From Comamonas sp. B21-038 (GTDB lineage Bacteria > Pseudomonadota > Gammaproteobacteria > Burkholderiales > Burkholderiaceae_C), in contig NZ_CP092462.1 in assembly GCF_022387135.1 (NCBI RefSeq), positions 1,178,001 through 1,242,000 of the forward strand: DNA of 64,000 nt, read 5' to 3'. The position numbers and the translations under genes were made by a program. Below are positions 1 to 64,000 of this stretch, in pieces. Positions within the stretch are counted from its first letter, which is position 1. Each line of letters begins with the position of its first letter. A model generated the notes under the pieces. It had not been told where the DNA came from. It did no database searches and saw only the letters and a program-made list of their open reading frames with translations.

Positions 1-649
1 CACCAAAGCGTTGCAGCGGGATGGCGTCTTTGACGGCACTGCCCCGGTGCGCCACCATGGCGCTGGCCATGGCGGTGTTGATCAAGCCGGGAGAGATGAC
101 GTTGACGCGGGTGGCAGGGGCCAGCTCCAACGCCAGGCTTTTGGCCAGGCCGATGACACCGCTTTTGGCGGCGGCATAACCGGCATGCATGGCGCTGCCA
201 CGGCTGGCGGCAACGGATGCCACCAAAACGATGGCGCTGTGGGGCCGCAGGTGCGGGATGGCGGCCTGGCACAGATGAAAGCAGCCATCGAGGTTGACGC
301 GCAGCATGCGCTGCCATTGCTCCGTGCTTAAGTCGGCCACGAGGCCTTCGCGGTAGATATAGATGCCGGCGCAGTGGATGACACTGTCGATACCGGCGAA
401 TCGGGCAGCCGCCTGGGCCAGCACAGAGGAGCATGCTTTGGCGTCGCAGACATCCAGCGGCAAGGCCAGGATGCGGTCGGTGGATGCGCCTTGCTCTGCC
501 AAGGCCTGCAGTGTGGGCTTGAGCACCTCTGCGCTCAGGTCCGTCAGCACCAGCTGGGCGCCCGCCCGGTGCAGGAGCTGGGCAGTGGCTGCGCCAATGC
601 CCCCGCCCGCGCCGGTAATCAGAACGGTTTTTCCATGGAAATCGATCAT
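1..649 (-). CDS. SDR family oxidoreductase, cut by the window edge
   Basis: This is a classical short-chain dehydrogenase/reductase read leftward from an ATG at 649 and still open at base 1, so the C-terminus is missing. The N-terminus carries the Rossmann cofactor motif TGAGGGIG (about residues 11-18). The usual NNAG is replaced by HCAG, a catalytic serine lies in LVASVAAS, and the YAAAK catalytic pair follows. An NAD(P)-dependent alcohol/ketone oxidoreductase is expected; the substrate cannot be read from sequence. The Bug receptor gene lies 38 bp upstream on the same strand, followed by a KduD-like SDR, so this is probably the third gene of a small sugar-acid-type catabolic operon. Open strand + frames over it are shadows. 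Confidence 0.88.
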   Translation of the reverse strand, partial: MIDFHGKTVLITGAGGGIGAATAQLLHRAGAQLVLTDLSAEVLKPTLQALAEQGASTDRILALPLDVCDAKACSSVLAQAAARFAGIDSVIHCAGIYIYREGLVADLSTEQWQRMLRVNLDGCFHLCQAAIPHLRPHSAIVLVASVAASRGSAMHAGYAAAKSGVIGLAKSLALELAPATRVNVISPGLINTAMASAMVAHRGSAVKDAIPLQRFG

Positions 650-687
650 GCTGCTCCTGGTTGTTGTGGGGTAATCGGTGGGGGTGT

Positions 688-1674
688 TCAGTTCAGCTTC
701 ACGCCCGAGAGCCTCACCTTGTTTTGCACGACAGCGCGCTCCTGCTGCAGGTAGTGCTTGAACTGGGCTGGCGTTTCGCTGACCGCATGGAGCGCGTACG
801 GGGCCATGTGCTGTTGCTGGAAATCGCCTCTGGCGGTGATGGCCTGGATGTCCCGGCTGATCTTGTCTCTGAGCTGCGTGGGCAACTTGCCCGGCGCCAG
901 GATGGCCATGTAAAAACTGGCTTCGAAATCGGCAAAGCCTGAGTCCTTGAAGGTCGGAACGTGGGGCAAGGATTGGGCGCGGTTCGGCCCGGACACTGCG
1001 AGTGCGACCAGCTTGCCGCTGTCGACATAGGGGGCGAGGACCGACACGGCGCCGAATGCCGCTTGCACCTGGTTGCCCAGCAGCCCGGTGATGACGGGCG
1101 CCAGGCCTTGGTACGGGGCGTTGAGGACTTGGATGCCTGCTTGCTGCGCCCACCATTCCATCGACAGGTGGGTGATATTGCCCAGCCCGGTTGAGCCATA
1201 GGCGATTTCGCCACGATGGGCTTTGGCGTGTGCAATGAACGCATCCAGGCTCCGCACGCCTAGCGAGGGCGGCACCACCAGCACCATGTGTGAGACGGCC
1301 ACCCGGCCGACGGGTGTTAAGCCGTTGACGGGGTCATAGGGCAGCTGGGTGTAGAGCTGTGGGTTGAGCGACAGCGTGGAGTCGCTGGCGAGCATCAGGG
1401 TGTGGCCATCGCCGGGTGCATGGGCCACGAGGTTGGCCGCAATGATCTCGTTGCCGCCGGGGCGGTTGTCCACCACTACTTGCTGTTGCCAGGTAGCCGC
1501 CAGCTCGGTCGCCAGCGCGCGTGCCATCGCGTCCATCGGCCCGCCTGCAGGTACTGGCACGACGATGCGCACCGGGCGCGCCGGGAAATCACTGGCCAGC
1601 GCCGGCAGGCAGGTGTTGGCCATGATGCAGGCGAGGATGAAGGGTGCGAGGCGGAGCGGCTTTGGTATGGGCAT
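688..1674 (-). CDS. Bug-family tripartite tricarboxylate transporter substrate-binding protein
   Basis: A 328-residue periplasmic solute-binding protein of the Bug (TctC) family. The first ~25 residues form a signal peptide ending near ALA-SDFPARPV. The family landmarks follow: PVRIVVPVPAGGPMDAMAR, a VVVDNRPGG segment near residue 75, PYDP about residue 125, and a C-terminal domain with LPHVPTFKDSG. Bug proteins bind small carboxylates and hand them to TctAB membrane subunits; no tctA or tctB is present here, as is common for Bug genes in Comamonadaceae. The ATG at 1674 is chosen because it gives a proper signal peptide; longer in-frame starts only add unrelated residues. It sits between two SDR genes, so the ligand is probably their substrate (inference). 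Confidence 0.9.
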   Translation of the reverse strand: MPIPKPLRLAPFILACIMANTCLPALASDFPARPVRIVVPVPAGGPMDAMARALATELAATWQQQVVVDNRPGGNEIIAANLVAHAPGDGHTLMLASDSTLSLNPQLYTQLPYDPVNGLTPVGRVAVSHMVLVVPPSLGVRSLDAFIAHAKAHRGEIAYGSTGLGNITHLSMEWWAQQAGIQVLNAPYQGLAPVITGLLGNQVQAAFGAVSVLAPYVDSGKLVALAVSGPNRAQSLPHVPTFKDSGFADFEASFYMAILAPGKLPTQLRDKISRDIQAITARGDFQQQHMAPYALHAVSETPAQFKHYLQQERAVVQNKVRLSGVKLN

Positions 1675-1702
1675 GCTGGGCTTTGGCTGTGCACAGCGTG
1701 GA

Positions 1703-2479
1703 TTAGCGGGACAGCCAGCCGCCATCGACGGCAATGGTGTAGCCCTGTACATAGTCGGCCGCGCTGGAGGCGAGGAACACAGCCGGCCCGGCCATGTCGT
1801 GCGGAGTGCCCCAGCGGCCGGCGGGAATGCGCTCGACGATGGCCTGGTTGCGTGCCGTATCGCTGCGCAGGTCGGCACTCATCGGGGTGGCCATGTAGCC
1901 GGGCGCCAGCGCGTTGACATTGATGTTCATGCCTGCCCATTCGTTGGCCAGCAAACGCGTCAGGCCCATTACCGCGCTTTTGGAGGCGGTATAGGACGGC
2001 ACCTGGATGCCGCCCTGGAACGACAGCATGGAGGCGATGTTGATGATCTTGCCGCCGGTCTTTTGCGCGATGAATTGCTTGGCAGCGGCCTGGCAAAAGA
2101 AGAACACCGTGCGGATGTTGAGATCCATCACCTCGTCCCAGTCGGCTTGCGAGAAGCTGAGCGCATCGCCGCGCCGGATGGCGCCGGCGTTGTTGACCAG
2201 TACATCGATGTGGCCGAAGGCCTGAACCGCCTGTGCGATGACGGCGTCGATCTCGGGCAGTTGGGAGATATCGTTGCTCAGCCCCAGAAACCGCTGGCCT
2301 TCGGATTCGACCAGGTGCTGCGTCTCGGTGATGTCTTTCAGATCGACACCCACCACGTCGCAACCGGCATGGGCAAGCCCCTGGGCAATGCCCTGGCCCA
2401 GGCCACCGCCGCAACCGGTGACGATGGCGACTTTGCCCTGGAGGCTAAAAGCGGATGCGGGCGATGCGGCTGTGTTCAT
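1703..2479 (-). CDS. kduD: KduD-like 2-dehydro-3-deoxy-D-gluconate 5-dehydrogenase (SDR)
   Basis: A 258-residue SDR whose sequence closely follows KduD: the IRRGDAL segment after NNAGA, the KIINIASMLSFQGG block, the SYTASK catalytic Tyr-Lys pair, NVNALAPGYMAT, and the C-terminal GYTIAVDGGW. KduD interconverts 2,5-diketo-3-deoxygluconate and 2-keto-3-deoxygluconate with NAD(H) in hexuronate degradation. The cofactor motif is TGCGGGLG near residues 21-28. It is the first gene of the leftward group (Bug receptor, then SDR) and is divergent from the LysR gene at 2640, which is the likely regulator. No kduI or other pectin genes are in view, so the actual substrate could be a related sugar acid; the SDR family call is certain, KduD specificity less so. 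Confidence 0.82.
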   Translation of the reverse strand: MNTAASPASAFSLQGKVAIVTGCGGGLGQGIAQGLAHAGCDVVGVDLKDITETQHLVESEGQRFLGLSNDISQLPEIDAVIAQAVQAFGHIDVLVNNAGAIRRGDALSFSQADWDEVMDLNIRTVFFFCQAAAKQFIAQKTGGKIINIASMLSFQGGIQVPSYTASKSAVMGLTRLLANEWAGMNINVNALAPGYMATPMSADLRSDTARNQAIVERIPAGRWGTPHDMAGPAVFLASSAADYVQGYTIAVDGGWLSR

Positions 2480-2639
2480 GGAGTCCCCTGCTTGGTAGAG
2501 ATATCTGCATCTGGCGTCAGATGGATAGACGCAGTCTTAACCAACCGCGCAGAGCGAGCAACGCAATGAAACGTCAATCAGATTTGCACAATTTGCACAC
2601 CTGAGACTGGTTGAATCCACCTACTAAGGAGTGAGGCAG

Positions 2640-3572
2640 ATGGACACGGAGGGACTCAAACTTTTTCTTACGGTTTTGGAGCAGGGCAGCCTGACGCGGG
2701 CTGCTGCGGTGATGGACACCAGCGCCTCGCTGCTGAGCAGAAGAATTGCGCAGCTCGAGCGTGAATGCGCGGGGAGCTTGTTCCACCGCACGGGCCGTGG
2801 CGTCGTGCCCAGTGAGCTGGGGCGGCGCCTGGTGCCCCGCGCGCAGCGCATACTGGCCGAAGCCGAAGGCATGCGGGCGGAGGCGCAGTCGATGGCGGGT
2901 ATCCCCTCGGGCGAGGTCCGCTTGGGCCTGCTGCCCACAGTGGCCATGGTCATTGCCAACCAGCTGTTCCACGAGGTCAAGTCCCGCTTTCCGCAGGTCA
3001 AGCTGGCGTTGTATGAGGGCTATACGGGGCAACTGGAGGAGTGGCTGGACCAAGGCAAGATCGACGTGGCCGTGGTGTTTCACTATGGCAAGGGTATCCC
3101 CCAGAACCAGGACCTGCTCGCGCCGGTGGATGCCTGTTTGATTGCCTGCCACGGCGACCCGCTCACCAGCAGCGCGCAGCTGCCGTTTGACAGCCTCGAC
3201 GGCCTGCCGCTGGTGCTCCCTTCGGCACCGAGTGCGCTGCGCGTCGCATTGGAAGCCCTGGCCCACCGCAGGCGCATACGGCTCAACCCTGTCATCGAGG
3301 CCAACTCGATACAGGTGCAGCTCCAGCTGGTGGCCAGCGGAGGCTGCTACACGATCATTCCGTTTCATGCGGTTGTGCCGCAGCTGCAAAACGGGCAGCT
3401 GCAGGCCAGTGTGATCACCCAGCCTTCCATTGAGCGTTGGCTGACGTTGCAGCTGACGACGCAGCGGCCGTCCACCTTGGCGACCAGAGAAGTGGCGCGC
3501 GCGCTACGCGGCATCGTGGAAGACCTGGCAGAGCAAGGCGCCTGGGGGACGACGGGCCGGGAAAACACCTGA
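2640..3572 (+). CDS. LysR-type transcriptional regulator
   Basis: A 310-residue LysR regulator with an N-terminal winged helix-turn-helix (residues ~1-60, FLTVLEQGSLTRAAAVMDTSASLLSRRIAQLE) and a periplasmic-binding-protein-like effector domain from about residue 90. AAGGAG at 2626-2631 lies 8 nt before the ATG at 2640, which decides the start over an upstream GTG at 2631. The gene is divergent from the kduD-like operon, with a 160-bp spacer between starts, the usual arrangement for a LysR protein controlling the neighbouring catabolic genes. The inducer is unknown, probably the operon's sugar-acid substrate or an intermediate (inference). A bidirectional terminator follows at 3657. Confidence 0.9.
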   Translation: MDTEGLKLFLTVLEQGSLTRAAAVMDTSASLLSRRIAQLERECAGSLFHRTGRGVVPSELGRRLVPRAQRILAEAEGMRAEAQSMAGIPSGEVRLGLLPTVAMVIANQLFHEVKSRFPQVKLALYEGYTGQLEEWLDQGKIDVAVVFHYGKGIPQNQDLLAPVDACLIACHGDPLTSSAQLPFDSLDGLPLVLPSAPSALRVALEALAHRRRIRLNPVIEANSIQVQLQLVASGGCYTIIPFHAVVPQLQNGQLQASVITQPSIERWLTLQLTTQRPSTLATREVARALRGIVEDLAEQGAWGTTGRENT

Positions 3573-3656
3573 AAACGGATGTGTGTCTTGCGGCGCTGTT
3601 GAACTGCGCACCGGGGTGGGCGCTGCACCATGCACGCACCTGTACGCATAAAGCAC

Positions 3657-3688
3657 AAAGGCGTGGACCTGAGGGCCCACGCCTTTTT
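3657..3688. terminator. bidirectional intrinsic terminator
   Basis: Perfect 7-bp stem GGCGTGG (3660-3666) / CCACGCC (3677-3683), flanked by AAA on the left and TTTTT on the right. It lies between the convergent LysR gene (ends 3572) and the reductase gene (ends 3724), so it can serve both strands. Confidence 0.8.
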
Positions 3689-3723
3689 ATCTACGCTGCA
3701 GTCCGTCTGCTGCCGTATCCGGC

Positions 3724-6396
3724 TCAGTACACATCCCGCCGGTACCGCCCCTCGTCGATCAAGGCGTTCAGCCCGTCCTCACCGAGCAGCTCGGTCAGTG
3801 CCTGGTCTACGCCGGTGGCCATGCCGTCATAGCTGCCGCAGACGTAGATGACAGCGCCCCGGGCCAGCCAGGCCTTGAGGGGCTCGGCGGCAACGCGTAG
3901 GGCGTCTTGCACATAACGGTGCGGGCCTTGGCCGGGGGCCTGGTGGCTGGCATCCCAGGCGTCGCGCGAGTAGGCATAGTCGGCACGTGCGATCTGGCCA
4001 TGGGCCTGCCAGACGCAGACCTCGTCTTCGGCATAGGAGTCGTGGGCGCGGCGGCGTTCGCCAAAGACCAGCCAGTTGTCGAACTGGCCCTGGGCGATGC
4101 GGTGGCGCAGGTGGCCGCGCAGGCCGGCGTAACCCGAGCCATTGCCCATGAAGATCGCAGGCCGCGCATCGCCGGGCAATGGCGCAAAACCCGGGTTGTC
4201 GACCAGGCGCAGCGCGATGCTGCTGCCCAGCGGCGCATGCGCGGTGAGCCAGCCCGAGGCCAGGCCCAGCTGCGCCGCAGCGCCTGGCTGCGCGCGCAGG
4301 GTTTGGCGCACATAGAGGCGAATGCGGCCATCGGCGGGCAAGGAGGCCAGCGAGTAGCTGCGCGGGGCCAGCGGATGCAGCTGGTCGGCCACAGCCTGGG
4401 CCGATGTGGCAGGGGCCGAGAGCGTGGGCAGCTCGGAGGCGCTGATCGCATCGCGCAGGCTGCTGGCGCTGCCCCGCCACTGCACGGCGGCGTTGCCGTC
4501 GAGCTGGTGGGCCTGCAGCCAGGCATCGACCTGGGCGGGCGCATGGGCGGCCTTGACCTCGACCAGCGCACCGGCCTGCCACTGCCAGGATTGCCCGGGC
4601 GCCAAGGCCAGCTCCACCTGGTAGAGCGGCTGGCCGCTGCTGCCGGGGTTGAGGTGGTGGCGGCTGATCAGCTGGGCGGGCAGAAAGAGGGCATCGGGCG
4701 CATCGGAGTCGGCCACGCTGGCGGCGTTATTGTCTGCTGCCGTGGCGGGCGCGGCGTTCACGCCCCAATGCGCAGCCAGGGCCTGCAGCCAGGCCTGCCA
4801 GGCGGCGTCGTCTTCGGCGTCCATCGTGATCGGGGCGAACACGGGCTGGGCGCCCAGGCGTTCGAGCTGCGCAGCCAGTGCCAGGCCAAAGCCGCAGAAC
4901 TGGCTGTACTGGCGGTCGCCCAGGGCCAGCATGCCAAAGCGCTGGTGGGCCAGGGGCTTGCCTTCGGTTTGTTGCAGCAGGCGGGCCAGGCGGCGGGCGC
5001 TGTCGGGCGGTTGGCCTTCGCCAAAGGTGCTGGCCACCCACAGCAGCTGGCGCTGCGGCTGCAGCTGGGCCATGTCCAGGCTGGCAGCGGGCAGCAGCTG
5101 CGCGGCAAGCCCTGCGCTGCGCAGGCGCGCGACGGTGCGCACCGCCAGTTGCTGGGCATGGCCTGCCTGACTGGCATAGACCACGGCAATGCTGGCGCCA
5201 GCGGGGGCACCGGTGGCGGGGCTTGGCTGCGGGCCATCGCCCGCCAGCAGCGCGCGCTGGGCCTGGCCGGCGGCGCGCGAGCTGCGGCGCCGCTGCAGGT
5301 AGAGCAGCCAGCCGGTGATGGCAAACAACGGCATCATCAGCGCCGCAACGGTGACGATGATGCGGCCCGTGATCCCAAAATAGGTGCCGGTGTGCAGCGG
5401 GAAGATCGCCGCCAGCGCACGGCGGCCTGCGGGCAGGTCGGCAAAGCGGTCATCGCGCAGCACCGCGCCATCGAGGTTCAGGCTGAGCTGGTTGCGGGCG
5501 CGGTCATGCGCGGCGTTGGCCGCCCACCAGCTGAACTGCAGCGGCTGGTCGGCCCGCTGGGGCAGGCGCATCTGCACGAACTGCCAGCCACTGGCCAGCT
5601 GCGCAAAGCCTTGCCAGGCAGGCTCCAGGGTGGCTGGCGCCAGCTCCAGCGGCGGGGCCTTGCGGGCGGCTTCTTGCGCGGCCGATTGCTCGGCGCGGGC
5701 GGCCGCGCGGGACGGTGCGCCCATCCAGCGGTCCACTGGCGTGCGCACGGCATCAAAGGCCCAGTACATGCCGGTGAGGGTCAGCATCACATAGACGACC
5801 AGCACCCAGGTGCCGGCCACCGAGTGCAGGCCCCAGAGAAACGGCCGGCCCTTGCGCCGCACGTTGAAGGTGAGCCAGCTGCGCCAGGACAGTGGCCTGG
5901 CCGGCCAGCGCAGGTACAGGCCTGACAGCGACAGCAGCAGCAGGCACAGCGAGAGGCTGCCGGTGATCGGCTTGCCATCGTCGCGCGGCAGCAGCAGCCA
6001 GCGGTGCAGGCGTTCGTTCCATTCAAAGAATTCGCGGCCGCGCTGGGCCGGCAGCAGCGCGCCGGTGTAGGGGTTGAGGTAGACGCTCTGGCCCCGGCGC
6101 TCGCCTTTTTCTGGCACAAAGGCCAGTTGGGCGCTGCGACCGGGCTCGGCATACAAGGTGATGCGGTCGATGCGGCGCTGCTCGCCTGCGGCCTGCAGCG
6201 CTGCCACCAGCTGGGGCGGCGTCAGTGCCGGACCGGGCTGCAGCGGCACGCTGGCGGTGCCGGGGTTGGCCCAGTCCAGCACCTCCTCCTGGAAGGAATA
6301 GGTCGCGCCGGTGAGGCCAATGACGATCAGCACCGTGCCTGCGGTGATGCCGATCAGCCAGTGGATCTGGAACCAGATATTTTTAAAACTCCACAT
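3724..6396 (-). CDS. PepSY membrane domain fused to a flavodoxin/FAD/NADPH reductase (siderophore-iron reductase type)
   Basis: An 890-residue fusion. The N-terminal third is a PepSY-associated membrane protein: a first TM near residues 9-30 (IHWLIGITAGTVLIVIGLTGA), further TMs near residues 150-175, 205-225 and 340-370, and PepSY-like extracytoplasmic loops. A flavodoxin domain starts at about residue 410 (VYASQAGHAQQLA). An FAD/NADPH module of the sulfite-reductase alpha/CPR type follows, with RSYSLAS for FAD, GNGSGYAGLRGHL for the NADPH phosphate region, and a final YVCGSYDGMATGVDQAL. Such fusions sit beside TonB siderophore receptors and are thought to move electrons from NADPH across the inner membrane to ferric siderophores; here it follows a receptor gene by 42 bp. 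The ATG at 6396 is preferred to a TTG at 6414. Confidence 0.87.
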   Translation of the reverse strand: MWSFKNIWFQIHWLIGITAGTVLIVIGLTGATYSFQEEVLDWANPGTASVPLQPGPALTPPQLVAALQAAGEQRRIDRITLYAEPGRSAQLAFVPEKGERRGQSVYLNPYTGALLPAQRGREFFEWNERLHRWLLLPRDDGKPITGSLSLCLLLLSLSGLYLRWPARPLSWRSWLTFNVRRKGRPFLWGLHSVAGTWVLVVYVMLTLTGMYWAFDAVRTPVDRWMGAPSRAAARAEQSAAQEAARKAPPLELAPATLEPAWQGFAQLASGWQFVQMRLPQRADQPLQFSWWAANAAHDRARNQLSLNLDGAVLRDDRFADLPAGRRALAAIFPLHTGTYFGITGRIIVTVAALMMPLFAITGWLLYLQRRRSSRAAGQAQRALLAGDGPQPSPATGAPAGASIAVVYASQAGHAQQLAVRTVARLRSAGLAAQLLPAASLDMAQLQPQRQLLWVASTFGEGQPPDSARRLARLLQQTEGKPLAHQRFGMLALGDRQYSQFCGFGLALAAQLERLGAQPVFAPITMDAEDDAAWQAWLQALAAHWGVNAAPATAADNNAASVADSDAPDALFLPAQLISRHHLNPGSSGQPLYQVELALAPGQSWQWQAGALVEVKAAHAPAQVDAWLQAHQLDGNAAVQWRGSASSLRDAISASELPTLSAPATSAQAVADQLHPLAPRSYSLASLPADGRIRLYVRQTLRAQPGAAAQLGLASGWLTAHAPLGSSIALRLVDNPGFAPLPGDARPAIFMGNGSGYAGLRGHLRHRIAQGQFDNWLVFGERRRAHDSYAEDEVCVWQAHGQIARADYAYSRDAWDASHQAPGQGPHRYVQDALRVAAEPLKAWLARGAVIYVCGSYDGMATGVDQALTELLGEDGLNALIDEGRYRRDVY

Positions 6397-6438
6397 GCCT
6401 GTCTTTGTTATCAATAGCTGCTGATTGTCGGCGATGGA

Positions 6439-8610
6439 TCAGAAATCGACGACCGCGCGCAGCACGGCCTGGCGGCGCTCACCCAGGGACACATAGATGG
6501 GGCTGCCCGAGGAGCTCACATAGTTCTTGTCGAACAGGTTCTTGATGTTGAGCTGCAGCTTGACGATGCGGCCGCTCCAGGGGCGCTCCCAGCTCACAAA
6601 GCTGTCGGCCACCGTGTAGCCGGCGTTGTTGAAGCTGTTGGCCGCATCACCGGCGCGGCGGCCCACATGGCGCAGGCCGGCGCCGGCACGCCAGCGGCCA
6701 CTGCTGCTGGCAGCAAAATCATAGGCGGCAAAGAGCGAGGCAGTGTGGCGGGCCACATTGGCCAGGCGGTTGTCCTGGTATTGCGGGTCGTCGGTCACGG
6801 CGGCATCGGTATAGGCATAGGTGCCGATCAGCTGCCACTGCTTGCCCAGGCGGCCGGCGGCATCGAGCTCCAGGCCGCGCGAGCGGGCACCGCCGACGGC
6901 GCGGGCATAGCTTTGGCCGTCGATGGTCTCGCTGACCACCACGTTGCGCTTGCGGATGTCGTAGAGCGCCGCAGTGGCGGTGATGCCGGCAGGCGACTCC
7001 CACTTGGTGCCCAGCTCCCAGGCCTTGGCGGTCTCGGGCGGCAGGGTGCCGATGACATTGCCAATGCTGCTTTGCGGCTTGAAGGATTCGCTGTAGCTGC
7101 CGTAGATGGACCATTCGCTACTGGGCTGCCAGACCAGGCCGGCGCGCGGCACGAACTTGCTGCCATCCGATTCGCTGCCCACCACAAAGGGCCGGCCCTT
7201 GCCGGCTATCTGGTCGTAGTGCTGCCAGCGCCCGGCCAGCTGCAGCAGCCACTGCGGCGACAGGCGGATCGAATCCTGCGCGAACAGCGCCTGCTGGCGG
7301 ATCTTGTCGCTCTGGGCGCTTTGCGCTTCGTCGATGCTGGTGGCGTTGGGCAGGTTGCCGTAGACCGGGTCGTAGACATTGAAGCCGCCGCTGTTGCTGC
7401 CCCGGATGATGTCGCGGCGGAAGATATTGCTGTCCTCGGCGTCGAAGCCAGCGAGGATCTCGTGCGCCATGCCGCCCGCCTGCAGCTTGCCTTCGAGGTT
7501 GATCTGGCCTACATGCTGCTGGCTGAGTGCGCCGCGCGTGCCATCGGGCCGGCGCGTGAGGATGCCGGTCGTGGGGTTGAGCGACACCGGCCGGGCCTGG
7601 TAGTCGTCATAGCCGTTGCGGTTGTAGCTGTAGGCGGCATTGAGCTTCCACTGCGTGTTCAGGCGGTGCTGGGCCTGCACGGTGAAGAAGTCCGAATCGC
7701 CCAGGGTGCGGTTGTAGGCCTCGTCAAAGCGCTCGCGGCGGTCGGTGGCCACCGGGCGGCCGGTGCGGCTGTCGATCACGGTGCCCCGGTCAAAGGGCTG
7801 CTCGTAGTCGGTGTGCTCGTAGGACATGCGCACATAGGTGTCGCGCCCATACCAGGCCAGCGACGGGGCGATGACGGTCTGGCGGTTCTTGCCGAAGTTG
7901 CGCCAGTAGTCGACATCGCTGGTGTCGGCAATGAAGCGGTAGGCCAGGCCTTGCTCGCCGAGGGGGCCGGTCAGATCGACCGAGGCACCGCCGCCGCCGT
8001 AGCTCGACAGCGAGGCGCCCACCTGGCCGGCAAAGCTGAGCTGGGGTTTCTTGGTGACCATGTTGATCACGCCGCCCGGGTCCATCGTGCCGTAGAGCAC
8101 CGAGCTGGGGCCCTTGAGCACTTCGACCCGCTCGGTCGTGAAGGTGAGGTTGCGGGCCAGCACGGTGCGGATGCCATCGCGCAGGATGGAGCCATCGCGG
8201 TTGAAGCCAAAGCCGCGCTTGATCACCGCATCCTGCGTGCCGCCCAGGGTGTTGGCCTGGGTGATGCCGCTGACGTTGTAGAGCGCCTCGTCGATGGAGC
8301 GCACCTGCTGGTCCTGCAGCACCTGCGCGGGCACCACGGCAATGGCCTGGGGCACATCGCGCAGCGCGGCATCGCTGCGGGTGGCCGTGGTGGCGCGCTT
8401 GGGCTGGTAGCCCACTTCCTGCGCCTTCTCTTGCACGATGACCTGGGGCAGCACGGCCTCAGCGGCCGGGGCGGGGGCTGCTGCATCGGGCACGGTTTGG
8501 GCGGCTGCAGGCCAGGCGGCGATGGCCAGCGAGATCGCCAGCGGGATGGCGCTGAAGCAGCTCAGCGGGTGGATGGAAACGGAGCGGGCGGAGGTGCGGG
8601 AAAGGGTCAT
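6439..8610 (-). CDS. TonB-dependent siderophore receptor (FhuA/FoxA-like)
   Basis: A 723-residue outer-membrane receptor. A signal peptide (about residues 1-40, ending AAWPAAAQT) precedes a plug domain with DVPQAIAVVPAQVLQDQQ, SIDEALYNVSGI and VEVLKGPSSVLYG, all diagnostic of TonB-dependent ferric-siderophore receptors. A 22-strand barrel follows and ends in the typical C-terminal aromatic (VVDF). It imports ferric hydroxamate-type or similar siderophores using TonB energy; the ligand is not predictable. It lies between a FecA-like receptor and the reductase gene, which suggests uptake and reduction are coordinated. The ATG at 8610 gives a clean signal peptide; longer in-frame starts are unlikely. 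A terminator at 8642 separates it from the upstream receptor gene. Confidence 0.92.
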   Translation of the reverse strand: MTLSRTSARSVSIHPLSCFSAIPLAISLAIAAWPAAAQTVPDAAAPAPAAEAVLPQVIVQEKAQEVGYQPKRATTATRSDAALRDVPQAIAVVPAQVLQDQQVRSIDEALYNVSGITQANTLGGTQDAVIKRGFGFNRDGSILRDGIRTVLARNLTFTTERVEVLKGPSSVLYGTMDPGGVINMVTKKPQLSFAGQVGASLSSYGGGGASVDLTGPLGEQGLAYRFIADTSDVDYWRNFGKNRQTVIAPSLAWYGRDTYVRMSYEHTDYEQPFDRGTVIDSRTGRPVATDRRERFDEAYNRTLGDSDFFTVQAQHRLNTQWKLNAAYSYNRNGYDDYQARPVSLNPTTGILTRRPDGTRGALSQQHVGQINLEGKLQAGGMAHEILAGFDAEDSNIFRRDIIRGSNSGGFNVYDPVYGNLPNATSIDEAQSAQSDKIRQQALFAQDSIRLSPQWLLQLAGRWQHYDQIAGKGRPFVVGSESDGSKFVPRAGLVWQPSSEWSIYGSYSESFKPQSSIGNVIGTLPPETAKAWELGTKWESPAGITATAALYDIRKRNVVVSETIDGQSYARAVGGARSRGLELDAAGRLGKQWQLIGTYAYTDAAVTDDPQYQDNRLANVARHTASLFAAYDFAASSSGRWRAGAGLRHVGRRAGDAANSFNNAGYTVADSFVSWERPWSGRIVKLQLNIKNLFDKNYVSSSGSPIYVSLGERRQAVLRAVVDF

Positions 8611-8641
8611 CACAGGGTCACAAACAGGCGGGGCCGCCGGC

Positions 8642-8670
8642 AAAAAAGACCCGTATCGAGGGTCTTGTTT
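8642..8670 (-). terminator. intrinsic terminator after the FecA-like gene
   Basis: On the minus strand, AAGACCC (8666-8660) pairs with GGGTCTT (8652-8646) around a 7-nt loop and runs into a T tract. It sits just after the stop of the receptor gene at 8694, so the downstream receptor/reductase pair probably has its own promoter or depends on readthrough. Confidence 0.72.
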
Positions 8671-8693
8671 TGCAGAGGCCGGGTATGGGTGGA

Positions 8694-10841
8694 TCAGAAC
8701 GCGTAGCGGCCCTGGACATAGAAGGTGCGCGGCGCGCCCACCATGCGGCCGGGGTTGCCGTCGACATTGCGGGTGTAGTAGCGGTGGTCGGCGATGTTGT
8801 TCACGCCGACCATGATTTCGCTGCCCTTGTACTGCGGCACCTTCCAGCTGACCTGGGCGTTCCACAGCCGAAAGCCGGGGATGCGGCCCACATTGGCATT
8901 GGCCGATTCGGCCTCGGTGTTGGCCAGGTCCGCGTATTGCTTGCTCTGGTGCGTGGTCGACAGGTTGAAGCCCCAGGCATCGCGCTCATAGCGCACGCCG
9001 ACGGTGTCGGTATTGCGGGCGTAGAAAGGCACGTCCAGACCCGCGGTGGTGCCGGATTGCTGGATCGCCTTGGTATAGGTGTAGTTACCGTAGACGGTGG
9101 TGCCCGCCAGCGCGCCGGCCTTGTCAAAGCGGTATTCCAGTGCCAGCTCCAGCCCCTGGTGCTTGGTGGCGCCAATATTGGCAAAGGTGACCGGCACGAC
9201 GCCGGGCGTCTGCAGGATCTGGTTGTCAAAGCGCAGGTCAAACACCGTGGCCTCGGCGCGCCACTGCTTGTCTTGCCAGCGGGCACCCACCTCCTTGGTC
9301 TTGGCGACTTCGGGGCGCAGCGGGTTGGCGGCGGTTTGCGAGTTCAGCTGCAGGTTCTGCACCGGGCCGAACGAGGTGGTGTAGTTGGCAAACAGCGTGA
9401 GGGCGGGGTTGACGAGGTAAGAGACGCTGACCGAGGGCAGCCACTTGTTGTTGCGCGTGTCAAAGCTTTGCCCGGCACTGCGGTCATCGCGCTCGGATTG
9501 GATGTGCTCAAAGCGCACGCCGGGGGTAATACGCCAGGCGCCGATCGCGATGCGGTCATCGATATAACCGGCATGGGCATCGGTGGCATTGTCGAACGAG
9601 GTAGTGGCACCCATCACGCCGGTGGCAAGGTTCAGCAGGCTGCTGTTGTCGTCGCCGCGCTCGCGGATGTAGCGGTAGCCCACGGTCACGTCATGGCTGC
9701 TGCTGCCCAGCGCAAAGCGCTGGGTGTAGCGGGGCTCTATGCCCAGGGTCTGGTAGTTGCGCGGCTGGTAGTTGATCTGGGTCTGCGCGGCGTTGATCAG
9801 GCGGCTGGAGCGCGCGCTGTCGTTGTAGTACGCGCGGATCTCGAACTCTTGCGTGTCCGACAGGGTGTTGATATAGCCCAGGTCCAGGCCCTTGCGCTCG
9901 CCATCCCACATGTCGGTGGGGCGGGTGTTCTGGAAGGGGTTGGCGTTGTACTGGGCCACCGTCAGCCCGCCAGGCGTGTTGGAGCGCACATCGTAGTAAG
10001 ACAGCTTGCCGTAGACCTCGGAAGTACCCGAGAGCGCATAGCGGAACTTCAGCGCGACGTCGTTCAAACGCTCATCGCTGTCCTTGCGCCATTCGGAGCC
10101 CGTCATCCCCGAGTACAGCAGTGCCCAGCCCAGGCCGTTGTCCAGTTGAGAGCCCAGGAAGGTGCTGTAGAGCGTGTTGTTCTCTCCGCCCTTGCCAAAG
10201 CCGTTGTAGCGCAGGGTCACATCGCCGGTGATGTCCTTGCTGGTGGGGATGGCGCGGGTGTTGAAGTTGATGATGCCGCCCACGTTTTGCGGGCCGTAGC
10301 GCACCGCGCCGCCGCTGCGCACCACATCGATGGATTCGATATTGGCCAGACTCACCGGGGCAAACGACAGCTGGGGTTGGCCGTAAGGCGCCACGGCCAG
10401 CGGCACGCCATCGAGCAGCACGGTGGAGCGGGGCGAGTAGCGGCCGGTCAAACCGCGCACGCCGATATTGAGCGACACCGCGCTGCCTGCGGTGCCGGAG
10501 TTGTCGCTGCTTTGCACGCCGGGAATGCGGCGCATCACATCGCCAATGCTGGCGGCGCCGCTGTTCTCGATCACATCCTTGTCGACGATGGTGCGTGCCC
10601 CCGCAAAGGTCTTGAGCTGGTTCTGCAGACCGCTGCCCAGCAGATCGCCGGAGACCTGGATGGTTTCCAAGGTGCTTTCTGCGGCTGGCTCGTCATCGGC
10701 AGCCGCTGCAGCCGCAGCATCGGCCGTCTGGGCAAGCACGCTGGCAGCGGGTGCCAGGCTGATCAGGACGGCTGCGGTGATCTGGCTCAGGGCTGGACGG
10801 GGGCCCGATGGCTTGCGCGAGGTGCTGGGAAATGCGGACAT
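8694..10841 (-). CDS. FecA-like TonB-dependent receptor
   Basis: A 715-residue TonB-dependent receptor related to the ferric-dicitrate receptor FecA. It shares IESIDVVRSGGAVRYGPQNVGG in the plug (cf. FecA SIDVVRGGGAVRYGPQSVGG), TRAIP, LLYSGMTGSEWR, SNTPGGLTVAQYNA, RNYQTLGIEPRYTQ, and the C-terminal PRTFYVQGRYAF. A signal peptide precedes VLAQTADAA; the region after it is alanine-rich and short, so a long FecR-signalling domain is not obvious, and no fecI/fecR is nearby. It imports a ferric chelate, possibly ferric citrate (inference). The ATG at 10841 is chosen over a GTG at 10871. A Fur-box-like 19-mer lies about 90 bp upstream. Confidence 0.9.
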   Translation of the reverse strand: MSAFPSTSRKPSGPRPALSQITAAVLISLAPAASVLAQTADAAAAAAADDEPAAESTLETIQVSGDLLGSGLQNQLKTFAGARTIVDKDVIENSGAASIGDVMRRIPGVQSSDNSGTAGSAVSLNIGVRGLTGRYSPRSTVLLDGVPLAVAPYGQPQLSFAPVSLANIESIDVVRSGGAVRYGPQNVGGIINFNTRAIPTSKDITGDVTLRYNGFGKGGENNTLYSTFLGSQLDNGLGWALLYSGMTGSEWRKDSDERLNDVALKFRYALSGTSEVYGKLSYYDVRSNTPGGLTVAQYNANPFQNTRPTDMWDGERKGLDLGYINTLSDTQEFEIRAYYNDSARSSRLINAAQTQINYQPRNYQTLGIEPRYTQRFALGSSSHDVTVGYRYIRERGDDNSSLLNLATGVMGATTSFDNATDAHAGYIDDRIAIGAWRITPGVRFEHIQSERDDRSAGQSFDTRNNKWLPSVSVSYLVNPALTLFANYTTSFGPVQNLQLNSQTAANPLRPEVAKTKEVGARWQDKQWRAEATVFDLRFDNQILQTPGVVPVTFANIGATKHQGLELALEYRFDKAGALAGTTVYGNYTYTKAIQQSGTTAGLDVPFYARNTDTVGVRYERDAWGFNLSTTHQSKQYADLANTEAESANANVGRIPGFRLWNAQVSWKVPQYKGSEIMVGVNNIADHRYYTRNVDGNPGRMVGAPRTFYVQGRYAF

Positions 10842-10930
10842 GGTGAGGGCAGCGAACAACGAGGCGGGCACAGCACAACGGCGCCAGTCAGAGGCGCCGC
10901 AGCGAGGTTGGCCAGGGGATGGATGTTAGG

Positions 10931-10949
10931 AATGAGAACGAATTGTATT
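10931..10949. promoter_or_regulatory. Fur-box-like operator
   Basis: The 19-mer aatgagaacgaattgtatt resembles the Fur consensus of alternating GATAAT/ATTATC hexamers and betaproteobacterial boxes with AATGAGAA and ATT cores. It lies 90-108 bp before the FecA-like gene start, in a suitable place to repress it when iron is plentiful. Call based on eye matching only. Confidence 0.55.
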
Positions 10950-11510
10950 TAAAAGCGGGGCTTGTCCTACACGTCCGGCCCCGCTGGCGCCGAAAAAGCG
11001 GCGATCCCGTGTGAATACCTACTTGCGGCCTATGCCGGTATGTTGCTTTGGGGCAACTAAGCGGGGCATCTCCCTACTCGTAGCAGGGTGCCGGGCGGGG
11101 TGGACAACAGGACGTCATCCTTGCTTCGGCGCCATTCAGCTCTAGGATCTCATGGCTCTTGCAAATGCGTGTCCTTGTAGATCAAGGACATTTGCAGAAT
11201 CAGTGATAACGTTTGATCCAGCCATTCTCAGACTCTTGCAAAGGTCCTACAGGCCAATCCAAGCGTGCTCTGCGAACGGACTGGTGGAGGGCGGCTTGCG
11301 TAAAGATCCTACCCACTTGGCCGAGCTCGTCCCGATGGCGGCTTGCGACCCAAAGCGGTCATTGAGTTCAGGCTCCGAGTACAAATGATGCTCAAATAGG
11401 GGGAGATTTCGTGATTTTTCCCCTTAGCTGTCACATTTCTGTAATTTATTGAATAAAATCAACAAATTGCAAAAATACTGCGATCTTATTCCACATAAAA
11501 ACTCATTAGC
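10950..11510. other. gene-free stretch between iron block and HNH genes
   Basis: About 560 bases without a credible gene. The left half is GC-rich; the right ~120 bases are AT-rich and probably carry the promoter of the HNH gene at 11511. The decamer CTCTTGCAAA occurs at 11156-11165 and again at 11233-11242, and a strong inverted repeat lies at 11170-11190. Short open frames here lack ribosome sites and recognisable content. The composition change marks the left edge of a probable acquired segment. Confidence 0.5.
11161..11195. repeat. inverted repeat in intergenic region
   Basis: TGTCCTTG (11170-11177) and CAAGGACA (11183-11190) form a perfect 8-bp inverted repeat with a 5-nt spacer. Outer arms GCAAA (11161-11165) and TTTGC (11191-11195) extend it with a 4-nt bulge on the left. 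No T tract follows, so a protein-binding site or recombination relic is as likely as an RNA hairpin. Confidence 0.5.
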
Positions 11511-12503
11511 ATGGCAACTGAAGATAGATTCAAACAAGCTGTCATTGCAACCCTTGCGAGACGATCAGCCAATCAGTGCGCTAATCCAGACTGCGGCGCC
11601 CTTACCAGTGGGCCATCTGACGACCCACATGATTCAGTCAATGTAGGCGAAGCTGCCCATATCTACGGTGCTAATCCAGGCTCTGCTCGCTACGAGCCGA
11701 CGATGACCTCAGTTGACCGAAGTGCAATCACCAATGCAATCTGGCTTTGTGGGAACTGCCACAAGTTGATTGATGATGACCCGGGAAAATATCCTTCAGG
11801 TCTTTTATTTGAATGGCAACGTGCGCATGAGCAAGTTATTGCGGAGAAGGTCGGGAAAACATCTGCGCTGATTAGAAAAAAGTTTGAAGATCGCCACCTC
11901 GAAGAATTTGGTCGTCTTAGCTACCTATCCGAGCGTTTGATTCTCGAGAAGGGTGACCTTTGGGAGTATCGCCTAACAGCTGAGGTTTTAAGATTTGAGA
12001 TGGAGCCCGTGCTCCATCGCTGGAATGCTTTAAAAAAAGAGCTTTACACACTCCCTAGCACCAGAGTAACCAAAGAAGATTTCTTCTCTTGGATTGGGAT
12101 AAAGCTGAAAGAAATAAGAACTATTGCGCACTCCTTGGTTGAGATTATTAATAAGGAATTTTCTATTGCCTGGGGTGCTCCGGGTGTTCCCGGAAATGAT
12201 GCTGCAATAGTCGCAACGGCTCGGCTATACAGTGAAGTGTGCCAAAGTGCTCTGAGATGGGAAGAGTCCATAAGATTCGCATTTTTAGATCAAATATTTG
12301 AAGAGCTTCAAGACTTATTAGCAGGAACTGCAGGGCGATTTATTGATGAGGCAGCAAAGCTGCCTGCATTCTTTGCACAAACCCTTGGTGCCAATCCTGT
12401 AGACGGACGCTTTGAGCTGAGTCTCGTACTGGATTTATCAGAAGGATGGAACGATAAAGTTGATGCGGCACTTGAGCGAATTCGTATTCAGCTTTTCCAG
12501 TAA
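11511..12503 (+). CDS. HNH endonuclease-like protein with unknown C-terminal domain
   Basis: A 330-residue protein with an N-terminal HNH nuclease fold. Cys23 and Cys28 (CANPDC) form a zinc knuckle, His50 in EAAHIYG is the first catalytic His, and Asn75 in NAIWLCGNCHKLID is followed by Cys80/Cys83 and His84. The following YPSGLLFEWQRAHE is typical of HNH proteins in defence contexts. Residues ~110-330 are mostly helical with no recognised family. The gene is much richer in A+T than its neighbours, a sign of transfer. It probably cuts nucleic acid on an unknown cue; it may be a restriction or abortive-infection nuclease (inference). A second HNH-like gene follows after an attC-like hairpin. 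Confidence 0.78.
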   Translation: MATEDRFKQAVIATLARRSANQCANPDCGALTSGPSDDPHDSVNVGEAAHIYGANPGSARYEPTMTSVDRSAITNAIWLCGNCHKLIDDDPGKYPSGLLFEWQRAHEQVIAEKVGKTSALIRKKFEDRHLEEFGRLSYLSERLILEKGDLWEYRLTAEVLRFEMEPVLHRWNALKKELYTLPSTRVTKEDFFSWIGIKLKEIRTIAHSLVEIINKEFSIAWGAPGVPGNDAAIVATARLYSEVCQSALRWEESIRFAFLDQIFEELQDLLAGTAGRFIDEAAKLPAFFAQTLGANPVDGRFELSLVLDLSEGWNDKVDAALERIRIQLFQ

Positions 12504-12675
12504 AAAATCAGCCACTCTTGGCCGGTAGGCAGTCGCATCAGAACGCCCCACAAGAGACATTCATCCATCAACTCTATAGCGCGGTCTGTCATACCCCTTT
12601 AACTAGCCAGATTGATGTTTGAGCAGGCATCCAGATCAACCCGTTGCGGTCGGTCGCCACGTTCGATATATTTCG

Positions 12676-12738
12676 CACTAACATCTAAAAATTCGTTCAA
12701 AGCAGATGGCTCGCCGTAGCTTGAATCCAACGTTAGCT
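12676..12738. repeat. integron attC-like site
   Basis: 63-bp imperfect palindrome with attC layout. A CACTAAC core (12676-12682) opposes GTTAGCT (12732-12738). Inner arms TTCAA-A-GC (12696-12703) and GC-TTGAA (12719-12725) pair with one extrahelical base, and a ~15-nt variable loop lies between. The next gene starts 4 nt after the GTTAGCT core, as in gene cassettes. The R'' core matches the consensus RYYYAAC only partly, and no integrase gene is in view. Confidence 0.5.
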
Positions 12739-12741
12739 CCT

Positions 12742-13620
12742 ATGCCAGACTCCATTTATTGCCCTTATACAGATCAGGATGTCGAGCGTTCGCTAACGAA
12801 TAAGGAACACATTTTTCCTCTTTCACTAGGCGGATCAGACGACTTCTGCCTGCCGGTGTCCCGAGACTTTAACTCTCGTGCGGGGGCCAAGATTGATGGT
12901 GCGCTTGCAAACGACTTCTTGATTGCATTTCGCCGCCGTCACTTTGATGCGCGAGGGCACAGCAAGCGAGCGCCAAGTGTACGGAGTAAGTATGCCACCA
13001 TGGGCGAAGAAAAGCGGCCAGTCCAAATTGAGTTTCAAGGGGAAAACGGACTCCGTGTTTTTGATCCCATCGAGAACCGTATCCTAGGTCCAGAGGAGAC
13101 CGCTGGCCAACCGTTTATCAGTTCATTTCACTTGCAGCGCTTTAGTCGAATCAGGTTTGCCTCTAAAGTCGCGTTAGCAGCCGGATACCTCTTGTTCGGT
13201 GATTGGTTTCGTCACAATGTAAACCATGCTGAAGTACGCGCACTCATGCACTATAACGGCAACCCTGAAGAACAAGATTTTTCTGCCTTCAAACTCAAGG
13301 TTGTGGAGGAATTTCTCCTGCCAGAGGAAAAAGACTTACAGCAAGTTGCTGTGGAGGAGTTTCTGTGCGGAATGGTTGGTGGCTCTTGCATATACTTCGT
13401 GCCTGGCCCGGTCAACATCGGCGTGACCGTAGGCGTTTTAGGTCAGTTTGTAGCCACGCTGAATATTGAAGCAAATACAGATAACTTCCCTTTCGTTCAT
13501 CCTGTTGCGGATCAAAATGATCTCGGTCATGCAGTAGTGATTGAAAATAGGTTGGTCCAGAGAATGTCCTATCGCGCTCTCGCATACCGTGCGCACGGCG
13601 CTCTCAATCGCGAGAGGTAG
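12742..13620 (+). CDS. putative HNH-type nuclease, cassette-borne
   Basis: A 292-residue protein beginning IYCPYTDQDV at residue 5. The Cys-Pro start, the EHIFPLSLGG segment (Glu22-His23) and the following asparagine- and glycine-rich SRDFNSRAGAKIDGALAND resemble divergent HNH domains, in which an EHI.P motif supplies the first catalytic histidine. The rest (to residue 292) is not recognised. An earlier in-frame ATG at 12706 lies inside the attC-like hairpin, so the ATG at 12742, immediately after the core site, is preferred. Moderately low GC and the cassette position suggest acquisition by transfer. A defence or toxin role is possible but inferred only from the nuclease-like motif and the neighbouring HNH gene. 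Confidence 0.62.
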   Translation: MPDSIYCPYTDQDVERSLTNKEHIFPLSLGGSDDFCLPVSRDFNSRAGAKIDGALANDFLIAFRRRHFDARGHSKRAPSVRSKYATMGEEKRPVQIEFQGENGLRVFDPIENRILGPEETAGQPFISSFHLQRFSRIRFASKVALAAGYLLFGDWFRHNVNHAEVRALMHYNGNPEEQDFSAFKLKVVEEFLLPEEKDLQQVAVEEFLCGMVGGSCIYFVPGPVNIGVTVGVLGQFVATLNIEANTDNFPFVHPVADQNDLGHAVVIENRLVQRMSYRALAYRAHGALNRER

Positions 13621-13985
13621 CACTGCCTTGCCGTCCCCCCATTTTTCACTACACGCCTTCGCTCATTGGCTCCGAATGGGCAGGTGAAGGCAAGCCATGA
13701 ATGTCTGCTCCTGGCCGATAGCAGCCATCCCACCTTCAAATTGACCAAGCGAAACAGCAGCTCACTGCAAGCTCAGGGGTCGCGACAGGCTGAAAGTCGC
13801 TCCGGCACGCCCTCTGGGTGAGCTCAAAGCGCCCCAAGTTCAAACTTCAGTGAGAAAAATTCAAACCTCACGGAGAACCGACACGCACAAATAACCGACA
13901 ACAGGGTGAGCGTCGGTTCTCCATTCGCATGCAGCAAGAGGATTTGTAAGGTCAATGAGATGCTACGGCGGTGCAACGCACTGGC
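13621..13985. other. gene-free stretch right of the HNH genes
   Basis: About 365 bases without a supported gene. They contain two near-identical direct copies of TTCAAACYTCA (13839-13849 and 13860-13870) followed by an 11-bp inverted repeat (13872-13922). The stretch ends at the chlD stop codon, so the island probably joins the cobalamin operon here. Confidence 0.45.
13872..13922. repeat. perfect 11-bp inverted repeat
   Basis: GGAGAACCGAC (13872-13882) and GTCGGTTCTCC (13912-13922) are exact reverse complements, 29 nt apart. They could be ends of a degenerate mobile element or a hairpin acting as a transcription barrier. No transposase is visible nearby. Confidence 0.5.
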
Positions 13986-15718
13986 TCAGGCCGACACCCA
14001 ATCCGCGTGCCAGCGCGCTGCCAGGCGCTGGCTCAGCTGCAAGGGCAGGCCACCCTGGTCAAAACCGACGACGGTGATCTGCCCGGCACCGTGGGGGCGC
14101 TCGGGCACCTGGGCAAAGCGGCCATCGGTCAGCAGCCAGACGCAGGCATGCACGGGGCCTTGGCGGCGGGCGTGCTGCAGCAGGCGCTCCAGCAGGCTGA
14201 TGGCGCTGGCCAGCGGGCTGCCGCCGCCGCCGGCAATCGGGCGGATCCAGCCGTCGTTAAAGGCCTGCGCCTTGGCCCCTGCCTGGATCACATAGGCGCT
14301 GTCGCCGCTAAAGCCCAGCACGCAGAGCTTGTCGCGTTGGCGGTAGGCCTGCGCGGCAATGGCCTGCAGGTAGCCCTTAGCGCGGGCGAGCTGCTGGCCA
14401 CGCAGCATGGAGGCGGAGGTGTCGAGCAGCACGCAGTGCATCAGCTGCGCACCGGCCGGCTGCTTGCGGTAGCGCAGGTGCGGGCGCGCCAATGGCGCCT
14501 GGCCTTTGGCGGCCAGGCTGCGGGGCCAGTCGATGCGCTGGCTGGCCGTTGCCAGCAGGCGGCCGGCGCGCTGCGTGCTCTGCGCGCGCCCCAGCTTGGC
14601 CTTGCCGGCCAGGCTGAGGCGCGTCAGGCTTTTTTTGCGGTAAAGGGCCGCAGGGCCTTGACGGGCTCGATACCGGTGTGGCGCGGCGCGGCCATGCCGC
14701 CCCAGCCATCGGGCTGGCTGTGGTTGGCACTGCTGCTGGCGGCGTCCGTATTGCTGGCTGGTGCCTGGTTGGGCTGTTGCCGTTGCGGCTGCTGCTGCTG
14801 TTGGTCTTGTTGACCGTTGGGATCGTTGGCCTGGCCACTGGGCGATGGCGGCTGCGCCGCATCGGCACTGCGGCGGTGGGCCAGTGCCAACTCGGCCACG
14901 GCCTGCACATCGGCCAGGCTCACCTGGTCATGGCCCGCCAGCGCTGCCTGGGCGCGGGCGGCGCGCAGCATCACCAGGTCGGCACGTACGCCTTCGGCAC
15001 CGGATTGCTGGCACAGCTGCGCAACGGCATCAAACACGGCATCGGGCCAGACGACGCTGGCCAACTGCTGCCTTGCCGCCGCAATCTGCGCGCGCAGCCG
15101 GGCCTGTGCCTCCGCATGCTGGGCGCAGAACTGGGCCGGGTCGGCATCAAAGGCCATGCGGGTGCGCACGATGCGCTTGCGCGTGTCCACATCGGGCACA
15201 TTGGGCAGGCGCACAAACAGGCCAAAGCGGTCCAGCAGCTGCGGGCGCAGCTGGCCTTCTTCGGGGTTCATCGTGCCAATCAGCGCAATGCGCGCGGCAT
15301 GCTGGTGCGAGACGCCATCGCGCTCGATGCGGTTGGTGCCGCTGGCGCTGACATCGAGCAGCAAGTCCACCAGGCCATCGGGCAGCAGGTTGACCTCGTC
15401 CACATACAGAATGCCCTGGTGCGCCTGGGCCAGCAGGCCGGGGCGGAACTGCACGGCAGACGATTGCAAGGCGGCCTCCAGATCCAGCGCGCCTTGCAGT
15501 TGTTCTTCCGTGGTGCCCAGCGGCAGGTTGACAAAATGGCCGCTGGGCAGCAGCTCGGCGAGCGCGCGGGCGCTGGTGGATTTGGCGGTACCGCGCGGGC
15601 CTTCGACCAGTACGCCGCCCAGTTGCGGATCGACCGCCAGCAGCAGCAAGGCCTGCTGCAGTGCGGCCTGGCCTTCGATGGCGCTGAAGGGAAAATGCAG
15701 ATCGGTGGGGGCGCTCAT
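13986..15718 (-). CDS. chlD: ChlD-like cobalt chelatase subunit made by -1 frameshifting
   Basis: Translation that slips -1 on the A7 run (14636-14630) leaves the ChlI frame before its TGA and enters an open frame ending at 13986, giving a predicted 577-residue protein: AAA+ domain, Gln/Pro-rich linker, then a VWA domain. The VWA part has the MIDAS motif LLDTSASM and the conserved RIDWPRSL, HLRYRK, FSGDSAYV and LLTDGRFAQVPE segments. The downstream frame has no ATG at its head; its only candidate is a TTG at 14492 that would delete the conserved approach to the VWA domain. This supports joint translation from the cobN-coupled start. Programmed -1 frameshifting in chlD genes, producing both small and medium cobalt-chelatase subunits, is described for this family. 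Confidence 0.78.
14585..14636 (-). other. -1 programmed ribosomal frameshift signal
   Basis: Minus-strand order: slippery heptamer A AAA AAA (14636-14630) in the zero frame, the next codon GCC, then TGA. After a 6-nt spacer a hairpin follows: CGCGCCTCAGC (14623-14613) pairs with GCTGGGGCGCG (14595-14585) with one G-U pair. The stem is extended by an inner TGGCC/GGCCA after a one-base bulge on each side, closed by a 5-nt loop. Spacing and stem strength fit a classical bacterial -1 site. Confidence 0.8.
14624..15718 (-). CDS. ChlI/BchI-like AAA+ subunit of cobalt chelatase
   Basis: A 364-residue AAA+ ATPase of the magnesium/cobalt chelatase I-subunit family. Walker A is GPRGTAKST (about residues 40-48), Walker B is ILYVDEVNLL, and LIGTMNPEEGQLRPQLLDRFG is the sensor and arginine-finger region. 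The last ~70 residues are a Gln/Pro/Asn-rich linker typical of D subunits. With CobN it drives ATP-dependent insertion of cobalt into hydrogenobyrinate diamide in aerobic B12 synthesis. The ATG at 15718 overlaps the cobN stop (ATGA). The frame ends at TGA 14624-14626 right after a run of seven A, where a -1 shift would continue into the VWA domain. Read straight through, it gives the small subunit. Confidence 0.9.
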   Translation of the reverse strand: MSAPTDLHFPFSAIEGQAALQQALLLLAVDPQLGGVLVEGPRGTAKSTSARALAELLPSGHFVNLPLGTTEEQLQGALDLEAALQSSAVQFRPGLLAQAHQGILYVDEVNLLPDGLVDLLLDVSASGTNRIERDGVSHQHAARIALIGTMNPEEGQLRPQLLDRFGLFVRLPNVPDVDTRKRIVRTRMAFDADPAQFCAQHAEAQARLRAQIAAARQQLASVVWPDAVFDAVAQLCQQSGAEGVRADLVMLRAARAQAALAGHDQVSLADVQAVAELALAHRRSADAAQPPSPSGQANDPNGQQDQQQQQPQRQQPNQAPASNTDAASSSANHSQPDGWGGMAAPRHTGIEPVKALRPFTAKKA

Positions 15719-18700
15719 CGCATCTCCAGCAGGTGTTCGGTGTCGAGCAAATGGGTCTCCAGCAATTGGGGGTAGTCGCCAGGCTCTTGCCACAGGCCGC
15801 GCTGTATCGCTTCAAGCAGGCGTTCACACATGCCGTGGAAGGCCTGCGGATTGTGCTGCTGCATAAAGGCACGCGTCGTGGCATCGGCGACAAAGGCATC
15901 GGTCACGCGGGCATATTGGTCATCGCGCACCACGCGGGCGGTGGCATCAAAGGCGAAGAGGTAGTCCACCGTGGCGGCAATCTCGAACGCGCCCTTGTAG
16001 CCATGGCGCTGCACGCCCTCGATCCACTTGGGGTTGGTGGCACGCGAGCGCACCACGCGGCTGATCTCTTCTTGCAGGCTGCGCATGCGCGGCGACTCGG
16101 GGTTGCTGTGGTCGCCAAAGTACATGGCCGGTTGCTGGCCGCTGTAGTGGCGCACGGCAGCGGCCATGCCGCCCTGGAACTGGTAGTAGTCGCCGGAGTC
16201 GAGCACATCGTGCTCGCGGTTGTCCTGGTTGTGCAGCACCAGCTGCATCTCGGACAGGCGGCGCACAAAGGTCTCGGGCACCTGGCTGCCTTCGTCGTGC
16301 TGGCCGTAGGCATAGGCGCCCCAGTTGCGGTAGGCGGTGGCCAGGTCTTCATCGCTTTGCCACTGCCCGCTGTCGATCAGGCCCTGCAGGCCGGCGCCAT
16401 AGCTGCCGGGCTTGGCGCCAAACACGCGCAGGCCCGCCTGGTGGCGCGCCTCCCGGGCGTCCAGCCCCTGCTGCTGCAGCTGCGCGGCCTCGGCCAGCAC
16501 GCGGGCGCGGATCGGGTTCTGCGTGGCGTCTTCATCCTCCAGCGCCGCCACTTTTTGCACGGCGGCGTCAAACAGGCGAATCACATTGCTGAATGCGTCC
16601 CGGAAAAAGCCCGAGACGCGCAAGGTCACATCCACCCGGGGGCGGCCCAGCACATGCAGCGGCAGCACTTCAAAATCGCTGACCCGCCAGCTGCCATCGG
16701 CCCAGGTGGGGCGCACGCCCATCAGCGCAAAGGCCTGCGAGATATCGTCGCCACCAGTGCGCATGGTGGCCGTGCCCCACACCGACAGGCCGATGGTGAC
16801 GGGGTATTCGCCATGCTCCTGGGTATAGCGCTCGACCAGCAATTGCGCAGATTTGAAGCCCATGCCCCAGCTGGTTTGCGTGGGGATGGCCCGGGTATCG
16901 ACCGAGAAGAAATTGCGGCCGGTGGGCAGCACATCGGGCCGGCCGCGTGTGGGCGCGCCGCTGGGGCCGGCGGGCACAAAGCGCCCCGCCAGGCCGCGCA
17001 GCAGCTGCTGCAGCTCTTGCGGGCCGCAGGCGGCCAGGCGCGGGCGCAGATCCTGCTGCACCCGGCGCAGCACGGCCTGGGTGTGGCCATCGGCCAGCTC
17101 GGCCAGTGCGGGCGGCAAGGCGGCGCCTGGGGCCAGGATCTGCAAGGCCAGCAGCTCCAGGCGCTCGCGCGTGTCGCCGTGGTGGCGCCAGGGCTGGTCC
17201 TGCAGGTCTTGAAGCAGGGCGGGGCGCGGGCCGGTCCAGGCAGCGGCCCAGTCGGCATCGAGCGGGTCAACGTCCAGGCCCAGGTCGTGGGCCAGTGCGC
17301 GCACCAGGCTTTGGTTCGCACCCTTGCCACCGCCCACCGGGTGGCGCGCCAACGCGAGCAGGGTGTCGGTCTCCAGCCGGCCGGCGGGCGAGACGCCGAA
17401 GATATGCAGACCGTCGCGGATCTGGCTTTCTTTCAGCTCGCAGAGGTAGGCATCGGTGCGATTGAGCAGCTGCTGCTCTTCCTCGTCGCTGCCGGGGGCT
17501 TGCAGGCCCAGGTCCTGGTGCAGATCGTGCTGCACGATGTGGGCGAGGATCTGCTGGCGCAGGATTTGCGCGCGCTTGTGGTCCAGCGTCGCGGCCTCGT
17601 AGTACTCGTCCACCATGCGCTCCAGATCGCGCGTGGGCCCATAGCTCTCGGCACGGGTGAGCGGGGGCATCAGGTGGTCAATGATCACCGCCTGCGCACG
17701 GCGCTTGGCCTGCGTGCCTTCGCCGGGGTCGTTGACGATAAAGGGGTAGAGGTGGGGCAGGGGGCCCAGCACCAGATCGGGCCAGCAGCTGGCCGACAGC
17801 GCCACGCTCTTGCCGGGCAGCCATTCGAGGTTGCCATGTTTGCCCACATGCACCATCGCATCGGCCTGCCACTGGCTGCGCAGCCAGTGGTAGAAGGCCA
17901 GGTAGTAGTGCGGTGGCACCAGGTCGGGGTCGTGGTAAGCGGCCAGCGCATCGAGCTGGTAGCCGCGTGCCGGCTGCACGCCGACAAAGATCTGGCCCAG
18001 GCGCAGACCGGACACCATGAAGCGGCCCTCGCGCAGCATCGGGTCTTGCGCGGGCCCGCCCCAGCGCTCGGTGATGGCTTGCTGGTTGGCCGCTGGCAGG
18101 GTGCTGAAGTACTGCAGGTAGTCGTCCAGGCTCAGGCTTTGCCAGGCGGCGCGCGTGGCCCAGGAATCGGGCGCATTAGTGATGCCTTGCTGCAGCAAGT
18201 CCATCAGCGCTTGGCTGTCGGCAGGCATCGCATCGACGGCATAGCCATCGGCCGCCAGCGCGCGCAGGATTTCGATCACGGAGGCGGGGGTATCCAGCCC
18301 CACGCCATTGCCAATGCGGCCTTCGCTGCTGGGGTAGTTGGCCAGCACCAAGGCCAGGCGCTTGTCGGCATTGGGTTTGCGGCGCAGCTGGCACCAGCGC
18401 TGGGCCAGTTCCACGACAAAGCCCATGCGCTCGGGATGGGCCTGGTACTGCACGACGTCCGATTGCGTCAAATCGCTGCGGTGAGCCAGGCCCTTGAAGC
18501 TGATGGCCCGCGTGATGATGCGGCCATCGACTTCGGGCATTGCTACATGCATCGCAATATCGCGCGGCTGCAGGCCATGGGTGCTGTCCAGCCAGGTCTG
18601 CTCATTGCTGCCCGACAGGATCAGCTGCAGCACGGGGATATCGCCGGCCAGCGCATGGTCGCCCGGGGTATCGAGCGAAGCCTGCGAGAAAGCAGTGGTG

Positions 18701-19524
18701 TTAAGGATCAGCGCGACCTCTTCGCTGGCGCACAGCGCCTGCAGGGCCGCCAGGCAACCTGCCTCCTTGAGCGACTGCAGGGCCAGCGGCAGCGGGTTCA
18801 TGCCTTGGGCAAGCAAGGCCTGGCACAGATCGGCAAACACCTGGGTGTTGCCCGACTGCAGGTGTGCCTTGTAGAACAGCACCATGACCACTGGCGCGCC
18901 GGGCTGCCACTGCAGCGGGCCCGGCTGCTGCCAGGTGGCGGCCGTGGCCTCGTCGCTGGTGGGGTGGTACACAGCCACCGCTGGCAGAGGGCGCGGCGGC
19001 AGCGCCGCATGCGGGCCGCCCAGCAGGCCGTGCCAGACAAAACGGAACAGCTCACGCGCATTGGCCAGGCCGCCTTCGCGCAGGTAGCGCCACAAGGTGC
19101 GGCAGTCTTGCTGCGGCACCGTGCTTTTTTGCAGCAGGTTCAAATCCTCGCTGCTGTCGCCCGAGAACATGGCCAGCGCAATCTTGTGGGCGCGGCACAG
19201 CGACATGACCCGCTCGGTGCCATAGGGCCAGTAGCTCTCGCCGCCCAGGTGGTCGATGATGATGAGCTTGGCATGCTGCAGCACCTCATCGGCATACAGA
19301 TCGACCGATGCGGGCTGGCGCAGGTACATCAGATTGGCCAGCCGCACGCTGGGCAGTTGCTCGCCATCCATGCCGGCCCGCAGCTGCGCATAGGCGTGCG
19401 CGAGCAGGGCCAGGGTGGTGTCTGCGGCGCTCAGGATCACGATGTCGGCCGGGCTTTGCCCCAGGCTGGAGACAAAGGCCTCGTCGTCGACAAAACCACC
19501 GGGCTGGACCGCGAGCAAATGCAT
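15715..19524 (-). CDS. cobN: cobaltochelatase large subunit CobN
   Basis: A 1269-residue CobN, the catalytic subunit that binds the corrin ring and inserts cobalt in aerobic cobalamin synthesis. The family signatures are present: HLGGESYWPYG near residue 95, LANYPSSEGRIGNGVGLDTPASV near 390, VHVGKHGNLEWLPGKSVALS near 560, GRNFFSVDTRAIPTQTSWGMG near 880, and GDYYQFQGGMAAAVRHYSGQQP near 1110. Length is normal for CobN. It lies between cobW (its ATG overlaps the cobW stop) and chlI/chlD (4-bp overlap), so the three genes are translationally coupled. Control by the cobalamin riboswitch upstream of cobW is expected. The long open frame on the opposite strand is a codon-bias shadow. Confidence 0.96.
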   Translation of the reverse strand: MHLLAVQPGGFVDDEAFVSSLGQSPADIVILSAADTTLALLAHAYAQLRAGMDGEQLPSVRLANLMYLRQPASVDLYADEVLQHAKLIIIDHLGGESYWPYGTERVMSLCRAHKIALAMFSGDSSEDLNLLQKSTVPQQDCRTLWRYLREGGLANARELFRFVWHGLLGGPHAALPPRPLPAVAVYHPTSDEATAATWQQPGPLQWQPGAPVVMVLFYKAHLQSGNTQVFADLCQALLAQGMNPLPLALQSLKEAGCLAALQALCASEEVALILNTTAFSQASLDTPGDHALAGDIPVLQLILSGSNEQTWLDSTHGLQPRDIAMHVAMPEVDGRIITRAISFKGLAHRSDLTQSDVVQYQAHPERMGFVVELAQRWCQLRRKPNADKRLALVLANYPSSEGRIGNGVGLDTPASVIEILRALAADGYAVDAMPADSQALMDLLQQGITNAPDSWATRAAWQSLSLDDYLQYFSTLPAANQQAITERWGGPAQDPMLREGRFMVSGLRLGQIFVGVQPARGYQLDALAAYHDPDLVPPHYYLAFYHWLRSQWQADAMVHVGKHGNLEWLPGKSVALSASCWPDLVLGPLPHLYPFIVNDPGEGTQAKRRAQAVIIDHLMPPLTRAESYGPTRDLERMVDEYYEAATLDHKRAQILRQQILAHIVQHDLHQDLGLQAPGSDEEEQQLLNRTDAYLCELKESQIRDGLHIFGVSPAGRLETDTLLALARHPVGGGKGANQSLVRALAHDLGLDVDPLDADWAAAWTGPRPALLQDLQDQPWRHHGDTRERLELLALQILAPGAALPPALAELADGHTQAVLRRVQQDLRPRLAACGPQELQQLLRGLAGRFVPAGPSGAPTRGRPDVLPTGRNFFSVDTRAIPTQTSWGMGFKSAQLLVERYTQEHGEYPVTIGLSVWGTATMRTGGDDISQAFALMGVRPTWADGSWRVSDFEVLPLHVLGRPRVDVTLRVSGFFRDAFSNVIRLFDAAVQKVAALEDEDATQNPIRARVLAEAAQLQQQGLDAREARHQAGLRVFGAKPGSYGAGLQGLIDSGQWQSDEDLATAYRNWGAYAYGQHDEGSQVPETFVRRLSEMQLVLHNQDNREHDVLDSGDYYQFQGGMAAAVRHYSGQQPAMYFGDHSNPESPRMRSLQEEISRVVRSRATNPKWIEGVQRHGYKGAFEIAATVDYLFAFDATARVVRDDQYARVTDAFVADATTRAFMQQHNPQAFHGMCERLLEAIQRGLWQEPGDYPQLLETHLLDTEHLLEMR

Positions 19525-20600
19525 CAGCGCGCTCCGACCGGGCTGGCGGCGAGCTGGGCGCGGATCGCTGCCTCGTCCAGGTCATGGCCGATAAAGACCA
19601 GGTGGCTGCCGCGCTTTTCATCGGCGCGCCATGGGCGGTCAAAGTAGCTGTCAAAGCGCTTGCCCACGCCATGCACCACCAGGCGCATCGGCTTGCCGGG
19701 CAGGGCCACAAAGCCCTTGATGCGGTAGACGGTTTGCTCGGCAACCACCTCGGCCAGCTGGGCCAGCAGTGCTTCGCGGTCCACCTCGCCCAGCTGCACG
19801 ACGACGGAGTCGAAATCATCATGGTCGTGCTCGTCATGCACATGGCCGGCTTCGTGCTCATGGTGGCCCTTGCGCGACTCGATGCTTTCCTCGGACGCGC
19901 TGGACAGGCCCAGCACCACATCCAGGTCAATGCGGCCATGGTCGGCGGCGACGATCTTGACGGCGGGTGGAATGTCTTCGCGCACCAGCGCCTCGACGGC
20001 GGCGCGGTCGGCGGCGCTGGCCTGGTCGAGCTTGCTCAGCACCACCAGGTCGGCGGAGATGAGCTGGTCTTCAAACAGCTCGTGCAGCGGCGATTCGTGG
20101 TCGAGGTTGGGATCCTGCTTGCGTTGCAGATCGACCGCAGCGGGGTTGGCGGCAAACTGGCCGGCTGCGGCGGCGGGCACATCGACGACGGTGATCACCG
20201 CATCGACCGTGCAGGCGTTCTTGATCTCGGGCCAGTTGAAGGCCTGCACCAGGGGCTTGGGCAGTGCCAGGCCGCTGGTCTCGATGAGGATGTGGTCGAT
20301 ATCGCCACGGCGCTCGATGAGCTTGCGCATCACGGGGTAGAACTCTTCCTGCACGGTGCAGCACATGCAGCCATTGGCCAGTTCATAGAGCTGGCCGGCC
20401 TGCTCGGTGCCGTCGTCATCGCAGCCAATGCCGCAGCCGCGCAGAATCTCGCCATCGATGCCCAGCTCGCCGAACTCATTGACGATCACCGCGATGCGGC
20501 GGCCATTGGCGTTGGACAGGATGTGGCGCAGCAAGGTGGTTTTGCCGCTGCCCAGAAAGCCGGTGACGATGGTGGCAGGGATCTTCTGGCTGGTGCGCAT
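19524..20600 (-). CDS. cobW: CobW-family GTPase, cobalamin biosynthesis metallochaperone
   Basis: A 358-residue G3E-family GTPase. Walker A is GFLGSGKTT (residues 14-22), the CxCC metal-binding motif is NGCMCCTV (about residues 76-83), Walker B is ILIETSGLA, and the guanine-specificity motif is LSKLDQ. A histidine-rich linker (about residues 240-262, HEHEAGHVHDEHDHDD) separates the C-terminal CobW domain, another metal-binding trait. CobW proteins are thought to deliver Co(II) to the CobN chelatase, which agrees with the direct overlap with cobN. The ATG at 20600 has GGAG upstream. A cobalamin riboswitch and a 33-codon ORF lie in its ~400-nt leader. Confidence 0.95.
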   Translation of the reverse strand: MRTSQKIPATIVTGFLGSGKTTLLRHILSNANGRRIAVIVNEFGELGIDGEILRGCGIGCDDDGTEQAGQLYELANGCMCCTVQEEFYPVMRKLIERRGDIDHILIETSGLALPKPLVQAFNWPEIKNACTVDAVITVVDVPAAAAGQFAANPAAVDLQRKQDPNLDHESPLHELFEDQLISADLVVLSKLDQASAADRAAVEALVREDIPPAVKIVAADHGRIDLDVVLGLSSASEESIESRKGHHEHEAGHVHDEHDHDDFDSVVVQLGEVDREALLAQLAEVVAEQTVYRIKGFVALPGKPMRLVVHGVGKRFDSYFDRPWRADEKRGSHLVFIGHDLDEAAIRAQLAASPVGAR

Positions 20601-20708
20601 GGGGAGGTCTCCAAGGAAAGGGGGGCGGGCTGCCGGGCAAGCCAGGGGCGGGGCCGGTGGGCGTGGTGCGCGCGGCAGTCTGGAACAAAAAAGGGGCGCG
20701 CGGATGGC

Positions 20709-20810
20709 CTAGCGGCCGCAGCGCAGAGCCAGCGGCAGGGCCAGGCTGGTGCGCCAAAGCGCAGGGGGAAGGGGCAGCGCCAAGCGGCGGCTGGGGGCAG
20801 GTGTCTGCAT
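20709..20810 (-). CDS. 33-codon leader ORF between riboswitch and cobW
   Basis: A short ORF on the leader of the cob operon: ATG at 20810 preceded by GGAG five bases upstream, 33 residues rich in Leu, Pro, Ala and Arg (LALPLPPALWRT core), ending in TAG. It has a hydrophobic centre but is too short for a CbtB-like protein and matches no family I know. It starts just after the riboswitch and could be translated when B12 is low. It may equally be chance; position and ribosome site are the only support. Confidence 0.35.
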   Translation of the reverse strand: MQTPAPSRRLALPLPPALWRTSLALPLALRCGR

Positions 20811-20879
20811 TGGAACTCCAGGAAAAACGCGTCCTAGGCAAACCAGCGGGCGGATGCCGGTGGGAGCTGGTTCGGGGGT

Positions 20880-21010
20880 GGCTTGGCACAAAGGTCTGAC
20901 TTGGCAGCGCAGACCTGGGGCGAGCCCGGGGCCTGCGGCAGCGATACAGTGGCGCGACCGTGCCGGATTGTCACCGGCTTCTTTGCAACAAGTGCGGGCC
21001 ATTCTACTGC
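20880..21010 (-). promoter_or_regulatory. cobalamin (AdoCbl) riboswitch
   Basis: On the minus strand the leader contains the conserved core AGCCGGTGACAATCCGGCACGG followed by CGCGCCACTGTAT, i.e. the GGUG..AAUCC and B12-box GCCACUG elements of cobalamin riboswitches, and a 3' GCCAAGTCAGACC that matches the usual GCCAGGAGACC. The 5' half is less well conserved, so that boundary is approximate. It lies ~280 nt before cobW and should shut off cobW-cobN-chlI/chlD when coenzyme B12 is abundant. A run of six T after a GC-rich imperfect hairpin near 20691-20725 may be the associated terminator. Confidence 0.88.
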
Positions 21011-21192
21011 GTATGGGGCGTGGATAGCGGCCGCCAGCATGGTGCCGGGCATGGCTTCTCGCTGATCCGGGACACGGGCGGGCACGAAGCGCCAGCCTGC
21101 CCCTGCCTATTGCTATAAAGGAGGCTTGTTCTGTTGCAGGGCCTTCTGTCCTTTGCCAGGCCGTTGATTTTTCCCCTTTGAACTGCACGCCC

Positions 21193-21711
21193 ATGTCCAC
21201 ACGTCTGCACGCCGTCCAATCCGATATCACCCAGCTCCATGTGAAAGCGGTGGTGAACGCCGCCAACTCATCGCTGCTGGGCGGCGGCGGGGTGGATGGC
21301 GCCATCCACCGTGCAGCAGGCCCGGAGCTGGTGCACGAATGCCGGCTGCTGGGGGGCTGCAAAACGGGAGACGCCAAGCTGACCCAGGCCTACCGGCTGC
21401 ATGCGGACTACATCATCCACACGGTGGGGCCCGTGTGGCGCGGCGGGGACCATGGCGAGCCGGAGCTGCTGGCCGCTTGCTACCGCCGTTGTATGGCACT
21501 GGCCGAAGAAAAGTCGGTGACTTCCATCGCTTTTCCAAGCATCAGCACGGGCATTTATGGCTATCCGTTGGCGTTGGCTGCCCAAGTGGCTGTGCGCACG
21601 GTTCGGGAAAGCCTGTCGCCACAGACCTCCATCGCAGAGGTGGTCTTCTGCTGCTTCTCGCCAGCGGATCTGCTGCAGTATGAAGCGGTGTTGAATGCGC
21701 CCTCCGCCTGA
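21193..21711 (+). CDS. macro-domain protein, O-acetyl-ADP-ribose deacetylase type
   Basis: A 172-residue stand-alone macro domain of the YmdB/MacroD class. The ADP-ribose-binding motifs are all present: [18 protein letters not shown] with the catalytic-region Asn, [24 protein letters not shown], and [13 protein letters not shown] near residue 115. Such enzymes hydrolyse O-acetyl-ADP-ribose or remove ADP-ribose from acidic residues. ATG 21193 is chosen; an in-frame TTG at 21178 would add five residues. It is followed at 36 bp by a small membrane protein gene; no partner ADP-ribosyltransferase or sirtuin is next to it, so a housekeeping role is most likely. Confidence 0.92.
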
Positions 21712-21746
21712 GGCACGGGCCAACCTGCTCGCTTGGCTGGAACCCC

Positions 21747-22145
21747 ATGACCCAAAACCGCTACCGCCTGCTCGTCATCGCCACCGTCCTCCTGTTGGTG
21801 CTGTCGATCCGCATGGATTTCCGCACCGAGCTGCTGTCCTCACAACACCCGCTGCGGGACCCGATGGCGCTGGAGGGGGAGATGGTGGTGCTGCTGTGCC
21901 TGATCATTGTGGGCTGGACGGCGGGCTTTTATGGCTGCATGCGCTTTCGCCCCTGGGCGCCTGCACTCAACCTGGTCACGACCGCCTGCGGCTTGCTGTT
22001 CATCGTCGGCAACAACTGGCTGTCGGTGGAGTCGTCCTGGGCCCAGGTGCTGGACTTTCTGGCCAATGCCTTGGGTGGGTTGACCTTGATGCTGCCTTAC
22101 TTCAACGACAAAGTCAGAAAGATGTTCTGGCCGGAGCCGGATTGA
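21747..22145 (+). CDS. small integral membrane protein, unknown function
   Basis: A 132-residue protein with about four predicted TM helices: residues ~6-22 (YRLLVIATVLLLVLSI), ~45-62 (MVVLLCLIIVGWTAGFY), ~74-90 (LVTTACGLLFIVGN) and ~100-116 (VLDFLANALGGLTLML). The C-terminus is short and basic. No family is recognised. It follows the macro-domain gene by 36 bp on the same strand and may be co-transcribed, but no functional link is evident. It converges on the monooxygenase gene that ends at 22174. Confidence 0.72.
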   Translation: MTQNRYRLLVIATVLLLVLSIRMDFRTELLSSQHPLRDPMALEGEMVVLLCLIIVGWTAGFYGCMRFRPWAPALNLVTTACGLLFIVGNNWLSVESSWAQVLDFLANALGGLTLMLPYFNDKVRKMFWPEPD

Positions 22146-22173
22146 GGTCCGGCTCACAGCCAGTGCAGTAGTG

Positions 22174-23703
22174 CTATGGGGTGGTGCCAAACCAGCGCTG
22201 GATAGCTGCTGCGGCTGGTTCCGACTGCGCCACACCGTCAGCCACCCAGGCTACAACACCGTCCGGGCGGACCAGCAGCGATGTCAAGCCCAGTTCATCA
22301 GCGGCACGGCTGGCGATATAGCGGAGCCGGCCCTGCCATCCCATGGCCAGGCCACGCAAAGGTGCAGCGGTATCCAATTCCAGCAGTAGCCCTTGACCAG
22401 TCTGCAGATGGCTCGCAAGGGTCGAGCCATCGGCCAGCGCAAAGTCTGGCGCGCTGCGGCCGACCAAGGGGTGGGGGTCGCCCAGGTCATAGCGCAGGGT
22501 GGCGCCCCAGACGCGGTCGGCGAAATAGGTGGAGCCATCGCGGGTGGCGATCAGGTCGCGCACGATGTGGGCGAGGGCGCGTGTGGCGGGGCAGGGGCGC
22601 ATCAGGGCGACCTGGGCGCGCGACCAGTCCAGCACCTGGGCGCCAACGGGGTGGCGCTCGGCGGTATAGCTGTCCAGCAAGCCTGCTGGCGCACCGCCAC
22701 GGACGGTGGCGCCGAGCTTCCAGCCCAGGTTCATCGCATCGCCGATGCCGAGGTTGAGGCCCTGGCCGCCCAACGGCGAGTGGATATGGGCGGCATCTCC
22801 CGCCAACAGCACGCGGCCTTGGCGGTAGCGGGTGGCCTGGCGGGCACGGTCGGTCCAGGTGGATGCGAGTTGCAGCGATGGGACTTTGACATCAGTGCCG
22901 CTGACCCGGCGCAGCACCGTTTGCACATGCTCGGCGGTGATGGGGGTGCTGCCGTGGAACGCGCCGCCATCAAAATCGACCATCGCGATGGTGCCGGGCG
23001 GCTGGAAGGTGTACATGCCCGTATCCGTGTAATGGCGGCCGGGCCTGAGGCCGGTGCTGTTGTCCAGCGTGGCTTCTACCGAGTAACCGGTGAACTCGGG
23101 CCCGGTGCCGGCAAAGTCAAAACCGGCGGCTTTGCGGACCAGGCTGCGGCCCCCATCGCAGCCTACCAGCCAGTGGCCTTGCAGCTGCGCACCACCGGCT
23201 TGCACCTGCACGCCGTCGGGCAACTGTGCCATATCGGTCACGCGAACCCCTCGGCGCACTTCCACGCCCAGTTCTGCCGCGCGCCGCGCCAGCACCGATT
23301 CGAGGCGCTCCATCGTCGTGGGCATGCTTTCGCTGGCGCGGCTGGGCAGGCGGTAGGGCCAGGCGGCGGAGTCGATCTGGTCCTGGAAGAACTGCATGCC
23401 CGCAAAGTGCCCGCCGGGCCGGCGCGCATGCTGCATCCAGTGGGGGCGCGATGCAGCAAGGGCGCTGTCGCTGTGCACGGGCGCGGTAACGGCATCCAGC
23501 AAGCCCCGGCGCTGCAGCGCCTCCAGCGAGGGGATATTGAGGCCGCGAATGCCAAAGGGCGCTTGCTTGAGGGCGGCGTGCGGATCGGGCGCTTGCTCCA
23601 GCACCAGCACGGAGCAATGGGCGAGCCGCAGCTCGCAGCTGAGCAGCAGGCCCACGGGGCCTGCGCCAACAATGATGACGTCGTAATGGGGGATCGTAGG
23701 CAT
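22174..23703 (-). CDS. FAD-dependent aromatic monooxygenase (PheA/MhpA/Rox class A)
   Basis: A 509-residue class A flavoprotein hydroxylase. The N-terminal GXGXXG FAD motif is VIIVGAGPVGLLLSCELR, the central DG motif is WLVGCDGGRSLVRKAAG, and the GD motif is GRVLLAGDAAHIHSPLGGQGLNLG. A C-terminal thioredoxin-like domain is seen in LLELDTAAPLRGLA. These enzymes hydroxylate phenolic or polyketide substrates with NAD(P)H and O2; rifampicin and pentachlorophenol monooxygenases are relatives, but specificity cannot be read. Start: two nearby ATGs (23709, 23703); GAGG lies 8 nt from the second, which is preferred. A structured ~190-nt leader with a TATAAT box precedes it. It stands alone between convergent and same-strand unrelated genes. 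Confidence 0.88.
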   Translation of the reverse strand: MPTIPHYDVIIVGAGPVGLLLSCELRLAHCSVLVLEQAPDPHAALKQAPFGIRGLNIPSLEALQRRGLLDAVTAPVHSDSALAASRPHWMQHARRPGGHFAGMQFFQDQIDSAAWPYRLPSRASESMPTTMERLESVLARRAAELGVEVRRGVRVTDMAQLPDGVQVQAGGAQLQGHWLVGCDGGRSLVRKAAGFDFAGTGPEFTGYSVEATLDNSTGLRPGRHYTDTGMYTFQPPGTIAMVDFDGGAFHGSTPITAEHVQTVLRRVSGTDVKVPSLQLASTWTDRARQATRYRQGRVLLAGDAAHIHSPLGGQGLNLGIGDAMNLGWKLGATVRGGAPAGLLDSYTAERHPVGAQVLDWSRAQVALMRPCPATRALAHIVRDLIATRDGSTYFADRVWGATLRYDLGDPHPLVGRSAPDFALADGSTLASHLQTGQGLLLELDTAAPLRGLAMGWQGRLRYIASRAADELGLTSLLVRPDGVVAWVADGVAQSEPAAAAIQRWFGTTP

Positions 23704-23765
23704 GGACATGTCCTCGCTCGGTTGACCGTTCGGCCGGAGTGATTCTTTGTCTTGAGAACCCCAGG

Positions 23766-23899
23766 GACGAACCGATGGCCGCATCAAGATGCGGTGCAAG
23801 TTCGTCGCGGGGACCCATGCGCGGGCAGAGTCAGCGCTTCCGTGCGGAAGGACTTGGGCTTACCAAACCAAGTCTGCCTTTTTCGACGGGCGGATTATA
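23766..23899. promoter_or_regulatory. highly structured leader/RNA candidate upstream of the FAD monooxygenase
   Basis: GGCAGA (23824-23829) pairs with TCTGCC (23873-23878), enclosing two hairpins: CTTCCG/CGGAAG (23837-23850) and GACTTGG/CCAAGTC (23851-23857 / 23868-23874, sharing two bases with the outer stem). Beside it GACGAAC (23766-23772) pairs with GTTCGTC (23800-23806) around CCGCATC/GATGCGG (23779-23794). On the minus strand a perfect TATAAT (23899-23894) precedes it, fitting a 5' leader of the monooxygenase gene; on the plus strand TTTTT follows, fitting an sRNA 3' end. Not matched to a known riboswitch class. Confidence 0.5.
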
Positions 23900-24044
23900 G
23901 CGTTGGCAGTGCAGAGGCGATTTACCGAGGGCGCTGGCCCAGCTGATGGATCCGTTTAACGGCGAGCCGGTGGCTATCAAAGAGCCTGGAGATATCGCTG
24001 GCATTGGCGGGGCGTAGCTTCATGGGATGTCAATAGATAGGCCG

Positions 24045-25436
24045 TCAAACCACCGCAGCGCTGAATGCATCCGGCCGCCGTGCCAGCAGCTGCGACAGGC
24101 GCTGCAGCCCGGCCTGGAGGCGGCTCCTGTCTTTGATGCTGCCCAGCGAGATGCGTATGGCATGGACCGTGTGGGTGCCGGTTGGATCGGTGGCGAAGGC
24201 CTCTGCCGGGGTGATGGCGATGCCCTCGCTGTGCGCCGCTTGCGCGAGCTGGGAAGGGCTCCAATACGCGGGCAGCTCCAGCCAGACGTGCAGGCCATCG
24301 CCCGCGCCGCTGTAGCGGCCGGCGAGAAGATCGCGCGCCATGCGGTGGCGCAGGCGGGCTTCCTTGCGCACCCCCTCCATCAGCCCGTAGGCCGAGCCGC
24401 CCAGAATCCACTGTGTGGCCAGCGCGGCCGACAGCGGCGAGACCATCAGCGCAAAGGAGCGCAGGGCGGTCTGGAAGCGCTCGCGCAGCACAGGATCGCG
24501 CACCAGCACAAAGGCCACGCGCAGCCCAGGGCTCAGGCATTTGGACAGGGTGGAGATATAGAGCACCTGCTCTGGTGCCAGGCGTGCCAGCGGCGGCGGT
24601 GGCGCCTCGGCCAGCAGCCAGTAGGGATCGTCTTCAACGATGCGCACCTTGCAGCGCTGCGCGACGGCAAGCAGCGCCTGGCGCCGGGCCAGCGGCATCG
24701 TGATGGCGGTGGGGTTCTGCAACGTGGGATTGAGGTAGAGCAGGGCCGGCTGGTGCTGGCGGCAGGCCTGTTCCAGGCTATCGGGCAGCATGCCATGCTG
24801 GTCAGCGGGCACGGCGACGAGCTGCCGGCCCAACTGCGTGGCAGCCGAGCGCAGACCCGGGTAACCCACGGGCTCGGCCAGGATCACATCGCCGGGCTCG
24901 GTCAGCGCCAGGATGGACGCAGCAATCGCCGCTTGCGCGCCGGGGCAGACGACCAGCTGCTCGGCATCGACCGGCCCGAACATCGGCTGAAGCCACTGGG
25001 CGCCGGCCTGGCGGTCCACCTCGCTGCCGCCGCCCAGGTGGTAGGTCATCAGCAGGGCCGCATCCGCCCCCATCAGCACCTGCGACAGGCCTTGCTTGAG
25101 GAGGTCGTCAAAAGCCAGGCCCGCTGGCGGCGGCGGGGTGTTCATGCCCAGGTCGAGCACCGCTGTCAGTTCGACCTTGGGAGCCGCCACATAGGTACCC
25201 CGGGCGCCACGCCCTTCCAGCAGGTTGCGGCGCCTGGCCTCGTCGTAAGCACGGGTGATGGTGGTCAGGTCCACATCCAGCAAGGCTGCCAGGTGGCGCT
25301 GCGGCGGCAGCCGGTCCCCGGGTTTCAGCAGCCCATCGGCCACGGCACCCTGCAAGGCATCGGCAATCTGCAAAAAGCGCGGCCCGCCACGCGCAGCCAA
25401 TCGCGGCAGCCAGCGGAGGGTCTCATCTTCTTGCAT
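24045..25436 (-). CDS. MocR/PdxR-family regulator (GntR wHTH fused to aminotransferase fold)
   Basis: A 463-residue MocR-type regulator. Residues ~15-85 form a GntR winged helix (LQIADALQGAVADGLLKPGDRLPPQRHLAALLDVDLTTITRAYDEARRRNLLEGRGARGTYV). From about residue 120 comes a type I aminotransferase domain with the PLP-lysine motif STLSKCLSPGLRV, the GYPGLRSA segment and the YLNPTLQNPTA motif. MocR proteins sense amino acids or PLP and usually control a neighbouring gene and themselves. The ATG at 25436 gives the standard N-terminus. Three copies of the octamer TGTATGGA lie upstream, two in tandem right before the gene, matching the direct-repeat operators known for this family. The divergent neighbour is a small membrane protein gene. 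Confidence 0.92.
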   Translation of the reverse strand: MQEDETLRWLPRLAARGGPRFLQIADALQGAVADGLLKPGDRLPPQRHLAALLDVDLTTITRAYDEARRRNLLEGRGARGTYVAAPKVELTAVLDLGMNTPPPPAGLAFDDLLKQGLSQVLMGADAALLMTYHLGGGSEVDRQAGAQWLQPMFGPVDAEQLVVCPGAQAAIAASILALTEPGDVILAEPVGYPGLRSAATQLGRQLVAVPADQHGMLPDSLEQACRQHQPALLYLNPTLQNPTAITMPLARRQALLAVAQRCKVRIVEDDPYWLLAEAPPPPLARLAPEQVLYISTLSKCLSPGLRVAFVLVRDPVLRERFQTALRSFALMVSPLSAALATQWILGGSAYGLMEGVRKEARLRHRMARDLLAGRYSGAGDGLHVWLELPAYWSPSQLAQAAHSEGIAITPAEAFATDPTGTHTVHAIRISLGSIKDRSRLQAGLQRLSQLLARRPDAFSAAVV

Positions 25437-25452
25437 GGTTTTGCTCTGGAAA

Positions 25453-25590
25453 TGTATGGATGTATGGACGGCAGGAATCCTCTGCAAAACGCACTGCCCC
25501 GGTCTGAATGCGGTCTCGGCGATCCGCATCCATCCCATTGGGCGAGGGTACTGCAAACGGTCCCTGGGACAATTTGTCCGCATGTATGGA
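25453..25590. promoter_or_regulatory. TGTATGGA direct repeats, putative MocR operator
   Basis: The octamer TGTATGGA occurs in perfect tandem at 25453-25460 and 25461-25468 and a third time at 25583-25590, in the spacer between the MocR gene and the divergent small membrane protein gene. Direct-repeat operators are typical of MocR regulators. Confidence 0.58.
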
Positions 25591-25717
25591 AATTGCTTTT
25601 GCGTAATATGCACCAGAACTTGCAGCGGCCCATGCTGGTATGGCAATCGCTGGCGTGGAGGCCTCTTGCTTCGCAGAGGCCCGGACAGTGCCAAGTCATT
25701 GGCTGGAAATTCGCAAA

Positions 25718-25951
25718 ATGATCGATTGGATCCCCGTAGTCTTCGTGATCTTCAAGCTGGGCATGTTCAGCACCTGCATGTTCTTTGCCATCAAGTGGCA
25801 TTACGACCAGGGCAAAAAAGGCGGCAACCCGCGCGCGGTGCTGCGCGCTGGTGGCAAGGTGGCGGCCATTTTCATGGCGGCATTGATGTTGCTGGGGCTG
25901 CTGACTTTCACGCTGGTCCGAACGATGGGCTTGGATTTGACGTTTTCTTGA
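25718..25951 (+). CDS. small two-TM membrane protein, unknown function
   Basis: A 77-residue protein with two predicted TM helices (IPVVFVIFKLGMFSTCMFF, residues ~5-23, and VAAIFMAALMLLGLLTFTLV, ~49-68) joined by a basic loop (KWHYDQGKKGGNPRA). ATG 25718 is chosen because translation from the alternative ATG at 25640 adds an unremarkable non-membrane stretch. No family recognised. It is divergent from the MocR gene and shares its upstream octamer repeats, so MocR control is plausible. Ends 53 bp before the convergent LysR gene. Confidence 0.62.
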   Translation: MIDWIPVVFVIFKLGMFSTCMFFAIKWHYDQGKKGGNPRAVLRAGGKVAAIFMAALMLLGLLTFTLVRTMGLDLTFS

Positions 25952-26004
25952 TGCCCAGCCCCGAGCCTCTCCTTCGATCCCGGCGCGGGGGCCTGAAAAA
26001 ATCC

Positions 26005-26982
26005 TCAGGCAGTGCCCGGCCTCCTGGCTGCAGTCGGTTGAGCTGCAGAGGCACTCAGCTGCCTGAGTACCGCATGCAGCGCGTCGATGAACTGCTGGCC
26101 TGCTGCCGCGCAAGGCTGCCGGGCGGAGGTGATGGCCCAGATGTTGCAGTACACGTCAGCCGTCAACGGCCTGACGACGATGTCGTCTCGGGGAATGGGT
26201 GGGATGCACGAAGCGTCCACGATGGCGGCCCCCAAGCCGGTCTGAACGCAGCTGAGTGCAATGGCGGGCGACCGTACCTGAATACTCGCCGAGCTGACAT
26301 CCATAGTTAGCGCTGAGGCACAAAGCCGTCCCAGCGGGGTGTCTGGGGGGTATCCGATCCATGCCGTCTCGCACAGCTCCACGGGATCAACCAGCGCCCT
26401 GTCCGCAAGCGGATGCTGTGGCGGAAGTACGCATACCAGGTGCTGGCGCCCGATCAAGCGGGATTTCAAGCCTGGATGGTTAGACTCCACGAGGGAAACG
26501 CCGACATCGGCCTGCCCAGACAGCAAATACTCCGGCAATTCGTCATAGGTCGCGGTGCGAAAGTCAACGCGCAACTGTGGGCTGTAGCGCATCAGTTGCT
26601 GCAGCGCCTGCGGAATCAAGGTGTTGGCAAACGTGGCGCTGCAGGCCAGGTGCAAGGTGGCCACACCCGCCTGACCGATGCGCTGGGCCAGGGTATTGAG
26701 GCGGTCCAGACCTCGGTACAGATCGCGCGCCTCCTCGTGCAGGCGCTGGGCTTCGGGCGTGGGTTGCAGCCGCCTTCCTTGCCGCTCAAATAACAAGTAC
26801 CCCAGGCGGGCTTCGCAGTGTGCCAGCGCGCGGCTCAGGGCCGGCTGCGAAACATGCAAGGCCAAGGCTGCACCGCTGATGGTGCCCGTGGTCATGATGG
26901 CGTGGAACACCTCCAGCTGCCGCATGTTCAGTGCGCGGGCGCGGATGGCGGGCGTGCTGGCTTCCGGCGAATGGCTTGGCAT
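26005..26982 (-). CDS. LysR-type transcriptional regulator
   Basis: A 325-residue LysR protein: HTH at about residues 20-75 (QLEVFHAIMTTGTISGAALALHVSQPALSRALAHCEARLGYLLFER) and an effector-binding domain with ADVGVSLVESNHPG. Its HTH and the FERQGRRLQPTPEA turn resemble regulators of amino-acid utilisation genes. The ATG at 26982 is taken; a later Met (MRQLEVF) is a possible alternative. It is divergent from the Bug/D-aminoacylase/D-carbamoylase operon (start 27105), and its target is almost certainly that operon; the inducer is then an N-substituted D-amino acid (inference). Confidence 0.9.
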   Translation of the reverse strand: MPSHSPEASTPAIRARALNMRQLEVFHAIMTTGTISGAALALHVSQPALSRALAHCEARLGYLLFERQGRRLQPTPEAQRLHEEARDLYRGLDRLNTLAQRIGQAGVATLHLACSATFANTLIPQALQQLMRYSPQLRVDFRTATYDELPEYLLSGQADVGVSLVESNHPGLKSRLIGRQHLVCVLPPQHPLADRALVDPVELCETAWIGYPPDTPLGRLCASALTMDVSSASIQVRSPAIALSCVQTGLGAAIVDASCIPPIPRDDIVVRPLTADVYCNIWAITSARQPCAAAGQQFIDALHAVLRQLSASAAQPTAARRPGTA

Positions 26983-27104
26983 GTGGTGTAAACCCCTGGT
27001 CGATATAACTTTGTTTGTGAATGCACCGACATTTTTCAATTTGGGCGCGTTCGGCTTGTCCTTTACGCTGCAAGCAATATTCAGACCCATGAAAGAACCA
27101 AGCC

Positions 27105-28088
27105 ATGAACCCCCGCCTTCTGAACCGTTTTGCCCTCCTGTTGCCCCTTGTTTTATGGGCTGTGCAGTCTGGCCCTAGCGCTGCCCAGGGTAACGCTGGT
27201 CAAGCCATTACCTTTGTCGTGCCCTCCGCTGCCGGCGGCTCTCCGGACGTGCTGAGCCGCATCATCACCAACCAATGGTCGCAGAACGCCCACCGTCCGG
27301 TGATTGTAGAAAACAAGCCTGGAGCCGCAGGCAATATAGGTATGGTGCAGGTAATCCGGGGCAACGAGCTCACCGTGGGCTACGGCAATATCAACACCCT
27401 CGCGGTCAACCGCGCCCTGTTCTCCACCTTGCCTTATGACGTAGACAAGGACCTGGTCCCGGTGTCGCATCTCTTCAACCTCTACAACGTGCTGATCGTT
27501 CCAGCGGCATCCAGCGCCCAATCCGTCAAGGATTTGCTGACCGAAGCGCGCAAGAACCCCGGCAAGCTTTCTTACGGGGCATCGGGCGTCGGCACCACTG
27601 GCCACATGAGTGGTGAGCTGCTCAACCACCTGGAAAAGCTGAACACGGTTTTTGTTCCCTACCAAGGTGGGCCGGCTGCCTTGCAGGATCTGATGGGCGG
27701 GCGCCTGGACTATATGTTCATCAACAGCTCGGAAGCAGTGCCGCTGATTAAGTCTGGCAAGGTGCGTGCGTTGGCGGTCACCCAACTGGGCAAGCGCATC
27801 GACCAGTTGCCCGATGTGCCGACGATGGACGAGGCGGGTGTCAAGGGCTACGAGATCGTCTCCTGGGGCGGCGTGGTGGGCAATCGCAAGATGACACCTG
27901 AGCAAGCCAAGGCGCTGGCGGCCGATCTGGACAAGGTGTTGAAGACATCCAACGTGCGGGAAAGCCTGAATAGCCTGGGAGCCCAGCCGGTAGGGGGCAC
28001 GCCCGAAGATTTCAAGCAACTGATTGCCCGCGAGACGAAGAAATGGACGGACATCATCCAGTCCAGCAAGATCGAGAAGCTGAACTGA
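27105..28088 (+). CDS. Bug-family substrate-binding protein for the D-amino acid operon
   Basis: A 327-residue periplasmic binding protein with a signal peptide ending near PSAAQGNA. Bug landmarks: ITFVVPSAAGGSPDVLSRII, VIVENKPGAAGNIG, LPYDVDKDLVPVS, and VPYQGGPAALQDLMGGRLDYMF. It is the first gene of a three-gene operon with D-aminoacylase (26 bp downstream) and D-carbamoylase genes, so its ligand is likely an N-acyl or N-carbamoyl amino acid (inference from context). No TctAB permease genes are in the window. Confidence 0.9.
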   Translation: MNPRLLNRFALLLPLVLWAVQSGPSAAQGNAGQAITFVVPSAAGGSPDVLSRIITNQWSQNAHRPVIVENKPGAAGNIGMVQVIRGNELTVGYGNINTLAVNRALFSTLPYDVDKDLVPVSHLFNLYNVLIVPAASSAQSVKDLLTEARKNPGKLSYGASGVGTTGHMSGELLNHLEKLNTVFVPYQGGPAALQDLMGGRLDYMFINSSEAVPLIKSGKVRALAVTQLGKRIDQLPDVPTMDEAGVKGYEIVSWGGVVGNRKMTPEQAKALAADLDKVLKTSNVRESLNSLGAQPVGGTPEDFKQLIARETKKWTDIIQSSKIEKLN

Positions 28089-28113
28089 CCAGCCCCTGAA
28101 AGAGAAGGCAAAC

Positions 28114-29571
28114 GTGCTGATATTCAAGAATGCGATGGTGATCGACGGGACTGGCCAACGGGCGTTCAGCGGAGACCTTGCGGTCGATGGGGAGCGGATT
28201 GCCCAGGTGGGAGCGGTAGAGGCCCAAGCCGGTGATACCGTTATCGACCTGCAGGGCCTGGCCATTGCACCGGGCTTTATCGATTCACATACCCACGACG
28301 ACGGCTACTTGTTGGTGCATCCCGACATGGTGCCCAAAGTCTCCCAAGGTATTACGACCGTGGTCACCGGCAACTGTGGCATCAGCCTCGCGCCGCTGGT
28401 GCAGCAAAGCCTGCCGCAGCCCCTGGACTTGCTGGGACCTCCCGAGCTGTTTCGCTTTGGGCGTTTTGGGGAGTGGCTGCAGGCCTTGCGAGCGCAGCCT
28501 GCGGCGGTGAACGTGGTTCCCTTGGTGGGCCATACGACCTTGCGCGTCAAGGTGATGGGCGACCACCAGCGTGAAGCCACGAATGACGAGTGTGCGCAGA
28601 TGCGTGACCTGCTGACGGAAGCGCTGGATGAGGGCGCTTTCGGCATCTCGACTGGTACCTTCTATCCGCCGGCACGCCATGCGTCTACCCGTGAGCTGCT
28701 GGAAGTCTGCCAGCCGCTGCGAGGCCGCCAGGCCGTGTATGCCACCCATCTGCGGGATGAGGCGGATGACATTGTCCCCGCGATGCAAGAAGCATTGGCG
28801 GTGGGGCGCGAGGCGGACTGCCGGGTGGTTTTCTCCCACCACAAACTGGCCGGGGAGCGCAACCACGGCCGGTCGGAGGAGACGCTGGCGCTGATCCGGG
28901 AGGCCAGCAGCAAACAGCCCGTTTGTGTGGACTGCCATCCTTATCCCGCCACGTCCACCATGCTGCGGCTCGACCGGGTTCGCCTGGCAAGCCGCTCCAT
29001 GATCACCTGGTCCAGCGCTTGTCCTGAAGCGAAAGGGCGGGACTTTGCCGACCTGCAGAAGGAATGGGACTTGGACGATGAAGCGCTGCTGGCGCGGCTG
29101 TCACCGGCAGGGGCCATCTATTTCTTGATGGACCAGGACGATGTGGACCGCATCTTTGCGTTTCCACTCACGATGGTCGGATCCGATGGCCTGCCTTTTG
29201 ATCCGCATCCCCATCCACGCCAGTGGGGCACCTTTACCCGTGTGCTGCGGCGCATGGTGCGCGAATGTGGATTGCTGTCGCTGGAGGAAGGCATCCATCG
29301 CATGACGGGTCTGGCAGCAGAGCAATACGGGCTGGCGCAACGCGGGCGCTTGGCCCCCGGCTGGTTTGCCGACCTGGTGGTGTTCGATCCTCAGCGTGTG
29401 ACGGATAAGGCCACCTTTGAAGCGCCAGTGCAGGCCAGCCAGGGCATCGAACAAGTCTGGGTCAATGGCCGCCGGGTGTGGGATGGCCACCAACCTACCG
29501 GTGCACGGCCCGGGCAGGTGCTGCGCCGTGCAGCGCCTCAGCAAAACACGCAAAAGGAGTGCGGACAATGA
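28114..29571 (+). CDS. N-acyl-D-amino-acid deacylase (D-aminoacylase)
   Basis: A 485-residue amidohydrolase of the D-aminoacylase/D-glutamate deacylase family. Metal ligands are visible: HTHDD near residue 59, the GNCGIS cysteine near 88, His in ATHLRDEAD near 211, His in FSHHKLAGE near 239, and the catalytic Asp in VGSDGLPFDPHPHPR near 350. It hydrolyses N-acyl-D-amino acids to D-amino acid plus carboxylate. The start is GTG 28114 with GAAGG upstream. Its stop overlaps the ATG of the D-carbamoylase gene, implying coupled translation; the pair would release free D-amino acids from acylated or carbamoylated forms. Confidence 0.9.
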   Translation: MLIFKNAMVIDGTGQRAFSGDLAVDGERIAQVGAVEAQAGDTVIDLQGLAIAPGFIDSHTHDDGYLLVHPDMVPKVSQGITTVVTGNCGISLAPLVQQSLPQPLDLLGPPELFRFGRFGEWLQALRAQPAAVNVVPLVGHTTLRVKVMGDHQREATNDECAQMRDLLTEALDEGAFGISTGTFYPPARHASTRELLEVCQPLRGRQAVYATHLRDEADDIVPAMQEALAVGREADCRVVFSHHKLAGERNHGRSEETLALIREASSKQPVCVDCHPYPATSTMLRLDRVRLASRSMITWSSACPEAKGRDFADLQKEWDLDDEALLARLSPAGAIYFLMDQDDVDRIFAFPLTMVGSDGLPFDPHPHPRQWGTFTRVLRRMVRECGLLSLEEGIHRMTGLAAEQYGLAQRGRLAPGWFADLVVFDPQRVTDKATFEAPVQASQGIEQVWVNGRRVWDGHQPTGARPGQVLRRAAPQQNTQKECGQ

Positions 29572-30500
29572 CAACACGAAAACTAGGTTTGGCCGTCGCC
29601 CAGATGGGGCCGGTGCATTTGTCCGATAGCCGGAGCGCTGTGGTTCAGCGCTTGGTGGCCATGCTGCGCGAGGCCAAGGCCCGTGGCGCTGAGATGGTGG
29701 TGTTTCCTGAATTGGCACTGACGACGTTCTTCCCGCGTTACTGGATGGAGGAGGCGGATGCACAAGCGAGATTCTTCGAAGCGCAGATGCCCAACGCGGA
29801 GGTACAGCCGCTGTTTGATGCCGCCCGTGAGTTGGGCGTGGGCTTCTATCTGGGCTATGCGGAATTGGCAGAAGACGGGCGACCCTACAACACAGCGGTA
29901 CTGGTCAACCGGAAGGGAGAAATCACCGGCAAGTACCGAAAGATCCATTTGCCAGGCCATATGGAGCACAAGCCGGAGGCGCCATTCCAGCATCTGGAGA
30001 AAAAGTACTTCGATGTGGGCAACCTGGGATTCAGGGTGTTCGAGTCCGAATCCGTGAAGTACGGCATGTGCCTGTGCAACGACCGCCGCTGGCCGGAGAC
30101 CTACCGCGTGATGGCTTTGCAAAGTGCAGAGGTGGTCATGCTGGGCTACAACACGCCGTCGCTCAATATCCATTGGAATGAGCCGGTGCATTTGCGCACA
30201 ACCACCCATTTGGTTTCATTGCAGGCCAATGCCTACCAGAATGGAATATGGGTGGCGGCGGCCGCTAAATGCGGTTCGGAAGATGGCCACCACATGATTG
30301 GCAGCTCTGTGATCGTTGCTCCCACCGGTGAGATCGTGGCGCGCACGTTGACGGAAGAGGATGAGGTGATTTGCGTCAGCGCCGATCTCTCGCTGGGTGA
30401 ACATTTCCGCCAGCACGTCTTCAATTTCGCCAAGCACCGCAGGCCTGAGCACTACCGCTTGATTGTGGACCGGGTGGGCGCGGGCGACCCGCTGCCCTGA
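29568..30500 (+). CDS. N-carbamoyl-D-amino acid amidohydrolase (D-carbamoylase), nitrilase superfamily
   Basis: A 310-residue carbon-nitrogen hydrolase closely resembling Agrobacterium D-carbamoylase. The Glu-Lys-Cys triad is seen in VVFPELALTTFFPRY (Glu about residue 46), KYRKIHLPGH (Lys about 126), and CLCNDRRWPETYRVM (Cys about 170). LQANAYQNGIW and HVFNFAKHRRPEHY further match this subfamily. It cleaves N-carbamoyl-D-amino acids, the products of hydantoinases, to D-amino acid, CO2 and ammonia. No hydantoinase is nearby. AAGGAG precedes the ATG at 29568, which overlaps the upstream stop (ATGA). The gene converges on an SDR gene only 6 bp away. Confidence 0.92.
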   Translation: MTTRKLGLAVAQMGPVHLSDSRSAVVQRLVAMLREAKARGAEMVVFPELALTTFFPRYWMEEADAQARFFEAQMPNAEVQPLFDAARELGVGFYLGYAELAEDGRPYNTAVLVNRKGEITGKYRKIHLPGHMEHKPEAPFQHLEKKYFDVGNLGFRVFESESVKYGMCLCNDRRWPETYRVMALQSAEVVMLGYNTPSLNIHWNEPVHLRTTTHLVSLQANAYQNGIWVAAAAKCGSEDGHHMIGSSVIVAPTGEIVARTLTEEDEVICVSADLSLGEHFRQHVFNFAKHRRPEHYRLIVDRVGAGDPLP

Positions 30501-30506
30501 CCGGAA

Positions 30507-31367
30507 TCACCTGTTGCTGACACCTGGACTGGTGGCTTGCTCCAAGCCAGGCTGCGCCTTCCCAGCGCTCCACTCCCCTTGCCCATAAGCCCGAGAAATA
30601 TGCGTCATCAGCGAATGGCTGAAACCGCCATCGACCACCAGATCGGCGCCATGGATGTAGCTGGCCCGGGGGCTGGCGAGGAAGACCACCGCCTGGGCAA
30701 GTTCGTCGATCTGGCCAATGCGGCGCAGCGGTACGACCTGCTCGCGGCGGGCGCGGTCGTCGGGGTTGCGGTAGAAGCGCTCGCTCAGCGGGGTCACAAA
30801 CAGGCCGGGGCTGACGGTGTTGCAGCGGATGCCTTCCGGGCCCCATTCCAGGCACATTTGCGCAGTCAGCATGCGGATACCTGCTTTGCTCATGCTGTAG
30901 CCGCCGCTCAGCGGCTGGGCGTTCTGGGCGGAGATCGAGGCGATGTTGATGATGGCGCGCGGCAGGCTGGCGTCGGAGTGGCGGTGGAAGGCCTGGCCCA
31001 TGCGCAGGTAGCCGCCCAGGTTGATCTGCAGCTGGCGCTCCCAGACAGCGGGGTCCAGCTCGGCCAGCGGCGCGGCGCTGGTGATGGCGGCGTTGTTGAC
31101 CAGCACGCTGGGGCCGGCGCCCCAGTGCTGCTGCAGCGTTTGAAAGGCGGCCTCCACGGCAGCGGGCGATGAGACATCGGCGCGGATGGGCAGCAGGCGC
31201 CGGGCATCGGGATGGGTGGCGGCGAGCTGCGCCAGCGCATCGCTGTCGTGGTCCAGCACCACCACACGGCAGCCGCTGGCCAGCAGCGCTTGCACGATGC
31301 CGGCGCCGAGGCCTTTGGCGCCGCCGGTGACGATGCAGATGCGTTGGTCCAATTGCAACCAGTCCAT
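30507..31367 (-). CDS. SDR family oxidoreductase
   Basis: A 286-residue classical SDR with an unusual C-terminal extension. Cofactor motif TGGAKGLGAG (about residues 13-22), NNAAITSA, the active-site serine in INIASISAQ, and YSMSK. The normal fold ends at DLVVDGGFSHSL near residue 255, and ~30 extra residues follow. GAAGGG lies 8 nt before the ATG at 31367; an upstream ATG at 31391 overlaps the previous stop but has no ribosome site. It is the last gene of a leftward group with a flavin reductase and an LLM monooxygenase, so it probably oxidises or reduces an alcohol/ketone in the same pathway. Confidence 0.88.
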   Translation of the reverse strand: MDWLQLDQRICIVTGGAKGLGAGIVQALLASGCRVVVLDHDSDALAQLAATHPDARRLLPIRADVSSPAAVEAAFQTLQQHWGAGPSVLVNNAAITSAAPLAELDPAVWERQLQINLGGYLRMGQAFHRHSDASLPRAIINIASISAQNAQPLSGGYSMSKAGIRMLTAQMCLEWGPEGIRCNTVSPGLFVTPLSERFYRNPDDRARREQVVPLRRIGQIDELAQAVVFLASPRASYIHGADLVVDGGFSHSLMTHISRAYGQGEWSAGKAQPGLEQATSPGVSNR

Positions 31368-31390
31368 GTCGTGGGCCCTTCTGGTCTGCA

Positions 31391-32185
31391 TCAGGCCGCC
31401 AAGGGCACCAGCTTGTGGGTGCTGGCGTTGAAGTTGACCACCGGGCTCGCGCTGTTGCACGACGACTTGCGGATCTTGCCGACCACCAGCTTGTGTGTGC
31501 CCAGGGTGTGGGTGCAGACGATGTCGCATTCCATGCTGGCCAGCGCATCGCTCAGCACGGGCAACTGGTGTTCGCTGCTGTGCCAGCGGCCTTCCTTGAA
31601 GCGGGCTTCGCCCTGCGGCTGGCTCAGAAAGCTGGCGATGATCTGGCTGTGTTCCTCACCCAGCACATTGGCCACAAACTTGCCGGTTTGCAGCAAGGTA
31701 TCGCCCATTGACGAGGCGCTGTGCGCAAAAAAGCCAACCATCGGCGGCTCGGCCGAGATGGAGGTGAGGCTGGAGACGATCATGCCGGCGACATCCTTGC
31801 CCTGGCCGGTGGTCACGGCGCTGATGCCCGCGGGCAAGGCGCGCATTGCGGCCTTGAAGTCGGCGACCGAGACGACCTGGTCTTCCGCAGCCAACGTGAT
31901 ATGCGCGCGCACCTGGCCCTGGCCGTTGACCCAGCCGTGCTGCTGCGCATAGGCCAGCATGGCGGCAAAGCCCGTGTCCCATGCGCTGTCTGCAGCCTGG
32001 CAGGCCAGAAAGCGCAGCACCTGGGGGAAGAGCCAGACATGGCTGTCGCCGTCGCGCGTGCCAATGCGGGTCAGGGCCTGCGCGAGCTGGGGCTCGGGCT
32101 GGGGGTCGATCAGCACATCGAGTGCCCGAAAATTGTGGGCATCCATCAGGCTGATGGAGCCGCAGTTGCTGAGGTGAACGCGCAT
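31391..32185 (-). CDS. flavin reductase-like protein with extra N-terminal domain
   Basis: A 264-residue protein whose C-terminal ~160 residues (from about residue 105, DFKAAMRALPAGISAVTTG...MIVSSLTSISAEPPMVGFF) are the flavin-reductase/HpaC domain that supplies reduced FMN or FAD to monooxygenases. The first ~100 residues are an added helical segment not typical of HpaC. The LLM monooxygenase gene ends 12 bp upstream, so the two probably form a two-component oxygenase. The stop overlaps a start-like ATG of the SDR gene downstream. Confidence 0.85.
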   Translation of the reverse strand: MRVHLSNCGSISLMDAHNFRALDVLIDPQPEPQLAQALTRIGTRDGDSHVWLFPQVLRFLACQAADSAWDTGFAAMLAYAQQHGWVNGQGQVRAHITLAAEDQVVSVADFKAAMRALPAGISAVTTGQGKDVAGMIVSSLTSISAEPPMVGFFAHSASSMGDTLLQTGKFVANVLGEEHSQIIASFLSQPQGEARFKEGRWHSSEHQLPVLSDALASMECDIVCTHTLGTHKLVVGKIRKSSCNSASPVVNFNASTHKLVPLAA

Positions 32186-32197
32186 GGCCCTGTCTCC

Positions 32198-33262
32198 TCA
32201 AGCCAGCGCTACGGCCTGGCCCACTTCTTTTTTCACGGCGGGAATGATCTTGTCGCCCCACAGCTCGATCTGCTTGAGCATGGTCTTCTGGTCGAAGTCG
32301 CCCAGCTGGGTCTGCAGTGCAATGTGCTTGGGCTTGAGGATGCTGATCTCTTCGAGCAGCTTGTCGATCACTTCGTTGACCGAGCCGACGGGCAGGTTCT
32401 TGCGCAGCTGCTCGAAGGTCGGGTCGGTGTCGGTCGGCACTTCCTTGACCATGTAGCCGTCTTCGGACTGGGCGCGGCGGAACTTGAGGCTCTCCGAGAT
32501 GCGGCGCTGAAAGCGGGCGCAGTCGAGGTAGGCGTTGATTTCCGATGCATTGTCCGAGGCATAGCCGCAGCGCAGAAAGCCGAACTTCACATCGTTGTCC
32601 AGGTCCTTGCCTTCGGCCGTGGCAATGTTCTCCAGCTTGGTGCGCAGGCCGGCAATGGCGTCGTTGCCGTTGAGCAGCGCGGTGACAAACAGATTGTGGC
32701 CTTCGCGCACGCCCCGGCCCAGGGTGACCGGGTTGCCCGAGGTGACCCACAGCGGGGGCATCGGGTCTTGCACGCAGCGCACCGCGATGGAGCTGGGGGG
32801 GATATTCAGGAACTCGCCCTGGTATTCGAATATTTTTTGCGTGAGGGCCTTGGGAATAATGTCGAGAAACTCGTTGAAGATCGCGCCGGAATTGGCGATC
32901 TCGACGCCAAAGCGTTCAAATTCAAATTGCTGGTAGCCCGAGCCCACGCCCAGTTCGAGTCGCCCATTGGACACGGTGTCGACAAAGCCGACCTCGGCCA
33001 GGAAGCGGGCCGGGTGGTAGAGTGGCAAAATACACACCGCTGTGCCCAGACGAATGGTTTTGGTTTTCGCAGCTGCATGGGCCACGGTCATTAATGGCGA
33101 TGGCGACAGCGAATAATTATTGAAATGGTGTTCGGCATACCAGGCGGTATTGAAACCCGCTTGTTCTGCCACCACGGTTTGTTCGATGGAGTTGTTGATA
33201 ACGTCCTGGGAGCGCTGGTGGTAGCCGCGCTGCTGCGCCAGAATGAATACGCCAAATTCCAT
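32198..33262 (-). CDS. LLM-class flavin-dependent monooxygenase (bacterial luciferase family)
   Basis: A 354-residue luciferase-like monooxygenase: FGVFILAQQRG at the start, AEQAGFNTAWYAEHHFNNYSLSPSPL (strand-loop motif with His), TIRLGTAVCILPLYHPARFLAEVGFVDTVSNGRLELGVGSGYQ. These TIM-barrel enzymes use FMNH2 and O2 from a partner reductase to oxygenate aldehydes, ketones (type II Baeyer-Villiger), or sulfonates; the substrate is not defined by sequence. The gene is divergent from a LysR gene at 33367 and is followed by the flavin reductase gene. A Baeyer-Villiger role would fit the nearby lactonase (inference). Confidence 0.9.
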   Translation of the reverse strand: MEFGVFILAQQRGYHQRSQDVINNSIEQTVVAEQAGFNTAWYAEHHFNNYSLSPSPLMTVAHAAAKTKTIRLGTAVCILPLYHPARFLAEVGFVDTVSNGRLELGVGSGYQQFEFERFGVEIANSGAIFNEFLDIIPKALTQKIFEYQGEFLNIPPSSIAVRCVQDPMPPLWVTSGNPVTLGRGVREGHNLFVTALLNGNDAIAGLRTKLENIATAEGKDLDNDVKFGFLRCGYASDNASEINAYLDCARFQRRISESLKFRRAQSEDGYMVKEVPTDTDPTFEQLRKNLPVGSVNEVIDKLLEEISILKPKHIALQTQLGDFDQKTMLKQIELWGDKIIPAVKKEVGQAVALA

Positions 33263-33366
33263 GATGTCTCCTTGATGATGGGCAATATGGAATCATTCTA
33301 GGGGTGGGGTCAGGAGATCTGTATGCGTGAAATTCGAGATTCAGTACTGCGCAAACTGGAGGAATC

Positions 33367-34290
33367 ATGGACCGTCTGAGAGCGATGGAGCTGTTCCTGT
33401 CGGTGTCGCAGACCCGCAGTTTTTCTGAGACGGCGCGGCTGTTTGGCATCTCGGCCACCGCCGTGTCGAGAATGATTACCGAGTTTGAAGACGGGCTGCA
33501 GGTCAAGCTCCTGCTGCGCTCCACGCGCCAGGTGTCGCTGACCGAATCGGGACAGGAGTATGCCGCCCAGCTGGAAGGCATTCTCTGGACCATCAACCAG
33601 GCGCACACCCGCATCACCGCCATCAGCTCGGCCCCGCAGGGGCGCCTGCGCGTGCACGCCCGCACGATGTTCGGCCAGCGCGTGCTGCCCGGCCTGATCG
33701 CCCGCTTCCGCCAGGCCCACCCGGAAATTCTGGTGGAGCTGCTGCTGTCCGAGACCAAGGTGGACCTGGTCAAGAACAATATCGATATTGATTTCAGAAT
33801 ATCGCCGCCGGTCGAGGCGGGGGTCAAACGGCGCATGCTGTTTCACAGCCAGCGCTATTTGGTGGCATCGCCTGCCTATGTCGATAAGATACCTGCCATC
33901 CAGAAGCCGGCTGATTTATTGCAGGCGCAATGCCTGGCCTATTATTTGCCGGGCCGGGACCATATCTGGCATTTCAAGAATGATGCGGGCATGGAAGATA
34001 TCCAATTCTCGCCCCGGCATTTGACCAATAATGGCATTGCGTTGCTGGAATTGGCCAAATTGGGTGAGGGGATTGCACTGCTCGATGATTACACCGTCTA
34101 TCCCGATTTGGCTGCCGGCCATCTTGTGCGGCTTTTGCCGGATTATGTGGTGAGCAATACCACCTTTGAAGAGGGCATGTTTGCCACGATTGTGGATTCA
34201 GCGATTATCCCGGCCAAGGTCAAGCTGTTTTTGGATTTTGTTGCCAGCCAGGTGGCGGGGGAGGCGCAGCGCTTTGCGCTGCCCCAGTGA
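33367..34290 (+). CDS. LysR-type transcriptional regulator
   Basis: A 307-residue LysR regulator of the DsdC/AaeR-like subgroup: HTH at residues 3-60 (LRAMELFLSVSQTRSFSETARLFGISATAVSRMITEFED), effector domain from ~90 with PQGRLRVHARTMFGQRVLPGL. GGAGGAATC precedes the ATG at 33367. It is divergent from the LLM monooxygenase operon with a 104-bp spacer, so it most likely controls that operon. It converges on the SMP-30 gene 9 bp downstream. Confidence 0.9.
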   Translation: MDRLRAMELFLSVSQTRSFSETARLFGISATAVSRMITEFEDGLQVKLLLRSTRQVSLTESGQEYAAQLEGILWTINQAHTRITAISSAPQGRLRVHARTMFGQRVLPGLIARFRQAHPEILVELLLSETKVDLVKNNIDIDFRISPPVEAGVKRRMLFHSQRYLVASPAYVDKIPAIQKPADLLQAQCLAYYLPGRDHIWHFKNDAGMEDIQFSPRHLTNNGIALLELAKLGEGIALLDDYTVYPDLAAGHLVRLLPDYVVSNTTFEEGMFATIVDSAIIPAKVKLFLDFVASQVAGEAQRFALPQ

Positions 34291-34299
34291 CTGGTCGCT

Positions 34300-35178
34300 T
34301 TAATCGCTCAGGATGCGCGCCTGGGGCTTGGCCAGCCCCCGGTAGCCCAGGCCGGTGATGCGCAGGATGGCGCCGTCCAGTGGGCCGCTGGCGCGCAGGC
34401 GGCCGCTGTCCGAGATGCTGGTGACATACAGTTCCGCCAGATCCGGCCCGCCAAAGCAGAGCGCGCTGGGGTGGGCCACCGGCAGGCTGATCAGCTCGCT
34501 CAGCGCCCCTTGGGCATCGTAGCGGGCGAGCTGGCCGGTACGCACCATAGCCGTCCAGAGGCCGCCATCGCTGTCCCAGCAGCAGCCATCGGGGGCGGAT
34601 TGCTGGGGCTGGGTGCTGACGAACAGCTGCTGGTCTTGTGCTTGCCCGCTGCTGATATCAAACGAATAAATGCTTTGCGCGGCGCTGTCGGCAATGAAGA
34701 GGCGGCCGTTGTGGGGGTGGATCAGCGGTCCATTGGCAGTTTTGAGGGCGGGGCCTATGCGCGCCAGCTGGCCATCCCGCTCCAACACATAGATGCCGCC
34801 CTTGGGCGCTTCGCCTGCTTCCAGATGCAGATGCATGCTGCCGACCAGAAAGCGGCCATCGGGCAGCGCGCAGCCATCGTTCAGGCGCAAATGGGGCAGG
34901 TGCTCGTCCAGCTCGGCGAGGGTGTGCAGCTGGCGGCTGGCAGGGTCGTACAGGCCCAGCGCCTCCTTCATCGCGATGACGATCCTGCCATCGGCATTCA
35001 GCGCGAACGAGCCGGTGGGCGCTGGCAGCAGGTGCTGCTCGGTCTGGCCGCTGGCCGGACCAATGCGCAGCAGATGGCCGCGCCGGCAGTCCATGGCCCA
35101 GAGCTGGCCGGTGGCGGTATCCCAGTTGGGGCATTCACCCAGGGCCAGGCGTTGCGGGATCAGGGGCTGGATATGCAT
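34300..35178 (-). CDS. SMP-30/gluconolactonase/LRE family lactonase
   Basis: A 292-residue six-bladed beta-propeller of the SMP-30 family. Metal-site motifs are present: LGECPNWD near residue 15 (Glu ligand), RLNDGCALPDGRFLVGSM near residue 100 (Asn and Asp) and SAPDGCCWDSDGGLW near 195 (Asp). These Ca/Zn enzymes hydrolyse sugar or aliphatic lactones. In this setting it may open a lactone generated by the LLM monooxygenase (inference), or act on a sugar lactone independently. It is leftward, while the CoA-pathway operon at 35484 runs rightward, and a 211-bp spacer holds both promoters. Confidence 0.88.
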   Translation of the reverse strand: MHIQPLIPQRLALGECPNWDTATGQLWAMDCRRGHLLRIGPASGQTEQHLLPAPTGSFALNADGRIVIAMKEALGLYDPASRQLHTLAELDEHLPHLRLNDGCALPDGRFLVGSMHLHLEAGEAPKGGIYVLERDGQLARIGPALKTANGPLIHPHNGRLFIADSAAQSIYSFDISSGQAQDQQLFVSTQPQQSAPDGCCWDSDGGLWTAMVRTGQLARYDAQGALSELISLPVAHPSALCFGGPDLAELYVTSISDSGRLRASGPLDGAILRITGLGYRGLAKPQARILSD

Positions 35179-35389
35179 GGGGTGGCTTCAGGTTGGGGCT
35201 CCGGGGATGGAGCCGCGCTGCACGTAGGTTGCTGTCCATCATAGGGTTGCCCCAGGGCGCCACTACCCCGGGGAACGCAGAACAGATTCAACCAATCGGG
35301 GGGAAATCATTTGCAGGGTTCCTTCCTAGAATCAAACACAGATTCGAAACAGGCGCTCGCCATGAGCGGCCAAGATCCAAGGAGACAAC

Positions 35390-35491
35390 ATGCAAGTGAT
35401 AGCGCCTATTGCGCAGGCTGCGCGCTGCGCCGCCGTCCGCCCCCTGGCTACTGCGGTAGCGGCCCACACCTGGGGAGGCCGCCATGTCTGA
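35390..35491 (+). CDS. 33-codon upstream ORF coupled to the enoyl-CoA hydratase gene
   Basis: ATG 35390 is preceded by AAGGAGACAAC, one of the strongest ribosome sites in the window. The 33-residue product (MQVIAPIAQAARCAAVRPLA at the start) ends at TGA 35489-35491, which overlaps the first codons of the hydratase gene (ATG 35484). A leader peptide or translational coupling device is likely; no family recognised. The hydratase gene also has its own weaker site (GGGAGG-like) inside this ORF. Confidence 0.45.
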   Translation: MQVIAPIAQAARCAAVRPLATAVAAHTWGGRHV

Positions 35492-36254
35492 GCCCTCCGT
35501 TTTGCTGGAAGTCGCCGATGGCGTGGCCCTGGTGACCTTGAACCGCCCACCCGTCAATGCCCTCAACCGGGCGATGCGGCGCGAGCTGGTGGCGATCTTC
35601 GATGCCATCTCCGAGCGTGACGATGTGCGCTGCGCGGTGCTGACCGGCGCCGGCTCGGTGTTCTGCGCCGGCGCCGATCTGAAGGACCGCCCCAGCGCTG
35701 ATGTGCCGGGCGACTTTCTGGAGCACAACCGCATCACCCGCGAAACCGGCAATGCGATCAAGGAATGCGCCAAGCCGGTGATTGCAGCGGTGAATGGCAC
35801 GGCCCTGGGCGCAGGCATGGGCCTGGCTGCGGCCTGCGACATCCTGTATGCCTCGTCGAACGCCACCTTTGGCATGCCCGAGATCAATGTGGGCCTGGCA
35901 GGCGGGGCATCGATGCTCAAGACCTTGCTGGGGCGCTCGACGATGCGCCGCATGTTCTTTACCGGCCAGCGCCTGACGGCCCAGGAGATGCTGCAGCGCA
36001 ATGTGGTTGAAGAGGTGCTGGCGCCCGAAGCGCTGCTGCCCAAGGCCATGGAGATGGCGCGCGAGATTGCGTCGAAGGCACCGCTGGCGGTGATCTATGC
36101 CAAGCGCGCCGCCAACATGGTGGACCTGATGCCCCAGCGCGATGCCTACCGCTTTGAGCAGGAGTTCACGATGGCGCTGGCCAAGACCGACGACGCCAAG
36201 GAAGCGCGCATGGCCTTCCTGGAAAAGCGCGCCCCTGTTTTCAAAGGACGCTGA
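35484..36254 (+). CDS. enoyl-CoA hydratase/isomerase family protein
   Basis: A 256-residue crotonase. Motifs: NRPPVNALNRAMRREL at the start, the oxyanion-hole segment VFCAGADLKD near residue 55, and VNGTALGAGMGLAAACD near residue 100. The usual catalytic Glu region reads GMPEINVGLAGGASML, so at least one glutamate (PE) is present. It would hydrate or isomerise an enoyl-CoA in the beta-oxidation-like operon that it heads. The acyl-CoA ligase gene starts 2 bp after its stop. Specific substrate unknown. Confidence 0.9.
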   Translation: MSEPSVLLEVADGVALVTLNRPPVNALNRAMRRELVAIFDAISERDDVRCAVLTGAGSVFCAGADLKDRPSADVPGDFLEHNRITRETGNAIKECAKPVIAAVNGTALGAGMGLAAACDILYASSNATFGMPEINVGLAGGASMLKTLLGRSTMRRMFFTGQRLTAQEMLQRNVVEEVLAPEALLPKAMEMAREIASKAPLAVIYAKRAANMVDLMPQRDAYRFEQEFTMALAKTDDAKEARMAFLEKRAPVFKGR

Positions 36255-36256
36255 GC

Positions 36257-38392
36257 ATGCTGCAGACCACCCGCCTGCGGCCCGGTGCAGGCCTTGACCC
36301 GTTTTTTAGTGCAAGCGCGATTGCCATCATTGGTGCCTCCGACGACCCCACCAAGATTGGTGGGCGGCCGGTCCACCTGCTCCAAAAGCATGGCTTTGCC
36401 GGCGCGGTGTTTCCCATCAACCCCAAGGGCGGCAGCATCCAGTCGCTGCCCGCCTATACCAGCGTGCGCGATGTGCCGCAGGTGCCGGAGCTGGCCATCA
36501 TCGCGGTGCCGGCGGCCATGGCGCCCGCAGCGCTGAGCGAATGTGCTGACAAAGGCGTGCAGGCAGCGATTGTGTTGTCGTCCGGATTCATAGAAGCAGG
36601 GGAGGAGGGCGCTGCGCTGCAGCGGCAGCTGAGCCAGATTGCGCGGGAGCGCCAGATCCGCGTGCTGGGCCCCAACTGCCTGGGCGCGGTGGGCATCGAG
36701 GAGCGGGTGATTGGCTCGTTCTCGGTCGCGCTGGAAGAGAAGCTGCCCGCCGCAGGCCATGTGGGCATCGTCTCGCAGTCGGGCAACCTGGGCAGCTTCA
36801 CGATGCAGTCGGTGGTGCGCCGTGGCCTGGGCATCAGCCGCTTTATGGCAACGGGCAACGAGGTGGATGTGGACATTGCCGACGGCATTGCCGCGCTGGC
36901 CCGCGACAGCCAGACCCGCATCATCCTGTGCTGCATGGAAACCTGCCGCGATGGCAGCCAGCTGCTGCAGGCATTGGAAGCGGCCCGCGCTGCCGGCAAG
37001 GTGGTGGTGGTGCTCAAGATTGGTGCGACCGAGCAAGGCCAGGCGGCTGCCGCCTCGCACACCGGCGCGCTGACCGGATCGAACGCGGTGATCGAAGCGG
37101 CGCTGACCCGCGCCGGTGCGCTGACGGTGCAGTCCATCGAAGACATGGTGGAGCTGACGGCGGCGCTGTCGGTGGTGCCGCAGGCACTGCTGCCGCGCAA
37201 CCGGGGCGTGACCCTGGTGGCGGCATCGGGCGGCTTTGGCGTGATGATGGCCGATGCGATGGTGCAGGCAGGCCTGGACCTGCCCGAGCTGTCGGACGCC
37301 ACCCGTGCCCGTATCCAGGAAGCCGTGCCGGTGGCCGGCACCCGCAACCCGGTGGATGCGACGGCGCAGATGTCCAGCCGTCCCGATATCTTGTACAAGC
37401 TGCTCACCGCTTTGCTGGAAGACGCATCGCGCAGCACCCTGGTGCTGCTGCTGTCGCTGTCCTTGCACAACCCACGTTTGAGCGGTGTGTACCAGGAGGC
37501 GCTGGCCCAGATCCGGCGCGACTACCCGGACCGCCTGATCGTGCTGATTGGACAGGGCCCTGCCGAGGTGACCGAGCGCATTGCCAACGCAGGCATTGCG
37601 ATCTTTCCGACCATTGATGCGGCAGCGCGTGGGCTGGCCGGTATGGTGCGCCTGGGCCAGACGCTGGGCCAGCCGCCAGCCGCGCCCGCTGCCGCGCAGA
37701 ACTGGGAGGCGCTGGATGCGCAGGTCTTCCGCAACGAGTTCCATGCCAAGGCCTTTTTGGCGCGTGCCGGTGTGCCGGTGACGCAGGAGCAGGTGGTGCA
37801 GTCCGCCGATGCAGCGGTGGCCGCTGCCGAGCAGATCGGCTTCCCGGTCGTGTTCAAGATCGTCTCGCCCGACATTGCCCACAAGACCGAAGTCGGTGGC
37901 GTTGAGCTCTACATCCGCAGCGCCGCGCAAGCCCGCACGGCCCATGCACAGCTGCTGGCGCGGGTGGCAGAGCGCGCGCCGCAGGCGCAGATCGATGGCG
38001 TGCTGGTGGCACCGATGGTGGCTGGCGGTGTCGAGATGATCACTGGCATATCGCATGACGCGGCCTTTGGCCCGGTGGTGATGGTGGGCATGGGCGGCAT
38101 CTATGCCGAGGTGCTGAAGGATGTGGCGGTGCAGGTGGCACCGGTGACGCAGGCCGAGGCGCTGCAGATGATCGCTTCGCTCAAGCTCTACCCGCTGCTG
38201 CAAGGGGTGCGCGGCCAGCCCGCTGCCGATGTGCAGGCCATGGCCGCCACGGTGGCGCGCCTGTCGGAGCTGGCGCTGGCCTATGCCGGCGAGATTGCCG
38301 AGATCGACCTGAACCCGGTGCTGGTCCAACCCGCCGGCGAGGGCGTGATTGCGGTCGATGCGCTGATGGTGGCCGCCCCGCCGCAGGCCTGA
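36257..38392 (+). CDS. NDP-forming acyl-CoA synthetase (fused alpha/beta)
   Basis: A 711-residue acetate-CoA ligase-type (ACD) protein with fused domains: CoA-binding Rossmann domain (residues ~15-140, IAIIGASDDPTKIGGRP), succinyl-CoA ligase-like domains with LGPNCLGAVGI, GIVSQSGNLGS and the phospho-histidine loop SHTGALTGSN near residue 262, then an ATP-grasp domain from about residue 490 (FHAKAFLARAGVPVT, GFPVVFKIVSPDIAHKTEVGGVEL). It makes an acyl-CoA with ADP or GDP formation. Here it probably activates the pathway's free acid before the paired dehydrogenases act (inference). It shares the operon with enoyl-CoA hydratase and both ACAD genes. Confidence 0.92.
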   Translation: MLQTTRLRPGAGLDPFFSASAIAIIGASDDPTKIGGRPVHLLQKHGFAGAVFPINPKGGSIQSLPAYTSVRDVPQVPELAIIAVPAAMAPAALSECADKGVQAAIVLSSGFIEAGEEGAALQRQLSQIARERQIRVLGPNCLGAVGIEERVIGSFSVALEEKLPAAGHVGIVSQSGNLGSFTMQSVVRRGLGISRFMATGNEVDVDIADGIAALARDSQTRIILCCMETCRDGSQLLQALEAARAAGKVVVVLKIGATEQGQAAAASHTGALTGSNAVIEAALTRAGALTVQSIEDMVELTAALSVVPQALLPRNRGVTLVAASGGFGVMMADAMVQAGLDLPELSDATRARIQEAVPVAGTRNPVDATAQMSSRPDILYKLLTALLEDASRSTLVLLLSLSLHNPRLSGVYQEALAQIRRDYPDRLIVLIGQGPAEVTERIANAGIAIFPTIDAAARGLAGMVRLGQTLGQPPAAPAAAQNWEALDAQVFRNEFHAKAFLARAGVPVTQEQVVQSADAAVAAAEQIGFPVVFKIVSPDIAHKTEVGGVELYIRSAAQARTAHAQLLARVAERAPQAQIDGVLVAPMVAGGVEMITGISHDAAFGPVVMVGMGGIYAEVLKDVAVQVAPVTQAEALQMIASLKLYPLLQGVRGQPAADVQAMAATVARLSELALAYAGEIAEIDLNPVLVQPAGEGVIAVDALMVAAPPQA

Positions 38393-38429
38393 TGCACAGC
38401 GCCACGGAGACTTTGATCGGAACTATGCG

Positions 38430-39629
38430 ATGAAACAGGAAGAGACTTTCGCCCGCCCCGATGCCGCATCGGGCCCGGGTGCCTACCGGCAATATGCGCG
38501 TGAATGGCTGCACAGCCATTTGCCCGCCCATATGCGCGCCGACAGCGTGGACTACCGCACGCCCAGCCTGGACGAGTGCCGCGACTGGGAAGCGCGCATG
38601 TACCAGGCGGGCCTGGCCGGCATGACCTGGCCGGCCGCCTATGGCGGCCATGGCCTGAGCCTGCGCGAGCACCTGGCGGTGAACAAGGAAGTGGGTGCGC
38701 TGGCCATGCCCGAGAGCGTCAGCTCGATCGGCAAGGAGCTGGCCGGCCCCATCATCATGGCCGTGGGCACCGAGGCGCAAAAACAGGCCTTTCTGCCCGC
38801 GATTCTGGAGATGCGCGAGTACTGGTGCCAGGGCTTTTCCGAGCCCGAGGCCGGATCGGACCTGGCGCGGCTGCGCACCAAGGCCACGCCCGATGGCGAT
38901 GGCTGGCTGATCCAGGGCCAGAAGATCTGGACCAGCGGCGCTGCCAAGGCCCATTACTGCCTGCTGCTGACCCGCACCGGCACGGTGGCCGACAAGCACC
39001 GGGGCCTGCTGATGTTTGCGGTGCCGATGGACACGCCCGGCATTCGCGTGGTGCCGATCCGCTCCATCGACAACAAGCAGTCGTTCGCCGAGGTGTTTTT
39101 TGACCAGGTGCGCGTGCCCGATTCGGCCCGCCTGGGCGCTGCCGATGAAGGCTGGAGCGCGGCGATTCGCGTGCTGTCGATCGAGCGTGCCACCAACCGC
39201 ATGTACCGCGCCTGGCGCTTTGAGTGCGAGCTGCGCCAGCTGGTGCGGGCCTACCAGTCCGAGCCCGCGCTGCGCGCTCGCCTGCAAGAGCCGGGTTTGC
39301 GCCAAGCGATTGGCCAGGTGGTCAGCCAGATCGATGGCCTCAAGGGCCTGGTCGAGCGCAGTGTGGAGCAGCTGCAGGCCGGCGAGCCGATTGGTGCGCG
39401 CGGATCGCTGACCAAGCTGTACTGGTCCGAATGCCACCAGGCCTTTGCCTCGCTGGCGCTGGCGCTGGTGGCCGATATCAACCCTGGCCACAGCGCACTG
39501 GCGCAACGCGCCAAGGCCCATTTCACGCAGGCCTACCTGTTCTCGCGCGCCGAGAGCATCTATGCCGGGACCACCGAAGTGCAGCTGGACGTCATTGCCC
39601 AGCGCATTCAACAGCTGACCAAGGACTGA
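38430..39629 (+). CDS. acyl-CoA dehydrogenase, large subunit of a probable pair
   Basis: A 399-residue acyl-CoA dehydrogenase with an N-terminal helical domain, the central FAD motif (YWCQGFSEPEAGSDLARLRTKA, and WTSGAAKAHYCLLLTRT) and a C-terminal helical domain ending in SIYAGTTEVQLDVIAQRI. It introduces a C=C next to the CoA thioester and passes electrons to ETF. The following gene is a shorter ACAD, an arrangement seen for heterotetrameric ACADs of steroid and terpenoid side-chain degradation (e.g. ChsE1-ChsE2), in which one subunit provides the catalytic base. Whether this pair is such a heteromer is inferred from gene order only. Confidence 0.9.
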   Translation: MKQEETFARPDAASGPGAYRQYAREWLHSHLPAHMRADSVDYRTPSLDECRDWEARMYQAGLAGMTWPAAYGGHGLSLREHLAVNKEVGALAMPESVSSIGKELAGPIIMAVGTEAQKQAFLPAILEMREYWCQGFSEPEAGSDLARLRTKATPDGDGWLIQGQKIWTSGAAKAHYCLLLTRTGTVADKHRGLLMFAVPMDTPGIRVVPIRSIDNKQSFAEVFFDQVRVPDSARLGAADEGWSAAIRVLSIERATNRMYRAWRFECELRQLVRAYQSEPALRARLQEPGLRQAIGQVVSQIDGLKGLVERSVEQLQAGEPIGARGSLTKLYWSECHQAFASLALALVADINPGHSALAQRAKAHFTQAYLFSRAESIYAGTTEVQLDVIAQRIQQLTKD

Positions 39630-39633
39630 GGGG

Positions 39634-40605
39634 ATGACGATGCAAAGTGAAGAGCTGCAGCCCGAGGAGTTTGGGCAGGCGGCGCAGGCGGTCATCGCAG
39701 CGCTGCAAGGGCAAGGCCCGGCCGAGGCGGCTACCGCCATGGCCGATGCCGGCCTGTTTGGTATCTGCGCCGATGAAGCGCAGGGCGGCCTGGGCCTGCC
39801 GCTGGCATTTGCGATGCCGGTGGTGCGGGTGGCCGGGCAGATGCAACTGTCCTACCCCTTGCCCGAGCAGATGGCCGCCAGCAAGGCACTGCAAGGCACG
39901 GAGGCCGGTGGCCAGCTGCTGCGCGGTGAGAAATCGCTGTGCGTGGTGATGGCCGCGCAGGCCGCTGGCGACTGGAGCGGGGTGGCGCGCAATGGCCAGC
40001 AGGCCGACTATGCGCTGGTGCAGAGCGATGCCGGTTTTGCGCTCTACGACAAGGCGGCGCTGCGCTGCCAGGCCGAGGAGATGCTGGACCCGGAAGTGCC
40101 CCAGCTGTGGGTATCCACCACCGGTGCCACGCCGCTGCTGACCCTGGACGCGCAGCAGTCGCAGGCTTTTTGCACCGATATCCAGCTGCTTTGGGCCGAG
40201 TATGTGAACGGGCTGTGTGCCGGCGCGCTGGAGCGCACTGCCGATTACCTGCAGGCGCGCGTGCAGTTTGGCCGGCCGCTGTCGGCCAAGCAGGCGGTGC
40301 GCCACCACCTGGCGCGCATGCGCCTGCTGCTGGAGGCATCCAGCGCCCAGGCCTGGCGTGCGCTGCGTGCGGACGCATGCGATGCCCCGCGCGAGGCGGA
40401 CAGCGCCTTGGCCGCTGCGTTGAACCAGGGCGCCTGGGTGCTGGAAAAAGCCATCCACCTGCATGGTGGTATGGGCTTTACCTGGGAGCTGGGGCTGCAC
40501 CGCAGCCTGCGTGAGCACAAAAAGCTGGACGCCAGCCTGGGTGCCGGTGCGCTGATGCGCGCCGTGGGCGCTGACTTTATCGACCGTTGTGAGGTGACGC
40601 CATGA
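39634..40605 (+). CDS. acyl-CoA dehydrogenase-like protein, small subunit of a probable pair
   Basis: A 323-residue, shorter and more divergent ACAD. The N-terminal domain is recognisable (AQGGLGLPLAFAMPVVRVAGQ), the middle FAD beta-domain is reduced, and the C-terminus has QFGRPLSAKQAVRHHLARM and HLHGGMGFTWELGLHRSLREHKK. GAGGGG precedes two adjacent ATGs (39634, 39640); the second has the better spacing. It follows the larger ACAD gene by 4 bp and overlaps the next SDR start, so the three are tightly coupled. It may be the non-catalytic partner of the upstream ACAD (inference). Confidence 0.86.
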   Translation: MTMQSEELQPEEFGQAAQAVIAALQGQGPAEAATAMADAGLFGICADEAQGGLGLPLAFAMPVVRVAGQMQLSYPLPEQMAASKALQGTEAGGQLLRGEKSLCVVMAAQAAGDWSGVARNGQQADYALVQSDAGFALYDKAALRCQAEEMLDPEVPQLWVSTTGATPLLTLDAQQSQAFCTDIQLLWAEYVNGLCAGALERTADYLQARVQFGRPLSAKQAVRHHLARMRLLLEASSAQAWRALRADACDAPREADSALAAALNQGAWVLEKAIHLHGGMGFTWELGLHRSLREHKKLDASLGAGALMRAVGADFIDRCEVTP

Positions 40606-41372
40606 CAAGGGCCATCGCGAGAGACATGGAGGGCCGTGTGGCCCTGATCACCGGCGCCGGTGCCGGTATTGGCCGGGCCACCGCGCTGCAACTGGCCGCG
40701 CGCGGTGCGGTGGTGGCGGTGAATGATTTGAAGGATGCGCTGGTGGAAGAAACCGTGGCCGCGATCACCGCGCAGGGCGGCCAGGCCTTTGGTGTGGTGA
40801 AGAACGTGGCCACGCGCGAAGAGATGACCGCCGCCGTAGACGAGGCCCATGCGCGCTACCAGCGGCTGGACATCCTGGTCAACAACGCCGCCTGGGTGCG
40901 CTACCAGTCGGTGAGCGAGATCATGCCCGAGACGGTGGACCGCATGCTGGACATCGGCTTCAAGGCGGTGCTCTGGGGCATCCAGGCCGCTGCGGCCCGC
41001 ATGGATGCGGAGCGCGGAGGCGCCATCATCAATGTGGCCTCGGTGGCGGCGCTGCGCTCTGCCGGCAGCTCGATGGTGTATTCGGGCATCAAGGCCGGCG
41101 TGCTGGGCATTACCCGCGCTGCGGCGGCAGAGCTGGGTGAGCGCAACATCCGCGTCAATGCGGTCTGCCCCTCGGCCGTGCCGACCGAGGGCACGCAGCG
41201 CAACCGCAATGCCGAGCGCGATGCGGGCCGCGTGGCCAAGACGCCGATGGGACGCCTGGGCACGGTGGACGACATCGCCGGCACCATCTGCTTTCTCGCC
41301 AGCGATGCTGCGCAGTTCACCACCGCGCAGGCGCTGGTGGTGGACGGCGGCATTACCTTCACCAACATCTGA
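40602..41372 (+). CDS. SDR family oxidoreductase (3-hydroxyacyl-CoA/alcohol dehydrogenase-like)
   Basis: A 256-residue classical SDR: TGAGAGIG cofactor loop (residues 16-23), NNAAW, active-site INVASVAALRSAGSSMVYSGIKAG with the Tyr-x-x-x-Lys pair (YSGIK), and the C-terminal ALVVDGGITFTN. It probably oxidises a hydroxyacyl-CoA or alcohol intermediate made by the crotonase (inference). Its ATG overlaps the ACAD small-subunit stop (ATGA), and the next gene is a second SDR. Confidence 0.9.
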   Translation: MTRAIARDMEGRVALITGAGAGIGRATALQLAARGAVVAVNDLKDALVEETVAAITAQGGQAFGVVKNVATREEMTAAVDEAHARYQRLDILVNNAAWVRYQSVSEIMPETVDRMLDIGFKAVLWGIQAAAARMDAERGGAIINVASVAALRSAGSSMVYSGIKAGVLGITRAAAAELGERNIRVNAVCPSAVPTEGTQRNRNAERDAGRVAKTPMGRLGTVDDIAGTICFLASDAAQFTTAQALVVDGGITFTNI

Positions 41373-41384
41373 GGCGCCCGCTCC

Positions 41385-42665
41385 ATGCCCGCTGTCTTGA
41401 TCACCGGTGCTGCCTCTGGCATTGGCCGCGCTGCCGCGCTGCAGTTTGCGCAGCAGGGCTGGGATTGCCTGCTGGTCGACATCAGCCCGGCGATTGCCGC
41501 GCTGCCTGCGCACTGCCTGGCGCAGGGCGCCGCCAGTGCGCAGGCCTTTGCGCTGGACCTGACCGATGCGCAGGCGCTGGCCCAGCTGGGCCGCCAGCTG
41601 GCTGAGTTGCCAGCGCTCGATGCGCTGGTCAACAACGCCGGTATCTCGGACAGCAGCGGCCGGCCGCTGGCCGAGCAGGCGCCCGCGCAATGGCAGCGCC
41701 TGCTGCGGCTGAACCTGCAGGCACCGCAGGCCTTGTTCGACACCTGCCTGCCGCGACTGAAGCCGGATGCGCGCATTGTCAATGTGTCCTCCGGCGCAGG
41801 GCAGAAGGCCATTCCCTGGCGCGGCCTCTACAGCCCCAGCAAGGCCGGGCTGATTGCCTGGTCGCACAGGCTGGCGCAGCGCTACCCGCAGCTGGGGGTG
41901 ACCACCTTGTGCCCCGGTTTTGTACGCACCGAGCTGGTGCAAGGGCTGATGGATGCAGGCCGCCTGGCGCTGGCCGATGCCGTTGCGAAGATTCCGCTGG
42001 GCCGCCTGGCCGAGCCCGAAGAAATGGCCGCAGCGCTGGTGTTTTTGGCGCAGCCGCAGGCGCATGTGCTGTCGGGCCAGGTCCTGTCGGTCGATGGCGG
42101 ATCGGGCATTTACGGCGGCAGCAGCCGCTGCGCGCTGAGCACGGCTGTGCCTGCGCCTTTGCAGACGCCGCTGCATCTGCAGCTGCAAGCGGGCAGCGAT
42201 GCTGCTTGTGATGGCGCCTGGTTGCAAGCGCTGCAGGCGGATGCGCCTGCGCATGCGGCTGCAACAGGCGCGCTAAGCCAAGGGGTGGTCAGCACCCAGG
42301 CGCTGGCGCCTGCTGTCAGCGATCTGCTGGAGGCCGTGCTGAGCGCCGGCCAGCAATTTGCAGCCGCCCATGCGCGCGATGCCAGCTTGCTGCTCTTGCT
42401 GCCAGCTAGCGCGCCAGCCAATGTGCCCGCCTGGCAGCACCAGACGGCGTTGGCTGCCGCGCGCATGCTGGTCGCCACCCTGGCCTGCGAATGGGCCACG
42501 CAGGGCCTGCGCATCAATGCGCTGCTGCTGTCGCCTGAACAGGCCACGGGGGCGGCTGTGGCGCAACTGCTGCCGCTGGTCCGTTTTCTGAGCGGGGCGC
42601 AGGCGCAGTTTGTGACCGGGCAGAGCCTGGATATCTCAGGCACCAAGGAGCGCTACCATGGCTGA
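41385..42665 (+). CDS. double-SDR protein: active N-domain plus degenerate C-domain
   Basis: A 426-residue protein nearly twice the size of an SDR. Residues 1-245 are a complete SDR (TGAASGIG, NNAGIS, VNVSSGAG, YSPSK, LSVDGGSGIYGG). From about residue 260, a second SDR-like unit is visible only in its later strands: LLLLLPASAPANVPAWQHQTALAAARMLVATLACEWATQGLRINALLLSPEQ, then FVTGQSLDIS. That unit lacks the glycine-rich cofactor loop and the Tyr-Lys pair, so it is probably structural. The N-domain may act on a CoA-bound ketone. It overlaps the next ORF by 8 bp. Confidence 0.82.
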   Translation: MPAVLITGAASGIGRAAALQFAQQGWDCLLVDISPAIAALPAHCLAQGAASAQAFALDLTDAQALAQLGRQLAELPALDALVNNAGISDSSGRPLAEQAPAQWQRLLRLNLQAPQALFDTCLPRLKPDARIVNVSSGAGQKAIPWRGLYSPSKAGLIAWSHRLAQRYPQLGVTTLCPGFVRTELVQGLMDAGRLALADAVAKIPLGRLAEPEEMAAALVFLAQPQAHVLSGQVLSVDGGSGIYGGSSRCALSTAVPAPLQTPLHLQLQAGSDAACDGAWLQALQADAPAHAAATGALSQGVVSTQALAPAVSDLLEAVLSAGQQFAAAHARDASLLLLLPASAPANVPAWQHQTALAAARMLVATLACEWATQGLRINALLLSPEQATGAAVAQLLPLVRFLSGAQAQFVTGQSLDISGTKERYHG

Positions 42666-43356
42666 ATGGGACACCGCCGCCGTTGAAGCCTTGTACCGCC
42701 AGGAGCGTGGCTACTGGCGGCCCTGGAACGCGCAGTTGCTCGCCCGCCGCCCGGCATTTTTGCAGGCCTATGCGCACTATGCCGGCTACCCGGCGCGCAG
42801 CGGCGGCCTGAGCGAGCGCATGGTGGAATTGGTCTATGTGGCGCTTGATGCCTCCGCCAGCCATTTGTTTGCCAGCGGCTTGAAGCTGCACATGCAAAAG
42901 GCGCTGGCCTGCGGCGCCAGCGATGACGACTTGCTCGATGTGCTGACCCTCGTCTGCCTGCAAGGCGCAGGCGCGACTGCGGCGGCGCTGAACGAGGTGG
43001 CCCAGGTGTATGGTCTGCTACCCGGCGCAGAGTCCACGGCGGAAGACCTGCCGCCAGACCTGTGGGCGCGGCTGCAGGCGCTGGACCCTGCCTATTTTGG
43101 CCATCTGCAGGCGCTGGCCAGCACGGCTGAAAGCGGCAAGGGCCTGAGCGCTGGCGAGCGCTGCCTGGTCACGATTGCGCTGCATGCCTGCTTTACTGCC
43201 CACCAGCCCGAGGCCTTGCGCGCAGCCTTGCAGCAGGCCCATGGCCTGGGCGTGGCGCGCGATGCGGTGGTGCAGGTCATCCAGATGGGCGCGCACCTGG
43301 CGGTGCATGGCACGGCGCTGGGCATCACGGTACTGGCTGAGCTGGAGGCGGCATGA
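42658..43356 (+). CDS. carboxymuconolactone decarboxylase (AhpD-fold) family protein
   Basis: A 232-residue protein with two CMD-like repeats: VELVYVALDASASHLFASGLKLHMQKALACGASDDDLLDVLTLV (residues ~55-110) and CLVTIALHACFTAHQPEALRAALQQAHGLGVARDAVVQVIQMGAH (~165-215). The CxxC redox pair of AhpD is absent in both, although the His of the second motif is kept; a decarboxylase or hydrolase-type role is therefore likelier than peroxidase activity. It may act on a late carboxylated intermediate. The gene overlaps the preceding SDR and the following Bug gene follows at 23 bp. Confidence 0.82.
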   Translation: MAEWDTAAVEALYRQERGYWRPWNAQLLARRPAFLQAYAHYAGYPARSGGLSERMVELVYVALDASASHLFASGLKLHMQKALACGASDDDLLDVLTLVCLQGAGATAAALNEVAQVYGLLPGAESTAEDLPPDLWARLQALDPAYFGHLQALASTAESGKGLSAGERCLVTIALHACFTAHQPEALRAALQQAHGLGVARDAVVQVIQMGAHLAVHGTALGITVLAELEAA

Positions 43357-43379
43357 CATCGAACGACAAGGAGACAACC

Positions 43380-44372
43380 ATGAACCAGCTGCGTAGCGAA
43401 CGCCGCACCCTGCTGATGGCGGCCATGGCTGCCGCTCTGCCTGCCGCACTTCCCCTGGCGCGGGCGGCCGCGCCGTGGCCGAGCAAGCCGGTGCGCCTGG
43501 TGGTGACCAGCTCGCCCGGATCGGGCGGCGATGTGTTTGCCCGCTTGCTGGCGCCCGGCCTGCAGGCAGCGCTGGGCCAGCCCTTCTATGTGGAAAACAA
43601 GGTGGGCGCCAACGGCATCATCGCCAATGACTTTGTCGCCAAAAGCAGCGATGCGCACACGGTGCTGTTTGCGCCGTCGTCGGCCATCGTCATCAACCCC
43701 TTTATCCAGCCCAAGCTGCCCTATGACACGCAGCGCGATCTGCTGCCGGTGGGCCAGATTGGGCTGTCGGGCATTTTTCTGGTGGCCAATCCGGAGACCG
43801 GCATTGCATCCTTGGCCGACCTGGTGCGCTATGCCAAGGCCAACCCGGGCAAGCTGTCCTGCGGCTCCTGGGGCAATGGCTCGTCGGGCCATCTGGCGCT
43901 GGAGGGCCTCAAGGCCCATTACGGCATCGACATCCACCATGTGCCCTACAAGGCACTGTCCACCGAGCTGTCCGACATCATCGGCAACAACATTCCGATG
44001 GGCTTCATGGACATCGCGTCGCCCGTGCCGCATATCCGCAATGGCAAGCTGCTGGCCGTGGGTGTGACCGGCACACAGCGCGCACCGGCCACGCCGCAGG
44101 TGCCGACCTTTACCGAGCAGGGCTTCAAGTTCGATGCGGACGGCTGGTATGGCGTGTTTCTGCCGGCCGGCAGCTCCAACCCCGAGATGGTGGAGCGGCT
44201 GAACCAGGCGCTGGCGCAGGTGGCGCAGAGCGCCGATATCCGCAAAAAGTTTGAAGACCAGAACATGGCGCTGCCTGCCGTCAAACCGGCGGCAGAGTTT
44301 GCCCGCTCCATCCAGTCCGATATGAAGATCTGGGGTGGTCTGGCCAAACTGGCCGATCTGAAGATGCCGTAA
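43380..44372 (+). CDS. Bug-family substrate-binding protein
   Basis: A 330-residue TTT receptor. AAGGAGACAACC precedes the ATG at 43380 (an upstream ATG at 43353 overlaps the previous gene). The signal peptide contains RSERRTLLMAAM, a possible twin-arginine motif, and ends near RAAAPWPS. Landmarks: VRLVVTSSPGSGGDVFARLL, YVENKVGANG, and PYDTQRDLLPVGQ. It is about 120 bp upstream of a closely similar Bug gene; the two may bind related acids entering the pathway encoded upstream. Confidence 0.9.
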   Translation: MNQLRSERRTLLMAAMAAALPAALPLARAAAPWPSKPVRLVVTSSPGSGGDVFARLLAPGLQAALGQPFYVENKVGANGIIANDFVAKSSDAHTVLFAPSSAIVINPFIQPKLPYDTQRDLLPVGQIGLSGIFLVANPETGIASLADLVRYAKANPGKLSCGSWGNGSSGHLALEGLKAHYGIDIHHVPYKALSTELSDIIGNNIPMGFMDIASPVPHIRNGKLLAVGVTGTQRAPATPQVPTFTEQGFKFDADGWYGVFLPAGSSNPEMVERLNQALAQVAQSADIRKKFEDQNMALPAVKPAAEFARSIQSDMKIWGGLAKLADLKMP

Positions 44373-44491
44373 CGAGCGCGCTGGCGGCTGCACCGGGCGC
44401 GACAAGCCCGGGCAGCGCTGACATGGCCAGCGATAGAACCAGGGGGTAGCTGCGGCAAGGGCCGGCTATCCGCAGTCAACAGGAGACAAAA

Positions 44492-45481
44492 ATGACCGAT
44501 TCATACGCAAGCTTCAACCGCCGGCAGATGCTGCTGGGCCTGCTCGCCGCAGCAGGCGCCGGCACAACGTGGGCCAACACCGCCTGGCCCAACAAGGCGA
44601 TCCGGATGATTGTGCCGGGGCCGGCCGGATCGGGCGGCGACATCTTTGCGCGCATGCTGCTGCCGCCGCTGCAGACCTCGCTGAAGGAAAGCCTCTACGT
44701 CGAGAACAAGGCCGGCGCCAACGGCATCATCGGCAATGACCATGTGGCCAAGGCCCAGGCCGATGGCTATACCTTGCTGTTCTCGCCGTCGTCGTCGATT
44801 GCGATCAACCCCATCATCCAGCCCAAGATGCCCTATGACGCCATGCGCGACCTGGCGCCCGTGGCGCAGGTGGGTGCAGCGGGCGTGCTGCTGGTGGCCA
44901 ACCCGGCGACCGGCTTCAAGAACCTGGCCGACATGGTGCAGTACGCGAAGGCCCACCCGGGCCGCCTGGCCTATGGCTCCTGGGGCAGCGGCTCGACCGG
45001 CCACCTGGTGATGGAAGGCATCAAGGCCCATTACGGCCTGGACATGCCCCATGTGCCCTACAAGGGCACCGCTGTGGAGCTGGGCGATCTGCTGGCCAAC
45101 ACCATTGGCGTGGGCTTTATGGACATTGCCTCGCCGATTCCCCATGTGCGCAGCGGCAAGCTGCGTGCGCTGGGCGCCACCGGATCGGCACGCGGCCCGG
45201 CGCTGCAGGATGTGCCGACCCTGACCGAGCAGGGCTACACCTTCGATGCCGACGGCTGGTATGGCGTGTTCGCGCCCGCCAAGACGGACCCCAAGATCAT
45301 CGACCGCCTCAATGCCGATCTGGGCCAGGCGCTGGGCAGCCCCGAGATGAAGGCCAAGTTTGCCGAGCAGAACATGCTGATCCCTGCGCACAAGTCGGCC
45401 GCCGAGTTCAGCCAGGTCGTCAAGCGCGACATGGCGCTGTGGCAGCAACTGGCCAAGGTGGCCAAGCTCAAGGTCGATTGA
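44492..45481 (+). CDS. Bug-family substrate-binding protein with Tat-like signal
   Basis: A 329-residue TTT receptor beginning MTDSYASFNRRQMLLGLLAA, a clear twin-arginine (NRRQMLL) signal, cleaved near TTWANTA. It is highly similar to the preceding Bug protein throughout: VPGPAGSGGDIFARMLLPPL, YVENKAGANGIIGNDHVAKA, PYDAMRDLAPVAQVG, PHVPYKGTAVELGDLL. The two are probable tandem duplicates. Tat export would suggest folding before transport, but Bug proteins lack cofactors, so Sec use is also possible. Confidence 0.9.
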   Translation: MTDSYASFNRRQMLLGLLAAAGAGTTWANTAWPNKAIRMIVPGPAGSGGDIFARMLLPPLQTSLKESLYVENKAGANGIIGNDHVAKAQADGYTLLFSPSSSIAINPIIQPKMPYDAMRDLAPVAQVGAAGVLLVANPATGFKNLADMVQYAKAHPGRLAYGSWGSGSTGHLVMEGIKAHYGLDMPHVPYKGTAVELGDLLANTIGVGFMDIASPIPHVRSGKLRALGATGSARGPALQDVPTLTEQGYTFDADGWYGVFAPAKTDPKIIDRLNADLGQALGSPEMKAKFAEQNMLIPAHKSAAEFSQVVKRDMALWQQLAKVAKLKVD

Positions 45482-45491
45482 GCGCCACCCG

Positions 45492-45528
45492 GGGCAGGCT
45501 GCGGGGCTGAAGGCGCTGCAGCCTGCCC
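45492..45528. repeat. 11-bp perfect inverted repeat (hairpin)
   Basis: GGGCAGGCTGC (45492-45502) and GCAGCCTGCCC (45518-45528) are exact reverse complements around a 15-nt loop, directly after the stop of the second Bug gene. No T tract follows. Possibly an mRNA-stabilising or rho-related hairpin. Confidence 0.5.
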
Positions 45529-45614
45529 AGGGACCCTCTGTGCCGCAACGGCACAGCCCACTTTTGCAATGGTCTGGCAATTGCCCGGCAGACAGGCTGG
45601 GCAAGGAAGGTCTT

Positions 45615-46601
45615 ATGTCCATACCCATACGGATTTCTTGGCGCGCTACAGCCCTGGGGCTGGGCTTGGCTTTGTGCACGGCAGCCGCGCCGGCAACTGA
45701 GGTGCAGGCCGCTTTCCCCCACAAACGCGTGACGATCGTGGTGCCGTATTCGGCCGGCGGCCTGACCGATACGCTGGCCCGGTCGCTGGCGGCCAAGCTC
45801 GCTACGCTTTGGGGCCAGCCGGTGGTGGTGGAGAACCGCGACGGCGCGGGCACCATCATAGGGACCAGCGCAGTGGCACGCACCCCGGCCGATGGCTATA
45901 CGTTGCTGTTCACCAGCTATGCCTACACCTCCAACCCGGTGCTGCGCCGCCAGCTGCCCTATGGGCCCGATGCCTTCCGGCCCGTGGGCCTGCTGGGCTC
46001 CAGCCACAATGTGCTGCTGGTCACCAACCGCTTGCGCGGGCAGTCGCTGCAGCACTTGATCGACCGCGCCAAGGCCGAGCCCGGTTCGCTGAAGCTGGCC
46101 TCATCCGGCCCCGGGTCGAGCCCGCATCTGGGCGCCGAGCTGTTTGCGACGAAGGCGGGTATCGGCTTTACCCATGTGCCTTACAAGGGGCAAGGCCCGG
46201 CGATGACCGATCTGATGGCCGGTGTGGTCGATGGCATGTTTGACGGCATGTCGTCGTATGCACTGGTCAAATCCGGCAAGGTGGCGGCGGTGGCCATCGC
46301 CTCCGAGCAGCGCCACCCGGACGCGCCCGAGATTCCGACCTTCAAGGAGCTGGGCATGGACTTTGTCAGCGGCAGCTGGTTTGGCATGCTGGCACCGGCC
46401 GCCACACCCGATGCGGTGGTGCAGCAGATCAATGCCGATCTGCACCGCGCCGTGGAAGACCCTGCAGTGCGCGCGCAGATTGCCAAGACCGGTTTGCTGG
46501 TAGCGCTGTCCACCCCCGAGGCCTTTGGCCAGTACCTGCAGACCGAAACCCGCAAGCTGCAGGCGCTGGTCAGGAGCGGCGTGCGCATCGAGTTGAACTG
46601 A
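45615..46601 (+). CDS. Bug-family substrate-binding protein
   Basis: A 328-residue TTT receptor, third in a row but less similar than the previous pair. GGAAGG precedes the ATG at 45615. Signal peptide to about residue 30 (TEVQAAFP). Landmarks: VTIVVPYSAGGLTDTLARSLAAKL, VVVENRDGAGTIIG, LPYGPDAFRPVG, and HVPYKGQGPAMTDLMAGVVDGMFDGM. It is separated from the previous gene by a hairpin and 133 bp, so it may be a separate transcription unit. Confidence 0.9.
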   Translation: MSIPIRISWRATALGLGLALCTAAAPATEVQAAFPHKRVTIVVPYSAGGLTDTLARSLAAKLATLWGQPVVVENRDGAGTIIGTSAVARTPADGYTLLFTSYAYTSNPVLRRQLPYGPDAFRPVGLLGSSHNVLLVTNRLRGQSLQHLIDRAKAEPGSLKLASSGPGSSPHLGAELFATKAGIGFTHVPYKGQGPAMTDLMAGVVDGMFDGMSSYALVKSGKVAAVAIASEQRHPDAPEIPTFKELGMDFVSGSWFGMLAPAATPDAVVQQINADLHRAVEDPAVRAQIAKTGLLVALSTPEAFGQYLQTETRKLQALVRSGVRIELN

Positions 46602-46663
46602 GCCAGGGGCACGGGGGCGGGCTGCCGCATAATCGGCTTTTCGCCATCTTTCTGGACCGCGCC

Positions 46664-47080
46664 ATGCCCCTTGACCGCCATACCCTCGCTGCCGGATTGC
46701 TCGCCACTGCGTCTTTGCTGAGCGCACCGGCATGGGCCATCAACAAATGCGTTGATGCCCAGGGCCGCACCAGCTTTCAGGATGAGCCCTGCGCGGCCGG
46801 GCAGAAGGCCGAGACCATCACCGTGACACCGTCCAGCCAGGGCATCAACCCGCGCGAGCATGACCGCCCGGTCACCAGCCGCCCGGCGGATAACCCACCG
46901 GCGTCCGCACCACCGGCAGCAGTACCCGCGGATGCCCCCGAGCCGCGTCCGGCCGATTGCCCCGATCCGGAGCGCATGAAGAGCATGCAGATCGAAGCCG
47001 AATCGATTGCGCTGCCGCTGCCGATCCGCAAGCAAAAGCGGGCGTCGTTCGAGGCGCTGAAGGCGCGCTGCGGGGGCTGA
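46664..47080 (+). CDS. DUF4124-domain periplasmic protein
   Basis: A 138-residue secreted protein. Signal peptide to about residue 25 (SAPAWA), then the DUF4124 signature INKCVDAQGRTSFQDEPCAAGQ with its paired cysteines, a Pro/Ala-rich linker, and a C-terminal helical tail with CPDPERMKSMQIEAESIA. DUF4124 proteins are common in beta- and gammaproteobacteria with no known enzymatic role. It ends 24 bp before an intrinsic terminator and is not obviously linked to its neighbours. Confidence 0.82.
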   Translation: MPLDRHTLAAGLLATASLLSAPAWAINKCVDAQGRTSFQDEPCAAGQKAETITVTPSSQGINPREHDRPVTSRPADNPPASAPPAAVPADAPEPRPADCPDPERMKSMQIEAESIALPLPIRKQKRASFEALKARCGG

Positions 47081-47104
47081 AGGCCCTATGGCTTCCACCT
47101 GAGC

Positions 47105-47132
47105 AAACGCCCGCGATAGCGGGCGTTTCTGT
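47105..47132. terminator. bidirectional intrinsic terminator
   Basis: Perfect 10-bp stem AAACGCCCGC (47105-47114) / GCGGGCGTTT (47119-47128) with a GATA loop, and A/T-rich edges. It lies between the rightward DUF4124 gene and the leftward thyA remnant. Confidence 0.87.
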
Positions 47133-47492
47133 TTATACCGCCATCGGCGCCGTCAACGGCGCATGGTGCTGGTAGCCTTCCAGCCAGAAGTCCGACGGTT
47201 CGACCTTTTCCAGCCATTCGGGCTGGTACTGGCCGGTCACCGCGTAGTCGGGGATGCGGTCCGACAGCACCAGCTTGGGGGATTCAAAGGGCTCGCGCTT
47301 GAGCTGCTCCTGCAGCATGTCCAGGTGGTTTTCGTAGATGTGGGCATCACCGATGAAGTAGGTGAACCAGCGCGGCGTGTAGCCACTCAGGCGCCCCATC
47401 AGGTGCAGCAGCGCGGCGCCTTCGGTCAGGTTGAAGGGTTTGGTCACATTCCATGCTAAGGGGTCTTTTGTCTTCATAGAGTATTTCACCAT
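47133..47492 (-). pseudogene. thyA: thyA (thymidylate synthase) 3' remnant at an island boundary
   Basis: Only the C-terminal ~105 residues of ThyA remain: [46 protein letters not shown], and the conserved tail [14 protein letters not shown]. The catalytic Pro-Cys-His region and the whole N-terminal dUMP/folate part are missing; the ~20 residues preceding PFNL in this frame ([18 protein letters not shown]) are not thymidylate synthase and come from sequence left of the junction, placed near 47430-47450. The fragment cannot be active. The base composition changes abruptly at this point, so the intact gene was probably split by insertion or deletion at the edge of a genomic island. Confidence 0.85.
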
Positions 47493-47817
47493 CTTATGGG
47501 TTCACTGACTTAGATTTGAACTGCTTGGTGAAAGTTACTTTGAGGGCTTGAACTGGAAGGAGGTAGTGAGTTCACCTCAACAGTAGACTTGGCTATTGCT
47601 GGCTCAGTTGGTTCCCTTATTGTATTCGTCGTTCAGTCGCAGAGCTTTCCCGATTCCAGGCCCAGCTCTTCCAAAGCCAAGTATGGGTGCGGTTAGTTCA
47701 GTAAACAGACTGAGGGGATGCAGGGGTGTTCAGCTCGGCCACTTGCCGCGTGCATGCCTTGATTGCCGTGTTGTGTCGTTTGCGGGATTGAAGGTACATG
47801 ACTTAAGCTGGCCGAGG
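47493..47817. other. gene-free island edge sequence
   Basis: About 325 bases next to the thyA junction with no intact gene. On the minus strand a short open stretch (ending at a TGA near 47604) could read as the tail of a lost protein but is interrupted upstream. Nothing else recognised. Confidence 0.4.
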
Positions 47818-48510
47818 CTACTTCTTCAAAAGTTCTAATCCTGTTTGCTGCCTGAAGTCAGCATAGGAATAAGGAGTAAAGGCCTGTTTGTCTGCGCTGT
47901 TGGTATGCCAGTGAGCCCAGCTCTTGCCAGTGCTATTGTCCAAGACCACTTTGTAGATTGACTCTGGCAGGCGCACCTTGTCTTCACCAATGGTTTGGGG
48001 AGCCTTGCCGAACGGCGGGCCGGTAATCACAAAGACAACCCCCTAAGCTCGGCGTACGTACCTCTGGGTGTCCTGTTCTATTTTTTGACCAGGCTCCGCT
48101 GTTGTGGCAGGAGTCCTTCGGAACTACGTTGGCCAACGAGAACGACTGAGCGTTCCCTTCCAGGGTGCTCATATCTCCTGCTGGGGCCATGTGTCCTCTT
48201 GACCACCCCGAGTATTTGACGTCGTTCAGTTGCGACCGCTCAGCGAATGTAATATGGGCTTTAGGATAGAACCAGTTTGCGCAGGGAAGGTTCTGGGCGT
48301 CCGAAAGCACGGCTGCATTGAGCCGCTGGAACACGTAAATCGGTGCTTTGGTCTCTCCTGAATACAGGACCGCAAATTCGTTGAAGCACAGCTCACGTAG
48401 CTGGACGTCGGAGGCTTGGCTGAGAAGAACTGAGGATAGTCAGCAAAACCGGCGGGCAAGGCCGGGGCCATCCAATGCGCCGCGCAGGCGAGGTCCCAAA
48501 TTTTCTTCAT
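47818..48510 (-). pseudogene. DNA/RNA non-specific endonuclease (NUC1-like), decayed
   Basis: Three consecutive frames on the minus strand assemble into one secreted endonuclease of the NucA/EndA fold. The first (start 48510) carries an N-terminal signal-like stretch; a shift near 48410 leads to the second, which has FQRLNAAVLSD, NDVKYSGWSRGHMAPAGDMS (the RGH catalytic motif) and SLANVVPKD. The third ends with VFVITGPPFGKAPQT, KVVLDNSTGKSWAHW and a YADFRQQTGLELL tail at 47818. The junction between the second and third shows an extra A in a run of six (near 48090) and an in-frame TAG near 48045. At least two frameshifts and a nonsense codon mean it is dead. Confidence 0.82.
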
Positions 48511-48672
48511 GGAGATAGGTTAGTCGTAACGGCCAGCTACCTTGAAAGACTCTGGTGGAGATGAGTTGCTTCAAGAGCTTCACTGAGCTGGGTGCGCCTC
48601 AGATAGGGACTAGCTGTCAGATGCAATCACCCACCAGGAAGGGGCGAGCATCAAGCACGTTGAACCAGGCGC

Positions 48673-48927
48673 TCACTTCTCGAGCGATGGGGTTTGGCGA
48701 ATCTCGCGGATACGTCCAAAGAATTCAGCACCGCTGACATCAAGTGCCTCGCACCAGTGGTCAAGTTCAATTGCATCCAGGCGACGCTGTCCGCTTTCGC
48801 ACCGACTGACGTATTGCTGCGTAGTCTTAAGTCGTCCTGCTAGCTCTACCTGCGAGATGTTTTGTTTGGTGCGGAGCTCCTTGAGAAGCACCAGAAACTG
48901 CCGATACTCCGGCGTGTGTAGAGGCAT
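48673..48927 (-). CDS. XRE-family helix-turn-helix regulator
   Basis: An 84-residue Cro/C1-type regulator: the HTH spans residues ~12-65 (LLKELRTKQNISQVELAGRLKTTQQYVSRCESGQRRLDAIEL) and a short tail follows. ATG 48927. Small XRE proteins of this type often repress phage, plasmid or defence genes. Two overlapping TACA..TGTA-type palindromes lie 54-85 bp upstream of its start, a likely autoregulatory site that could also control the rightward HAD genes. Base composition is lower GC than the chromosomal genes to the left. Confidence 0.82.
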   Translation of the reverse strand: MPLHTPEYRQFLVLLKELRTKQNISQVELAGRLKTTQQYVSRCESGQRRLDAIELDHWCEALDVSGAEFFGRIREIRQTPSLEK

Positions 48928-48980
48928 GCCCGACTGATACGTATTGCTAAAGAGGCGGTAGAGTGCAGGTAAATTAGAAT

Positions 48981-49012
48981 TACACCAAAATTGTGTACAT
49001 CAAATTGATGTA
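48981..49012. promoter_or_regulatory. tandem palindromic operator, XRE-type
   Basis: TACATCAA-A-TTGATGTA (48996-49012) is a perfect 8-bp palindrome with a 1-bp centre. An overlapping, imperfect copy TACACCAA-A-ATTGTGTA occupies 48981-48997. Two phased 17-bp sites beside an XRE gene are typical of autorepression. Confidence 0.6.
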
Positions 49013-49407
49013 TTCATGCAAATGATTCAACCTTGTTCTCGACTTCTCAAAGCTCCAATCGCAGAGCTATCAGATTTTGCTCTGGAGAGCACTTTTCTCT
49101 GTCCGCTCAATTTAGAACCTATGTCATGTGAAGCAAGCGGCTCTTCCCTGTTCCAACAGGTGACTGGTCAATACAGCAACTCAAGGAGTTCAATGAGGTC
49201 CAGTCTAGTTTGGGCTTCACTCCATTGCGGCGATGCTGAAGAGTCCTTTCAAGACGCTCACGGGCTATCCGCGCACGTTAGTACCGAAGACCAATGGGCA
49301 CCATGCAGCGTCGGAGTCGACAGAAAATGTTTGTGAGCGCGCTAGAGCACAAATGCCATAACCCCTTACTAGAAAAAAGTCTGCCCACCGCACATGGGTG
49401 GAGTCAC
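49013..49407 (+). other. stretch without an intact gene; possible decayed ORF
   Basis: About 395 bases with no intact gene. Two short frames on the plus strand (WSIQQLKEFNEVQSSLGFTP and, one frame over, MLKSPFKTLTGYPRTLVPK ending at TAA near 49362) look like pieces of one gene joined by a frameshift near 49220. The family is not recognised. Confidence 0.35.
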
Positions 49408-49785
49408 ATGTACGCGGTCCTGAAGCAGGATATGCGTCCAACGTTCACCGTCACAGGTAGTGCTTTAGGTGATGATGCCGCACCCAAATTAGTTGGCACT
49501 GCCTCTGATGCCGCTTCGCTATGGTGTTTGCATGACACTTTCGCTGGGGCACGCATTCTTGGAGTGGACTGCATGATTTGGCAGAGTGCAGCGTCAGCTT
49601 GGTGTTCAAGGCCGGTAGAGCAGGTCTGGGTGGAGCCTGGCCGAGAGACGACGGACGTGTATCTGAAATTTCGTGATGAGCCAGATGCGTTTTACGACGC
49701 GTACACCTTTCGCATTGTCGAAAAGAAGACTGGTGTGGACTGGGTGCCGTTGTTCACCGTTTCGGAGCTGTCCGTCTGTGAGTAG
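49408..49785 (+). CDS. hypothetical protein preceding the HAD genes
   Basis: A 125-residue protein with no family recognised. GGTGGAG lies just before the ATG at 49408; an earlier in-frame ATG at 49294 would add 38 residues overlapping the decayed frame. The C-terminal half has a beta-rich pattern (VEQVWVEPGRETTDVYLKFRDEPDAFYDAYTFRIVEKKTGVDW). Its last codons overlap the GTG start of the first HAD gene by 8 bp, so it is likely translated with it. Confidence 0.5.
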   Translation: MYAVLKQDMRPTFTVTGSALGDDAAPKLVGTASDAASLWCLHDTFAGARILGVDCMIWQSAASAWCSRPVEQVWVEPGRETTDVYLKFRDEPDAFYDAYTFRIVEKKTGVDWVPLFTVSELSVCE

Positions 49786-50293
49786 TCATATTCTTGATTC
49801 GAGCCTTCAGGAGCGCGGTCGGCGCGTGATTTTTCTGGATTTTGACGGTGTGTTGCATCCACTGGGGACGCTTGCTGATGCACGGCCGCCACTTGAGCCG
49901 GCCACCATCAGAGAACGTTGGCCTCAAGCGTTGGAACACCTGGGAATCCTCGCCTCCCTGTTGCATGGTCATCATGAGATTGCAGTGGTCGTCTCCAGCT
50001 CCTGGCGCATGTTTTTGAACGACGAGCAATTGGGTGAACTGCTTGCGCCCATAGGTCCATGGTACGAAGGCTCCGTAGGTCTTCCGTACCAAGGGCGAGC
50101 CATTGCCATCCAAGCTTGGCTTGAGGTTAATCGCGTGGACGACTACCTCATCCTAGACGACCAAGCTGACTACTTTCCTGGATTGGCGAAAGCCTGGCCC
50201 ACGCTCATTCTTTGTGACAGCGCTTCGGGCATTTCTGACGAGCAGATGCAACACCGAATTCGCCAATGGATTGACCATGGCTGTCCCACTTGA
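49778..50293 (+). CDS. HAD-fold phosphatase-like protein 1 (HAD_SAK type)
   Basis: A 171-residue HAD-superfamily protein with all core motifs: FLDFDGVLHP (nucleophile Asp21 and Asp23), VVVSSSWRMF (motif II Ser), and DYLILDDQADYFPG (acidic motif IV). It resembles the HAD domain of bacterial 'Swiss Army Knife' RNA-repair-associated proteins, which would act on 5'/3' nucleic-acid phosphates; this assignment is by motif only. Start is GTG 49778, overlapping the upstream stop. It is followed at 12 bp by a paralogue, and another follows 25 bp after that. Confidence 0.75.
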   Translation: MSSHILDSSLQERGRRVIFLDFDGVLHPLGTLADARPPLEPATIRERWPQALEHLGILASLLHGHHEIAVVVSSSWRMFLNDEQLGELLAPIGPWYEGSVGLPYQGRAIAIQAWLEVNRVDDYLILDDQADYFPGLAKAWPTLILCDSASGISDEQMQHRIRQWIDHGCPT

Positions 50294-50305
50294 GCCCATC
50301 ACTCT

Positions 50306-50878
50306 ATGCGTACCACGAGACCTATTCTTTTTCTGGATTTCGACGATGTCATTTGCCTCAACCAGCCCTATGGTGGATACGATGTACTAAATGCGTTTTC
50401 TCAAGCCTCTCGGGATGGAACACCTATCAATGCCAAAGATGCACTGTGGCCCCGTTTGTTCAATAAGCGCGCTACTCAGTACTTGCAGCAAGTGAATGAG
50501 GAGTTCGCTCCGAACTACGTGCTGTCGACCAGTTGGCGTTGGTTTTTCGAGCGAGACCAATTGGCGCAAACGCTTGAGCTAGCAGGATTGAGCTTTGTTG
50601 CGCAAAACCTGCACCAGGACTGGACTACACCTCAGATTTCACGTGATGCCCAACGAGCCGTAGAAATCAGACGCTGGCTATCAAACCATCCAGAGTCTGC
50701 AAACGCATGGGTCGCACTGGACGATGAGCTGTCTGGAACCGGCTTTTCCACTTGGCCGTGGGACAAGCAAAATTTCGTGGTTCTGTGCCAAGAGGGCGTG
50801 GGACTGCAAGACCCAGAGTATCAGTGCCTGAGGGAGGCATTCGCTCTGCGCATCGGTTCACAGGACCGTTCGAGGTAG
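50306..50878 (+). CDS. HAD-fold phosphatase-like protein 2
   Basis: A 190-residue paralogue: FLDFDDVICL (Asp11, Asp13, but DD instead of DG), VLSTSWRWFF (motif II) and AWVALDDE (motif IV). The inserted region between motifs I and II is longer than in its neighbours and includes several Trp and Phe. It belongs to the same HAD group and lies 12 bp after the first copy. Confidence 0.75.
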   Translation: MRTTRPILFLDFDDVICLNQPYGGYDVLNAFSQASRDGTPINAKDALWPRLFNKRATQYLQQVNEEFAPNYVLSTSWRWFFERDQLAQTLELAGLSFVAQNLHQDWTTPQISRDAQRAVEIRRWLSNHPESANAWVALDDELSGTGFSTWPWDKQNFVVLCQEGVGLQDPEYQCLREAFALRIGSQDRSR

Positions 50879-50903
50879 TTGTAGCTCTTAAGAAATAGCC
50901 CAC

Positions 50904-51395
50904 ATGACTCGACAGGTTCTATATCTGGACTTTGATGGAGTTCTTCACCCGAGCCCCGTATATCGCCATCCCAGGCGGGGCATGTACTTCGGTGTTTCGC
51001 ACCAGCACCATACTTTGTTTGAGAACGCACAAGTCCTTCAAGATGCACTAGCTCCTTATCCGCAGTTAGCTATTGTGTTGTCAACGTCTTGGGTGCGCGT
51101 ATTAGGCTATTCAAGGGCCAAAGCCTATCTGCCCGAGGAACTGCGTCAGCGCGTGATTGGTGCAACGTTCCACAGCCGGCTGAACAAAATGGAGTTTGAC
51201 GCAATGACCCGCGGGGCGCAGGTGCTGGCTGATGCCCGCCGCCGGGGTGTAACTCAGTGGTTGGCCATCGATGATGACAATGACGGCTGGCTGAGCGCTG
51301 CCGAATCGCACCTGGTGCTGACTGACGAGAATCTGGGGCTTGCTAACCCAGAGTCAGTGACAGAACTGGTCGCCAAGCTGAAGAAATTTAATTGA
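50904..51395 (+). CDS. HAD-fold phosphatase-like protein 3
   Basis: A 163-residue paralogue: YLDFDGVLHP (Asp9, Asp11), IVLSTSWVRVLG (motif II) and QWLAIDDDNDGW (motif IV). It lies 25 bp after copy 2. The three copies are clearly related in motif order but diverged in length and sequence, so they arose from old duplications or separate acquisitions, not a recent repeat. Confidence 0.75.
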   Translation: MTRQVLYLDFDGVLHPSPVYRHPRRGMYFGVSHQHHTLFENAQVLQDALAPYPQLAIVLSTSWVRVLGYSRAKAYLPEELRQRVIGATFHSRLNKMEFDAMTRGAQVLADARRRGVTQWLAIDDDNDGWLSAAESHLVLTDENLGLANPESVTELVAKLKKFN

Positions 51396-51529
51396 ACATG
51401 AGCATGTCACGCCAATTCCGCACTTCACAGACAGCGAGTTTCTGGGGGGCGGCTCCTTTGAGCTGTTCAAGCGTAAGCACTCTGATTAGAACGCTTGCCC
51501 GCTGGAATCATTCATATCAGGACGTTTAA

Positions 51530-51856
51530 GTGGTCACAAGAAAAAGCGTACCTATCGACAGGGCCCTGAAATCTTTGGGAAAGAATATCGAGCTTGCGCG
51601 GCGCAGGCGCGGGGTCTCTCAAGCGGATTTCGCGTCGCGCATGGGCGCTTCGGTGAGCACCTTGCGTCGGCTGGAGGATGGCCATCCAGGCACAGCGCTC
51701 ACGTACCTGGCCAGCGCGCTGCTGGTGTTTGGTGAGTTGGAGAAGCTGAGCCTCATGATGGACACGCAGTTTGATGCCACGGGACTGGCGCTGATGGACT
51801 CAGAACTACCAATCCGGATTCATACAAAGCGTCGTCACATGCCCAAAGCCTTCTGA
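51530..51856 (+). CDS. HipB-like XRE regulator without an adjacent hipA
   Basis: A 108-residue HTH protein: SLGKNIELARRRRGVSQADFASRMGASVSTLRRLEDGHPGTALTYLASALLVFGELEKL matches the HipB-type antitoxins. GTG 51530 is preceded by AGGA. The usual downstream hipA kinase is absent; the next gene is the SNF2-like helicase, with a GTATGTA/TACATAC inverted repeat touching the helicase start. It may therefore regulate the defence locus instead of a toxin (inference). Confidence 0.8.
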   Translation: MVTRKSVPIDRALKSLGKNIELARRRRGVSQADFASRMGASVSTLRRLEDGHPGTALTYLASALLVFGELEKLSLMMDTQFDATGLALMDSELPIRIHTKRRHMPKAF

Positions 51857-51911
51857 CGGTCTAGCTCAATGCACCTTTTTTGGACCTCGCCAAGGCTTGC
51901 AATTATCATTC

Positions 51912-51944
51912 GTATGTAACAAAAATCTAGAACTTCGTACATAC
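51912..51944. promoter_or_regulatory. inverted repeat abutting the helicase start
   Basis: GTATGTA (51912-51918) and TACATAC (51938-51944) are exact reverse complements ending at the base before ATG 51945. Placed between a HipB-like gene and the defence operon, it may be an operator; binding there would also block translation start access or the promoter. Confidence 0.45.
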
Positions 51945-54905
51945 ATGCTTTCCTTTGCTCCAGGTGCCCGTGTTCTTATCCGTGATGAAGAGTGGTTAGT
52001 GAGACGGGTTGACCCGTCAAAGGACGGTGGATGGTTACTGACTTGTGACGGTATTTCTGAGCTGGTTCGAGGGCGCGAAGCACTTTTTTTGACAGCGCTA
52101 GAAGGACCTATTGAGGTGCTGGACCCCGCGCAGACCAAGCTGGTTGCCGACACAAGCCCCACTTACAACGCCACCATGTTGTATTTGGAGAGCATGCGCA
52201 GGCGCAGCATTGCCAATGATGAGCGCATCCATCTGGGGCACAGGGGGGTGATGAACCTCGTTCCCTACCAACTGGACCCTGCCTTACAAGCTTTGCACCA
52301 ACCGCGTGCACGCATCTTGATTGCCGATGCGGTGGGCTTGGGTAAGACGCTGGAAGCTGGCATTTTGGCCACCGAACTCATTCAGCGCGGTCGGGGCAAG
52401 CGCATTTTGGTGGTAACCCAAAAAGCCATGCTCACGCAGTTTCAAAAGGAGTGGTGGAGCCGTTTTTCCATTCCTTTGGTACGTTTGGACTCGCTGGGCT
52501 TGGCGCGTGTACGTAACCGCATTCCAGCTAATCACAACCCGTTCAACTACTTCGACCGCAGCATCATCTCGATGGATACGCTCAAGAGCAATCTTGAGTA
52601 CCGTAACTATTTGGAGAATGCTTGGTGGGACATCATCGTCATTGATGAATGTCATAACGTTGCTGCTCGTGCCGGGGAATCTGGGCTATCCCGCCGCGCT
52701 CGTCTGGCTCGTTTGCTCTCTAACCGTTCCGACACCTTGATGCTGCTGTCGGCCACACCCCACGATGGCTCTGCGCGTAGCTTTGCGTCTTTAATGAGCT
52801 TGTTGGACGCCACGGCCATTTCTGACCCCGACCACTACACGCCGCAAGACTTTCGCAACAAAGGCTTGGTAATTCGGCGTTTCAAAAAGGACATTCGCGA
52901 CCAGGTCTCTGCAGATTTCCAGGACCGCATTACTACGTGCCTGCGCCAAAGCGCCTCCGCACATGAAGAAGCGGCCTATCGTGCATTGTTAGACATTCGT
53001 TTCACCCAGGGAGGCAACCATAAAGCTGGTCGCCAGCAAGAGCTGCAGCGCATCGGCATGCAAAAGGCTCTGTTCTCCAGCCCAAAGGCAGCTTTGCAAT
53101 CCACAAAGCGGCGCATTGCACTGTTGGAAGGTCGCCCAGCTATCTCAGATGACGAGCAAATAGAGGTTACTGGCCTGCAAGAGTTTCAGGAATCGCTGCA
53201 GGCACTCGTCAACGACAGCCGTGCGCACAGCTTTAGCCGATACCAAAAGCTGTTGCAGCTGCTGCAATCCAGTGACTTCGGCTGGAGCAAAGACGACGCA
53301 GGCGACCGCTTGGTGATTTTTTCGGAGCGCATTGAAACCCTGCACTGGCTCCAAGAGCAGCTTACTCGGGACTTGAAGCTCAAACCCAAGCAATTGGAAA
53401 TTTTGCACGGCAGCATGAGTGACATTGACCAACAAGAGCTGGTGGAGCGATTTGGCCGAAAAGACGACCCCATCCGTGTACTTGTCTGCTCAGACGTGGC
53501 TAGTGAAGGTTTGAACCTGCACTACTTCTGCCACCGTTTGGTGCACTTTGATTTGCCGTGGTCTTTGATGACCTTCCAGCAGCGCAATGGTCGTGTGGAC
53601 CGTTACGGCCAGCAGCACCAGCCGCACATCGTCTACCTGTTCACCGAAACCGTGAATGAGAAAATTCGGGGTGACCTGCGCATTCTGGAAATTCTGGAGC
53701 GTAAGGACGAGCAGGCCAACTTTAACTTAGGTGACCCATCCGCCTTCTTAAATGTGTACGACCCGGAAAAGGAGGTTGAAAAAGTCAGTGACTACATGGC
53801 ACAAGGCGTCACGCCAGAACAGGTGGAGGCCGAGCTAGACCATGCTGCTACCACCACAGGCGATAACGACGCAGACTTCTTGATGGAGCTGTTCGGTGGT
53901 GGTGCTGATTCGGCTCCAGACACAACCACTGCTACAGCCGAACACACAGGCTCCAGCATCGACCAAATTGATGAGCCCGCCTCGCTGTTTGATAGCGACT
54001 ACCACTATGCCAAGGCTGCGCTCACGCAGCTCAATAAAGAAGACACCTTGTGCCAGTGGACCCCTGCCGATGAAACAAAGATGATTTCGTTGACGGCCCC
54101 GCGTGACCTGCAAGAACGCCTCAAGCAGCTGCCTAAAGAAGTACAGGCTGATAACGACTACTACACCCTCACTACCGATACTCAGCGCGTGGTCCTAGCC
54201 ATTGAAACTGCGCGTCAAGCTCGTGCAGAGGAGGAGAGCTGGCCCCAACTGCATTACCTGTGGCCCCAACACCCCATCATGGAATGGATTGGCGACCGTG
54301 TCCTTACCCAATTCGGTCGACACTGCGCGCCGGTGCTGGAGTGTTTGAAGCTGCAAGCTAAAGAGCAAGCTTTCATCTTGATGGGCTTGGTACCCAACCG
54401 CAAAGGCCAACCACTGCTGGTGCAGTGGCAGGTGGCTCACCGTGTGCCCAATGCTCAGGGGCAAGGTGCTTTTACCCTGCAATCGTTTGACGACTTTGCC
54501 GCGCGTGCAGGCCTCAAGGCCGGAAAACTACCTAACCGAGTTCAACTCCAAGACGCTCATCCCGCCTTGCAGACCTTGCAGACCGCCTTGCCTGACGCCG
54601 TAGCAACCATGCACCAGCACATGGTGCAAGCGCAAAGCAGCTTTGCCCAGCAACTGTCCACCCGACTTACAGATACTTTGGCTGAGTTGGAACGCCTGCA
54701 AGGAAAACAAGTAGAGCAGCTTGCTCTCGACCTGGAAGGCCAGATTGAAACCATCAAACGTGGCCGTTTAGAGCAGCGCACCCAGCAAATCAACCGCGTT
54801 TTTGATGACTACCGCCTGTGGGTGCAAGACACCCTGACCACTGAGCCCCAGCCATGGATTCAGGTCATCGCCGCAGTCTGCCACCCCGAAAGAGCCGGAG
54901 CGTAA
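51945..54905 (+). CDS. SNF2-type helicase of a putative anti-phage locus
   Basis: A 986-residue SF2/SNF2-like ATPase. The N-terminal ~90 residues form a small beta domain (GARVLIRDEEWLVRRVD). Walker A is IADAVGLGKTLEAGIL (about residue 130), motif II is VIDECHN (about 232), motif III is LLSATPH (about 266), and motifs V/VI are CSDVASEGLNLHYF and QQRNGRVDRYGQ (about 515-555). A long C-terminal region is partly coiled. Such helicases partner with large methyltransferases in systems like DISARM or BREX-related loci. ATG 51945 is chosen over an upstream in-frame start at 51897, as the family begins with this Met. The methyltransferase gene starts 6 bp after its stop. Confidence 0.88.
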   Translation: MLSFAPGARVLIRDEEWLVRRVDPSKDGGWLLTCDGISELVRGREALFLTALEGPIEVLDPAQTKLVADTSPTYNATMLYLESMRRRSIANDERIHLGHRGVMNLVPYQLDPALQALHQPRARILIADAVGLGKTLEAGILATELIQRGRGKRILVVTQKAMLTQFQKEWWSRFSIPLVRLDSLGLARVRNRIPANHNPFNYFDRSIISMDTLKSNLEYRNYLENAWWDIIVIDECHNVAARAGESGLSRRARLARLLSNRSDTLMLLSATPHDGSARSFASLMSLLDATAISDPDHYTPQDFRNKGLVIRRFKKDIRDQVSADFQDRITTCLRQSASAHEEAAYRALLDIRFTQGGNHKAGRQQELQRIGMQKALFSSPKAALQSTKRRIALLEGRPAISDDEQIEVTGLQEFQESLQALVNDSRAHSFSRYQKLLQLLQSSDFGWSKDDAGDRLVIFSERIETLHWLQEQLTRDLKLKPKQLEILHGSMSDIDQQELVERFGRKDDPIRVLVCSDVASEGLNLHYFCHRLVHFDLPWSLMTFQQRNGRVDRYGQQHQPHIVYLFTETVNEKIRGDLRILEILERKDEQANFNLGDPSAFLNVYDPEKEVEKVSDYMAQGVTPEQVEAELDHAATTTGDNDADFLMELFGGGADSAPDTTTATAEHTGSSIDQIDEPASLFDSDYHYAKAALTQLNKEDTLCQWTPADETKMISLTAPRDLQERLKQLPKEVQADNDYYTLTTDTQRVVLAIETARQARAEEESWPQLHYLWPQHPIMEWIGDRVLTQFGRHCAPVLECLKLQAKEQAFILMGLVPNRKGQPLLVQWQVAHRVPNAQGQGAFTLQSFDDFAARAGLKAGKLPNRVQLQDAHPALQTLQTALPDAVATMHQHMVQAQSSFAQQLSTRLTDTLAELERLQGKQVEQLALDLEGQIETIKRGRLEQRTQQINRVFDDYRLWVQDTLTTEPQPWIQVIAAVCHPERAGA

Positions 54906-54911
54906 TTCCCC

Positions 54912-57900
54912 ATGCGAGTTTTAGAAGCCGTTCAAACCTTCGCTGGCATTGCCAACGAAAATGAGTTTTACAGCCACCACTACCTGTCAGAAGTCTTCAA
55001 AGGCGACATCAAAGACCGCCTTTCAGGATGGGATGCTGAGGAAGCTCAGCACCCCGGCGATGAAGCCCACCGCGCCCCAGCCAAACGCTTGCAAGGCTGG
55101 GCGCAACGCTGGTTCTCTTTGCGCAACCAAGTGCAGCGCGGCAAAGATGAAAATGAGCGTTGGCACAGTTTTGTGCAAATGCAAACCGGCCTGCTGCAAG
55201 CACTGGGCTATGCACAGCCGCCGCTTAGCTGCACGCTGCATGAGTTCAGCTCTGGCCTGCCTGTGCCGCTGTGGCTCTTGCAAGGGCAGCAGCTGGCCAT
55301 CATTCCAGCCTACCAGCCCAGCCGTGAAGACGATGACCTGCTGGACCACCAACTCACCGCCTTCCACTATGGAGCAGAACCTTTGCCACTGCAAATTAAG
55401 GGTGAGTCGTGGGCCGAGCTGCTGTCGGAGGCGGTTTTCGGTGGTGAGCAACCACCGCGCTATGTGCTGTTGTTGGGTTTGGATGAATGGCTGTTGCTGG
55501 ACCGCTACAAATGGCCCAACAACCGCGCCTTGCGCTTTGCGTGGACTGACATTCTGGACCGTAAAGACGCTGACACCCTCAAAGCCTGCGCGGCCCTGCT
55601 GCACAACGACAGCCTGGCCCCCGGCGAAGGCAATAGCCTGCTGGAAAGCCTTGACGAAAACGCCCACAAACACGCCTTTGGCGTGAGCGAAGACCTCAAG
55701 TACGCGCTGCGTGAAGCTATTGAGTTGCTGGGCAACGAAGCCGCCAGCCAGCTTGAAGCACAAGCCGTGGGCCACAAGAAAAGCGTGTACTCCGGTCAAT
55801 ACAAGCTCGACGCCGACCAGCTCAGCCTGGAGTGCCTTCGCATGGTCTACCGCCTGCTGTTCATGTTCTATATCGAGGCGCGGCCAGAGCTGGGCTATGT
55901 GCCCATCACCAAGAGCGAGGTTTACCTCAAAGGCTACAGCCTTGAAAGCCTGCGTGACTTGGAGCTTCAACCCTTGCCCACCCCGCAGGCGCAAGAAGGT
56001 AACTACTTTGACCAAACCCTGCGTCGCCTGTTTAGTTTGGTGGCCCAGGGTTGCGGTCTGGCGGGTGAGCAGGCCGAACTGCGCGATGTGCGCGATACCA
56101 ACCTGCCCAGGCTGCAAGGTGCCAAAGACACTTTTGCGCTGGCCCCGCTGGACAGCCGCTTGTTTGACGACAGCGGCGTACCGCTGCTGGCCAAGGTGCG
56201 TTTTCCCAACCTGGTGTGGCAACGCGTGATTAAGCTGCTGTCGCTGAGCAAACGCAGCGGCAAGGGCCGCCGCTCAGGCCGCGTCAGCTACCAGCTACTG
56301 TCCATTAACCAATTGGGGGCGGTGTATGAGGCCTTGCTCAGCTACCGCGGATTCTTTGCGCAAGAAGACCTGTACGAGGTCAAACCCGCCCCCAAAAAAG
56401 CCAGCGCCGCTGCCAGCGATGATGAGGGTGACGATGGCGATGAAGCCGAAGCCTCCAATACCCGCAAAGCGCGCGACACCGACAACAGCGCCGACATGCT
56501 GGAAAACGCATGGTTTGTGCCCCGCAGCCGCATTGACGAATACCGTGATGATGAAAAGGTGTACGACGTTGAAGACGGCCGCCGCCGCTTGCGCATGTAC
56601 CCCAAGGGCACGTTCATCTACCGCTTGGCTGGCCGCGACCGCCAAAAAAGCGCCAGCTACTACACCCCGCAAGTGCTCACCCAGTGCTTGGTCAAATACG
56701 CGCTCAAAGAGCTGCTGTCTCCAGAAAACGGCCGCGTGCAAAAGGCCGATGACATCTTGGCACTCACCGTGTGTGAGCCTGCAATGGGCAGCGCAGCCTT
56801 CTTGAACGAAGCCGTGAACCAGTTGGCCGAGGCCTATCTGGAGCGCAAACAAGCCGAACTCAAGCAACGCATTCCCCACGACAAGTACGCGCAAGAGCTG
56901 CAAAAAGTGCGCATGTACCTGGCCGACCGTAACGTGTTCGGTGTGGACTTAAACCCCGTGGCCGTTGAGTTGGCCGAAGTGTCACTGTGGCTCAACGCCA
57001 TTTATGGGGAAGAAGAAAACGGCCAACCCTTGCCAGCCCGCGTGCCATGGTTTGGCTACCAATTGTTTGCAGGAAACAGCCTCATTGGTGCCCGCCATCA
57101 GGTCTACAACGCCGCGGCCCTGAAAAAAGGCGCCAAACCCGCCTGGCATGAAGAGTCCCCGCGCCGCGTTACCGCCAGTGCGCCGCGCCGTGCGGATGAA
57201 ATTTGGCACTTCTTGCTGCCAGACCCTGGTATGGCCAACTACGGCGACAAAGACGCCAAAAAACTCTACTCCGCAGACTTCGGCCGCCTGAAGACTTGGC
57301 GCAAAGCCTTCTGCGCCCCCTTGGCTGCGCACGAAGTGGCTCGCCTGCAGCAGCTCAGCCAGTGTGTGCAAAAGCTCTGGGAAGAGCACACTAAAGCCTT
57401 GGCGCGTGACCGCGCCCTGACTGAAGATGCTGTGGCCGTCTGGCCTGAAACGGTGCAAGCATTACAAGCCAAATCGGCCTCTAGCGCAGATACGGCTGGC
57501 GCAAACAGCTCTCAAAAGCGTATCAGCCGTGCTGAGAAAGAGCATATTCGCCAGCAAGGCCTGCTCAATGAAGATGGCGACTTGGCCACACCGTTCCGCC
57601 GCCTCAAGCTAGTGATGGACTACTGGTGCGCCTTGTGGTTCTGGCCCATTACACGCAGCGAAGAGCTACCCACCCGCGAGCAGTGGTGGATGGAGGTCGG
57701 AGCCATCTTGGAAGGTAATGTGGTGGACTTGGTTCCCACAGTCAGCCAGCAGTTTGGGCTGAACTTTGCCGCCAGCACTGTGCCTACCGTAGAAGCTGAA
57801 ACCGTGGTGCCTGATGTGCAGTCTGATATTTTTGGTGGTGTACAACTGGCCTTGTCAGCTCAGCAGCAAGACGACAAGCACCAATTGCACGACAAGCTTG

Positions 57901-60086
57901 GCCAATTGCGCATCAGTAAGCTGCGTGAGCATTTTCCCAATATCAAGCTGGTGGAAGGTATTGCTGACCAGCGGCGCTTTATGCACTGGGAGCTCTGCTT
58001 TGCTGATGTTTTGCGGCAGCGCGGTGGCTTTGATTTGATTCTGGGGAACCCTCCGTGGCTCAAAGTGGAGTGGAACGAGTCAGGTATTTTGGGTGAGCGC
58101 AACCCCATGTTTGCCGTGCGCAAAATCAGCGCCAGCGATTTGGCCAAGCTTCGCGCCGAAGCCTTTACCCAGTTCCCCGGCCTGCAAACCGACTGGACCG
58201 ACGAGCTACAAGAGGCCGAAGGTACGCAAAACTTTCTCAACGCCGCGCAGAACTACCCGCTGCTCAAAGGCGTGCAAACCAACCTCTACAAATGCTTTAT
58301 CCCGTTGGCTTGGGGGCTAGGCAGCGCGCACGGAGTGGCCGGTTTGCTCACGCCAGAAGGGCCTTATGACGACCCTAACGGCAGTGGCTTGCGCGAGGCG
58401 CTGTACCAGCGGCTTGCCGCCCATTTCCAGTTTCAAAACGAGTTCAAGCTGTTCCCAATTGGCAATCGCAACAAATTCGGCATCAACATTTATGGCCCGG
58501 TGAAGCCTGCTCCTGGCTTTGACCTGATTGCCAATCTCTACAGCCCCAACACTATCGAGGCCTGCTACCGGCACGACGGCATGGGCCTGCCGGACGGCAT
58601 TAAAAACGCAGAAGACCAGTGGAACACCGCCGGCCACCGCGACCGCATCGTGCGTGTGGACGAGGCCGCGCTGGTCACTTTTGCCCAGCTCTACGACGAA
58701 CCCGGCACCCCGGCGCGCCGCGCCCGCCTGCCCGCGCTACACGCAGGTGCTTTAAGCAGCGTTCTGGCCAAGCTGGCCGCTTACTCGCGTCGCTTGGCTG
58801 ATGTAGGTGATGGCTACTTTTCCACGGTCATGTTTGACGAAACCTATGCACAGCGGGATGGAACCATCAGCCGCCGCCCCAGCACCGACCCTGGTTTTGC
58901 CGCCACGCCGCACGACTGGGTGCTGTCCGGCCCGCATTTTTTTGTCGCCAACCCGTTTCACCAAACCCCGATGCGAGTGTGTAACACCCACCGGGCTTAC
59001 GAGAAACCGGATTTAGTAACCCTGCCCGACGACTACCTGCCGCGCACCAATTACCGGCCAATGGACGACCGCGTCGAATACCTGCGCCGCACGCCCCGCG
59101 TCAGTTGGCTGGAGCCGGGTGAAACGCAGGGGAGGCCGGTGACGGAGTTTTTCCGGCTGGCATTTCGTGGAATGTTGTCGAATTCAGGCGAGCGCACCCT
59201 GACGGGCACGCTGATTCCACCGCAAACCGCCCATATACATGGCGTGCAGTCCACTGCCTTTCAAGATACCGCCGACTTGCTATCGGCAGGCTGTATCAGC
59301 AGTGCATTGGTGGCCGACTGGTACATGAAATCCATGGGGCGCAGCAATTTGATGGGCACCTGGTTGCAACTGCCGCGTTTTGCCTTGTCGCCCGCGTTGG
59401 CCAGCCGCTACCTCACTCTCAACTGCCTAACCACCCACTACGCTCCACTGTGGGAAGAAGTCTATGACTTGGACTTTGCCGACCAAAGCTGGAGCCAGCC
59501 TAGCAATCCACGGCTACCACAAGATTTTTGGTCATCGCTGACCAGCACGTGGACGCGCGACTGCGCTTTGCGTAGCGACTATGCCCGCCGCATGGCTCAG
59601 GTCGAAATCGATGTGCTGGCGGCACAGGCGCTGGGTCTGACGCTGGAAGAACTACTGCTGATTTATCGTGTGCAATTCCCCGTCATGCAAGGCTATGAGC
59701 GCGATACCTGGTACGACATCAAAGGCCGCATCGTCTTTACCAACAGCAAGGGCTTGGTCGGAGTGGGCTTGCCCCGCAAAGGCGGCCCAAAAACCCCGCG
59801 CACCCGCATGACCACGCCTGATGGCAAGGTGGACATCCGCCCCTTGGGCTGGGACGACCTGTGGGCCTACGCCAACGCCGAAGCCGACGACAGCCCCGAA
59901 GTGCTGCACGCCGGCGGCAAGCCCAAGGTGCCCGACGGCACGGTGATTACCCAATGGGTGCTGGACGACACCCTGCCCGGCGGCCCCCGAGAGATAGAGC
60001 GCAAGTACGTGGCGCCCTTTGTGCGCGCCAATCGTGAGGACGACTACCGCATGGCGTGGGCATTCTTTTCAGAGACTCAAAATTAA
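54912..60086 (+). CDS. giant Eco57I/PglX-like DNA adenine methyltransferase
   Basis: A 1724-residue protein with a class I methyltransferase of the Eco57I/COG1002 type in its second half: SAM-binding CEPAMGSAAFLNEAVNQL (about residue 622), the acidic VFGVDLNPVAVELAEVSLWLNAIY (about 675), and the catalytic NPPW motif in DLILGNPPWLKVEW (about 1040). The N-terminal ~600 residues (FYSHHYLSEVFKGDI at the start) are typical of large defence methylases and may hold a nuclease-like or specificity domain. The C-terminal 600 residues are probably target recognition. It would mark host DNA so the associated helicases attack unmodified phage. Length is greater than most PglX or DrmMI proteins. It is 6 bp after the helicase gene. 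Confidence 0.87.
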   Translation: MRVLEAVQTFAGIANENEFYSHHYLSEVFKGDIKDRLSGWDAEEAQHPGDEAHRAPAKRLQGWAQRWFSLRNQVQRGKDENERWHSFVQMQTGLLQALGYAQPPLSCTLHEFSSGLPVPLWLLQGQQLAIIPAYQPSREDDDLLDHQLTAFHYGAEPLPLQIKGESWAELLSEAVFGGEQPPRYVLLLGLDEWLLLDRYKWPNNRALRFAWTDILDRKDADTLKACAALLHNDSLAPGEGNSLLESLDENAHKHAFGVSEDLKYALREAIELLGNEAASQLEAQAVGHKKSVYSGQYKLDADQLSLECLRMVYRLLFMFYIEARPELGYVPITKSEVYLKGYSLESLRDLELQPLPTPQAQEGNYFDQTLRRLFSLVAQGCGLAGEQAELRDVRDTNLPRLQGAKDTFALAPLDSRLFDDSGVPLLAKVRFPNLVWQRVIKLLSLSKRSGKGRRSGRVSYQLLSINQLGAVYEALLSYRGFFAQEDLYEVKPAPKKASAAASDDEGDDGDEAEASNTRKARDTDNSADMLENAWFVPRSRIDEYRDDEKVYDVEDGRRRLRMYPKGTFIYRLAGRDRQKSASYYTPQVLTQCLVKYALKELLSPENGRVQKADDILALTVCEPAMGSAAFLNEAVNQLAEAYLERKQAELKQRIPHDKYAQELQKVRMYLADRNVFGVDLNPVAVELAEVSLWLNAIYGEEENGQPLPARVPWFGYQLFAGNSLIGARHQVYNAAALKKGAKPAWHEESPRRVTASAPRRADEIWHFLLPDPGMANYGDKDAKKLYSADFGRLKTWRKAFCAPLAAHEVARLQQLSQCVQKLWEEHTKALARDRALTEDAVAVWPETVQALQAKSASSADTAGANSSQKRISRAEKEHIRQQGLLNEDGDLATPFRRLKLVMDYWCALWFWPITRSEELPTREQWWMEVGAILEGNVVDLVPTVSQQFGLNFAASTVPTVEAETVVPDVQSDIFGGVQLALSAQQQDDKHQLHDKLGQLRISKLREHFPNIKLVEGIADQRRFMHWELCFADVLRQRGGFDLILGNPPWLKVEWNESGILGERNPMFAVRKISASDLAKLRAEAFTQFPGLQTDWTDELQEAEGTQNFLNAAQNYPLLKGVQTNLYKCFIPLAWGLGSAHGVAGLLTPEGPYDDPNGSGLREALYQRLAAHFQFQNEFKLFPIGNRNKFGINIYGPVKPAPGFDLIANLYSPNTIEACYRHDGMGLPDGIKNAEDQWNTAGHRDRIVRVDEAALVTFAQLYDEPGTPARRARLPALHAGALSSVLAKLAAYSRRLADVGDGYFSTVMFDETYAQRDGTISRRPSTDPGFAATPHDWVLSGPHFFVANPFHQTPMRVCNTHRAYEKPDLVTLPDDYLPRTNYRPMDDRVEYLRRTPRVSWLEPGETQGRPVTEFFRLAFRGMLSNSGERTLTGTLIPPQTAHIHGVQSTAFQDTADLLSAGCISSALVADWYMKSMGRSNLMGTWLQLPRFALSPALASRYLTLNCLTTHYAPLWEEVYDLDFADQSWSQPSNPRLPQDFWSSLTSTWTRDCALRSDYARRMAQVEIDVLAAQALGLTLEELLLIYRVQFPVMQGYERDTWYDIKGRIVFTNSKGLVGVGLPRKGGPKTPRTRMTTPDGKVDIRPLGWDDLWAYANAEADDSPEVLHAGGKPKVPDGTVITQWVLDDTLPGGPREIERKYVAPFVRANREDDYRMAWAFFSETQN

Positions 60087-60153
60087 TAGCTGCCTGCGCT
60101 TATCTAGCAAGCGCTAGAGGCACTTTTGACCAAATATTCAAGAAAGCCGAGCG

Positions 60154-61916
60154 ATGAGCAAGCAAACCATTGAAACCTTTTTTGCTGGCAAGAATCTGGT
60201 GGTGCCCAGCTACCAGCGCGACTACGCCTGGAAGGAGCGCAACATTGACGAGCTGTTTGCAGATATAGAGGAAGCGCTGGAGGTGGGTGGTCATTACCTG
60301 GGTACCTTCATCCTGTCGCAACAATCACCGTCTGCCCCAGTTTTTGTGGTGGATGGGCAGCAGCGTCTCACTACCTTGACCATGCTGCTCGATGCCCTGA
60401 TTGGCAGCTTGGAGAACGCCGACATTAGGACGGTGATGCGCAGCACCTACATCCAGCACCCGCTGACGGGCTACAAATTTCAGGTGCTGGGGGAGAATAA
60501 AAACTTCTTCGAGGCCATGCTGGCCAAGCAAAACCCGAATCCACCTCGGCGGGTCAAACTCGGTTGAAGCAGGCTTACCAGCACATTCGCTTGCGGGTGC
60601 AGGACTTGGTTAAGCAAGGTGGTCAGCCGCTGGTGCTGCAGTGGCTGACTACCTTGACCCGTATGGAAGTGCTGGAGTTCATTGAGCGCGACGAGGGCAA
60701 GGCCATTCGCATGTTCCAGACCGTGAATGACCGAGGGGTGCCTCTGGCCAAGATGGACATTGTCAAGAGCTTGCTGGTCTATTACTCCAACCGCTACCTG
60801 GGCGGTGTTTTGGACCAGAGCATTGCCATGCAGTTTGGCAAAGCCTTTCGCTCTTTCAACAACGTCAAGGCCCTGGCCAACGAAGCTGGCTACCAGATAC
60901 GGCATATTGACCGCGATTCGTTTCGCGAAGACGATGTGCTGCGCTACCACTACTTCGCCTTCAATGCGGGGCCTTTTGGTGTGGATGCTGGCGGGGACTA
61001 CAACGCGACCACGGAATCCGTGCTGGAGAGCTTTTTGAAGCCAGCGCTGCAAAAGCTGCGCTCTGACCCATCGAGGCTGCGCGCTTTTATTGAGGCATAC
61101 ACCGCTGACCTGACGGGCTTTTTCGGTGCCTTGGAGGCCTTGGTTCAATCCACGCGGACAGACCGCGCCAGCTACATGCTGCTTGTGGTGCAAGACCTGT
61201 CTGCCACCCTGTATCCCATGCTGATTCGCCTGCACTTGATGGGCTGGCTTCAGCAGACGTCCTCCATCGACAGCCGAACCCTGCAGTCTTTGATGGAGTT
61301 GGTGGACCTGCGGGTCTTCAAGCTGCGCGGCACCAATCCGCAGGCTGATGTGTTTGCCATCACCCGGAGTCTGGGCCACACAACGGTTGAGCAGGTGGTG
61401 CAGGGGCTGCAGAGCTTTTGCAACAAGTTCATGCCCGATGCGCTGTTGACATCGCGTCTCGTCAGCGAAGACTTGTATCGCAATATGGGCCTGCAGCGCA
61501 TACTGTGGGAGGAGGAAGACCAAACCTCGCTTTTTCTGCAACAGTCTCCGGCAGACATCCTAGAACTGTCCCGTTTGAATGCCGCCGGCCTGTCGGTAGA
61601 GCATGTGCTGCCGCAAAACCCAGCGTTTGACATTGCCAGCTACGGCTTCAAGGACGCCGAGGAGTTCGAGGAGCACAAGCACCGTCTGGGCAATTTGTTG
61701 CTACTGGAAAAGGGCCTGAACAGTGCCTGCCAGAACGCTACGGTGGAGTCCAAGGTCACCGCCCCCACGCTGTATGCTGCCTCGGGATTGCTCTCGGTCA
61801 AGGCGCTTGCCGCCAGCCGAGTGGGCAAACCGCTGGGCTATAAGCTGGAAAACATTGAGGCACGTAGCCAGTCTTTGGCGCAGCTCATGCTGAAGCGTTG
61901 GCCAATTACGGCGTAA
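60154..61916 (+). pseudogene. DUF262-DUF1524 (GmrSD-like) protein with one frameshift
   Basis: Two overlapping frames make one protein of about 585 residues. The first (ATG 60154, ends 60567) has the DUF262 motifs YQRDYAWKERNIDELFADIE and VDGQQRLTTLTMLLDAL. The second continues from around 60545 with RLKQAYQHIRL and ends at 61916 with the DUF1524 HNH motif EHVLPQNP and HRLGNLLLLEKGLN. The two would join if one C were added in the CCACCTCGG run near 60541-60549. DUF262-DUF1524 proteins (GmrSD family) are nucleases that cut modified DNA and need NTP. Whether the gap is decay, phase variation or a base-call error cannot be told from sequence. Confidence 0.8.
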
Positions 61917-62041
61917 TGCAAGTCGTGTGCCAGTTCATCCAAGAAGATTTGCTGTGTTAAAGCCGCAGAAATAGGCAGGTAGCGACTTAGCCCCACACAA
62001 CCGAAGAACTCCACAATAACCAAAAAACGATAGTCTGTACT

Positions 62042-64000
62042 ATGCTCCCTTCCTTGCTTGCCCGCGATATCCAAACCGGACTCAAACAATTCTTGGTGTC
62101 GAGTTATGAGCCAGCCGATTCTTTTATGCATGGGCTGATGCGCCGCTTTACAGATGAAGAGGCGGCGTGGCTCAAGGGCCCTTATGTGCAGATGGGCCTA
62201 CCGTTTGCGGTGGGCAATGCGGGGCGTTCGTTTTTCTCCTCCTTTGAAACAGAGTTTCCAGGCTATCTGCACCAAGAGATGGCTTGGCAGCGCCTATCGA
62301 GCCAGCATTTGGCGGCAAGTACCTTGGTGGCCACGGGTACGGGTTCGGGTAAGACGGAGTGTTTTTTATTTCCGGTCTTAGACCATTGCGTGCGAAGTAA
62401 AAAAGCGGGAGAGGCCGGCATCAAAGCCTTGGTTATCTACCCCATGAATGCGTTGGCGACCGACCAAGCGCGCCGCATTGCAGAGCTAGTAGCCAAGGTG
62501 CCTGCGTTTGCAGGCCTGCGCGTGGGGTTGTATGTGGGCGGTGCGGCTGGTGCACCTGGCACGGGCATGGTGATGACGCCTACATCGGTGATTACCGACC
62601 GTGACACCTTGCGCAAGAACCCGCCAGACATCTTGCTGACCAACTACAAGATGCTGGACTACCTGATGTTGCGCCCTAAAGACCGCAAGCTTTGGGCGAA
62701 CAACGGGCCGACTACTTTGCGCTATGTGGTGGTGGATGAGTTACACACCTTTGACGGCGCCCAAGGTACTGACTTGGCGCTGCTGCTGCGCCGCTTGCGG
62801 GCACGTTTAAAGACGCCAGAAGGACATCTGATTTGTGCTGGTACATCGGCGACGTTGGGCGGCTCATCGGGTACGGAACCGCTGCGCGACTATGCACGCC
62901 AAGTGTTTGGCGTGCCGTTTGCGGAAGACGCAGTGGTGACGGAAAACCGTCTATCCGTAGATGATTTCTTAGGCGATGCCATGGTGAGCTATATGTTCAT
63001 GTGGACGCCAGCCTTAGATGCGGCCCTAGACCCAGAGCTCTCCGCATCGCCTGAGCATGCAGTGCAGGCTTGGTTTGAGGTCTTCTTTCCGGGAGTGCAG
63101 CAACCCGCTGGGGTTGAGGTGGTTAACAGCACACAGTGGCGCCACGCATTGGGGGGCACCTTAAACAACATCAGTTGTTTGTGAATTTGCTGCGTTTGAT
63201 GAAAAGCGGTGTGGCGCACTATGACGCGCTGGAAGATGCATTTGCACGCAATATGCCGGCCGCAAGTCGTGTTCAAGTGGCGCGTGTATTGGATGCTTTG
63301 TTGGTGCTGGTGGCGTGGGCCTTGCGTGACGGTAAGCAACCCTTGGTGACGCTGCGTGTTCAGCTGTGGGTGCGAGAGCTGCGCCGTATGGTGGGCAAGC
63401 TAGCACTCAACCCTGAAGATGTTTGCTTGCGCAGCGAGCGCGATTTGCCTGCGGAGCGCGAAGGTGTGTACCTGCCCATGGTGCAGTGCCGCCAATGCCG
63501 CACAACTGGGTGGATATCGCGCATCGTGCCCGGTAGCAGCAAGCTGTCCACGAAGCTCGATGAGATTTACAACACCTGGTTTGCAAGTAGACCTGAAGCT
63601 GCAAGGTTGTATGCGGCTGCAAGCGTAGGCACTAGGCCAGAGGTCCAAGGCATCCATCAATTTGCCTGTGTAGCTTGTGGCAATATGCAAGCAGGTGATA
63701 AGGAGTGTCTGGCCTGTGGTCACCAAGAGTTGTTGCAAACATTCCAGGTGACGGCTCAGCGCTCGCAAGTATCAGGCAATGTGCATTACACGCGACATGA
63801 CGATACTTGCCCCTGCTGCGGCGAGCGCGGTGAATTACTTTTGTTGGGTGCACGTAATGCCACCTTGGGCTCTCAAGTGGTCGATGCGAGTTGGGCTAGT
63901 CGCTTTAACGATGACAAAAAGCTGATTGCATTCTCAGACTCCGTACAAGATGCAGCCCACCGTGCTGGTTTTTTTGGAGCGCGGACTTGGCAGAACAATG
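62042..64000 (+). pseudogene. giant DUF1998-type DEAD/DEAH helicase, frameshifted and cut by the window end
   Basis: The first frame (ATG 62042, stop 63182-63184) holds the N-terminal helicase core: GTGSGKTECFLFPVLDHC (Walker A, about residue 100), ALVIYPMNALATDQARRI, LLTNYKMLDYLMLRP and VVDELHTFDGAQGTDLALLLRRL (motif II). After the run of six G at 63151-63156 the next frame continues without stop to 64000 with LFVNLLRLMKSG, Cys-rich zinc-ribbon segments (CRQCRT, CVACGNM, CLACGH, CPCCGERGE) and the hallmark LIAFSDSVQDAAHRAGFFGART. One more G would restore the full frame. This is the type of large helicase found in Druantia (DruE), DISARM and related loci, typically followed by DUF1998. Confidence 0.82.

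Follow-up and report, generated by a model that had tools for sequence, protein, structure and literature searches.

An ARMADA type II operon of Comamonas sp. B21-038 with a putative exchangeable cargo slot at the armB–armC junction

The right-hand end of the DNA analysed here (64 000 nucleotides of contig NZ_CP092462.1 of Comamonas sp. B21-038, hereafter the window) carries an SNF2-like helicase, an Eco57I-type methylase, a DUF262-DUF1524 protein and a giant helicase, all reading rightward, and raises the question of which defence system these genes form and whether the DUF262 gene belongs to it. A sequence-only reading had described a DISARM-related helicase–methylase–helicase defence locus with an embedded GmrSD-like module, in an order matching no system that it could name. 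The description is borne out, all four gene types being confirmed by open reading frames (ORFs) and Pfam matches (SNF2/Helicase_C, Eco57I, GmrSD_N/GmrSD_C and DEAD/MZB), but the host system has already been named, as ARMADA type II (PMC12458937). The locus can be assigned, with a probability of roughly three in four, to the ARMADA type II anti-phage operons and credited with an exchangeable cargo slot at its armB–armC junction.

Although the giant helicase and the DUF262-DUF1524 protein have the domains ascribed to them, neither is the single ORF that had been supposed; in the window genome each is divided between two overlapping ORFs in different frames. Extension past position 64000, proposed in the same reading, shows the operon continuing to a fourth core gene, a UvrD helicase, followed downstream by a complete Zorya I system. 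The features are as follows, with identities given relative to the ARMADA proteins of Escherichia coli ATCC 8739.

51897–54905, + strand: armA-like BrxHII/RapA-type SNF2 helicase, 1002 residues; 46.6% over 997 columns to ArmA
54912–60086, + strand: armB-like PglX-like/type IIG-like adenine methyltransferase, 1724 residues; 46.4% over 1792 columns to ArmB
60087–62041, + strand: putative cargo slot between armB and armC, 1955 bp; the two genes overlap by one base in ATCC 8739 and the junction is variable in relatives
60154–60567, + strand: DUF262-DUF1524 (GmrSD/BrxU-like) nuclease, N-terminal part, 137 residues; GmrSD_N 7.9e-24, aligned with intact homologues
60564–61916, + strand: remainder of this nuclease in another frame, with an HNH-type C-terminus, 450 residues; GmrSD_C 9.8e-16
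62042–63184, + strand: armC-like YprA-family helicase, N-terminal part, 380 residues; 43% to the N-terminal part of ArmC
63136–64000 and on to window-equivalent 68466 (L002:12136-17466), + strand: remainder of the armC-like helicase in another frame; 34.5% over 1804 columns to ArmC
Window-equivalent 68463–70553 (L002:17463-19553), outside the window, + strand: armD-like UvrD helicase with an N-terminal extension; 42% over 698 columns to ArmD

Identity of the operon

The armA-like protein matches DrmD in PADLOC (3.9e-96) and SNF2 and Helicase_C in Pfam; an alternative ATG start at 51945 is possible. The armB-like protein contains an NPPW motif, read from the translation, and matches Eco57I in Pfam (8.9e-13) and DrmMI in PADLOC (7.2e-46); its top PADLOC models are type IIG (1.3e-255), yet the gene is placed within a four-gene system. 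In the armC-like protein, the N-terminal part shows a Walker A motif (GTGSGKT, read from the translation) and a DruE3 match in PADLOC (3.8e-58), and Pfam identifies DEAD (1.8e-22) and, past the window, MZB (7.5e-13) and Helicase_C (3.7e-8). The MZB match is presumably the DUF1998 region. Alignment of the second part with ArmC of ATCC 8739 reaches residue 1739 of its 1776 residues. The armD-like protein has UvrD and GajB matches (Pfam and PADLOC) and aligns with ArmD from residue 5, so that the N-terminal domain is covered; no RelE match was obtained with Pfam at E 1e-3.

Alignments of all of these proteins with ARMADA of ATCC 8739 cover almost their full length, at 34–47% identity. ARMADA type II was named in the preprint of Bell et al. 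(2025; PMC12458937), according to which the ATCC 8739 system was tested by deletion, ArmA is a BrxHII/RapA-like helicase, ArmB is a PglX-like methyltransferase with NPPW, ArmC is a YprA-like helicase with a DUF1998 region and a C-terminal Vsr-type nuclease, and ArmD, encoded last, joins a GajB/UvrD helicase to a RelE-like domain. ArmA, ArmB, ArmC (frame-broken) and ArmD are each found at the window locus, in the order described there. The difference is an extra gene separating armB from armC, giving armA-armB-[DUF262-DUF1524]-armC-armD once the sequence past the window is included. The gene order of ARMADA is described as strict (PMC12458937, section 5), and the sections of that description used here make no mention of a cargo slot.

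The PADLOC search that the sequence-only reading had called for did return DrmD, type IIG, DruE and GajB matches, but no single system. PADLOC v2.0.0 spreads the genes over DrmD, type IIG, HEC-06/Orf5, DruE and GajB, with no family named ARMADA among the matches at the locus, and assignment to a single PADLOC system was rejected, since the matches belong to several systems. Class 1 DISARM shares the DrmD-like helicase and the DrmMI-like methylase; it was rejected because a single YprA-type helicase with an MZB region takes the place of drmA, drmB and drmC. A separate drmA/drmB/drmC set is absent among the longer ORFs, which the scan covered, as is a PLD domain in those up to Zorya. Druantia III shares a DruE-like helicase, DruE being merely the nearest PADLOC model, and was rejected since this gene is flanked by the DUF262 gene and armD, with no adjacent DruH. 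A cargo slot would explain why fragments of DISARM, Druantia, type IIG and DUF262 systems are reported by the defence annotation library at such a locus.

Occupancy and content of the armB–armC junction

A total of 320 relatives were ordered by the similarity of their ArmB to that of the window, and junctions were compared in the best 80; they were counted as filled when they held more than 300 bp of extra DNA. Some of these loci are near-copies of each other (for example L075 and L086). The armB–armC junction is filled in 55 of the 67 measurable loci and holds 300 bp or less in the other 12; armA–armB is filled in 8 of 68 and armC–armD in none of 39. Among the 36 loci with all three junctions measured the corresponding counts are 27 for armB–armC, two for armA–armB and none for armC–armD. 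A family-wide sample gives a filled armB–armC junction in all nine loci with both genes (the window counted, and three of the nine also being among the 80), and a class-wide sample in two of three measurable loci. In E. coli the slot is empty in 60 of 60 among the matches listed (518 matching genomes), which indicates that cargo is dispensable for ARMADA function.

The contents vary widely, with 49 distinct gene sets in 56 filled slots. Of the cargo ORFs of at least 150 residues, 170 of 177 are co-directional with the operon, and the first cargo ORF starts within 93 nt of the armB stop in 44 of the 56 slots; length was the sole criterion for calling ORFs, so that starts and small or overlapping cargo genes may be wrong. 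A Pfam scan of 50 representatives of the 142 cargo clusters (34 multi-member clusters and 16 singletons) gave matches for 38 at E ≤ 0.001, and ten representatives were scanned with PADLOC. By our own grouping, 42 of the 56 slots hold a defence, toxin–antitoxin or helicase/nuclease-type cluster and 14 hold none counted as defence-like. The defence-like types include DUF262 nucleases, Zorya II, KAP, SIR2, AbiE and Schlafen. In six loci the armB–armC slot contains Zorya genes, and in two more such genes follow armB on contigs that stop short of armC. A cluster of no known family (c0) occurs in seven loci.

The slot repeatedly encodes DUF262 proteins, which fall into two families, in the window and in eight of the 56 filled slots, as would be expected if the DUF262 protein were the core subunit of a separate uncharacterised system. 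That reading is largely refuted and very improbable, given that neither family is present in the remaining 48 filled slots, that 12 of the 67 junctions hold at most 300 bp, that E. coli ARMADA works without DUF262 (PMC12458937), and that the family also occurs with no ARMADA nearby (G373, a Sphaerotilus plasmid). These counts likewise dispose of a fixed four-gene system including DUF262; the arm order does recur in relatives, mostly with cargo other than a DUF262 gene between armB and armC. The second guess of the sequence-only reading, an embedded module, is supported by the comparison of relatives. On sequence comparison, the DUF262-DUF1524 gene is not an ARMADA member but one of many alternative cargos, and the filled junction is read here as an exchangeable slot used repeatedly for different defence genes and at times for an entire further defence system.

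A tree of ArmB shows that occupancy is repeated. On it, Zorya as a label requires six changes (at least five forced by starred branches), the DUF262 family of the window four (at least four forced by starred branches) and the `empty' label 14 changes for 14 rows; Zorya is somewhat clustered, with 9 of 500 shuffles as low. Seven loci (L080, L032, L036, L050, L056, L090 and L103) were left out of the tree owing to missing or badly cut sequence or a doubtful slot. In the pairs compared homology breaks at gene ends. L022 and L025 share 93.7% identity in armB (its final 680 aligned bases) and 92.6% in armC (2.5 kb); their homology stops no more than some 25 nt from where armB ends and restarts 2 nt before the armC start, and their cargos, compared with each other, give no match (the gap in L022 is 2728 nt). 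Outside its last 0.5–0.7 kb armB is less alike in these pairs.

State and setting of the window copy

The window DUF262-DUF1524 gene retains the DUF262 DGQQR motif (VVDGQQRLTTL) and, in its DUF1524 HNH domain, a DHIYP-like motif (EHVLPQ and HRLGNLLLLE), both identified by alignment with homologues (GmrSD_N and GmrSD_C are the Pfam names of DUF262 and DUF1524). Its reading frame is lost at the 3' end of the first ORF, and intact homologues are 588–598 residues long, with a single ORF in L043, L075 and L086. Solved relatives found for this family are 9jfl (DndI system) and SspE, with BrxU not among them; both deal with phosphorothioated DNA. For the homologue in L043, a structure predicted with AlphaFold (pLDDT 64) matched 9jfl and SspE in Foldseek at TM 0.2–0.3, too weak to use.

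Since two genes have broken frames the activity of the window copy is doubtful, and it may be inactive or mis-sequenced. There is a real possibility, somewhat short of an even chance, that the operon and its cargo are pseudogenes on their way out of this genome, with no function to explain. Frame changes in two of the five genes are consistent with such decay, as is armC itself, which is a single stop-free ORF of 2129–2199 residues in six of the nine other family genomes with a match and is interrupted by a stop or split in the other three. A programmed frameshift in armC was rejected because no conserved site was seen; the basis for this is thin, as only two of the eight relatives compared could be aligned at the site (two gave no match and four matched without covering it). 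Against decay, armA, armB, armD and all four Zorya genes past armD are full length and an assembly error would look identical; moreover, the slot pattern derives from other genomes.

The different composition that had been noted is confirmed, with a GC content of 0.53–0.61 from 48001 rightward versus mostly 0.60–0.72 to the left, where three 2 kb segments are lower (0.495, 0.569 and 0.595). The `broken thyA' beside the island is indeed a 3' fragment (47133–47492, − strand), but an intact thyA also exists about 42 kb to its right (L003:18733-19569). That the fragment is a displaced copy of the end of the intact gene, as we had expected, is not supported: the C-termini are alike only distantly, and a blastn search between both thyA ends gave matches of 14–24 nt alone (E ~0.5) and revealed no attachment site.

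Possible roles of the cargo

ArmB would mark self DNA, and ArmA, ArmC and ArmD would attack unmarked phage DNA. The DUF262-DUF1524 enzyme would then cut DNA carrying phage modifications that hide the phage from ARMADA, a role modelled on BrxU, another DUF262-DUF1524 type IV enzyme encoded inside a methylase-based defence operon, which gives complementary protection in BREX (PMC8565348). The chances that the window nuclease complements ARMADA in this way appear evenly balanced. BrxU lies between brxC and pglX (PMC8565348), whereas the window gene follows the methylase and precedes the YprA helicase, so that the idea of a common position downstream of the methylase was abandoned; unlike the BREX site, the ARMADA junction takes many other cargos. 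Exchange could proceed by recombination with an incoming ARMADA, with the conserved 3' end of armB (0.5–0.7 kb) and the beginning of armC acting as homology arms and whatever sits between them being swapped. The new cargo would be expressed together with the operon, and we infer this shared transcription, like the recombination route and the complementary function, from sequence.

Tentatively, ARMADA II may be a chassis with a dedicated bay between armB and armC, in which recombination between conserved ends swaps whole modules (Zorya II, DUF262 nucleases, KAP, AbiE, SIR2-Ham1 and unknown families) and the cargo cooperates by covering phages that escape ARMADA. It is also quite conceivable, at rather less than even odds, that armB–armC is simply the sole junction at which an insertion spares translational coupling, cargo and ARMADA being as unrelated functionally as neighbours in ordinary defence islands. 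The other junctions are tightly spaced (median gaps of 3 nt for armA–armB and −3 nt for armC–armD), so that insertions there may cost more. The slots with nothing counted as defence-like, a glutathione S-transferase family cargo (L042, with the same cluster in L033) and apparent remnants of old cargo that persist in L092 and L099 also fit mere tolerance. The prevalence of defence-like content and the shared direction of the longer ORFs argue against it, although uncoupled selection in defence islands could yield both.

That the cargos are dedicated effectors triggered by ARMADA, a recruited back-up layer that goes beyond co-expression, is unlikely. Small cargos with no obvious sensing partner (a protein kinase in L088, SIR2 with Ham1 in L048/L049 and a Schlafen-type protein in L081) would suit such a layer, and for BREX it has already been proposed that core loci contain embedded back-up effectors (Rakesh and Krishnan, 2026; PMC12839542). 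Self-sufficient systems also occupy the slot (ZorA-ZorB-ZorE sets, for example in L038 of Parazoarcus communis and L062 of Luteimonas arsenica, an AbiEi-AbiEii pair and HipA), and the occurrence of the same DUF262 family away from ARMADA is a further point against it. The proposal for BREX and BREX-related systems likewise concerns variable nuclease effectors in core loci, including GmrSD; a text search of PMC12839542 gave no occurrence of DISARM, YprA or Zorya, and the ARMADA relatives differ in showing one preferred junction and nested Zorya genes. According to PMC12458937, Zorya and ARMADA are likewise carried together in an E. coli Zorya II–Druantia III–ARMADA II array, with Zorya beside ARMADA; in six relatives Zorya is inside armB–armC, and in the window genome Zorya I follows armD.

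These observations indicate that the operon of a multi-gene defence system can house other such systems at a single favoured position, and that cassette exchange of innate defences may take place inside a system, in addition to their lying side by side in islands. They provide a search rule, in which genes of no known family between armB and armC, such as cluster c0, are candidate new defence genes. If ARMADA II does serve as a chassis for exchangeable modules, the slot would be a promising place in which to look for defence genes not yet known.

ARMADA type II gene order and its surroundings

The window (G000:C1:1178001-1242000), part of a single-contig genome of 5.18 Mb, encodes an SNF2-type helicase, an Eco57I-type methylase of 1724 residues and a DUF262-DUF1524 protein, and takes in the start of a gene for a very large helicase. 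All four rightward gene types named in the sequence-only reading are present with the expected domains, but two of them are not single open reading frames: the DUF262-DUF1524 protein is split into 137 and 450 residues in overlapping frames and the large helicase (armC) into 380 and 1776 residues. Among nine other family genomes with a match to this helicase, armC is a single stop-free ORF of 2129-2199 residues in six (G081, G393, G360, G034, G297 and G333) and is interrupted in three: the matched stretch contains one stop in G262, the gene is split in G379, and G256 has both a split and one stop. Thus, there are intact copies of armC, and interruption is not uncommon.

Extension to the right of the window, which the same reading had proposed as a check, supplied the end of the helicase with its MZB region and then a further helicase gene, encoding a 696-residue UvrD helicase with an N-terminal extension, beyond which lie an IS-like fragment and the whole of a Zorya I system. 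No known system had been recognized in the arrangement; judged by sequence, it is that of ARMADA type II, given in PMC12458937 as a BrxHII-like helicase, a PglX-like methylase, a YprA helicase and a RelE-UvrD helicase (armA to armD), in an order that section 5 of that paper states to be strict. The name ARMADA is used for this system in PMC12458937 and PMC13192584. Identities to the proteins of Escherichia coli ATCC 8739 are 46.6% over 997 columns (ArmA), 46.4% over 1792 columns (ArmB), 43 and 34.5% for the two parts of ArmC and 42% over 698 columns (ArmD). No family named ARMADA is among the PADLOC v2 matches at the locus, which makes for a mixed PADLOC picture there.

Features around the locus (L003 is the stretch to the right of the window)
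47133-47492, minus strand, thyA 3' fragment
L003:732-8962 (window-equivalent 71732-79962), complete Zorya I by PADLOC, with ZorA, ZorB, ZorC and ZorD full length
L003:18733-19569, minus strand, intact thyA

Zorya I lies downstream of ARMADA, with the IS-like fragment in between at L003:1-531 (by eye). The thyA fragment and the intact thyA flank an island of ~42 kb, and beside the intact gene are large ORFs resembling, by eye, three tandem tyrosine recombinases of 479, 744 and 856 residues. This suggests a recombinase-trio element targeting thyA; a search for an attachment repeat between the two thyA ends found none. Three successive small ORFs at 49673-51395, each with an LDFDxV motif (HAD-phosphatase-like by eye), precede an HTH-type ORF at 51530-51856.

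Occupancy of the armB-armC junction

In the window armB and armC are 1955 bp apart and enclose the DUF262-DUF1524 gene. The two genes overlap by one base in ATCC 8739, strain KH_005 and plasmid pYLPD7b, and among the matches listed from E. coli (518 matching genomes) the junction length is within 6 bases of that in ATCC 8739 in 60 of 60. Nine genomes of the family sample, the window's included, have both genes, separated by 1.5 to ~10.8 kb with a different gene set in each; armB is cut short in G360 and was not found in a tenth genome, G379.

An alignment of the ArmB C-terminus, used to scan a collection of genomes at species level, gave 320 relatives, the best 80 of which were kept, beside two further loci from viral contigs. 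Within these 80, more than 300 bp of additional DNA is present at armA-armB in 8 of 68 measurable loci, at armB-armC in 55 of 67 and at armC-armD in 0 of 39 (Fisher P = 2e-17 and 1e-18, uncorrected for relatedness). Loci with all three junctions measured give 2/36, 27/36 and 0/36, respectively, and with the viral contigs armB-armC is filled in 56 of 69. Three loci (L049, L054 and L057) were taken as the same contigs as family genomes, and L075 and L086 are near-copies with flanks 99.8-99.9% identical. A class-wide sample drawn regardless of similarity contained ARMADA in four of 369 genomes besides that of the window, with armB-armC filled in two (~1.4 and 3.6 kb), empty in one and cut by the contig end in one.

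These counts identify armB-armC, at the level of sequence, as a slot. It may be a functional device, or it may merely be the only junction at which the genes are not tightly spaced. Passages of PMC12458937 on insertions, embedded or accessory genes mention no slot, and an armB-armC cargo slot was not found in the papers searched.

The armA-armB junction is a second, rarer insertion place (L060, L066, L085, L090, L093, L103, L106 and L107), with ORFs of 287-910 residues in four of the eight (L060, L093, L106 and L107) and small ORFs only or little sequence in the others. The ARMADA loci on two MAG contigs, labelled Bordetella parapertussis (L034) and Akkermansia muciniphila (L044), are close to those of betaproteobacteria, and binning errors may account for these labels.

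Cargo content

Cargo was collected as 226 ORFs of at least 90 residues from 68 loci (56 filled slots, seven loci that break off before armC at the end of the contig or of the stretch examined, the window and four family relatives). Of the resulting groups 38 are shared clusters and 104 are singletons, and 49 different gene sets occur among the 56 filled slots. ORFs of at least 150 residues are mostly co-directional with the operon (170, with seven opposed). The first cargo ORF starts at most 93 nt past the armB stop in 44 of 56 slots, and the last ends at most 98 nt ahead of armC in 39 of 56.

A Pfam family was matched at E = 0.001 or better by 38 of 50 cluster representatives. The families include MotA_ExbB and OmpA (ZorA- and ZorB-like), EH_Signature, SNF2, GmrSD_N, KAP, SIR2, Ham1, AbiEi/AbiEii, HipA, Schlafen AlbA, PIN, protein kinase, AAA_21 with RloB, PLD helicases, HNH, Mrr, RES, sacsin and dynamin, and also glutathione S-transferase. 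By a grouping made by hand, clusters of defence, toxin-antitoxin or helicase/nuclease type are present in 42 of 56 filled slots and absent from 14. Cluster membership places ZorA-ZorB-ZorE sets in the slots of L042 (ZorA2 and ZorE2 by PADLOC), L062, L093 and L106 and other Zorya-type sets in L044 and L083; Zorya genes also follow armB in L096 and L110, where the contigs end before armC. A SIR2-type protein is paired with a Ham1-type NTP pyrophosphatase at L048:5502-6967 and L049:11637-13105.

DUF262 proteins of two families occupy eight of 56 filled slots, two as short remnants (L092 and L099). The window's cargo retains motifs that agree with intact homologues (DGQQR in DUF262; EHVLPQ and HRLGNL in DUF1524). 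Its relatives at E = 1e-30 or better occur in only one other of 399 family genomes, G373, with no arm gene on 13 kb of its contig; another lies on a plasmid of Sphaerotilus whose annotation shows no ARMADA gene within 10 kb.

A family of 190-276 residues, cluster c0, is found in seven slots, once as the sole ORF of at least 90 residues. The one member scanned had no Pfam or PADLOC match, and the family is a candidate for a new defence gene or ARMADA partner gene.

Members of cluster c0
L040:2244-3020
L043:13558-14283
L045:11679-12251
L057:15982-16812
L061:10057-10791
L065:10427-11158
L072:11762-12508

Probable exchange of cargo and its possible role

At the armB end, 680 aligned bases of loci L022 and L025 are 93.7% identical, and from the start of armC the two loci share 92.6% identity over 2.5 kb; their cargos do not match each other. 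In both, homology breaks within ~25 nt of where armB ends and is regained 2 nt ahead of armC. Farther upstream in armB the identity falls to 85%, with one unaligned stretch, so that strong conservation is confined to an arm of the last 0.5-0.7 kb. Breaks of this kind occur in L044/L078 (95 and 87%), L046/L068 (94 and 76%) and L086/L094 (81 and 95%), the last with cargos of two different DUF262 families. Cargo is partly common to L028/L097 and to L081/L097, and apparent remnants are present in L091, L092 and L099, indicating that insertion and decay occur as well.

On an ArmB tree (81 rows, quick method, SH-aLRT support only) the Zorya label needs six changes, five forced by starred branches, the window's DUF262 family four, all forced, and the empty slot 14 for 14 rows, 11 forced; occupancy of the slot thus changes rapidly. 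The Zorya label shows some clustering (as few changes in 9 of 500 shuffles), and part of its distribution therefore reflects shared descent.

The most likely route of exchange is homologous recombination, in which resident and incoming ARMADA loci would recombine through their armB and armC ends; this route is favoured because it dispenses with a dedicated enzyme and is consistent with the homology breaks. BREX systems in general are described as having nuclease effectors embedded in them (PMC12839542), and BrxU inside BREX, between brxC and pglX, is a tested precedent of complementary defence (PMC8565348), whereas ARMADA here has its DUF262-DUF1524 cargo between armB and armC. By this precedent, cargo and ARMADA would give complementary defence.
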